Source: an uncultured Acidimicrobiales bacterium (lineage in GTDB: Bacteria > Actinomycetota > Acidimicrobiia > Acidimicrobiales > SHLQ01). From it: 32,181 bases of DNA. The stretch is taken from assembly GCA_938002955.1 (NCBI GenBank), contig CALLAA010000175.1, positions 1-32,181 on the forward strand. Reading direction: 5' to 3'. Numbering within the stretch: position 1 is the stretch's first letter; each line of letters begins with the position of its first letter. The position numbers and the translations under genes are program-made. The notes under the pieces were generated by a model. The model ran no database searches. It was given only the letters and a program-made list of their open reading frames with translations, and was not told the DNA's origin. This document shows positions 1 to 32,181 of the stretch, piece after piece.

Positions 1-62
1 CGGAAGATCACGTCGATCTCACCGGCAACAATCCGATCGAGTACCGCGCGCTTGATCAACAT
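1..62 (-). CDS. ASCH/PUA-like domain protein, N-terminus only (partial)
   Basis: Reading the minus strand from an ATG at 60-62 gives an open frame that runs off the left edge, beginning MLIKRAVLDRIVAGEID and continuing through VIFR. This resembles the N-terminus of short bacterial ASCH-domain proteins, which often begin ML-K---LD-I--G followed by -FR-W. ASCH proteins are PUA-like folds proposed to bind RNA or nucleotides. An AGGAG sits upstream of the ATG but about 15 bases away, a long spacing. Only about 20 residues are visible, so the family call rests on a short resemblance and the downstream half cannot be assessed. Confidence 0.5.
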   Translation of the reverse strand, partial: MLIKRAVLDRIVAGEIDVIF

Positions 63-92
63 GTGAGCGGACACTACTCCTGATTACGGCAG

Positions 93-416
93 TTACATCC
101 CCATATCGATGCACTCGGAAATCTGCACTGTGTGGCCGCCAGCGAGCACGGGGCTGCCCTCGGCAATGGCGGTCGCCGCTGCCATGTCCGGGCAGTCGAC
201 GATCGTGTAGCCGGTCAGGCTCGCCGGTGCGTCAACTGCGCCGTTGGCATCGATCGCGGTCGAGTGCGACGTGGGTGCTCCACCATCGACGAGAGCATCG
301 CCCATGCTCTCGTACCACGCACCCCAAACCGCCATCATCTGTCCGATGGCTTCGGGGTCGGTGGGCATGTCTTCCATCGACATTTTTCCGTGATAGGTCA
401 GCATGTACTTCGGCAT
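93..416 (-). CDS. YCII-related (DGPF-type) small protein
   Basis: This 107-residue protein starts MPKYMLTYHG and has the ferredoxin-like layout of YCII-related proteins: a first strand (YMLTYHG), a helix containing MAVWGAWYESMGDALVDGG, then the strand TGYTIVDCPDMAAATAIAEGSPVL and a last strand ending VQISECIDM. YCII-family proteins are small dimers found beside sigma factors or as stand-alone genes, and most have no known substrate. A clear AGGAGG lies about 9 bases upstream of the ATG (complement of 424-430), which fixes the start. The gene is monocistronic, and its 5' end faces the NTF2-like gene across about 95 bases, a divergent pair. Family assignment is good; function is unknown. Confidence 0.75.
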   Translation of the reverse strand: MPKYMLTYHGKMSMEDMPTDPEAIGQMMAVWGAWYESMGDALVDGGAPTSHSTAIDANGAVDAPASLTGYTIVDCPDMAAATAIAEGSPVLAGGHTVQISECIDMGM

Positions 417-510
417 AAGAGAGTCCTCCTGTTGCGGGGCCGGTGATTTGGAACTTACCTCGCTAGCGATTCGCCGGCCATCGAAAACGGAGCTCGGCTA
501 ACGTTCGCCT

Positions 511-885
511 ATGTCGAACGACTTCCCAGCTGTGCTCGAGACGTACTGGAAGATGTGGAACGAGCCGGACCCAGACGCGCTGCTTCCACTCATCGAAGCC
601 TGTTGCTCGGACGATGTGATCTTCGCCGACCCCAACGCCTATACCGTCGGCCACGACGCGCTCGTCGCTATGGCGATCGAGGTAAAGGAACAGATTCCGA
701 ACGCCACCTATCGCCGAGCGAGTGGATTCGATCTACAACATCGGCGACACCGCTACCTGTGGGAGATCGAGTACCGCGGCCGTGTCGTTGTCCGGGGCAT
801 GGATGTCACGACGCTTAACGACGCCGGGCTGATCGAGCGGATCGACGGCTTCTTCACCCATGCTCCACCCGAGACAGAGGGTTAG
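511..885 (+). CDS. SnoaL/NTF2-like domain protein
   Basis: The 124-residue protein has the cone-shaped NTF2-like pattern. An N-terminal helix (LETYWKMWNEPDPDALLPLIEACCSDDVIFADP) is followed by a short helix containing GHDALVAMAIEVKEQIP, then alternating strands (YRRASGFDLQ, RYLWEIEYRGRVVVRGMDVTTLNDAGLIERIDGFF). SnoaL-like proteins include polyketide cyclases, limonene-epoxide hydrolase relatives and many uncharacterised proteins with a hydrophobic pocket. The run VVVRGMDVTTLNDAGLIERIDGFF is the typical closing beta hairpin. Its 3' end overlaps by 4 bases the 3' end of the convergent minus-strand gene ending at 882. No catalytic assignment is possible. The start ATG follows a short purine-poor leader, so a nearby alternative start cannot be excluded. 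Confidence 0.7.
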   Translation: MSNDFPAVLETYWKMWNEPDPDALLPLIEACCSDDVIFADPNAYTVGHDALVAMAIEVKEQIPNATYRRASGFDLQHRRHRYLWEIEYRGRVVVRGMDVTTLNDAGLIERIDGFFTHAPPETEG

Positions 886-1322
886 CTCTCGTTCGGGTCG
901 CGGTTCGTCGTGAGCGGGCCGGTGGTGTTCTTGGCGTCGTACTTCTGGATCCACTCGTCTTCCCACGCCTGGTCGTACTGCTCGGGTGAACAGCCGGGCT
1001 TGTACACGGCGAGTAGCTCCTTGACGATCTGCTCTCGGTGACCGGCGCTTCCGCCAGGAACCTCATACGTGGCGATGTGCACGCCCCACTTGGTGCCAGC
1101 GCGACGTTCCCAGCACTTGGCGCGGGGATGGCCGAACGGGAGCTTTGTGTCCTTCAAGCTTTCGGCGTGGTCGACATCGATCACCGCGAAGTCGTGGGGC
1201 TTCCCCTCGGGGTCGGCACGATAGAGAATCACATAGACCGCGGCGGTGTCCGGTGGCTGCCACCCGCCAAGGACGCGCGGTCCCTCGAACGGGTAGCCAG
1301 CGAGCGAACCGAGTCGAATCAT
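882..1322 (-). CDS. Conserved-looking protein, possible degenerate GIY-YIG fold
   Basis: This 146-residue soluble protein is not a family I can name with certainty. Its layout recalls GIY-YIG domains. A VYVILYR strand lies near residue 30 and a second strand, AVIDVDHAESL, near 46-56. A Trp/Cys/Arg segment (HPRAKCWERRAGTKWGVHIATYEV) follows, then a helix REQIVKELLAVYKPGC where GIY-YIG proteins place their catalytic Glu before a P--N turn. The usual G-I-Y and Y-I-G signatures are altered, so nuclease activity is doubtful. The ATG overlaps the preceding gene's stop (ATGA at 1319-1322), making it the last gene of the XdhC/MoxR/VWA transcript. The tail is Thr/Asn-rich (TTGPLTTNRDPNES). Confidence 0.6.
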   Translation of the reverse strand: MIRLGSLAGYPFEGPRVLGGWQPPDTAAVYVILYRADPEGKPHDFAVIDVDHAESLKDTKLPFGHPRAKCWERRAGTKWGVHIATYEVPGGSAGHREQIVKELLAVYKPGCSPEQYDQAWEDEWIQKYDAKNTTGPLTTNRDPNES

Positions 1323-1618
1323 GTGGGAATGCCGTCGTCGTCGACGAAACCCTCGTCCTCGCCGATGACTTCGGCTTTGGTGACCGGCCAGGCCGGGATA
1401 CCTGCGGTTGCGACCGCCTGCTCGAACAACGGAATTGCGACCTCAACAGCCTCGTCGGAGTTCTCGGCCTCGACCACGATCTGTGCGCCGTAACTCATGG
1501 CGCCCACACCCGACGCCACGCCGCCGAGCGGCGCAACCGCGTCGGCGAGTTCGACGATCTCTTCGAGCTCCATTGGCCGGTCGCCTTCAGCTTTGATCGA
1601 CACGCTCCATTTGCTCAT
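1319..1618 (-). CDS. Small acidic protein of unknown function in the MoxR-VWA operon
   Basis: The 99-residue protein starts MSKWSVSIKAEG and alternates strands and helices: VSIKAEG, a helix LEEIVELADAVAPLGG, the strand GAQIVVEAEN, a helix DEAVEVAIPLFEQAVATAGIP, the strand WPVTKAEVIG and an acidic tail. This looks like a small alpha/beta sandwich domain, and I do not recognise a family. The frame stays open further upstream, but the ATG at 1616-1618 lies 7 bases past the VWA gene's stop, and any longer form would run through that gene. It overlaps the next gene by 4 bases. Its place between CoxE-like and GIY-YIG-like proteins suggests, but does not show, a role with the operon's complex. Confidence 0.65.
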   Translation of the reverse strand: MSKWSVSIKAEGDRPMELEEIVELADAVAPLGGVASGVGAMSYGAQIVVEAENSDEAVEVAIPLFEQAVATAGIPAWPVTKAEVIGEDEGFVDDDGIPT

Positions 1619-1625
1619 GTTTCTA

Positions 1626-2759
1626 TCATCCGATCTTTGGGAGCATCGCCGCAAATGCTTCGAGGCTTTCGAGGTTGTTTCCCGATGCGAATTCGTCGAT
1701 GTGCGGGCCAACCACCGACATCGCAAGCGTCGGCGGTGCACCGGTGTCCTCGCTGTACATCGGGTTCATCCAGACGATTCGGTGGGAAAGCCGCTCGAGC
1801 TTTTCGATGGCCTCCGACAAGGTCGCCGGGCTGCCGCGGTCGAGCCCGTCCGAGCAGATGATGACGGTGGCGCCACGGCTTAGCCCGCGCCGCCCCCACT
1901 CTTTGACGAACGTTTCGATGGAATCGCCAATCCGGGTTCCGCCATCCCAGTCGAGCACACGCTCCGACGCGAGTCGCATGGCAGCATCGGGATTACGGCG
2001 ATCCAGCAGCGGTGTGATTCGAGTGAGGCTGGTGCCGAAACAAAACACCTCCACCTTCTGTGCAGCCCGACGCATCGAGTAGGCGAATTGCAGCAGATTA
2101 CGCGAGTGATCGGCCATGGAGCCGGAGATGTCGAGGAGCAGTACCAACGGCCGTGCCTTCTGTTTGCGGCCCATACGGAGAAGGTCCGGGGCGTTGTCAT
2201 TGAGGTGCATGGCCCGCCGCGCCATCCGGCGCATGTCGAGCTGAGCACCAGATGGGTCAGGGGAGTACCGGCGAGTTCTGCGCTTGGGCGGGTCGACGCG
2301 GATCTTGGCGATCATGCGGCGCACGGCAGCGAGCTCTTCATCGGAGCACGCAGAAAATCGCTTCCTTCGTTCGATCTCGAGCGACGATGCCTGCAGCCCG
2401 AGTACCAGCGGCGGTTCTTCGGCCTCGCGTTCGCCAGGCTCAGCGTCGGGCACATTGATCGTGCCGGTCGATCCTTGCGGGGCTTTGCGTTCCTTCGTCT
2501 TCTTCCGCTCAGCGCTCACCGAGGGGCGCAGAAAGAAGTTGCGGAACACTTCGTCGTAGACGGGAATGTGGTCGCGTCGGTTCACGAGCGTTGTGCGGCC
2601 ACACCAGTAGACGTCCTCGGAATCGGACGGGGAGAGCTCAGCTACCGCAGCGCAGAAGGCGAGCACGTCGTCGGTGCCTACGGGCAGTCCGGCCTGACGG
2701 AGCGCTGCGCCAAAGTCGACCAACCGATCGACGATGCTGCTCCCCGCGTCAGGCCCCAC
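1626..2759 (-). CDS. coxE: VWA (CoxE-like) domain protein, partner of MoxR ATPase
   Basis: This 377-residue protein has the CoxE layout. An N-terminal helical part (about 1-80) is followed by a charged, low-complexity linker (about 81-130) and a C-terminal von Willebrand A domain (about 200-377). The MIDAS metal site is complete: DISGSM at 210-215, the Thr of GGTRIGD near 275 and the Asp of IICSDGLDRG near 304. CoxE works with the CoxD ATPase in maturing the Mo-Cu site of carbon monoxide dehydrogenase; relatives serve other molybdenum hydroxylases. The GTG start at 2757-2759 lies 2 bases beyond the MoxR stop codon, so the pair should be translationally coupled. The assignment to CO dehydrogenase itself is uncertain because no catalytic subunit is visible. 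Confidence 0.85.
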   Translation of the reverse strand: MGPDAGSSIVDRLVDFGAALRQAGLPVGTDDVLAFCAAVAELSPSDSEDVYWCGRTTLVNRRDHIPVYDEVFRNFFLRPSVSAERKKTKERKAPQGSTGTINVPDAEPGEREAEEPPLVLGLQASSLEIERRKRFSACSDEELAAVRRMIAKIRVDPPKRRTRRYSPDPSGAQLDMRRMARRAMHLNDNAPDLLRMGRKQKARPLVLLLDISGSMADHSRNLLQFAYSMRRAAQKVEVFCFGTSLTRITPLLDRRNPDAAMRLASERVLDWDGGTRIGDSIETFVKEWGRRGLSRGATVIICSDGLDRGSPATLSEAIEKLERLSHRIVWMNPMYSEDTGAPPTLAMSVVGPHIDEFASGNNLESLEAFAAMLPKIG

Positions 2760-2761
2760 CG

Positions 2762-3652
2762 TTAGGCGCCGGGCACGACTCGGGCAATGTCGGACGACAC
2801 GAGGTCGAGATCGTCACGATCCTTTACGACCGCGCCCAAGGTGTCTGTTGCTGATTCGCCGGTGAGTTCGTCGGCGCCGATTGCGCCGAGCGACTCAACC
2901 CAGTCGAGGGTTTCGGCAACTCCCGGTGGCTTGGCCAAATCCATGTCCCGCAGACGATGTACCGCTGCCACGACCTTCTGGGCAAGCGCCTCAGTGACGT
3001 GGGGAGCCCGAACGCGAACGATGTCGGTCTCCTCGGCTGCGGTGGGGTAGCCAATCCAGTGGTAGAGGCAGCGGCGCTTCAGCGCATCGTGCAGTTCGCG
3101 GGTGCGATTCGAGGTGAGGATAACGATCGGACGGCCTGCGGCTTCGACCGTTCCGACCTCGGGAATCGTAATCTGGAAGTCGGAGAGCAACTCGAGCAAA
3201 AACGCCTCGAACTCGTCGTCGGCCCGGTCGATCTCGTCGATCAGCAACACGGCGTTGGAGCCAGAGCGAATGGCCTGAAGTAGCGGCCGTTCGAGCAGGA
3301 ACTCTTCGGCGTACAGGCCGCCGATGGTTTGGGCATCGGCGAGCTCATGTTCGGACAGTGCTCGCACGTGCAACATCTGGCGGGCGTAGTCCCACTCGTA
3401 CAAGGCCTGGTGGGTGTCGATGCCCTCGTAGCACTGCAAACGGATGAGTTCGCGACCGGTTAGCTGCGCAAGACACTTCGCGAGTTCGGTCTTCCCAACT
3501 CCCACCTCGCCCTCGAGTAGCAGCGGGCGCCCAAGGCGCAGTGCGATGAGCGCTGCGGTGCCGAGCCCGCGATCGGCGAGATAGCCGACGCCACGAAGCT
3601 GGTCTTGCAGCTCACCGACGCTGGCCGGTGTTTCGAACGGTTGCTCGCTCAC
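2762..3652 (-). CDS. coxD: MoxR-family AAA+ ATPase (CoxD-like)
   Basis: The 296-residue protein is a complete MoxR-type AAA+ ATPase. Walker A is GEVGVGKT at 48-55, Walker B is VLLIDE at 135-140 followed by IDRADDEFEAFLLELLSD, and sensor 1 is in ILTSNRTREL near 178-187. An arginine pair follows in LKRRC. MoxR ATPases act as chaperones that remodel or insert metal cofactors, paired with a VWA protein. Here the VWA partner follows 2 bases downstream. The GTG start (3650-3652) overlaps the stop of the preceding small gene as GTGA. The CoxD label rests on the XdhC, VWA and MobA-like neighbours; the general MoxR call is near certain. Confidence 0.88.
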   Translation of the reverse strand: MSEQPFETPASVGELQDQLRGVGYLADRGLGTAALIALRLGRPLLLEGEVGVGKTELAKCLAQLTGRELIRLQCYEGIDTHQALYEWDYARQMLHVRALSEHELADAQTIGGLYAEEFLLERPLLQAIRSGSNAVLLIDEIDRADDEFEAFLLELLSDFQITIPEVGTVEAAGRPIVILTSNRTRELHDALKRRCLYHWIGYPTAAEETDIVRVRAPHVTEALAQKVVAAVHRLRDMDLAKPPGVAETLDWVESLGAIGADELTGESATDTLGAVVKDRDDLDLVSSDIARVVPGA

Positions 3653-3981
3653 TCTGTTGGTGCTGGGGGCGTGTCGCTGCCGCCGAACAAAAGATCGCGA
3701 ACCGACGGTGCGGCGTCGGTTGCGAGCTTGCCTTCACGGGCGAGCAGATTCCGCCACGAAGAACCGAGGTCCTCACCATCTTCAGCAATGCCGTCGAACG
3801 TGAATTCGCGCGCGTTGCGACACACCTTGGTCGGACTGCAATCGGCGTCGATGTTCGCCTCTTCGGCGTTGTTCCAGACGTTGTCGAGTACGGCCTCGCT
3901 CACCACGGTGCCGTAGTTGACGTTTGGGATATCGCCGACCTTGCCGGACGTATAGGCGTCAGATTCATTGGTGTCGGTCAC
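3649..3981 (-). CDS. Small acidic Cys-containing protein upstream of moxR, unknown
   Basis: This 110-residue protein is acidic and soluble, with no signal peptide or membrane segment. It carries two cysteines in DADCSPTKVCRNAR (spacing C-x5-C), a Trp/Asn-rich helix VLDNVWNNAEEANI and a C-terminal DLLFGGSDTPPAPTE tail. I do not recognise the family. Its stop overlaps the MoxR start by 4 bases, and an ATG at 3979-3981 follows a GA-rich leader (GAGAGGAAGTC on the minus strand), supporting translation. As the gene directly before MoxR-VWA it may be a substrate adaptor or an electron/metal-related accessory protein, but that is a guess from position alone. Confidence 0.6.
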   Translation of the reverse strand: MTDTNESDAYTSGKVGDIPNVNYGTVVSEAVLDNVWNNAEEANIDADCSPTKVCRNAREFTFDGIAEDGEDLGSSWRNLLAREGKLATDAAPSVRDLLFGGSDTPPAPTE

Positions 3982-4043
3982 GAGGACTTCCTCTCGTTGT
4001 GACGGCGGACACGCTAAGGATAGCGCGATACCTGAGTGGCCCT

Positions 4044-4916
4044 TTAGCCGGAGTGGGCCCCATTTCGCACGGCGATCATCTCGACCATGACGGAGAGCGC
4101 TACCTCTTCGGGCGAGCTTGCGCCGATCGGGAAGCCCGCAGGGCCATGAATCCGGCTGGTATCGGTGACCCCGCGGTACGCCAACCAGTCGCCGCGGTCT
4201 TGTTGCAACGCAGCAGGGCCAATCGAGCCAATGTAGCCAGCGCCCGAAACGAGCGCCGTCTGCAAGACCCGACCGACGTCTTCGGTGTTATGGCCCATCA
4301 CCACAATCCCATCGATGGGAGAGAGGGACGTGGCCAGTGCAACAGCGGCCTCGGTGCTGCCGGTGACCTCGGTGTTCAGGCCAACGAACTGTGCAGCTTG
4401 CCCGAGTGCCTGAGCCATAGGGCCGCCCCCGAACACGACCATCGACGCGGTCGGGCTCCATTGGCACAACACCCGGTCGTCGGCGACAGAAATGGTGGTC
4501 TTCGCTGGTTGATCGCCAAGCGTTGTTTCGGTCGAGCGTCCATTGGCGAGACCGATGTCGATCGTGACCGGCTGTCGGTCGAGCAGGTGACCCCAGAGCT
4601 CGTCGGGAAAGATGTTGGCTGGGGCGAAGAAGATGCGGATCACCGTGCCCGGGGCAACACCGATGGCCCCGGCCTCGAGCTCATCGAGCTCGATCGTCTC
4701 GACCCGCCCTTCGGTGGCCTCGATGAGCGACAGCTCGACTAGACGGCTGTCGATAGCCCCGCCGAGCAGAGACCCAAGTCGGCCTCCTCCCGGAGTGATC
4801 GCTACCGCATTGGTTGGGTCGAACTCGGGCGTGAGCTCGGGGTCGAGACACCAGGCGACATCGACCCGAGTCCCTCCACGAAGACACGCGGCTACCGACA
4901 ATGCAATCCCGTACAC
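4044..4916 (-). CDS. XdhC/CoxI-family molybdenum cofactor insertion protein
   Basis: The protein (290 residues from the chosen start) has the two XdhC parts. The N-terminal domain has the motif ITPGGGRLGSLLGGAID, equivalent to the GSVSGGCVE region of XdhC. The C-terminal Rossmann-like domain has VVFGGGPMAQALGQAAQFVGL, then GIVVMGHN, then GAGYIGSIGP and IHGPAGFPIGASSPEEVALSVMVEMIA, the family's usual ending. XdhC binds molybdenum cofactor, protects its sulfurated form and delivers it to xanthine/CO dehydrogenase-type enzymes. The frame stays open to 5186, but that part overlaps the divergent nucleotidyltransferase. A GTG at 4914-4916 gives the normal N-terminus (YGIALSVAACLRGG). The glycine-rich motif lacks the cysteine seen in many XdhC proteins. 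Confidence 0.82.
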   Translation of the reverse strand: MYGIALSVAACLRGGTRVDVAWCLDPELTPEFDPTNAVAITPGGGRLGSLLGGAIDSRLVELSLIEATEGRVETIELDELEAGAIGVAPGTVIRIFFAPANIFPDELWGHLLDRQPVTIDIGLANGRSTETTLGDQPAKTTISVADDRVLCQWSPTASMVVFGGGPMAQALGQAAQFVGLNTEVTGSTEAAVALATSLSPIDGIVVMGHNTEDVGRVLQTALVSGAGYIGSIGPAALQQDRGDWLAYRGVTDTSRIHGPAGFPIGASSPEEVALSVMVEMIAVRNGAHSG

Positions 4917-4946
4917 ACGATCACCGTACTTCGCTATGGTCGAGTG

Positions 4947-5546
4947 ATGCCTGTCGAATCGGAACTTCGCATCACTGCCCTCGTGCTTGCCGCTGGGTCC
5001 TCGCGTCGCCTTGGACAACCAAAGCAGCTCCTCGAATACCGTGGGGCCACGTTGCTCGATGCCACGGTGTCTGCCGTCCTGGGCTTTGGCTTCGCCCAAA
5101 CGCTGGTGACCCTCGGCGGTGCCGCCCCAGAAGTTCGCGAGACGGTCGATCTCTCTGCCGTCCAGATCGTCGACAGCCTCCACCACACCGACGGTTGTTC
5201 GTCATCGATTGTCTCGGCGCTTGATGCCGTTGCGGAGGATGCTGACGGGTTCTTCCTGTTCCTCGGAGACCAGCCCGAGGTGCCGCAGGTAGCCGTCGAC
5301 GCCTTGCTCGAAGCGGCAGCGTCGTCGGAGATCGCCGTCGTCGACTATGCGAACGGCACGGGTCACCCCTTCTGGTTCTCCCGCGCCGTTTTCGGCCCGC
5401 TCTCGGAGCTACACGGCGATAAAGCCGTTTGGAAACTGCTCGAATCGGGTCGCTTTACCACGACACACGTCTCGGTCGACGAAGACGTTCCGCTCGATGT
5501 CGACACGTGGGAAGACTACGAACGGCTTCTCGCTGCGCTCGGTTAG
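4947..5546 (+). CDS. MobA/MocA-like molybdenum cofactor nucleotidyltransferase
   Basis: This 199-residue protein has the NTP-transferase signature LAAGSSRRLGQPKQLL at about 14-29, the metal-binding FLGDQPEVP near the middle, and the NGTGHPFWFSRAVF and DVDTWEDYERL segments typical of MocA and related enzymes. These transfer CMP or GMP from CTP/GTP onto molybdopterin-Mo to make the dinucleotide cofactor; CO and xanthine dehydrogenase-type enzymes of bacteria use the cytosine form. A GTG at 4944 would add one residue. It diverges from the XdhC-like gene across about 30 bases, so their promoters must be compressed or overlap coding sequence. Its stop overlaps the PilZ gene's stop by 4 bases in convergent orientation. 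Confidence 0.85.
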   Translation: MPVESELRITALVLAAGSSRRLGQPKQLLEYRGATLLDATVSAVLGFGFAQTLVTLGGAAPEVRETVDLSAVQIVDSLHHTDGCSSSIVSALDAVAEDADGFFLFLGDQPEVPQVAVDALLEAAASSEIAVVDYANGTGHPFWFSRAVFGPLSELHGDKAVWKLLESGRFTTTHVSVDEDVPLDVDTWEDYERLLAALG

Positions 5547-5983
5547 CTCGCTTCGCGGCGCTGCGAACGTCGGTCTCCGGCGTAGATGTCTTCCACATAA
5601 CCCGCGCCAAGCCAAGAGGACTCTTGGAACTTGCGGCCACCCTTGCTCGCGTCGAGCCATTGCTCGATGACGGCCATGAACTCTTTGGGTGGTTGCTCCA
5701 GCTGTAACCGCAACATCTTGGTGCTGTTGTCGTCGTCGCTCGTCACGACGGCTCTGACGCGTGCAGGGCTGGACTCGTCGTGGAACATGATCCGGACCGA
5801 CGCGCCAACCGGCAGGTCGACTTTGTGGTCCACCAGTACCTTTGCTCCCTCGACCGACAAGTCGATGGTCTGCATGGCAACCGTGTGTGTCTTGATTCCC
5901 CCGATACGTCGCTTCACCTGCCACCGGAGGTGGCCTTGAACTTCGACGTCGGTTCGGGCAAAAATACGTCGCTCGAATCCCAT
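5543..5983 (-). CDS. PilZ-domain protein, predicted c-di-GMP binder
   Basis: The 146-residue protein has both PilZ signatures: arginines at the N-terminus (ERRIFAR, giving R6-x3-R10) and the D-x-S-x-x-G motif as IDLSVEGAKV at about 40-49, followed by VGASVRIMF and a strand pair (ARVRAVVTSDD, KMLRLQLEQPP). PilZ proteins bind cyclic di-GMP between these motifs and pass the signal to motility, surface or secretion machinery. A basic 40-residue tail follows the domain. It is a lone gene between convergent and tandem neighbours, with no diguanylate cyclase or pilus gene in the window, so its output is unknown. The ATG start is well placed, 3 residues before the RR motif. Confidence 0.83.
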   Translation of the reverse strand: MGFERRIFARTDVEVQGHLRWQVKRRIGGIKTHTVAMQTIDLSVEGAKVLVDHKVDLPVGASVRIMFHDESSPARVRAVVTSDDDNSTKMLRLQLEQPPKEFMAVIEQWLDASKGGRKFQESSWLGAGYVEDIYAGDRRSQRREAS

Positions 5984-6019
5984 GGAAACCTTGTCGGCGC
6001 GCCCTCGCCGGGATTTAGG

Positions 6020-7132
6020 TCAGCCAGGGTGGTACTTCGGCAGCCGGATCGTGATCTCCGTTCCTGCGTTCTTGCCGGTTTCGATCGTCAGCCCATATTC
6101 GTTGCCAAAGGTGGAGCGAAGGCGCGTATCGACGGCCAGGATTCCAACGTGGGAGGCCGAATCCCCACCGCCGAGCGCGCGCTCGAGTTGGAGGGGATCG
6201 ATGCCCACCCCATCATCGGCGACCGAGATCGCGATCTCGGGTCCGGCATTCACGGCAACGATTCGGAGCTGCCCCTTGCCTGCCCGAGCTTCAAGGCCGT
6301 GGCGGATAGCGTTTTCGACGAGCGGTTGGATGCTGAGAAAGGGGAGTCGGACGGGTAGGGCTTCGGGTGCGATGTTCAACGAGACGTCGAAACGATTTCC
6401 GAAGCGAGCTTGTTCCAGCTCCAAGTACGCCTCGACGAGGCGCAGCTCTTCAGCGACCGTCGTGAGGTCGGTCTGCGTTCGGAAGCTCGCTCGAAGGAAC
6501 TCGGCGAACGTGACGATCAGGTCGCGGGCCATCACGGGGTCGGTGTTGACGAGCCCCGCAATTGCGGTGAGTGAATTGTGGACGAAGTGGGGCGAGATCT
6601 GCGCCCGTAGCGCCTTGAGCTCCGCCTCGGCGGCGTAGGCCCGTGATTGCTCAAGTTCGGCGAGCTGCAGTTGGCTTGCGACCAACCGTGCAAACTGATC
6701 CAACGCACCGACCTTGGAGCCGCCGACGTCGGCCATTACATGAACGGTGCCGATCACCACGTCTTCGAAGAGCAGAGGGGCTGCGGCCACTTCGGCCTCG
6801 CCTCGCCCGGTCGAGAGCTGGTACACGGTCGGCCGCTTGACCCGTCGACGATCGACCACGGCCGACGTTTGCTCGCGGACCGCTGGGTCCCATCCGTTGG
6901 TCTCCTGACCGACGCTCGCAAGAACTTCGGTGTCGCTCGTAACCGCCACCGCCCGGGCATCGAGGACGATCTTTGCTGTATGGGCAATCTGCTCGGCAGC
7001 GCGTTGGTCGAACCCTCCACGCACCACGAGCGCAAGCTCGTTCAGCGATGTCAGGACGTCGATCACTGGCGGATCGCCAGACGAGTCTCCACTCGACACC
7101 CCGAGAAATCGTTTCGGGGACCTCCGGCTCAT
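6020..7132 (-). CDS. LytS-type sensor histidine kinase, cytosolic (GAF-like + His_kinase + HATPase)
   Basis: This 370-residue protein has a GAF-like sensor region (about 25-155) and a short coiled linker (QLAELEQSRAYAAEAELKALRAQ). The His_kinase domain follows with the phosphoacceptor His182 in ISPHFVHNSL. The ATP-binding domain has an N box (PLVENAIRHG, Asn274) and a G1 box (VADDGVGID, about 305-312), then GILAVDTRLRSTFG. This is the LytS/BtsS/YpdA kinase class, but without the usual 5TM-LYT membrane sensor, so it should read an intracellular signal. Its ATG overlaps the symporter stop by 4 bases, placing it last in a DUF485-like/symporter/kinase transcript. The partner is almost surely the LytTR regulator diverging at 9267. 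The ligand is unknown; acetate or pyruvate status is a guess from context. Confidence 0.88.
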   Translation of the reverse strand: MSRRSPKRFLGVSSGDSSGDPPVIDVLTSLNELALVVRGGFDQRAAEQIAHTAKIVLDARAVAVTSDTEVLASVGQETNGWDPAVREQTSAVVDRRRVKRPTVYQLSTGRGEAEVAAAPLLFEDVVIGTVHVMADVGGSKVGALDQFARLVASQLQLAELEQSRAYAAEAELKALRAQISPHFVHNSLTAIAGLVNTDPVMARDLIVTFAEFLRASFRTQTDLTTVAEELRLVEAYLELEQARFGNRFDVSLNIAPEALPVRLPFLSIQPLVENAIRHGLEARAGKGQLRIVAVNAGPEIAISVADDGVGIDPLQLERALGGGDSASHVGILAVDTRLRSTFGNEYGLTIETGKNAGTEITIRLPKYHPG

Positions 7133-8835
7133 GCCGGGCCGCCGTCAAAGCGATCGGGAACGTGCATGAGTGCAAACTTATATCCGAGGTCGCTGACGAC
7201 CTCGTGATCTCGGAGCGAGACCGTAATTCCCACCGCGAACGCAATCGGGACGCTCCAGACAGCGGGGGTACCGAGAATGGCGAGAGGCCATCCGGAGTCG
7301 ACGATCCCGAACATCGTCGTCAACACCGCTGTGGTGCTCGTGCCTCCACCGACGAGGATGGCGGCGAGCGCACCGTTGCGCGTCAGCCGCTTCCACCAAA
7401 TACCGAGGATCAGCAGCGGTGCAATCGACGACGCAGCGATCGACGTGGACCACCCGATCAGCACGTTGATGTCGGTGCGCTCGACCGCCAGCGCCGTCAT
7501 GACCGAGAACGCGGCGAGCGTCCACACCGCGACGCGGAACTGTCGAACGCCGGCGGACATCAGATCGTGGCTCACCGCTCCGGCCATGGCGATCAACAAT
7601 CCCGAAGATGTCGACAGGAACGCGGCCGCAGCACCAGCCGAGACGATGGCGGTGATCAGTTCGCCGCCGATGCCCTCAACGAGTCGTTCGCCGACAGAAA
7701 CTGTTGCCGAATCGGTTGTCGCCGCACCGAGGAGCCCGGGGCTGAGGACACGGCTGGCAGCGCCGAACAGTGGCAACATCGCGTAGTACGGCGCGATAAG
7801 CGCAAGCACGATGAGATTTGTTCGGCGTGCCTCCCTCCCCGTGGGGTTGGTGTAGAAACGAACGATGACATGTGGAAGCCCCATGAGGCCAAACATGTTT
7901 GCGAGGACGATGGCGAACGAGAAGTAGAGCGGGTGTCCGCCGCCGACCCCTTTGTCGCCGAGGGGCTTCGACCAGTCCTCGCCAGAGATAGCTTCGATGC
8001 TCGACGCATGGGGGGCCAGCGCTCCCGCCGGCCAGTCGATGGTCGTCCCCGCCGTAACATCGTGGGACCCAGCGTCGAGAACGAGCGACCCGGAGCCTTT
8101 GTCGCCCACGAGCCCGTCAACGACGACCACAGTGGTGGTTTCGGCAACGTCGATCGCGACGTCGTTGGGATAGTCGACCGTCGTGGCCTCGACGAATACT
8201 GGCGTCGAGTCCGTGATGATCGGGTCGAGGTCGCCACGGAACCAGACGACGCTCATGACCGCGAACGGTACGAGGATGCCGAGAAAGATGAAGAAAAACT
8301 GGAAGCCCTGAACAAAGGTGATGCCGCGCATCCCGCCTGCACTCAGGTTGATCGCCACGAGGGCGCCAACGGCGAGCACCCCGACCCAGTACGGGGTGCC
8401 GAGTAGCGCTCGCGTGACCACACCGGCGCCCTTCAGCTGGGCGAGGAAGAAGAACCAGCTGACGACGATCACCATGATTGCGACCACCTGGCGGAGTCGA
8501 GGGCTGTCGAGACGCCCCTCGATGAACTCGGGGATCGTGTACGAGCCGAACCGCCGGATCGGGGCTGCGATGAACAGTGAAAGCAGCAGAAATCCGATCG
8601 TCCATCCAACGAGCGGCCACAGCATTTCGAATCCAAAAACGAAGATCAACGCCGGAACGCCGAGGTAACTCGCCGCGGACATTGCTTCGCCACACACGGC
8701 GAACGCGTTCCATACGGGATGGACCGTTCGCGACGCAACAAAGAAGTTCGATGTCGTTCGCGCATAGCGCAAACCTGTCGTCCCAAGCAGCAATGTCATC
8801 GCGACGACGAGACCAACAGCGGCGACCGGAATCAC
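7129..8835 (-). CDS. Sodium/solute symporter, ActP-like, with extracytoplasmic insertion
   Basis: This 568-residue multi-pass protein is of the SSS family. Typical segments include VASRTVHPVWNAFAVCGEAMSAASYLG near 33-60, the SYTIPEFIEGRL loop near 98-109, and GLMGLPHVIVRFYTNPTGREARRTN near 316-340, which is characteristic of acetate/pyruvate permeases (ActP, MctP). Around residues 200-300 (7936-8238) there is a long polar, Thr/Val/Asp-rich stretch between two membrane spans, longer than I expect for ActP. A small DUF485-like gene lies upstream, overlapping by 4 bases, as in yjcH-actP. The kinase follows with a 4-base overlap. The likely substrate is a short monocarboxylate such as acetate or pyruvate; the substrate itself cannot be read from sequence. 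Confidence 0.85.
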   Translation of the reverse strand: MIPVAAVGLVVAMTLLLGTTGLRYARTTSNFFVASRTVHPVWNAFAVCGEAMSAASYLGVPALIFVFGFEMLWPLVGWTIGFLLLSLFIAAPIRRFGSYTIPEFIEGRLDSPRLRQVVAIMVIVVSWFFFLAQLKGAGVVTRALLGTPYWVGVLAVGALVAINLSAGGMRGITFVQGFQFFFIFLGILVPFAVMSVVWFRGDLDPIITDSTPVFVEATTVDYPNDVAIDVAETTTVVVVDGLVGDKGSGSLVLDAGSHDVTAGTTIDWPAGALAPHASSIEAISGEDWSKPLGDKGVGGGHPLYFSFAIVLANMFGLMGLPHVIVRFYTNPTGREARRTNLIVLALIAPYYAMLPLFGAASRVLSPGLLGAATTDSATVSVGERLVEGIGGELITAIVSAGAAAAFLSTSSGLLIAMAGAVSHDLMSAGVRQFRVAVWTLAAFSVMTALAVERTDINVLIGWSTSIAASSIAPLLILGIWWKRLTRNGALAAILVGGGTSTTAVLTTMFGIVDSGWPLAILGTPAVWSVPIAFAVGITVSLRDHEVVSDLGYKFALMHVPDRFDGGPA

Positions 8836-9221
8836 TGCGCATCCCCGCGATGTTCAGACGTCCACTCGAGTTCCTTACGGAGCGCATTTCGGTCGTGCCG
8901 CCAGGCAATGCCGACGATCGAGAAAAGGGTTACCGGACCCAAAAGAAGCCATGGAAGCGGAATTCCTCGAACAAAAAAGTCGGTCAGTCCGGGCCAAAAA
9001 ACGAAGCTCACGAGCACGAGCAGTACCGGTGCAAGAAGCCTCACGAGATAGCGGAGCGCGAGCTTTCTCTGGAACTCGACAAGTGCAAAAACTTCGCTGT
9101 TTTGAACGGTAAATCCACGAACGTGGCTTCCATAGGTTCGGTTTCGATCGACCCGTCGAGCAGCTGCCGTGCGCGGGTGCAGCACGATCTTTCGTCGGTT
9201 CGGGTCCACCTCCTCGTCCAT
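8832..9221 (-). CDS. Small two-TM membrane protein, DUF485/YjcH-like symporter partner
   Basis: From the ATG at 9219-9221 the protein has 129 residues. It has a basic N-terminal part (DEEVDPNRRKIVLHP), then EVFALVEFQRKLALRYL, a first membrane span LLAPVLLVLVSFVFW, a short PGLTDFFVRGIP loop, a second span LLLGPVTLFSIVGIAW and a charged end (RHDRNALRKELEW). This order (F--LV--R, span, PG...V--GIP, span, D...L--E) matches DUF485/YjcH proteins that accompany ActP, but the N-terminal extension is unusual. An open frame continues to 9323, but that would run into the divergent response-regulator gene, so I chose the later ATG. It overlaps the symporter start by 4 bases. Confidence 0.68.
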   Translation of the reverse strand: MDEEVDPNRRKIVLHPRTAAARRVDRNRTYGSHVRGFTVQNSEVFALVEFQRKLALRYLVRLLAPVLLVLVSFVFWPGLTDFFVRGIPLPWLLLGPVTLFSIVGIAWRHDRNALRKELEWTSEHRGDAQ

Positions 9222-9232
9222 GGCTGAGGGAG

Positions 9233-9269
9233 CATAGCCGTTGGTCGAGACGACGGTCACAGGGCTATG
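9233..9269. promoter_or_regulatory. Divergent promoter gap with an inverted repeat
   Basis: The 45-base gap between the symporter operon and the LytTR regulator holds an exact 7-base inverted repeat: CATAGCC at 9233-9239 and GGCTATG at 9263-9269, the right arm covering the regulator's ATG. With arms about 30 bases apart centre to centre it could be an autoregulatory binding site. It could equally be chance. No clear -35/-10 pair is visible. Confidence 0.3.
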
Positions 9270-10025
9270 GTCGACGTCGTGTTGCGAGCGTTGGTCGTCG
9301 ATGACGAGAAGCCGGCACGTCACGATCTCATTTGGATGCTCGAGCGGGAGTCAGAGGTCGGCGACATCGCCGAGGCGTGCGGAGGTGCCGACGCGCTCAA
9401 GCTGCTGACCAACACCACGAGCAAAGACCGCTTCGATGTCGTGTTCCTCGACATGTCGATGCCCGATCTCGATGGGCTCGATATTGCCCGGATGATCGGT
9501 CGGTTCGAGGAGCCTCCAGCGATCGTGTTTGTCACCGCGTTCGACACACCTGCGTCCGATGCCTTCGATCTCGGCGTAATCGACTACCTGCGAAAGCCCG
9601 TTGCCGCAGACCGACTTCGTCGAGCCGTCCAGCGCGTTTCAACATTGCGGCAGACGACGACGGGTCCGCCAGACTCAGATCTGCAACCCGTTCGGATTGC
9701 GGTTGCCACGAGCGGTGGCAATCAGCGTCTACTCGGACCGAGCGACGTGACACACTTCGAGTCTTGTGGCGACTACGTCCGCGTACATACCGACGATGAG
9801 TCCTATCTGATCCGCGACACGATGACGCGTCTCACCAACGGGTGGACGCGCTACGGATACATTCGCATCCACCGCAGTTTTGCCGTTCGCATTTCAGCCG
9901 TGAGCGAGGTCCGTTCGGGGCCCGCTGGACGCAGCGTGTGTATTGGAGATGCCGAACTTCCGGTGAGCCGACGATACGCCCGAGACCTCACCCAACAGCT
10001 AACGGCGACGAACGACACGCCATAG
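9267..10025 (+). CDS. LytTR-family response regulator
   Basis: This 252-residue protein has a receiver domain with the acidic pair in VVDDE (12-13), phosphoacceptor Asp62 in VVFLDMSMPDLDG, Thr90 in IVFVTAFD and Lys110 in YLRKPV. A C-terminal LytTR DNA-binding domain follows (about 140-247), with DVTHFESCGDYVRVHT, a Met-Thr-Arg-Leu helix, RIHRSFAVRISAVSEV and ELPVSRRYARDL, all standard for the family. LytTR proteins bind pairs of 9-10-base direct repeats about two helical turns apart. It diverges from the operon carrying its probable kinase and symporter and lies directly upstream of the TRAP importer, making both uptake systems possible targets. Confidence 0.9.
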   Translation: MVDVVLRALVVDDEKPARHDLIWMLERESEVGDIAEACGGADALKLLTNTTSKDRFDVVFLDMSMPDLDGLDIARMIGRFEEPPAIVFVTAFDTPASDAFDLGVIDYLRKPVAADRLRRAVQRVSTLRQTTTGPPDSDLQPVRIAVATSGGNQRLLGPSDVTHFESCGDYVRVHTDDESYLIRDTMTRLTNGWTRYGYIRIHRSFAVRISAVSEVRSGPAGRSVCIGDAELPVSRRYARDLTQQLTATNDTP

Positions 10026-10071
10026 CCGGTCACTCATCGACCGCTTATCGCACGCCATCGTGCCGCTGGCC

Positions 10072-10099
10072 GTGAAAAACGTGGCGTTTAGTGAAAACG
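10072..10099 (+). promoter_or_regulatory. Direct repeat upstream of TRAP operon, candidate LytTR site
   Basis: GTGAAAAACG at 10072-10081 is followed by GTGAAAACG at 10091-10099, a near-identical direct repeat with starts 19 bases apart. Between them lies a small inverted repeat (AAACG, CGTTT). LytTR regulators usually bind two direct repeats spaced about 20-22 bases, so the arrangement fits loosely. It sits 95-125 bases before the likely small-permease start and just past the LytTR gene. No binding evidence exists; the slightly short spacing is a weakness. Confidence 0.4.
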
Positions 10100-10181
10100 G
10101 GTCAGCGGTCTGGACTGTGACCCCCGCCACCATGAATGCTGGATGAACAACGAGGGGGAAATCGAGTGTTGTTGCACCAAC

Positions 10182-10186
10182 GAGGG
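10182..10186 (+). promoter_or_regulatory. Ribosome binding site deciding the small-permease start
   Basis: GAGGG is placed 7 bases before the GTG at 10194. The upstream ATG at 10143 has no purine-rich sequence at the right distance, so this site favours the GTG start. Confidence 0.5.
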
Positions 10187-10193
10187 ATCGGCT

Positions 10194-11081
10194 GTGCCTG
10201 ATCCGACGGCGGCCGAGCGTCGCATGGATGATGAAAAGATCGAGGGCCTCGGTGCTGACGGCGAAGTCGCCGCTGCACCCGACGAGAGCGCCGACTCGCC
10301 GGCCCTGCCCATCTTCGAGAAGCTGCACCCGCTCGGGCTGAGCGCCGGCGCTGCACTCATCGCCGCAGTGATTGGCCACGTCGCCTTCGACACCGAGCGA
10401 CTCGTCGGCAACATGGCGTGGTGGCAATGGGCCCTCCTCGTTGCAACGATTGCGCTTTCATTCGCTCCCACAGCGCTGCACGCCATCCGCGTGACGATCG
10501 AAGGCATTGGCTCGTTCGCCGGAAAGCTCGTGTGGATTGCTGCGTGGTTGATCTTCTTGGTGCAGATGATCAACGTTGTCACGCGCTACCTCAACCCGTT
10601 CTTCGAAAGCGACATCCTCGTCGGTGAATTGACGAGTGTGGCATGGCAGCTCTTTGCCTTCGTTGCGCTCGTCGGCTTGCCCTACGGCGTCAAAGCTGCG
10701 GTCAATCCACGAATCGACTTCTGGTGGGCTGACTGGTCGTTCCGAAGAAAGGCGTGGCTCGACTTTGTCATGCACACGTTCTTCTTCCTTCCGTTCCTGT
10801 ATGCGGCAAACATCATCCTTGTCGACTTCGCCGCCGGAGCTCTCGGCCGCAAGCGTGGCGATGGCTCATGGCCCGACGGATGGCGCGTTTGGAACTCTTG
10901 GGAAGTTTCAAACGATGCCGACCAACTTCCGTTTGGCCCGGTGAAGGCGCTCATCTTGGTGGGCTTCACCTTCTTCTTCCTGCAAATCTTGGCCGAGATC
11001 ATCAAGACCGGCTTCGTGCTTATGGGTCGACGCGAGTACGGCGATGTTGCTGCCGGTGACGAATTTCAGAGGATCGAGTAA
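10194..11081 (+). CDS. TRAP transporter small permease (DctQ-type), six predicted spans
   Basis: From the GTG at 10194 the protein has 295 residues; an ATG at 10143 or 10224 is also in frame. After a charged, disordered start (about 1-45) I see about six hydrophobic spans: GLSAGAALIAAVIGHVAF, WWQWALLVATIALSFAP, KLVWIAAWLIFLVQMINVVTRY, AWQLFAFVALVGLPYGV, MHTFFFLPFLYAANIILV and PVKALILVGFTFFFLQILAEII. The family core has four, so two are extra at the N-terminus. The VWNSWEVSNDADQLP loop before the last span is typical of small permeases of the FcbT2/TakQ kind. It stabilises the large permease and works with the binding protein in sodium-driven solute uptake. Its stop overlaps the large-permease ATG by one base. 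Confidence 0.82.
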   Translation: MPDPTAAERRMDDEKIEGLGADGEVAAAPDESADSPALPIFEKLHPLGLSAGAALIAAVIGHVAFDTERLVGNMAWWQWALLVATIALSFAPTALHAIRVTIEGIGSFAGKLVWIAAWLIFLVQMINVVTRYLNPFFESDILVGELTSVAWQLFAFVALVGLPYGVKAAVNPRIDFWWADWSFRRKAWLDFVMHTFFFLPFLYAANIILVDFAAGALGRKRGDGSWPDGWRVWNSWEVSNDADQLPFGPVKALILVGFTFFFLQILAEIIKTGFVLMGRREYGDVAAGDEFQRIE

Positions 11082-12700
11082 TGGGTGTGCTAGCGATCGA
11101 ATCATTCATCGGACTCGAGTGGGGTGTTTTCCTCGCACTCGCGATGTTCGTCGTCTTCATGTTCCTCATCCTCACCGGATACAACGTGGCGTTCTCGTTT
11201 GCGAGTGTCTCGGTGGCCTTCGCTTTCATCGGCGATCTCACCGGCGTCTTCCGGGTTGGATCGCTCAATGCGCTGACGAGCCAGTGGTTCGATTCGGTGA
11301 AGGACGCAACACTCCTTGCCGTGCCGCTCTTTGTGCTGATGGGTGCGATCCTCGAGAGATCCGGCCTCGCCGAGCGGCTCTTGAATGCGATTGGCTTGCT
11401 CATGGGTCCGTTGCGAGGCGGCGTCGCTGCTGCGGTCGTCATCGTCGGAACCTTGCTCGCTGCCGCAACCGGCGTCGTCGCAGCGACCGTGATCGTGATG
11501 GGCTTGCTGTCCTTGCCGTCGATGGTGCGACTCGGTTACGACCACAAGCTTGCAACCGGTGCAATCACGGCCTCGGGAACGTTGGCACAGCTCTTGCCGC
11601 CGAGCATCGTGCTCATCCTGCTTGCGAACCAGTTGAGCGTAGGAATCTTGGGGCTGTTCGCCGGAGCGCTACTGCCCGGTCTGCTGCTCTCGGGTATGTA
11701 CGTCGCGTACGTGCTGATCTACTCGATGATCAAACCCGAAGCTGGGCCAGCGATGCCGCCCGAGGAACGCAAGCTTGCTGGCAACCCCACGCTGCAAACC
11801 AAAGCGATCCTTGCGCTCATCCTTTCGTCGATGGTGTTCCTCGTGCTGATCCTTCGCGGAGCGAGTCCCGACACGGAGAATGCGCTGTCGTTCGCACTGA
11901 TCGTTTCCGGAATTGCGTTTGCGATCTTCTTCGGAATCATGGCGATGACCCGCATGCTCGGCACCGAGGTGTTGGTGTCGATTATCCCGACGGTCGTGCT
12001 CATCTCTGGCGTGCTGTTCTCGATCTTCTCTGGCATTGCCTCACCGTCGGAGTCCGGAGCTGTCGGCGTCTTCGGCGCTCTGGTCCTAACCGTCATGAAC
12101 TACATGGTCGATAGGCGCCTCGCGAACGAAGGTGCCGAACACATCACGTCCGAATGGAAACTCAATCCACCGGCGCTACGTCAGGCGGGTATCTCCACCG
12201 CCAACATCACGATCCTCGTGATGACACTGTTGTTCTGCTCGAGCTTCTTCCGTCTGATGTTCCGTGAGCTCGGTGGAGCCGACCAAGTGTCCGATTGGCT
12301 CACCGCCGTTGGTGGCGGCAAGTGGGGCTTCGTGCTCATTGCGATGGTCGCGGTCTTTCTCCTCGGCATCAACCTCGAGTTTCTCGAGATCACGTTCATT
12401 GTTGTCCCCATCTTCGTGCCGGCCATGGAAGAGCTTGGTTTCACCGAAGCCGAGAAGATCTGGTTCGCAATGTTGATGGCGGTCAACCTGAACATGGCGT
12501 TCATCTCCCCGCCGGTGGGCTTCTCGCTCTTCTATCTACAGAGCGTGGCCCCACCCGAAGTCAAGACCGCGAGCATCCACAAGGGCGCAATCCCGTTCAT
12601 GGTCTTGCAAGGCATCGCACTCGTCATCCTCGGAATCTGGGACGAGATCACATTCACGTCAATCCGACTATTCAGCGACATCGAAGTCACGTCTGGTTGA
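11081..12700 (+). CDS. TRAP transporter large permease (DctM-type)
   Basis: This 539-residue protein has about 12-13 hydrophobic spans with the DctM pattern. Early on come FLALAMFVVFMFLILTGYNVAFSF and the segment LTSQWFDSVKDATLLAVPLFVLMGAILERSGLAERLL. The glycine-rich VAAAVVIVGTLLAAATGVVAATVIVMGLLSLPSM follows, and then GTLAQLLPPSIVLILL and a late ITFIVVPIFVPAMEELGF / AVNLNMAFISPPVGFSLFYLQSVAP. It forms the sodium-coupled translocation channel. The length above 500 residues and these motifs fit the TakM/FcbT3 subgroup for 2-oxoacids, mannitol-like or chloroaromatic acids. An AGAGGA lies just upstream inside the small-permease gene. The sequence gives no direct substrate evidence. Confidence 0.9.
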   Translation: MGVLAIESFIGLEWGVFLALAMFVVFMFLILTGYNVAFSFASVSVAFAFIGDLTGVFRVGSLNALTSQWFDSVKDATLLAVPLFVLMGAILERSGLAERLLNAIGLLMGPLRGGVAAAVVIVGTLLAAATGVVAATVIVMGLLSLPSMVRLGYDHKLATGAITASGTLAQLLPPSIVLILLANQLSVGILGLFAGALLPGLLLSGMYVAYVLIYSMIKPEAGPAMPPEERKLAGNPTLQTKAILALILSSMVFLVLILRGASPDTENALSFALIVSGIAFAIFFGIMAMTRMLGTEVLVSIIPTVVLISGVLFSIFSGIASPSESGAVGVFGALVLTVMNYMVDRRLANEGAEHITSEWKLNPPALRQAGISTANITILVMTLLFCSSFFRLMFRELGGADQVSDWLTAVGGGKWGFVLIAMVAVFLLGINLEFLEITFIVVPIFVPAMEELGFTEAEKIWFAMLMAVNLNMAFISPPVGFSLFYLQSVAPPEVKTASIHKGAIPFMVLQGIALVILGIWDEITFTSIRLFSDIEVTSG

Positions 12701-12741
12701 CCGCAGAGCTAGCTAGAAACATCAACAGGAGGGAATCCACG

Positions 12742-13956
12742 ATGGAAAATGAAGAAACAATGGGGGACGAGGTTGACTTCAACCGCCGTTCATTTCTCGG
12801 CAAGGCCGGGGTTGGCGTAGCCGGTCTCGCCGCAAGCTCAGCGGTACTCGCTGCGTGCGGCAGCTCGACCGACGACACCGCCGAAGCTGACGCCGAAGCC
12901 GATGTAGCTGAAGCGGACATCATCGAGTCATCTCAGGAAGCACCAGAGATTGCCTGGGACATGGCCACCTCATGGCCGACCGGCCTAGTCACGATCTTCG
13001 GTGGCGCGACCTTCTTCACCGAACAGGTCAGCCGACTTACCGGCGGACGTTTCCAGATCACGGCTCGTCCAGCAGGCGAAATCGTTGGTGGCACCGAGGT
13101 GCTCCCAGCAGTATCGAGCGGCGGCGCCCAGGCCGGACACACCGCGTCGTACTACTACACCAACATCAGCCCGGTTCAGCAGTTCGGTACCGCAATGCCG
13201 TTCGGTCTCAACCAGCGTCAGCAGAACGCTTGGCTGATGCAGCCATACGGCGGCAACCCACGCGGCATGGACATCCTCAACGAGTTCAACGCATCTGAGC
13301 ACGGCACGATCAGCTTCCCTGCTGGTGGCACCGGCTGTCAGATGGGCGGTTGGTTCTCGAAGGAGATCAACACCGTTGGCGACATCAACGGCTTGAAGAT
13401 GCGTATCCCCGGTATTGCCGGCACCATTCTGACGAACCTCGGCGGTGAGGCCATTGGTATGCCTGGTGGCGAAATCCTCCAGAACATCCAGACCGGTGTT
13501 ATCGATGCTGCAGAGTTCGTGGGACCAACCGACGACCTTATCCTCGGCCTCGACCAGCTCGACGGCGAGCTGTTCTACTACCACCCAGGTTGGTGGGAGC
13601 CAGGAACCGCGCTCGAGGTACAGTTCCCGCTCGACGCGTGGAACGAACTGCCAGAGCAGTACCAGGCAGCGATCGAGACCGCAGCTGCATACGCGAACAT
13701 GAACATGCTCGCGACGTACGACACCCTCAACCCGGTCGACTTGCAGCAGATCAAGGGCTTCGCGGAGATCCGTGAATTCAGCCCAGAGATCATGGATGCA
13801 TTCAAGACCGAAACCGAGAGTGTCATGGACGGCTTGGCTGCCGAGAATGCCCAGTTCGGAGAGATCCTTGGACCATGGCGTGAGTACCGCGACGCGGTAT
13901 CGGAGTGGCACGGCCTTGCCGAGCGCTCGTACCTCACGCAGCAGACTGGCGCCTAA
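12742..13956 (+). CDS. TRAP transporter substrate-binding lipoprotein (TakP/FcbT1-type)
   Basis: This 404-residue protein has a twin-arginine-like start (NRRSFLGKAGVGVAG) leading to a lipobox (VLAACGSS). An acidic Ala/Asp/Glu linker and then the DctP fold from about residue 70 follow. Family landmarks are TSWPTGL, GGRFQI, PAGEIVGG, WFSKEINTVGDINGLKMRIPG with the substrate-clamping Arg, GGEILQNIQTGVIDAAEFVGP, and FYYHPGWWEPGTALEV. The last motif is typical of TakP-like binding proteins for 2-oxoacids such as pyruvate. The ATG at 12742 is preceded by AGGAGGG; the frame is open further upstream but overlaps the large-permease gene. Codon use is shifted to CCA for Pro and GCA/GCT for Ala, as expected for a strongly expressed gene. 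Confidence 0.9.
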   Translation: MENEETMGDEVDFNRRSFLGKAGVGVAGLAASSAVLAACGSSTDDTAEADAEADVAEADIIESSQEAPEIAWDMATSWPTGLVTIFGGATFFTEQVSRLTGGRFQITARPAGEIVGGTEVLPAVSSGGAQAGHTASYYYTNISPVQQFGTAMPFGLNQRQQNAWLMQPYGGNPRGMDILNEFNASEHGTISFPAGGTGCQMGGWFSKEINTVGDINGLKMRIPGIAGTILTNLGGEAIGMPGGEILQNIQTGVIDAAEFVGPTDDLILGLDQLDGELFYYHPGWWEPGTALEVQFPLDAWNELPEQYQAAIETAAAYANMNMLATYDTLNPVDLQQIKGFAEIREFSPEIMDAFKTETESVMDGLAAENAQFGEILGPWREYRDAVSEWHGLAERSYLTQQTGA

Positions 13957-13985
13957 GTCACCAACGCGTGAAGACCCCTCCTGTG

Positions 13986-14017
13986 CAATGGAGCCCCGTG
14001 CAAGCGGGGCTCCATTG
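13986..14017 (+). terminator. Strong hairpin terminator after TRAP operon
   Basis: CAATGGAGCCCCG (13986-13998) and CGGGGCTCCATTG (14005-14017) form a perfect 13-base-pair stem with a 6-base loop, 30 bases past the binding-protein stop. No U-tract follows, which is common for actinobacterial intrinsic terminators. It separates the TRAP operon from the next cluster. Confidence 0.8.
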
Positions 14018-14079
14018 TGCGCGAGTCTTCAGACGCTTGGCCGAGTAGACATACCAGGCGTCCAACGAAGGAGTGCAGC

Positions 14080-14523
14080 GTGCACGATCTTGGCCTTGAG
14101 CGTTCCGTGCAGAAGCACCTATCGCCAGGCGAGAAGGTTCATCATGTGGTTCACATGTTCACCCGGCATCACCTCGCGTTCCCGTTTATCGCGTGCTCGG
14201 GTGTTGCGCTCGCTGTTGTTGCTGCTCTAGCTGGGGCTTCTCAATGGTCGACGCGAATTAGCCTCGGATTGGCGGGTGCGGCTGTCGCCGCCATGGCCAC
14301 AACGGAATATCGGGTGCTCGTCCAAACGTCGACCGGACTCGCACTCCTGCGATCCAGTCGCTTCCGGCGTCGAGCGAGCGGACTGATTCGTCGACTGCCA
14401 TCGTCGCTGTCGATCGAGGTTCTTGGATCGAACTTGGTGATTACCGAGTATCGGGTCGATGGGGTCGTGTACAGCGTGATGCGGCGTTATCAACAAGAAA
14501 TGACGGCGATCGCGAACCGCTGA
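14080..14523 (+). CDS. Two-TM membrane protein with PH-like C-terminal part, unknown
   Basis: From the GTG at 14080 the protein has 147 residues. GAAGGAG at 14067-14073, 6 bases upstream, fixes this start. It begins HDLGLERSVQKHLSPGEKVHHVVHMFTRHH, then two hydrophobic spans (FPFIACSGVALAVVAALAG and ISLGLAGAAVAAMATT). The cytosolic-looking domain EYRVLVQTSTGLALLRSSRF...LPSSLSIEVLGSNLVITEYRVDGVVYSVMRRYQQEM resembles bacterial PH/bPH2 domains, in which a two-TM hairpin precedes a beta-rich module. The function is unknown. Its TGA stop overlaps the protease ATG, so the two are probably co-expressed. The PH-like reading is a pattern resemblance only. Confidence 0.62.
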   Translation: MHDLGLERSVQKHLSPGEKVHHVVHMFTRHHLAFPFIACSGVALAVVAALAGASQWSTRISLGLAGAAVAAMATTEYRVLVQTSTGLALLRSSRFRRRASGLIRRLPSSLSIEVLGSNLVITEYRVDGVVYSVMRRYQQEMTAIANR

Positions 14524-15224
14524 TGGGCCGAAGGACGGCGGCTGGTCGGATTGTGGCGGCGGCGACTGCGAGCGCAGCAATCGTGGCTGCTTCGTACGGT
14601 GCCGCAGAGTCTGCGCTGCATGCGGCGAGGGCGAGCGCTGCAACGGTGGCGACGACGGCTTGCGGACATGCCAGTGGAACGACGGGTTCGGCGATCGTGC
14701 TCGACGACGAGGAGGTCCTCGTTGCAGCCCACGTCGTCATTGCAGGCACAGATCTCACGGTGACCCATGACGGCCGAGAATATGCAGCCGAACTTCGCCA
14801 GCTCGACCCTCGAACCGACCTGGCGCTCCTCGACGTCCCCGGGTTATACGCCGATTCTGCATTGGGAATTGGACGACCTCGGGCCGGTTCCACGGTCCAC
14901 ATCATCGGCGAAGGGCCATCGGGATCGGTCGATGTTGAGATCCTCCGCCTTGTGCAGATACGTATCGAGGAAGTTCGTTCCACGGTGCGCGCACAACGCT
15001 TCGGGTTCGAGATCGACCACCGTGTTGCTCTCGGCGACAGCGGCGCTGGTGTCTTTGACGAACGCGGCGACCTTATCGGTGTGGTCTTTGGTCGATCAAC
15101 GATTCGGGATGAACGTTCCTTCGTCGTACATTCCGAAGAAATTGCGCAGCTACTGCAAGGCGAGGAATCGACGTACCGATGCGACCCCGATTCCAGCCGC
15201 GTGGTTGCCCAGCTATCACAATGA
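14523..15224 (+). CDS. Trypsin-like (chymotrypsin-fold) serine protease, exported or membrane-anchored
   Basis: This 233-residue protein has a complete catalytic triad in the right order: His70 in VLVAAHVV, Asp99 in DPRTDLALLDV and Ser173 in LGDSGAGVFDERGDLIGVVFG. The last motif is GDSGAG rather than the more common GDSGGP or GNSGGP. An Ala-rich hydrophobic N-terminus (about 8-28) could be a signal or anchor. No PDZ domain follows, so it is closer to MarP/stand-alone trypsin-like proteases than to DegP. Cys47 and a C-terminal Cys could form a disulfide, as in MarP, but this is speculation. It begins at an ATG overlapping the previous TGA and is followed by a small membrane gene in the same reading frame. 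Confidence 0.78.
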   Translation: MGRRTAAGRIVAAATASAAIVAASYGAAESALHAARASAATVATTACGHASGTTGSAIVLDDEEVLVAAHVVIAGTDLTVTHDGREYAAELRQLDPRTDLALLDVPGLYADSALGIGRPRAGSTVHIIGEGPSGSVDVEILRLVQIRIEEVRSTVRAQRFGFEIDHRVALGDSGAGVFDERGDLIGVVFGRSTIRDERSFVVHSEEIAQLLQGEESTYRCDPDSSRVVAQLSQ

Positions 15225-15272
15225 GGGTCTCGCATCGGCGACGACTTCAGGAAATACACCTTTGGCCGATGG

Positions 15273-15449
15273 ATGTGGATGCTGATGGTGGAAATTGTTG
15301 CAAACGCCCTGATGTTGACCGTGGCCCTTGTGGTGGGTGGCCTGATGTTCAACCGTGTCATGAAGCTCGTCGTTGAACGAAGCTTCGCAAAGATTGCTCG
15401 AGTCGAGTCACGAAACCTCGACGAGCAGTTGCGCCATCTATCGGAGTAG
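15273..15449 (+). CDS. Small single-TM protein (58 aa), start uncertain
   Basis: An open frame at 15273-15449 encodes about 58 residues: one membrane span (MVEIVANALMLTVALVVGGLMF) followed by an amphipathic charged helix ([32 protein letters not shown]). The composition is convincingly protein-like. The first ATG (15273) has no close ribosome-binding site; AGGAAA lies 18 bases upstream. The frame is the same as the protease's, and the codons between the protease TGA (15222-15224) and this ATG also read plausibly (GDDFRKYTFGRW). A non-ATG start, such as the ATC at 15234, or stop-codon readthrough is therefore possible. The last 12 bases overlap the 3' end of the convergent nucleoside hydrolase gene. 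I do not recognise the family. Confidence 0.55.
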   Translation: MWMLMVEIVANALMLTVALVVGGLMFNRVMKLVVERSFAKIARVESRNLDEQLRHLSE

Positions 15450-16361
15450 ATCCGTCAGCATCGCGAAGAACGCATCCTCTGGATAGTGCGTCACCACGTT
15501 CACATTCTTTGGGAGTTGAGCAAAGCCATAGTGGTCGACGATCATCGTGCCGCGCATGGGCTCTACGCCAACCGCGATATCGACGCCGAGGTGCTCCATG
15601 GTCGCCGGGGCAGGGTCGATTGCGTGTGCCATGGCGATCGGGTCGGGGAAGTCTGGCCCGGCGAGACGGGTCTCTTCCCATGCAAAGCCTTGCAGTGTTG
15701 CTTGGATGTCGACCGAGAAGCTGCCCAGTTCACCGAGCGCCCGTAGTTGCTCTTGGCGTTCGTTAGTGACCACCGCGCTCTCGATCGAGATGTCCCAGCC
15801 GACGAATTCGAGTGGCATGCCCGAGCGCAGGACGACGCTCACCGCTTCGGGGTCGACCCAAAAGTTGAATTCTGCGGTGGGGGAGACGTTGCCCGGTCCG
15901 TGTTCACCTGTGCCGCCCATGATGACGACACGCTCGACCTTCTCGGCAATGTCGGGCGCCCACAAGATTGCCGCTGCCAGGTTCGTAAGTGGGCCAATGG
16001 CGACAAGGGTTATCTCGCCCGGGTTTTGGCGAATCGTGTCGACGATGACCTCGGGCGCCCACCCCTCGGCGGGAGTTCGTCCCGACAGCGGCAAGCCAAT
16101 ATCTCCCATGCCGTCTTCGCCGTGGACATCCTGGGCGGTGCCGAGATCGCGCAGCATTGGACGTCCGTGTCCGACGTACACCGGTGTGTTCTCGCCGCAC
16201 AGTTCGACGGTGTACAGGGCGTTTTGTACCGCTTGAGCAAGCGGCACGTTCCCGGCGACAACGGTGAAACCAACCACGTCGATGTCGGGGTGGCGTAACG
16301 CCATACACATTGCGACCGCATCGTCGCTCGCCGTGTCGGTATCGATCAGGAACTTACGCAT
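15438..16361 (-). CDS. Inosine-uridine preferring nucleoside hydrolase
   Basis: This 307-residue protein, the usual family length, starts [18 protein letters not shown], giving the D-T-D-x-x-x-D-D calcium site at residues 7-14 that defines nucleoside hydrolases. Further family segments are [65 protein letters not shown], and near the end [14 protein letters not shown] with the calcium Asp. These enzymes cleave the N-glycosidic bond of nucleosides to base plus ribose. Ser replaces the more usual Pro/Gly-type residue near the DTD motif, a common variation. It points away from ilvD across 71 bases and ends inside the small membrane gene. Substrate preference (purine or pyrimidine) cannot be told. 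Confidence 0.9.
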
Positions 16362-16432
16362 CCCGAGACGCTACCGGCGTGTCCGTCACGATGACGAACG
16401 AAGCGTTTGCCATTTGCCGTAGGATTGCGTCT

Positions 16433-18283
16433 ATGGCCAACTATCGCTCTCATGAATCCACCGGTGGTCGCAACATGGCAGGGGCCCGTGCGCTCTGGCG
16501 TGCGACCGGTATGACCGACGACGACTTCGACAACAAGCCGATTATCGCGGTGGCGAACAGCTTCACGCAGTTCGTTCCCGGTCACGTCCACCTCAAGGAC
16601 ATGGGCCAACTGGTCGCGCGCGAGATCGAAGCTTCGGGAGGTGTCGCTAAGGAGTTCAACACGATCGCCGTCGACGACGGAATCGCGATGGGGCATTCGG
16701 GCATGCTCTACAGCCTTCCGAGCCGAGAGCTCATTGCTGATGCGGTCGAATACATGGTGAATGGCCACAAAGCCGACGCCATCGTGTGCATTTCGAATTG
16801 CGACAAGATCACTCCTGGCATGCTCATGGCCGCAATGCGGCTCAACGTGCCCGCCGTGTTCGTATCCGGCGGACCAATGGAAGCCGGCAAGACCAAGCTC
16901 GCTGGCCAAGAGGTGAAGGTCGACCTCGTCGATGCCATGATGAAGGCCGCCGACACGAACGTCAGCGATGAAGATGTGGCAAACATCGAGCGCTCCGCAT
17001 GCCCAACGTGTGGTTCGTGCTCGGGCATGTTCACGGCCAACAGCATGAACTGCTTGACGGAGGCATTGGGTCTCTCCCTTCCCGGCAACGGCACCACGCT
17101 CGCCACCCACGCAGACCGCGAGCGGCTGTTCCTCGAAGCTGGTCGGCTCATCGTCGATATCTCGAAGCGGTACTACGAAAAGGGTGACGACTCGGTTCTG
17201 CCTCGCAGCGTCGCCAACCGCAAAGCGTTTACGAACGCCATGGCGCTCGATATCGCCATGGGTGGATCGACCAACACGATCCTTCACCTGCTCGCCGCAG
17301 CCGAAGAGGGTGAGGTCGATTTCACGATGGCCGACATCGACGAGCTGAGCCGGCGTGTGCCGAACCTCTGCAAGGTGGCGCCGTCGGTCGACAAGTACCA
17401 CGTCGAAGACGTCCATCGTGCTGGCGGGGTGCCGGCGATCATGGGCGAACTCGCACGCGGTGGCGTCATCGACATGAGCACGCCGCTCATCCACTCCAAC
17501 GACTGGGACGAGGCGCTCGCACAATGGGACATCGCCCTCGACCCCTCCGACGAGGTCAAGACCTTTTGGCGTGCGGGTCCGGCAGGCATTCCGACCCAGG
17601 TGGCGTTCAGCCAGGCAACTCGCTGGGACACGTTGGACGACGACCGCGAGAACGGCTGCATTCGTTCCGCTGAACATGCGTACTCGTCCGAAGGCGGCCT
17701 CGCCGTTCTCTTCGGCAACCTCGCTGAGGACGGCTGCATCGTAAAGACCGCTGGCGTCGACGAGTCGATCTGGAAGTTCACCGGACCAGCGCGCGTGTAC
17801 GAGTCACAAGAAGACGCAATGGAAGGTGTGCTCGAAGAGGTGCAGTCCGGCGAGGTCGTGATCGTGCGCTACGAAGGTCCCAAGGGCGGCCCCGGTATGC
17901 AGGAAATGCTCTACCCAACCACGTACATCAAGAGTCGCGGTCTCGGAAAGGAATGTGCGTTGTTGACCGACGGTCGTTTCTCCGGTGGGACCTCTGGTCT
18001 TTCTGTCGGCCACTGCTCACCCGAAGCCGCCGACGGTGGACTTATTGCTCTGATCGAAGACGGTGACATGATTACGTTCGACATTCCGAACCGTTCGATC
18101 ACGCTCGACGTGTCCGACGAGGTGATTGCCGCACGTCGCGCCGCCCAGGACGCACGTGGCGCTGATGCGTATACGCCGGTAGATCGAGACCGAGTCGTGA
18201 GTCAAGCGCTCCAGGCATATGCGGCGATGACGACCTCGGCTGACCGTGGTGCCGTCCGGGACGTTTCTCAGCTGCGTCGATGA
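16433..18283 (+). CDS. ilvD: Dihydroxy-acid dehydratase
   Basis: This 616-residue protein matches the long, E. coli-type IlvD from end to end. It starts [24 protein letters not shown], carries [27 protein letters not shown], the iron-sulfur cysteines in [12 protein letters not shown] (about 122) and [18 protein letters not shown] (about 193-208), then [31 protein letters not shown] and [15 protein letters not shown], and ends in [13 protein letters not shown]. It converts 2,3-dihydroxy-isovalerate and -methylvalerate to the 2-oxoacids of valine and isoleucine synthesis. The ATG at 16433 is chosen because the open frame upstream is not IlvD-like. It overlaps the next gene by 4 bases, which is unusual company for ilvD; no other ilv gene is present. 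Confidence 0.97.
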
Positions 18284-19077
18284 CCCCAAAGGTCCTCGGC
18301 ATCGAATACGACGCCCGTTCCTCGTTTATGCGCGGTCCGGCGAGTGCTCCCGACGTTGTTCGTCGCGTTCTGCACGCTGGCTCTGCGAACTACACGACGG
18401 AGCTGGGTACGAACGTCGACCCGAGCCGGTGGAGCGACCTTGGGAACCTCGATCTCGGCGAGGCTCCACCGCTCGATGCTCGGGACCAGATCATTACTGC
18501 GGTGAGCGAAGCGACCGCCGATGGGTCGCCGTTGCTGTCTATCGGCGGCGATCATTTCGTGACCTACCCGATCGTGGCCGCCCTTTCGCAGCGCTACGAC
18601 GACATCACGATCGTCCACGTCGACGCACACCCGGACCTGTACGACGAGCTCGACGGCGATCGCTACTCCCACGCCTGCCCCTTTGCCCGGATCATGGAAT
18701 CGGGCCATGCGAGCCGCCTGCTGCAATTCGGTATCCGAACCGCCACGGCGCATCAACGCGAGCAAGCCGACCGTTTCGGTGTCGAAATGCACGAGGTCCG
18801 AACCTGGGATGGATCGGTACCTCCCCTGACCGGACCCGTCTACATCTCCGTCGATGTCGACGGCCTCGACCCCGCCTATGCGCCCGGCGTGAGTCATCAC
18901 GAACCGGGGGGTCTGACCATGCGGCAAGTGCTCGGCATCATTCACGATGTTGCGCAGTCCGAGGCGCAGGTGATCGGTGCCGATGTGGTCGAGATCAACC
19001 CAGAGCGGGACATTCACGACATGACCGCCATGGTCGGCGCAAAATTGGTTCGAGAACTTCTGGGGATCATGGGGTGA
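18280..19077 (+). CDS. Agmatinase/arginase-family ureohydrolase
   Basis: The 265-residue protein has every metal-binding motif of the arginase superfamily: SIGGDHF (His92), [13 protein letters not shown] (Asp115, His117, Asp119) and [16 protein letters not shown] (Asp192, Asp194), followed by the [13 protein letters not shown] segment. Two Mn ions bound here hydrolyse a guanidine group to urea. Agmatinase (speB type), guanidinobutyrase, guanidinopropionase or formimidoglutamase are all possible; the start ([28 protein letters not shown]) is closest to SpeB-like proteins. The ATG overlaps the ilvD TGA (ATGA), and its own stop overlaps the GTG start of the helicase gene, so three unrelated-looking genes are translationally linked. 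Confidence 0.88.
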
Positions 19078-21914
19078 CCCCCGAGCGTGTTCTGAGAACC
19101 TTCGCCGCACTCAGCCAAGGCGCCCCAGAACGTCGACACGACGTCGTCCACGACGCCCGGCTCTTCCAACGACAGCGATACACGGCGCTCCGTGCGTTCT
19201 CCGGAGAGACCACGTCGGTTTCCCCGTATCCACCGAGTCCGGCCAGTGGGCGCCTCAGCGGCACCGACAACCGACTGCTCTCGACCGCAGCGCTGCACAA
19301 GAACGAACAACTTCTGCGGATGGGGTGGCTGTGGTTCGCCGGAACCGTCGAGCACGATGGCAAGAAGAGGCGATATTGCTTTCCTGCACTATCGGTACCG
19401 GTGGAACGAGCGCCGTTGCGCAGTGCGTTGGGCATCAACACCGTGCGGCCGATCGGCGACGTCTACATGACCGACCTGATCGAGTCTCCCGACGTGAGTG
19501 ACGAACTGTTCGAGGCACGCGAGTTCGGTGGCGGTGCACTAGTCGACTACGTGGCCACAGAAACCGGTGAGTATTTGCCCGAAGATCCTCGATTGTTGCC
19601 ACGGCTCACTCGACTCATGACGTGGGCCCGCAGAATCGCGTCGGAGCTGGACCTGCGTATCGAAGAAATGTTCACCGTCCACGAGGCGTCTCCAGTCGAC
19701 CGGCGGAGTTCGCCCGGGATAGCGCTCCATGTGTGCGCCGCAATGTACGTCGACCAACCCGCCGCGGTCGGCACGCGACGCGAGAGCTTGCTGTCCTTGG
19801 CTGGTCTGCCCAAGCTCGACGAGACAGCGTTCGCTCGTATGTACCGATCAGGCGGCGCTGTCCAGCCAGAGCCAGAGGATGTCCACGCCTTACGTCCCCT
19901 GAGCAGCCGACAACGCCAGATCGCAAGCCAAATCGTGTCCGAGCCGTTGTCGGTGGTGTCCGGCGCCCCAGGAACGGGTAAGTCCCATGTGCTCACGGTG
20001 GCAGCACTCGATGCCGTGTCCAAAGGAAAGTCGGTGCTCGTCGCTGCCAGCTCAGCGCACGCCGTCGATGTTCTCGTCGAACACTTTGCCCGAACCCCTG
20101 GCCCCACGCCGGTCGCGTTCGGCGGGTCCGTCCACGGCAACAAGCTCGCCACAGAGCTCGCCTCCTTGGTCTCGTCGCAGAGCCGCCAGGCAGTTTCATC
20201 TCGGGTCGCCGAGGAACACCACGAGCTGCTCGAAAGCGCGGAATGGATGCTCGAACTCGAGCAGATCGCCCGTCGCATGGACAGCGACCCGGCGCGTCGC
20301 ATTCGGGCGAGCCGCGAGCTTGCGCAAGCCGGCGACCTCGTCGAACTTGAACGGATGCTTCGAGCTACCGAGAAAGGCGGCCTTTCGGGCTGGCGTGCGC
20401 GACGACGTTATGGCGATGCGCTCGATCTCCGGCTTGGCGAGACCGGCCGGCGAGGGCGACTCACCGAGCTTCGACGGTTGGCCGAGAGCCAGTCCCTGCT
20501 GTCCGGCGGCGGACTTACTTTGACCTCCACGTTCGATGAGATTGTGCGAACCGAGGACGCAGCGGCGGGCCAGCGTGGCGCTCAGGTCACCGCCGACTGG
20601 CTCGGGAACATCTCGTATCTTCAACGACGCTCCCTCGTCCAGATATCGACGGCCCTGACCTCAAGTCGTAGCCAGCGACGGCGGATGCTCACCCGAATCG
20701 ATCCCGCAGACTTAGTGGCGGCAGCGCCCTTGTGGGTGGGGTCTGTGCGAGATGTCGACGACGTCCTGCCGGCTGTCGCTGGCATGTTCGATCTCGTCAT
20801 TCTCGATGAGGCATCCCAGATCGACCAGATGAATGCGGCGAACGCTCTCGTGCGCGGCAAACACGCCATAATCTGCGGCGACCCAGACCAGCTTGGTCAC
20901 GTCTCCTTTGTCAGCGATGCCGATATCGAGACCGCAGCTGCCGCTCACCAAACCGATCCCGAGATGCTCAACCCACGCCGCCGGTCGACCTTTGACGTCG
21001 CGATGGCACGCGCCCCGGTGCAGATGCTCGATGAGCACTTTCGCTCGGTCCCACACCTCATTGGCTTCTCGGCGCGCAAGATCTACGACCGGCGCCTGCA
21101 CATTGCGAGTCGACACCCGGCGAACGAGTCAGCGGATTGCATCGATGTCCACTACGTGGTCGGGGAGCGCGGGAGCGACAAGGTCAACCGGGCTGAGGTC
21201 AATGAAGCGGTGCGCCTCGCGAACGAGCTCATTGCGAATGGCTGGAGAGGCATTGGATTCATCTCTCCGTTTCGAGCGCAAGCCGAAGCGATCGAAGAAC
21301 AGATCCTCGAGACGTTCCGTCTCGACGAGATCGACGCTTATGGGCTGCGCGTCGGAACGGTGCATTCGTTCCAGGGCGACGAGCGCCAGGTCATGATCGC
21401 ATCGCTCGCCGTTGGGGAACGCGAGGGCAGTGGGGCGTGGAGGTTCGTGAATCAGCGGAACCTCTTCAATGTGATGGTGACACGCGCCCGGGAGCGAATG
21501 ATCGTTATCACCTCGACGCCCAAGCCTCCCGGTTTGGCCGGGGAGTATGTGCGGTGGGCCGATCCTCCGGGGCCGGGCGTGCTCGACGAAGACGTCACCG
21601 ACCCCTGGGCTCGGCGTGTTGCTGGTGCCGTGGCCGATACTGGACTGCCCGTGCGGCTTGGCTATCGCACGGGCAGGCACCTCATCGATGTTGTGGTCGG
21701 GGAGGGCGAACATGCACTCGCCGTCGACTGCTCGCCCCATATCGATGGCCCCGCCGCGCACATCGATCGAGCGCTCCAGCTGCGCCGTACTGGTTGGACC
21801 GCTGTCGATGCGTACGAAACTCGGTGGGGCAACAACCTTGGGCAATTGGCTGTCGAACTCGCCGACCGGTATCGCTCGAATGGCGCTGGTAAGAGCGAAC
21901 GGCGGAATCTATAG
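19074..21914 (+). CDS. Superfamily-1 helicase with C-terminal Vsr/DUF559-like domain
   Basis: From the GTG at 19074 (GTGA overlap with the ureohydrolase stop) the protein has 946 residues. The first 270 contain no motif I recognise. The helicase core then shows a Q-motif (LSSRQRQIASQI, about 276-287), Walker A GAPGTGKS (297-304), Walker B VILDEASQID (about 576-585), a GDPDQLG motif, FRSVPHLIGFSARKIY, GTVHSFQGDERQVMI (about 762) and NVMVTRARERMIVIT (about 798), the UPF1/Dna2-like SF1B set. After about 845 the tail (LPVRLGYRTGRHLIDVVV...LAVDCSPHID...HIDRALQLRRTGWTAVDAYETRW) follows the layout of Vsr/DUF559 nucleases, with Asp872 and Asp885 as candidate active-site residues. A role in DNA repair or phage defence is possible but unproven. 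Confidence 0.8.
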   Translation: MTPERVLRTFAALSQGAPERRHDVVHDARLFQRQRYTALRAFSGETTSVSPYPPSPASGRLSGTDNRLLSTAALHKNEQLLRMGWLWFAGTVEHDGKKRRYCFPALSVPVERAPLRSALGINTVRPIGDVYMTDLIESPDVSDELFEAREFGGGALVDYVATETGEYLPEDPRLLPRLTRLMTWARRIASELDLRIEEMFTVHEASPVDRRSSPGIALHVCAAMYVDQPAAVGTRRESLLSLAGLPKLDETAFARMYRSGGAVQPEPEDVHALRPLSSRQRQIASQIVSEPLSVVSGAPGTGKSHVLTVAALDAVSKGKSVLVAASSAHAVDVLVEHFARTPGPTPVAFGGSVHGNKLATELASLVSSQSRQAVSSRVAEEHHELLESAEWMLELEQIARRMDSDPARRIRASRELAQAGDLVELERMLRATEKGGLSGWRARRRYGDALDLRLGETGRRGRLTELRRLAESQSLLSGGGLTLTSTFDEIVRTEDAAAGQRGAQVTADWLGNISYLQRRSLVQISTALTSSRSQRRRMLTRIDPADLVAAAPLWVGSVRDVDDVLPAVAGMFDLVILDEASQIDQMNAANALVRGKHAIICGDPDQLGHVSFVSDADIETAAAAHQTDPEMLNPRRRSTFDVAMARAPVQMLDEHFRSVPHLIGFSARKIYDRRLHIASRHPANESADCIDVHYVVGERGSDKVNRAEVNEAVRLANELIANGWRGIGFISPFRAQAEAIEEQILETFRLDEIDAYGLRVGTVHSFQGDERQVMIASLAVGEREGSGAWRFVNQRNLFNVMVTRARERMIVITSTPKPPGLAGEYVRWADPPGPGVLDEDVTDPWARRVAGAVADTGLPVRLGYRTGRHLIDVVVGEGEHALAVDCSPHIDGPAAHIDRALQLRRTGWTAVDAYETRWGNNLGQLAVELADRYRSNGAGKSERRNL

Positions 21915-22016
21915 CAGCGGAGCGTGCACCTATCCGAATCTCGATCGGAGATGTATTACCGCAATCGACGGCAAAGTCGGGTAGGAAGTACCGAGCGAAG
22001 TTGAAGGAGCCTCGAA
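21915..22016 (+). promoter_or_regulatory. Intergenic leader before fructokinase
   Basis: This 102-base gap probably holds the promoter of the ROK gene. A good ribosome-binding site (GAAGGAG) lies 6-7 bases before the ATG at 22017. A weak inverted repeat (ATCTC...GAGAT) occurs near 21940-21955. I see no convincing -35/-10 pair and no AACAA-type repeats like those at 25160-25277. Confidence 0.35.
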
Positions 22017-22883
22017 ATGAGCACCAGGTATGCGGCGGTTGAAGCAGGCGGAACGAAGTTCAGGGCGGCGATTGTCGACGCGGATCTATCGATCGTCGAA
22101 CAGGTGTGGATCCCAACGACGACCCCTGATGAGACGATCGGCGCATGCGAGGCCTTCTTTGCAGAGCAAGATCCGGTGGCTGCGCTCGGAATTGCGTCCT
22201 TCGGCCCGCTCGTCGTCGATCGCTCCTCAGGCGACTACGGCAACGTCGCAGCAACACCGAAGCCGCACTGGACTGGAGCGCCGCTCCTGCGTCAGCTGCG
22301 CGAGTCGCTCGGTGTCCCCGCCGATATCCAAACCGATGTCGAGGCCGCAGCCGTCGCCGAGTACCGGATGGGTGCTGGACAGGGGCACTCCTCTGTTGGC
22401 TACGTAACGGTGGGAACCGGGATTGGCGCAGCGCTCGCCGTCGACGGGGTGCCGTTTCGTGGCCGCAACCACACCGAGCTCGGACACATCCCGGTACAAC
22501 GAATCCCAGGTGATGAGTTCGCAGGACGTTGCCCGTTCCATACCGACTGCCTCGAAGGCATGGCATGTGGCCCCGCAATCGCCGAGCGGTGGGAAACCGA
22601 TCCCGCCACGCTCGATGGACGCGACGACGTCTGGGATCTCGAAGCCGCCTACCTGGCGCAGCTTATTCGGGTCTACACCCTCGGCTTCGCCCCTGACATT
22701 GTGCTGTTCGGCGGTGGGGTCGGCACTCGCCCAGACATGGCGGAGCGAATCTCTCGTGCGGCCGATGCCGACTTGGCCGGGTACGCCGTCGATGGCCCAC
22801 CGCTTGTCGCGACCGCTGGCCTTGGAGCCGACGCCGGGCTGATCGGCGCTGCGCTTATCGCCGCCGACTTGAGCGCAGGCTAG
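22017..22883 (+). CDS. ROK-family fructokinase
   Basis: This 288-residue protein begins with a phosphate-1 loop, VEAGGTKFRAAIV (8-20). Catalytic Asp107 is in IQTDVEAAAVAEYRMGAG, then VTVGTGIGAAL (131-140), and the zinc site typical of fructokinase-type ROK proteins is His157 in HTELGHIPV with Cys172, His175 and Cys178 in GRCPFHTDCLEG. This arrangement is that of Bacillus YdhR/GmuE-type fructokinases, which make fructose 6-phosphate from fructose and ATP. It fits the neighbouring mannitol 2-dehydrogenase, whose product is fructose. It converges on the DeoR gene, overlapping it by 4 bases at the stops (22880-22883). Confidence 0.9.
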   Translation: MSTRYAAVEAGGTKFRAAIVDADLSIVEQVWIPTTTPDETIGACEAFFAEQDPVAALGIASFGPLVVDRSSGDYGNVAATPKPHWTGAPLLRQLRESLGVPADIQTDVEAAAVAEYRMGAGQGHSSVGYVTVGTGIGAALAVDGVPFRGRNHTELGHIPVQRIPGDEFAGRCPFHTDCLEGMACGPAIAERWETDPATLDGRDDVWDLEAAYLAQLIRVYTLGFAPDIVLFGGGVGTRPDMAERISRAADADLAGYAVDGPPLVATAGLGADAGLIGAALIAADLSAG

Positions 22884-23677
22884 ACAAAGACGACTTCAAC
22901 GCCCTGGTTACCGATGCTCTCGAGCGTGCCCTGGTCGGCTTCCATCCCGGTGATTAGGACATCGATGTCATCCCAGCCTGCGAAGCGAACCAGGTGGTCT
23001 TGGCCAAACTTCGAGGGATCGATGAGTGCAACGACCTGGGTGGCAGCGCTGATCATGGCGCCCTTGAGTGTTGCTTCGTAGGTGTAGGGCGTGGACAAAC
23101 CCCGGTCGGTTGCGCCATCGGTACTGATGAACAGCACATCGACATGGAGCATTCTGACCTGTTCGACTGCGTGAGAGTCCACAACCGACAGTGTCTCGGT
23201 TCGGAGTTGTCCGCCGAGAATACTGATCGAGGCACCGCCGGAGTTCGCAACCGCCTGGGCTGTTGGCAGCGAGTTTGTGACGACATGCAGCGAGCGTCCG
23301 GCTGGGATTGACTCGGCAAAGCGCAACAACGTCGATCCAGCATCGATAAGGATGCTTCCAGACTCTGGAAGTTCTTCGATCGCCCGTGCGGCGATCCGAC
23401 GTTTGTCTTCGTCGTTCGCGTCGGACCGCTTCGCGACGAGGGGTTCAAACGACTCCCAGCTGACGGCGCCACCATGAACTCGCTTCAGCAGGCGCTTTTT
23501 CTGTAGCTCCGAGAGATCCCGGCGGATCGTCTCGGTGGTCACATGAAAATGGCTGGCGAGCTCGTTGACCTCGATCGCCCCATGCATCTCGACGAGTGCG
23601 ACGATCTTTCGTTGGCGTTCCGATTGGAAAAGCGGCGGACGCCTAGTCTTCGGATTCTCCAGCTCCTGCTGCGACAC
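22880..23677 (-). CDS. DeoR-family transcriptional repressor of polyol locus
   Basis: This 265-residue protein starts at a GTG (23675-23677). A DeoR helix-turn-helix lies at about 18-73 (RQRKIVALVEMHGAIEVNEL, then HFHVTTETIRRDLSELQKKRLLKRVHGGAV). A sugar-phosphate isomerase-like sensor domain follows, with GSILIDAGSTLLRFAESIP, LHVVTNSLPTAQAVA, SILGGQLRTETLSVVD, VLFISTDGATDRGLSTP, AATQVVALIDPSKFGQ and DVLITGMEAD. DeoR proteins usually sense a phosphorylated sugar intermediate; here fructose 6-phosphate or 1-phosphate is plausible. The start lies inside the 3' end of the dehydrogenase gene (35-base overlap), preceded by GGGGGGAA at the right distance. Longer frames upstream exist but lie in the dehydrogenase gene. 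Confidence 0.88.
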   Translation of the reverse strand: MSQQELENPKTRRPPLFQSERQRKIVALVEMHGAIEVNELASHFHVTTETIRRDLSELQKKRLLKRVHGGAVSWESFEPLVAKRSDANDEDKRRIAARAIEELPESGSILIDAGSTLLRFAESIPAGRSLHVVTNSLPTAQAVANSGGASISILGGQLRTETLSVVDSHAVEQVRMLHVDVLFISTDGATDRGLSTPYTYEATLKGAMISAATQVVALIDPSKFGQDHLVRFAGWDDIDVLITGMEADQGTLESIGNQGVEVVFV

Positions 23678-25148
23678 CGCTTCCCCCCGTGGCGTTGCGA
23701 ATGGCCGAGCGTACCCCCAAATTGCGTAGGTTTTCCAAGGCGGAATCAAACGCGGCTGCGAAACGAGCGTTACCGGCGAGCTCCTCGTCGAACACCTGGG
23801 AGAACTCAAGGAACGCCTTGGAGTCTTCGAGCGATGCCGTTGCTGCAGCCACGCCTCTGTCCAGAAGCGGGTCGGGGGCGACCTCAATTGCGTTCTTTGC
23901 GTCGGAGACACCGAGGAGGTACTGACACCATGTGGCGAGCAAGAGCGCACCCAATTCGAGCGGTCCGTCTTGGGCCAGCTGCGTGCGCATCGTGGGTAGC
24001 AAGAACTTTGGCAGCTTGCCCGAGCCGTCCTGACACAACCGCGCTACCTGATCGCGGATCTGTGGGTTGGAGAAGCGGTCGATGAGGGTGTTGATGTAGT
24101 CATCGACATCGAGTCCGGGAACCGGGGCCAAGGAGGTCTTTGCTTCGGCGTCGAGGAACGAGCGAACGAAGAGACGCACGTCCGGGTCGGCCATCGCATC
24201 GTGCACAAACTCGATGTCGAGGAGGGCGGCAGCGTAGGCGAGACATGAATGGCCGGCGTTGAGCAACTGCAGCTTCATATGCTCGTACGGGGTGACGTCG
24301 GTGGTCACGATGACATCGAGCTCTTCGAGGGGAAGGCGAGCTCCCGCGAAGGAGTCCTCGATGACCCACTGGCGGAAGGGTTCGCACACGACGGGCCAGG
24401 CGTCGTCGACGCCGTAGTTCTCGGCGAGCCACGCACGGTCTCCATCGGCGGTGGCCGGAGTGATGCGATCGACCATGCTGTTTGGGAACGAGACGTTCTC
24501 GGTGACCCAGTCGGCGAGGTCGGCTCCGATGGTCTCGATGAGTCCGAGCGTCGAGAGTCGGGTTGCCTCGCCGTTGGACATGATGTTGTCGCAGCTCATG
24601 ATCGTGAGCGGGCCGCCGCCGTTGCTCTTTCGGTTGGCGAGTCCTGCGGCGATGATGGCGAACGCCGAGGTCGGTGATGCGTTCGGGGACGATGCGTCGA
24701 ATGCCCCGGTTGCATCATCGATGGGGTATCCGCCTTCGGTGACCGTCAACGAAACGATCTGAGTGGTCGGTGCGGCGATCGCATCGACGAGGCCGGCGTG
24801 ATCGGGGTGAGCATGGATGTAGCCGACCATCGAGCCAATGATGGTGGCGGTGCTGAGCGTCGCGCCTCGTTCAACCACGGTGAACAACCCGTCTTGGGGG
24901 AGTAGCGCGTCGGACATCGCAGCGTCGCCGGGCATGACGCCGCTTCCGAGGATTGCCCAATCGGTGTTGCCGGCACGGCACAGCTCGTCGACATACGTCG
25001 CGAGATGCGCGCGATGAAATCCGCCGACGCCGATGTGAACAATCGACGGCGTGAGCGACGAACGGTCATATGAAGGCGCACCCAACGCGTCCCGAAGATT
25101 GCCCAGAACTGCGTTGCTAAGCCGAGGTGCTGATGAGTTGAGATCCAT
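23643..25148 (-). CDS. Mannitol 2-dehydrogenase / long-chain polyol dehydrogenase
   Basis: From the ATG at 25146-25148 the protein has 501 residues, the usual length. The NAD-binding start is IVHIGVGGFHRAHLATYVDEL (about 37-56), followed by VSLTVTEGGY, MSCDNIMSNGE and VDRITP. The catalytic site is EHMKLQLLNAGHSCLAY with Lys292, Asn297 and His300. This family oxidises mannitol to fructose, or arabinitol, sorbitol or fructuronate in relatives. The adjoining fructokinase favours a fructose product. There is no good ribosome-binding site before this ATG. AGGAG in a hairpin 40 bases upstream would serve a TTG or GTG about 10 codons earlier, so the start is not certain. It is transcribed divergently from the ABC importer and with the DeoR gene. 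Confidence 0.9.
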   Translation of the reverse strand: MDLNSSAPRLSNAVLGNLRDALGAPSYDRSSLTPSIVHIGVGGFHRAHLATYVDELCRAGNTDWAILGSGVMPGDAAMSDALLPQDGLFTVVERGATLSTATIIGSMVGYIHAHPDHAGLVDAIAAPTTQIVSLTVTEGGYPIDDATGAFDASSPNASPTSAFAIIAAGLANRKSNGGGPLTIMSCDNIMSNGEATRLSTLGLIETIGADLADWVTENVSFPNSMVDRITPATADGDRAWLAENYGVDDAWPVVCEPFRQWVIEDSFAGARLPLEELDVIVTTDVTPYEHMKLQLLNAGHSCLAYAAALLDIEFVHDAMADPDVRLFVRSFLDAEAKTSLAPVPGLDVDDYINTLIDRFSNPQIRDQVARLCQDGSGKLPKFLLPTMRTQLAQDGPLELGALLLATWCQYLLGVSDAKNAIEVAPDPLLDRGVAAATASLEDSKAFLEFSQVFDEELAGNARFAAAFDSALENLRNLGVRSAIRNATGGSGVAAGAGESED

Positions 25149-25159
25149 AGCGCGAGAGT

Positions 25160-25277
25160 AGAACAACACAAACAAAGACGCTCCTGTTGTTTGAGGAGCA
25201 AAATGGAACAAGTCCGCTCTTACGTTTTGAAGCCTGCCCTGACGGTAAAAACAACATAAACACAGGTAAAACAAGTC
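25160..25277. promoter_or_regulatory. Divergent regulatory region with AACAA repeats
   Basis: The 187-base gap between the dehydrogenase and the ABC operon is AT-richer than its surroundings and full of one pentamer. AACAA occurs near 25162, 25171, 25207, 25250 and 25270, and once on the opposite strand (TTGTT, 25187). The best pair is GGTAAAAACAA (25244-25254) and GGTAAAACAA (25265-25274), a direct repeat with starts 21 bases apart; AACAAGTC recurs exactly at 25207 and 25270. DeoR repressors often bind such direct repeats. GCTCCT/AGGAGC (25180-25185, 25194-25199) forms a small hairpin. Regulation by the neighbouring DeoR protein is inferred. Confidence 0.55.
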
Positions 25278-25335
25278 AGATAGGCAGGAGGGGCACCCGT
25301 TCCCTTCTGTATTGACACAATGGAGGGGACCCCCC

Positions 25336-26826
25336 GTGAAGAAGAATCAAGGCACCGAGCGTCGCTCGATGCACCTATTGCTAGTGAGCGTCTTGGCATT
25401 GTTTGCCATCGTCGCTACTGCTTGTGGAAGCACCGCAAGCGACGCTGTTGACAGCGCAACCGACGCGGTAGACGAAGCTGCAGACGCAGCTGAGGATGTC
25501 GTAGACGACGCAGTCGACGCAGTCGATGGCGAAGAAGACGCCATGGACGACGAAGACGCAGCCGAAGATGCAATGGAAGACGGCGAAGCTCGCTCGATCA
25601 CCGTTGCACTCGTTGGTAACGACAACATCGAAAAGATGGCAGAGCTCGCTCCGGAGAACTTCACCGCCGAGACCGGCATCGAAGTGAACTTCACCGTTCT
25701 CGACGAGCAGACCCTCCGCGAAGTCACCACCCGTGAGGTTGGCGCTGGCGGCGATCAGTTCGACGTAGTCCAGATCGGTATGTTCGAGACGCCACAGTTC
25801 GGCGCCAACGGCTGGCTCGTAGGTCTCAACGACCTCGCAGCAGCTTCGGACACCTACGACATCGACGACCTCATCCCAGCTGTTCGTAACGGCCTTTCGG
25901 TCGACGGCGAGCTCTACTCGTCTCCGTTCTACGCTGAGTCATCCTTCGTGATGTACCGTCAGAGCTTCATGGACGAAGCTGGCATCACCGTGCCGGACAA
26001 CCCAACCTGGGACGAAATTGCCGACATCGCTCGTCAGATCGACTCCGACGAAGTTGCGGGCATCTGCCTTCGTGGAAAGCCAGGCTGGGGCGACCTCGGC
26101 GCTGCGTTCACCACCGTTCTCAACACCTTCGGTGGCACCTGGTGGTCAGCAAACGAAGATGGCTCGATCGGCACCTCGCAGGTCGACCAGCCAGAGTTCG
26201 CTGAGGCACTCAACTTCTACGTTGACCTCCTCAACGACGCAGGCGAAGATGACGCTGCTAACTCCAGCTTCAACGAGTGCAAGACGCTCTTCGAAGAGGG
26301 CAAGGTAGCTATGTGGTACGACGCAACCGTCGCCGCAAGCCTCTTCCCAGCGGAGATCCAGGCAGACACCTCGTTTGCTCTTGCTCCAGTCAAGGTCACC
26401 GACAACTCCGGTTGGCTCTGGGCATGGACCCTCGCAATCCCAGTCAGCACCACTGACCAGGACGCTGCTTGGCAGTTCATCGACTGGGCAACCAACGCCG
26501 AGTACCACCAGCTCATCGCTGAGACCGACGGCTGGGCTGCAGTTCCTCCAGGAACCCGTCAGTCGCTCTACGACAACCCTGAGTACCAGGAAGCTGCAGC
26601 TGCATTCGCCGGCCGCACGCTCGACGCAATGCTCGCTGCACCGATCGACAACCCTGGCACCACGCCACGGCCCGGTCTTCCAGGCGTACAGTACGTTGGC
26701 GTTCCTGAGTTCCAGGACGTCGGCACCCGCTGCACCGAGCAGTTCTCCGCAGCAATCGGTGGATCCGTTAGCGTCGAAGACGCTCTCGAGGCCTGCCACG
26801 CAATTGCTTCTGAATACAACGGCTAA
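25336..26826 (+). CDS. ABC transporter sugar/polyol-binding lipoprotein
   Basis: This 496-residue protein has a basic start (KKNQGTERRSMHLLL), a hydrophobic segment (VSVLALFAIVATAC) and a lipobox (ATAC-G). About 55 residues of Asp/Ala/Glu/Val repeats come next, then a family-1 solute-binding fold: SITVALVGNDNIEKMAELAPENFTAETGIEVNFTVLDEQ, FDVVQIGMFETPQFGANGWL, DGELYSSPFYAESSFVMYRQ, GICLRGKPGWGD, NTFGGTWW and a C-terminal Cys pair (GTRCTEQF...ALEACHAIA). It resembles the SmoE/MtlE group that binds sorbitol or mannitol. The GTG start follows GGAGGGG. Pro is mostly CCA and Ala mostly GCA, unlike neighbouring genes, suggesting high expression. It is the first gene of the importer operon. Confidence 0.9.
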   Translation: MKKNQGTERRSMHLLLVSVLALFAIVATACGSTASDAVDSATDAVDEAADAAEDVVDDAVDAVDGEEDAMDDEDAAEDAMEDGEARSITVALVGNDNIEKMAELAPENFTAETGIEVNFTVLDEQTLREVTTREVGAGGDQFDVVQIGMFETPQFGANGWLVGLNDLAAASDTYDIDDLIPAVRNGLSVDGELYSSPFYAESSFVMYRQSFMDEAGITVPDNPTWDEIADIARQIDSDEVAGICLRGKPGWGDLGAAFTTVLNTFGGTWWSANEDGSIGTSQVDQPEFAEALNFYVDLLNDAGEDDAANSSFNECKTLFEEGKVAMWYDATVAASLFPAEIQADTSFALAPVKVTDNSGWLWAWTLAIPVSTTDQDAAWQFIDWATNAEYHQLIAETDGWAAVPPGTRQSLYDNPEYQEAAAAFAGRTLDAMLAAPIDNPGTTPRPGLPGVQYVGVPEFQDVGTRCTEQFSAAIGGSVSVEDALEACHAIASEYNG

Positions 26827-26838
26827 CGAATACAACAG

Positions 26839-26886
26839 CTAACTATCCATAAGCTTCGCTCGTGCATAGTTAGTGAGCACTTATGG
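26839..26886 (+). promoter_or_regulatory. Interlocking inverted repeats after the binding-protein gene
   Basis: CTAACTAT (26839-26846) is exactly complementary to ATAGTTAG (26866-26873), and CCATAAG (26847-26853) to CTTATGG (26880-26886). The pairs are interleaved, so the RNA can form either helix alone or a pseudoknot. Position in the spacer between the lipoprotein and permease genes suggests a role in uneven expression of the operon. Confidence 0.45.
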
Positions 26887-26887
26887 T

Positions 26888-26932
26888 CGGCCCGGCTTCG
26901 CCAGGACAACTGTCCTGGCCGAGGTCGGGCCG
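26888..26932 (+). terminator. Long GC-rich hairpin (attenuator or mRNA-stabilising)
   Basis: CCAGGAC (26901-26907) pairs with GTCCTGG (26912-26918) around an AACT loop. The stem extends outward through GGCCCG (26889-26894) and CGGGCC (26926-26931) to about 20 base pairs with one bulge and a few wobble pairs. No U-tract follows. In ABC operons such hairpins often protect the abundant binding-protein mRNA or partly stop transcription before the permeases. Confidence 0.6.
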
Positions 26933-26939
26933 CCATGTT

Positions 26940-26957
26940 GTATGTCTGTTGACATAC
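26940..26957 (+). repeat. Short inverted repeat before first permease gene
   Basis: GTATGTC (26940-26946) and GACATAC (26951-26957) form a perfect 7-base inverted repeat with a 4-base loop, about 33 bases before the permease GTG. It could be a third RNA hairpin or a protein-binding palindrome. Confidence 0.4.
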
Positions 26958-26989
26958 GCCCTTACACAAGATCGGGAAGGTAGGAAGAC

Positions 26990-27910
26990 GTGGCGAGCAC
27001 GAGCACGTTAAGTCGTGACGAACAGGTGAAAGCCCTTCAGAAGAAGGAGGCGCGGCGCCGCAGGATTCCGCTGCTGCCAGCACTGCTGTTCACGATCGTG
27101 GTCACCCAGACCCCCTTCGCCTTCAGCCTCTACTTTGGCTTCCTCAAGTGGCGAGGGAATACCCCCGCTCCACGTGAGTGGATTGGCTTCAAGAACTACA
27201 CCGATGCCTTCCAAAACATGTTCTTCCGAGAGGCAGCATGGGTCAGCATTCTCATGACCGTCTCCGCGGTACTTCTGTCGGTAATTCTGGGCACCCTCAT
27301 CGCCCTCCTACTCGACCGCAAATTCTTCGGTCAGGGATTCGTGAGAACCCTGATCATCACACCCTTCTTGGTCATGCCGGTGGTGGCAGGCCTCGTATGG
27401 AAAAACCAGATGTTTAGCGCCACGTTCGGCGTGATCAACTGGGTTATCAACATCTTCGGTTTCGAATCGCGAGAGTGGGTCTCTGAGTTTCCGCTCTGGA
27501 CGATCGTTGTCGTGCTCGTCTGGCAGTGGACGCCGTTCATGATGTTGATCATGCTCGCCGGCCTGCAGGGCCAATCCTCGTCGGTGCTCGAAGCGGCAAA
27601 GGTGGACGGAGCGAGCGCGTCAGCGACGTTCTTCCAGATCACCCTTCCTCACCTGCGCCCCTATCTCGAGCTCGGTGTGCTGCTCGGGTCGATCTATCTC
27701 ATCCAGGTCTACGACCACATCTTCACCATCACCGGCGGAGGCCCTGGTTCGACGAACATTCCGTTCTTCGTCAACCAACGCTCCTTCGGTGCCGCGTTCG
27801 CCTATGGCAGCGCATCCGCGTACTCGATCCTGGTCGTGATCGCAGCGATTCTTATTGCCAACTTCGGGCTTCGTGTGTTGTCCGGCCTTCTCGAAGGAGA
27901 AGAAGCATGA
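26990..27910 (+). CDS. ABC transporter permease 1 (MalF/SmoF-type)
   Basis: This 306-residue protein has a basic cytosolic start (KALQKKEARRRRIPLLP) and about six spans, beginning with LLPALLFTIVVTQTPFAFSLYFGFLKW. The permease signature near 198 is EAAKVDGASASATFFQITLPHLRP, the EAA loop that docks onto the ATPase. The GPGSTNIPFFVNQRSFGAAFAYGSASA end is typical for sugar/polyol permeases of the binding-protein-dependent class. The GTG at 26990 has a GA-rich stretch (AAGGTAGGAAG) just upstream. It is separated from the binding-protein gene by a 163-base structured spacer, and its stop overlaps the next ATG by 4 bases. Confidence 0.9.
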   Translation: MASTSTLSRDEQVKALQKKEARRRRIPLLPALLFTIVVTQTPFAFSLYFGFLKWRGNTPAPREWIGFKNYTDAFQNMFFREAAWVSILMTVSAVLLSVILGTLIALLLDRKFFGQGFVRTLIITPFLVMPVVAGLVWKNQMFSATFGVINWVINIFGFESREWVSEFPLWTIVVVLVWQWTPFMMLIMLAGLQGQSSSVLEAAKVDGASASATFFQITLPHLRPYLELGVLLGSIYLIQVYDHIFTITGGGPGSTNIPFFVNQRSFGAAFAYGSASAYSILVVIAAILIANFGLRVLSGLLEGEEA

Positions 27911-28767
27911 GTAGTAAAGGAAACACCGGCCCAGTTGTTGGGCAACGCACCTTCGGCGGCTATCTCCTCAGCCTTCTGGCCTGGCTCGTTGGACTGCTGT
28001 TCTTCTTTCCCGTCTTCTATATGGCGCTGAGCGGGTTCAAGACCGAGGCCGACGCTAACGCCGACCCGAGCCTCATCTTCGACCCGACCATGGAGCAATT
28101 CAACAAGGTCACCGCCGATAAGCCAGGGCTACTCGATGCAGCCGAGGCGTTCGCCAACTCTGCGTGGATTGTGGCTATCTCGACGATCTTGTGCATGGCG
28201 CTAGCGATCCCGGCAGCGTATGCGCTGTCGATCAAGCCAATCGGGAAGTGGAAGGACGTGCTGTTCTTCTTCATCTCGACCAAGTTCTTGCCAATCGTTG
28301 CGGCGATTCTTCCGTTGTGGCTGATTGCCGACTATCTCGACCTGCGCAACACACGACTCTTGCTCATCATCTTGTACACGGCAATGAATCTTCCGCTTGC
28401 CGTCTGGATGCTGCGGTCGTTCTTCGCCGAGGTTCCCAAGGAACTCATCGAAGCCGCCCAGATCGACGGCGCGAGCCTTCGGAGCCAGATCACGTCGGTG
28501 ATCATGCCAATCGTGGCGCCAGGCATCGCGGCGACCGCCTTGCTTTGCGTGATCTTCGCGTGGAACGAGTTCTATCTCGCCATCCAGCTCAACACCTCCG
28601 GTGCCAGCACGGTGCCGATTTGGGTGAATTCGGCCGTGGAATTCCAAGGCCAGTTCCTAGCGCAGCTGTCCGCAGCCGCAACGCTTGCGACCTTGCCGGT
28701 GGTCATCGCTGGTTGGTTGGCGCAGAAACGAATGATCCGCGGCCTCGCCATGGGTGCAATCAAGTAA
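27907..28767 (+). CDS. ABC transporter permease 2 (MalG/SmoG-type)
   Basis: This 286-residue protein has about six spans, starting with LLSLLAWLVGLLFFFPVFYMALSGFKTEADANADPSLIF, the normal MalG-type N-terminus. It carries the EAA docking loop EAAQIDGASLRSQITSVIMPIVAPG and ends AQKRMIRGLAMGAIK, matching the conserved C-terminus Q-R-G---GA-K of this family. It pairs with permease 1 to form the channel. The ATG at 27907 overlaps the previous stop (ATGA); the longer open frame upstream lies inside permease 1 and is not used. The ATPase gene follows after 55 bases. Confidence 0.92.
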   Translation: MSSKGNTGPVVGQRTFGGYLLSLLAWLVGLLFFFPVFYMALSGFKTEADANADPSLIFDPTMEQFNKVTADKPGLLDAAEAFANSAWIVAISTILCMALAIPAAYALSIKPIGKWKDVLFFFISTKFLPIVAAILPLWLIADYLDLRNTRLLLIILYTAMNLPLAVWMLRSFFAEVPKELIEAAQIDGASLRSQITSVIMPIVAPGIAATALLCVIFAWNEFYLAIQLNTSGASTVPIWVNSAVEFQGQFLAQLSAAATLATLPVVIAGWLAQKRMIRGLAMGAIK

Positions 28768-28822
28768 GTGATGGGATTCGGAAACAACATGATCCAGACG
28801 CAACAAGACGACGGGAGCCAAC

Positions 28823-29914
28823 GTGGCTGAAGTGAAGTACGAGGCCGCCTCGCGCATCTATCCGGGCACGGAGATCGCTGCGGTCAACGAGTTGAACCTT
28901 GACATTGCCGACGGCGAGCTCCTCGTCTTGGTGGGCCCATCGGGATCTGGCAAGTCCACAGCGCTTCGCATGCTCGCTGGCTTGGAATTTGTCGATAAGG
29001 GAAGCATCTACATCAACGGCAAAGACGTCACGCTCTCGCCGCCACAGGATCGCGACATTGCGATGGTCTTCCAGAACTACGCGCTCTACCCACAGATGAG
29101 CGTGGCCTCGAACATGGCCTTTGCGCTCAAGCAGCAGGGGATTCCCAAGGCCGAGCGCATGGAACGCGTGAAGGAAGCCGCGAAAATTCTCGATCTCGAG
29201 CCTTACCTCGACCGCAAGCCAAAGAACCTCTCGGGTGGCCAGCGCCAGCGTGTAGCCATGGGCCGCGCCATCGTCCGGGAACCACAGGTCTTCCTGATGG
29301 ACGAGCCACTGTCGAACCTCGATGCCAAGCTCCGCGTCCAGACGCGCACGGAACTCGTCGACCTCCAGGCGCGTCTCGGCGTGACGACCGTCTACGTAAC
29401 GCACGATCAGGTCGAGGCAATGACGATGGGACATCGCGTCGCCGTTCTCGACCACGGTGTTCTTCAGCAGGTGGACACGCCGCGCCGCCTCTACAGCGCT
29501 CCGGCAAATCTGTTCGTTGCTGGCTTCATTGGATCGCCGGCCATGAACCTCATCGAAGTCGACCGCACCGGCGACGAACTGCATTTCGGTTCGGCGGCTG
29601 TTCCGCTCCCCGACGATGTTCGCGCCGACCTTCGCGCATCATCATCGAAGCGATTCGTGATCGGTATTCGGCCAGAACACCTCGGCCAGGACCAGAACGG
29701 CACCGCATGTGGCGTCACCGTCGTCGAGGAGCTCGGCTCGGATGCCTTCATTCACGCGTCCATGCCTCATGAGGGTGATGAGGTCACCGTTGTTGTGCGG
29801 CTCGATGGCGAGACCGAAATCGTTCGTGGTGATCAACTGTCGATCGGAATCGATGGACCGGTACACATCTTCGATGCCGAGTCGGGCGCCCGTCTCGGCA
29901 CACCGGTCACATGA
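28823..29914 (+). CDS. ABC transporter ATPase (UgpC/MsmK/SmoK-type)
   Basis: This 363-residue protein has Walker A GPSGSGKST (38-46), Q-loop MVFQNYALYP (81-90), signature LSGGQRQRVAMGRAI (136-150), Walker B VFLMDEPLSNLDAKLR (156-171) and the switch His in YVTHDQVEAM (191-200). A C-terminal TOBE/OB region follows (about 235-363), with FVIGIRPEHL and DEVTVVVRLDG. This is the standard ATPase of sugar and polyol importers. The GTG start at 28823 follows GGGAG. It is the last gene of the operon, closed by the hairpin at 29918-29969. Such ATPases sometimes serve several importers. Confidence 0.93.
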   Translation: MAEVKYEAASRIYPGTEIAAVNELNLDIADGELLVLVGPSGSGKSTALRMLAGLEFVDKGSIYINGKDVTLSPPQDRDIAMVFQNYALYPQMSVASNMAFALKQQGIPKAERMERVKEAAKILDLEPYLDRKPKNLSGGQRQRVAMGRAIVREPQVFLMDEPLSNLDAKLRVQTRTELVDLQARLGVTTVYVTHDQVEAMTMGHRVAVLDHGVLQQVDTPRRLYSAPANLFVAGFIGSPAMNLIEVDRTGDELHFGSAAVPLPDDVRADLRASSSKRFVIGIRPEHLGQDQNGTACGVTVVEELGSDAFIHASMPHEGDEVTVVVRLDGETEIVRGDQLSIGIDGPVHIFDAESGARLGTPVT

Positions 29915-29917
29915 TCG

Positions 29918-29969
29918 GGCGGCGATAGGTCTGCTGGATCCCCCCTCCAAGGGCCGTCCTATCGCCGCC
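29918..29969. terminator. Bidirectional hairpin terminator
   Basis: GGCGGCGATAGG (29918-29929) and CCTATCGCCGCC (29958-29969) form a perfect 12-base-pair stem with a 28-base loop. It lies between the convergent ATPase and DinB-like genes, and being symmetrical it can act on both transcripts. There is no U-tract on either side. Confidence 0.75.
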
Positions 29970-29975
29970 TGAGAG

Positions 29976-30506
29976 TTACCCAACCATGACGTAGCCCTCG
30001 ACGACGCTGAGGTGTTCCGAGCTCGGAAGGTCGGGTAATGCGTGGCCGAACTGGTCACTTCGGGTCTCGCCGATCCACTTCGCGTGCTGATATTCGTGGT
30101 TGATGATCGCAATCATCATGTTTTCTGCGATCCGTCGCAGCTGCATCGGTGCTCCGACCTCGCCGTCGTCGATTTTGCCCACCCAGAAGCGGACTCGGTC
30201 GGCCACGTCGCTTCGGTATTTTCCGATGCGCGCAAGATCGGGCAGGTCTCCACGCTGTCGTTCGGCGGTCGCCCCATCCATGAGGGAATCGAGCTCGCCG
30301 TCGGGCGACGGCTCGGCTGCGGTCAGGTTGCGGACCATGTAGTGCGCAACCGCGGCCTGATGTCCGAGATGCCAGCCAATGGCGCTCGAATCGGGCACCG
30401 GTCGCCAGTGGACCTCATCGACGCTGAGATCGCGCCACAGGTCGTCGGTGTAGGCAAGCGCTGTCGAGTGCTCGGCGAGTAGTTCGGTAAGCGACGGGGT
30501 GTTCAT
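29976..30506 (-). CDS. DinB-superfamily protein (DinB_2-like)
   Basis: This 176-residue helical protein has the DinB/YfiT layout: a long first helix (LTELLAEHSTALAYTDDLWRDLSVDEVHWRPVPDSSAIGWHLGH) carrying the first His, then HYMVRNL and later MMIAIINHEYQHAKWIGE with the other two histidines of the metal triad. DinB_2 proteins are metal-dependent thiol S-transferases (mycothiol or bacillithiol) or of unknown function; in actinobacteria mycothiol is the natural partner. The start ATG (30504-30506) overlaps the stop of the amine oxidase gene by 4 bases. It is the last gene of the TetR-oxidase-DinB transcript. Confidence 0.82.
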   Translation of the reverse strand: MNTPSLTELLAEHSTALAYTDDLWRDLSVDEVHWRPVPDSSAIGWHLGHQAAVAHYMVRNLTAAEPSPDGELDSLMDGATAERQRGDLPDLARIGKYRSDVADRVRFWVGKIDDGEVGAPMQLRRIAENMMIAIINHEYQHAKWIGETRSDQFGHALPDLPSSEHLSVVEGYVMVG

Positions 30507-31588
30507 GGTGCTCCTGGGGTGCTGTTGTCGGCGTGGAGATTGGCGAGGATTGCGTTTACGGCGCGCTCAGCCGCAGCGAAGGCACCTTCGATGTGTCCTG
30601 GCGCGATCGTTGAAGTTTCGGTCGATGCCCAATGGACTCGACCGCCGAGAAACGGTTTTTGAAAATCGGGGTGGCCATAGGTTTGGTAGTTCGTCAGCTG
30701 CTCCACATTCGGAGGCGATGTGAACGCTTCGCGTCGCCAATCCATAACAAAGACCTCGATGGGTGTGGCTGCGCGCTCGCCGAAAAGCGCGACGAGTTGG
30801 GCCACGATCTCGTCTTCGGTCGGTGTGTCTGCGCCGACCGGCAGTCCGCAGAATCCGAAGATGGCCGCAGGTGAGCCGTCGGGTCCGCTCATGTCGTGGA
30901 TCTCGCGCATTGGGCCCGAATAGCTGTATGCAGATCCGGCCAATCCGTCCTCTCGCCAGAACGCATGGTCAAAGACAGCGACGGCCTTGACCGTCGATCC
31001 CATCCATACCGGGGTCGCCCGCGCCAGTCCGGCGACCAGGTCGTCGATGGCCGGTTCGAAGGTGATACGACTCATCGCGAGCGACGGGGGCGTGGCGACG
31101 ACGACGTTTTGAGCGGTCCATGTGCCAGCGGTCGAGCCGACCGTTACGAGGTTGTTGGCCACCCTCACGGAGGTGACTTCGGTATCGAGCACGACCGAGT
31201 CGCTCGCGAGTTGCGCGTTCAGAACTTCCGGCAGCGACTGCATTCCGCTGGCGAGGCGCCCAGCGGGTGTGCCGAGCTGGTTGCCGTCAAGGCGTTGCGT
31301 GTTGGCGCTGTCCGGTTGGAACATCATGTCGCCGACGGTGTGCTGGGGAAATGTTGGGAGGCCAGCCGATGTAATTAGCGAACCGATGCGCGGTTCGTTT
31401 GCCCAGTACCAGGTGGCGCCGAGGTCGACACGGCCGGTATCGACCGTTGGTGACAGGAGGCGGCCGCCCACACGGTGACGCGCCTCGATGACGACGACGT
31501 CGTAGCCGCTGTCCTGAAGCAGAGCGGCAGCGTAGAGGCCGGAGGCTCCTGCGCCGATGATGAGTACGTCGACATCGCGTGAGTTCAT
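30503..31588 (-). CDS. FAD-dependent amine oxidase
   Basis: The 361-residue protein has the dinucleotide-binding start VDVLIIGAGASGLYAAALLQ (7-26), the GG motif EARHRVGGRL (about 35-44) and VDLGATWYW typical of flavin monoamine oxidases. The C-terminal FAD-closing motif is GGRVHWASTETSTIAPGHIEGAFAAAERA. Such enzymes oxidise amines to imines with release of peroxide. It is shorter than the usual 430-500 residues, mainly in the middle substrate domain, so the substrate may be small or the enzyme atypical. It starts at an ATG overlapping the TetR stop by 4 bases. The natural substrate is not evident. Confidence 0.85.
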   Translation of the reverse strand: MNSRDVDVLIIGAGASGLYAAALLQDSGYDVVVIEARHRVGGRLLSPTVDTGRVDLGATWYWANEPRIGSLITSAGLPTFPQHTVGDMMFQPDSANTQRLDGNQLGTPAGRLASGMQSLPEVLNAQLASDSVVLDTEVTSVRVANNLVTVGSTAGTWTAQNVVVATPPSLAMSRITFEPAIDDLVAGLARATPVWMGSTVKAVAVFDHAFWREDGLAGSAYSYSGPMREIHDMSGPDGSPAAIFGFCGLPVGADTPTEDEIVAQLVALFGERAATPIEVFVMDWRREAFTSPPNVEQLTNYQTYGHPDFQKPFLGGRVHWASTETSTIAPGHIEGAFAAAERAVNAILANLHADNSTPGAP

Positions 31589-32169
31589 CGCGGTTCAACC
31601 TTCCGTACGAGCGAGGTGAGGAGGGACGCGACATCGACGGGCAGGTTCGTGTCGCCCGTGGCTCTCGAGATCAGTAGCGAGCCTTCGAGGCCAGCCAGGA
31701 TTGTTAGCGCCGCGGTGTCGATGGGAATACCTGGGCTGAGTTCGCCACCTCGTGTCGCGTGCTCGAGCTGGCGAACGATCCAGGTTCTCTGCTCGTCGAA
31801 GAACGCGTGGACTTCACGCCGGGCGCCGTCCCCGACGGCGACCCAATCGGCCGAGACCGCTCCGCACAGGCAGAGCTTGTCGGTTTGGGCCGCCCTGGTG
31901 AAGAGCCCGCCGTACGCAGCGATTCTGTCAAGCGCCGACTCGGCCGTAAGGCCTGCGACCTCTGCAGCGAAATCAGCACGGTACTTCTGCGCGACTGCGG
32001 ACACGAGGTCGTCTTTTGACTTGAAGTGGTGGTGGATTGATGGCGCCGTGATGTCAAGTGCTTCTGCGAGCTGGCCATAGCTGAACCCATTTACCCCGGA
32101 GCGCTGGATAAGGGTTGTTGCCGAAGTAATGAGTTCGTCGCGGATCGGGCGTCCGGTTGGTCGAGCCAT
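31585..32169 (-). CDS. TetR-family transcriptional regulator
   Basis: This 194-residue protein has an N-terminal TetR helix-turn-helix (ELITSATTLIQRSGVNGFSYGQLAEALDITAPSIHHHFKSKDDLVSAVAQKY, about 12-62) and a C-terminal ligand domain with TDKLCLCGAVSADW, which resembles the L-C-L-x-G-x-L motif of the AcuR/YcdC-like subgroup. The regulator heads its operon (TetR, amine oxidase, DinB), overlapping the oxidase ATG by 4 bases, so self-regulation is likely. The promoter lies beyond the right edge; only 12 bases upstream are visible and no ribosome-binding site is clear there. The inducing ligand is unknown; an amine would fit the neighbour. Confidence 0.9.
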   Translation of the reverse strand: MARPTGRPIRDELITSATTLIQRSGVNGFSYGQLAEALDITAPSIHHHFKSKDDLVSAVAQKYRADFAAEVAGLTAESALDRIAAYGGLFTRAAQTDKLCLCGAVSADWVAVGDGARREVHAFFDEQRTWIVRQLEHATRGGELSPGIPIDTAALTILAGLEGSLLISRATGDTNLPVDVASLLTSLVRKVEPR

Positions 32170-32181
32170 TGGAGGAGCGTA

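Follow-up and report, generated by a model that had tools for sequence, protein, structure and literature searches.

Genes of the locus

The window, the whole stretch of 32,181 nucleotides that was analyzed, corresponds to contig C175 of the 3.93-Mb genome G000 from an uncultured Acidimicrobiales bacterium. A histidine kinase, a sodium:solute symporter (SSF1) and a small membrane protein are encoded on the minus strand, and a response regulator and the three components of a TRAP carrier on the plus strand (Table 1). The neighboring PF06580-HATPase_c kinase and REC-LytTR regulator have the composition of a LytS/LytTR two-component pair.

Table 1. Features annotated at the locus, with positions in the window.
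Feature	Position	Strand	Evidence
Cytosolic LytS-type histidine kinase, putative GAF-like N-terminal domain	6020-7132	-	PF06580 + HATPase_c
Sodium:solute symporter SSF1	7129-8835	-	PF00474, 4.2e-42
Small membrane protein, DUF485-like partner of symporter	8832-9221	-	Orthologues adjoin SSF1 in relatives
Short divergent promoter region (predicted)	9222-9278	.	Back-to-back -10-like boxes
LytTR response regulator, BtsR-like	9279-10025	+	Response_reg 1.7e-21, LytTR 2.3e-17
Candidate LytTR-type operator, three half-sites	10029-10072	+	Matrix rank 1, conservation
Candidate TRAP promoter	10111-10138	+	TGGACT 10111-10116, TGAATG 10133-10138
DctQ, small TRAP permease	10194-11081	+	PF04290, 3.2e-6
DctM, large TRAP permease	11081-12700	+	PF06808, 2.2e-74
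DctP, substrate-binding protein, TakP type	12742-13956	+	TakP 2hzk, 7ug8
Strong hairpin closing the TRAP operon	13982-14021	+	z-score -7.6 for 13968-14030

The kinase matched PF06580 at 1.4e-22 and HATPase_c at 2.1e-9 in Pfam searches. The His182 box and the ATPase motifs are intact, and His182 and the N and G residues are invariant across 31 aligned kinases. Neither a multi-span sensor of the 5TM-Lyt type (Pfam) nor an N-terminal hydrophobic segment was detected in the window kinase, unlike many actinobacterial orthologues that start with a hydrophobic helix. These features bear out the first-pass annotation, which described a soluble LytS-type kinase devoid of a membrane sensor. The GAF-like domain that it also proposed gave no Pfam match in the window kinase itself, but is supported by PF01590 matches in 11 of the 31 aligned orthologues, the window kinase being counted among the 31. 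The sensor topology in the AlphaFold model of the kinase, which is of low confidence (pLDDT 59.6), is compatible with a GAF domain. The signal that is perceived possibly is intracellular.

The small protein and SSF1 genes, and the SSF1 and kinase genes, overlap by 4 nt at each junction, in agreement with the proposal that the kinase shares an operon with the small protein and an SSF-family (PF00474) symporter. SSF1 resembles ActP, VC_2705 and MctC, yet scores under every curated subfamily cut-off (244 bits against TIGR03648, for which the cut-off is 321). The small protein more likely starts at ATG 9221 because relatives align from there. Its designation as a DUF485-like partner holds by position and by borderline matches in relatives, but the window protein did not match PF04341 (DUF485), whose gathering score was just passed by one (L047) of nine proteins. 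A divergent gap of 57 bp separates the small protein from the regulator and includes -10-like boxes on the minus (TATGCT, 9236-9231) and plus (TATGGT, 9266-9271) strands. For the regulator, GTG 9279 is a more probable start than ATG 9267, since relatives align from the GTG and the plus-strand box covers 9266-9271. The best NCBIfam match of the regulator was BtsR with 132.3 bits, which is under the NF008677 equivalog cut-off of 246, and its identity with Escherichia coli BtsR is 31%. The nearest named relative of the genome, also from an uncultured Acidimicrobiales bacterium, shows 75% identity over the regulator. The regulator possesses the sole LytTR domain in genome G000.

The regulator was correctly noted previously as diverging from the symporter operon and adjoining TRAP genes: REC and LytTR domains are encoded within 9267-10025 on the plus strand, and DctQ, DctM and DctP within 10143-13956. 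DctQ scored 27.5 bits with PF04290, just under the Pfam cut-off of 28.3, and more likely starts at GTG 10194 than at ATG 10143 because relatives align from the GTG. The assignment of the importer to the TakP type was upheld by DctP, which matched TakP (2hzk) at 2.3e-71 and the ketoacid-binding protein 7ug8 at 8.4e-84. The residues that coordinate pyruvate and sodium through side chains in Rhodobacter sphaeroides TakP, as given in the available part of PMC1839085, are Tyr100, Gln156, Arg177, Glu214 and Glu240. All five are identical in the alignment with the homologous DctP, and the carrier therefore is likely to be a sodium/2-oxoacid importer. In contrast, TakP Trp215, a main-chain contact, is Phe in DctP. 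We know of no LytTR pair beside takP.

A candidate operator precedes the TRAP genes

Comparison of five orthologues revealed a tandem element, GACCGYTYATC/GACCGYTYRTCG, in the gap between the regulator and DctQ. In the window, the predicted operator consists of half-sites GTCACTCATCG (10029-10039), ACCGCTTATCG (10040-10050) and GCCGCTGGCCG (10062-10072) with spacings of 11 bp and then 22 bp, begins 4 nt past the regulator stop codon ahead of the TRAP genes, and is conserved in all five genus orthologues. LytTR operators are described in the available part of PMC4847170 as two repeats of 9-11 nt that are 11-13 nt apart; the 11-nt half-sites at 10040 and 10062 with 11 nt between them fit this geometry. 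The cognate regulator is predicted to bind 10029-10072. The direct repeat at 10072-10099 that had been put forward as the binding site was rejected: it is the exact 7-mer GTGAAAA present twice, was not returned by the repeat finder, and lacks its first copy in three of the five orthologous gaps, the conserved element being located just upstream at 10029-10072. The TGGAC of the candidate TRAP promoter is invariant in the five gaps, and the hexamers TGGACT and TGAATG may constitute this promoter.

G617, G656 and G419 have a divergent second symporter, and on its strand the same half-sites recur 21-22 bp apart in the region preceding the kinase. A first weight matrix, trained on these three loci, was applied to a further 12. 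In 11 of them the best pair of the entire locus fell in the gap that separates SSF1 from the second carrier, compared to 0.53 expected by length, although this gap test came after a first look with the same three-locus matrix. In the twelfth locus (G637) the best pair overlapped the gap edge and was 2 bp outside. With the three-locus matrix alone, the window site ranked only fourth in the window. The matrix was retrained by adding other actinobacterial loci with a second symporter; no locus from the genus and no TRAP locus entered the training set, although the window and TRAP sequences were known already at that stage. Across the 32-kb window the top-ranking pairs of the retrained matrix were 10040-10072 for spacings of 20-22 bp and 10029-10050 for a spacing of 11 bp. 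In each of the seven TRAP-linked loci a pair before DctQ ranked first for at least one of these spacings: the 11-bp spacing alone gave this result in G010, and the 20-22 bp spacings alone in G283 and G637. The best pair in G283 is weak and overlaps an intrinsic-terminator hairpin. G013 and G010 have their clear pair at 11 bp rather than at the canonical 21-22. Matrices with shuffled columns (n = 200) attained at most 7/11, 2/7 and 3/7, and wrong spacings gave 0 to 5/11 and 0 to 3/7; the value of 5, at 41-43 bp, fits sites with three half-sites.

Genome-wide searches for the site

A 22-bp pattern, which was widened after the sites were known, had two zero-mismatch matches in eight genomes, the window site and the G637 site, both before TRAP operons; the window operator was the sole such match in its own genome. 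A strict genus pattern allowing up to three mismatches returned mostly background and was discarded. The regulon search covered 24 regulator-bearing genomes, with G637 and G715 represented through the matches listed and a simple repeat in G715 left out. At least 22 zero-mismatch matches were obtained, and none in G336. Among the matches listed, organic-acid carriers follow 17 of 22 sites: MctC (8), CstA (3), metabolite/H+ MFS proteins (3), lactate-type MFS proteins of the oxalate/formate-antiporter family (2) and a VC_2705 symporter (1). As seven of the carrier matches were training sites, the independent figure among the matches listed is 10/15. The five non-carrier matches were in G214 (C253, where the contig ends after SSF1), G291 (C38), G598, G607 (310250) and G433 (7910217, preceding a TerC gene). 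Thirty regulator-free genomes produced four zero-mismatch matches, and the reversed control two. One-mismatch matches are mostly background, with 166 on the forward and reverse strands compared to 114 in the reversed control. MctC, BtsT and CstA are named as pyruvate transporters in the available part of PMC7730263, and YhjX as a putative one.

Distribution of the module and of the TRAP link

Close orthologues of the regulator (66-100% identity) were present in five of 19 family genomes, as was the symporter in the same five; the TRAP protein was found in these and in G009, whose contig ends inside DctM. In the class, 13 of 395 genomes possessed the regulator, 66 the TRAP protein and seven both (Fisher p = 0.002, descent ignored), so that TRAP resides mostly in genomes devoid of the regulator. 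The first-pass annotation had held that separation of the two in most relatives would speak against a link: within the genus regulator and TRAP go together, but class-wide they are adjacent in only three of the seven genomes with both, and the anticipated separation therefore was partly seen. A search of the phylum identified the regulator in 67 of 396 genomes. Of the 35 regulator regions fetched, 15 represent the genus and class, and the remaining 20 were drawn from the 30 loci returned by the phylum search. The kinase was present in 34, the symporter in 33 and TRAP in six, namely four genus members, G283 from another family and G637 from outside the class. Thus, the unit of kinase, regulator and symporter is old, and the link to TRAP is less common but occurs in three lineages.

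Twenty further TRAP loci were inspected, comprising four with the regulator on another contig and 16 in regulator-free genomes. In G291, in which TRAP and the regulator are on different contigs, a site scoring 28.9 is situated just before DctQ. The weight matrix detected no site before TRAP in the regulator-bearing genomes G127, G222 and G261, in which TRAP is elsewhere; there, a site precedes the second symporter instead. No pair exceeded 16.7 anywhere in the 16 regulator-free TRAP loci (11 with a DctQ match), and none exceeded 8.5 within 350 bp before the DctQ match. The maximum over the whole locus gives the more balanced comparison, because 350 bp does not reach far enough upstream when the match starts late within DctQ.

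Probable targets of the regulator

The data favor, with a probability of roughly 0.78, a model in which a LytS/LytTR pair of the pyruvate/2-oxoacid type switches on the TakP-type TRAP carrier via 10029-10072, and in which the controlled carrier has been swapped across the Actinomycetota. The soluble kinase, with a GAF-like input, would phosphorylate the LytTR regulator, which would bind the repeated 11-bp half-sites defined by comparison upstream of the TRAP promoter and would switch on the presumptive sodium/2-oxoacid importer. In Actinomycetota, the kinase, regulator, small protein and SSF1 would stay together as a module, with MctC, a VC_2705-type symporter, CstA, a YhjX-like MFS protein, another MFS protein or TRAP as the interchangeable output; TRAP would be the controlled carrier in the window genus, G637 and G291. 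SSF1 probably is made together with the kinase, yet lies behind no recognizable site.

This placement of SSF1 raises the possibility, which we consider tentative, that SSF1 and its small partner are the input, akin to the SLC5-kinase sensors CrbS and RpuS but split into separate proteins, with substrate occupancy or flux setting kinase activity and TRAP as sole output. SSF1 accompanies the pair in 33 of 35 regions although it usually is not behind an operator, and it overlaps the kinase gene by 4 nt. A precedent is RpuS/R, in which a fused SLC5 domain is used and the pyruvate symporter MctP is switched on, according to the available part of PMC9100948. However, the window kinase has no membrane segment, and a common substrate may be all that links transporter and sensor. 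The extension of this idea to the phylum, whereby a symporter that is no target itself, its small partner and a soluble or singly anchored kinase would form a split pyruvate-type sensor with unrelated carriers as outputs and one operator code partly shared with BtsR, is slightly more speculative.

Control of both the TRAP genes and the symporter-kinase operon by direct binding of the regulator, including to the divergent gap, had been proposed in the first-pass annotation, and the shared locus speaks for it. The TRAP half of this proposal is strongly supported by the operator evidence, including that from G291, but the symporter half is not supported: the weight matrix scored no LytTR-type pair in the divergent promoter in any of six loci, the gap is only 57 bp, and a pair scoring at least 20 is missing upstream of 14 of the 19 other kinases. 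Two sets of loci would suit dual control: G617, G656 and G419, in which the kinase operon and MctC might share the single site between them, and G291 and G336, in which the kinase is preceded by a site. Overall, dual control is unlikely. As the symporter-kinase promoter has no site, TRAP is the likely direct target of the regulator. Recognition of the repeat by another regulator, with the LytTR protein acting at other places, is highly improbable, as the only LytTR domain of the genome is encoded next door, the geometry and core match LytTR/BtsR sites in the published material available, and no site precedes TRAP in regulator-free genomes (16 loci, 11 with DctQ seen).

Relationship to characterized systems

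The parallel drawn at the outset with the E. coli pyruvate-responsive pairs proved apt. The BtsR (YehT) site oligonucleotide of yjiY/btsT, as listed in Table 1 of PMC4847170, contains GCCGCTCA, ACCGCTTA and ACCACTCA, spaced by 20 and 21 bp. The match of the 8-bp core pair was reached by four of 20000 shuffles and nowhere in a 7.5-kb control sequence from E. coli. The likeness extends to only 8 of 11 positions, the last three differing, and the full 11-mer pair scores 4.4. Thus, the window system and BtsS/BtsR, which responds to pyruvate and controls btsT, share a LytTR regulator, the core RCC(G/A)CT(C/T)A of the listed site and a period of ~21 bp, and relatives of the window system have CstA-family targets. 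In contrast, BtsS is membrane-bound and the window kinase is soluble, the window regulator is under the BtsR cut-off, and the window target is TRAP.

YpdA/YpdB of E. coli, which responds to pyruvate and controls yhjX, likewise is a LytS/LytTR pair that drives an MFS carrier. YhjX belongs to the oxalate/formate-antiporter family, and a site precedes an MFS gene of this family in two relatives. However, the YpdB motif GGCATTTCAT, as far as the available source gives it, is unrelated to the window operator. CrbS/R and RpuS/R also tie an SLC5 symporter to a kinase and, in RpuS/R as described in the portion at hand, the output is a separate monocarboxylate carrier. Whereas their SLC5 part is fused to the kinase through STAC, the symporter and kinase are separate genes in the window, which places the latter outside the SLC5-STAC class.

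For the LytTR systems of Actinomycetota, the analysis provides a concrete candidate operator and predicts a regulon. Full-text literature searches, whose coverage mostly excludes subscription papers, returned no description of the actinobacterial module. The results suggest that a pyruvate-response DNA code has been retained in both Enterobacteria and Acidimicrobiia while the carrier was exchanged among unrelated families. They also predict a partnership in Streptomyces coelicolor, in which SCO1217 and SCO1220 are an orphan kinase and an orphan LytTR regulator, respectively, in the table of PMC9739842 that was available. As the gene order in g210 genomes is regulator, small protein, symporter and kinase, the numbering suggests that SCO1217 and SCO1220 form one such pair.

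Additional features of the locus and its relatives

Back-to-back -10-like boxes lie 7–9 nt upstream of the start codons of the regulator and the DUF485-like small protein, which suggests that both transcripts are leaderless. A PilZ-domain gene is located 36 bp 3′ of the kinase gene; with the window protein as query, it was found to be retained in genus member G016, and no match was detected in the remaining three genus loci. The hairpin directly 3′ of dctP is highly stable (z-score −7.6) and lacks a T run. Two more DctP paralogues, ~60% identical, adjoin the kinase gene in G283, and no additional permease was seen beside them in this locus (L046).

The one-mismatch site that precedes the NhaA antiporter gene in G291 may be background. 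The operator predicted upstream of the kinase gene in G291, and likewise in G336, suggests autoregulation in these genomes.

Coordinates of the features
Feature	Location	Position (strand)
PilZ-domain gene	window	5543-5983 (-)
-10-like boxes	window	within 9222-9278
Hairpin	window	13982-14021
DctP paralogues	G283, L046	12458-14762
NhaA one-mismatch site	G291, L234	1293-1324
Kinase operator	G291, L050	18460-18491
Kinase operator	G336
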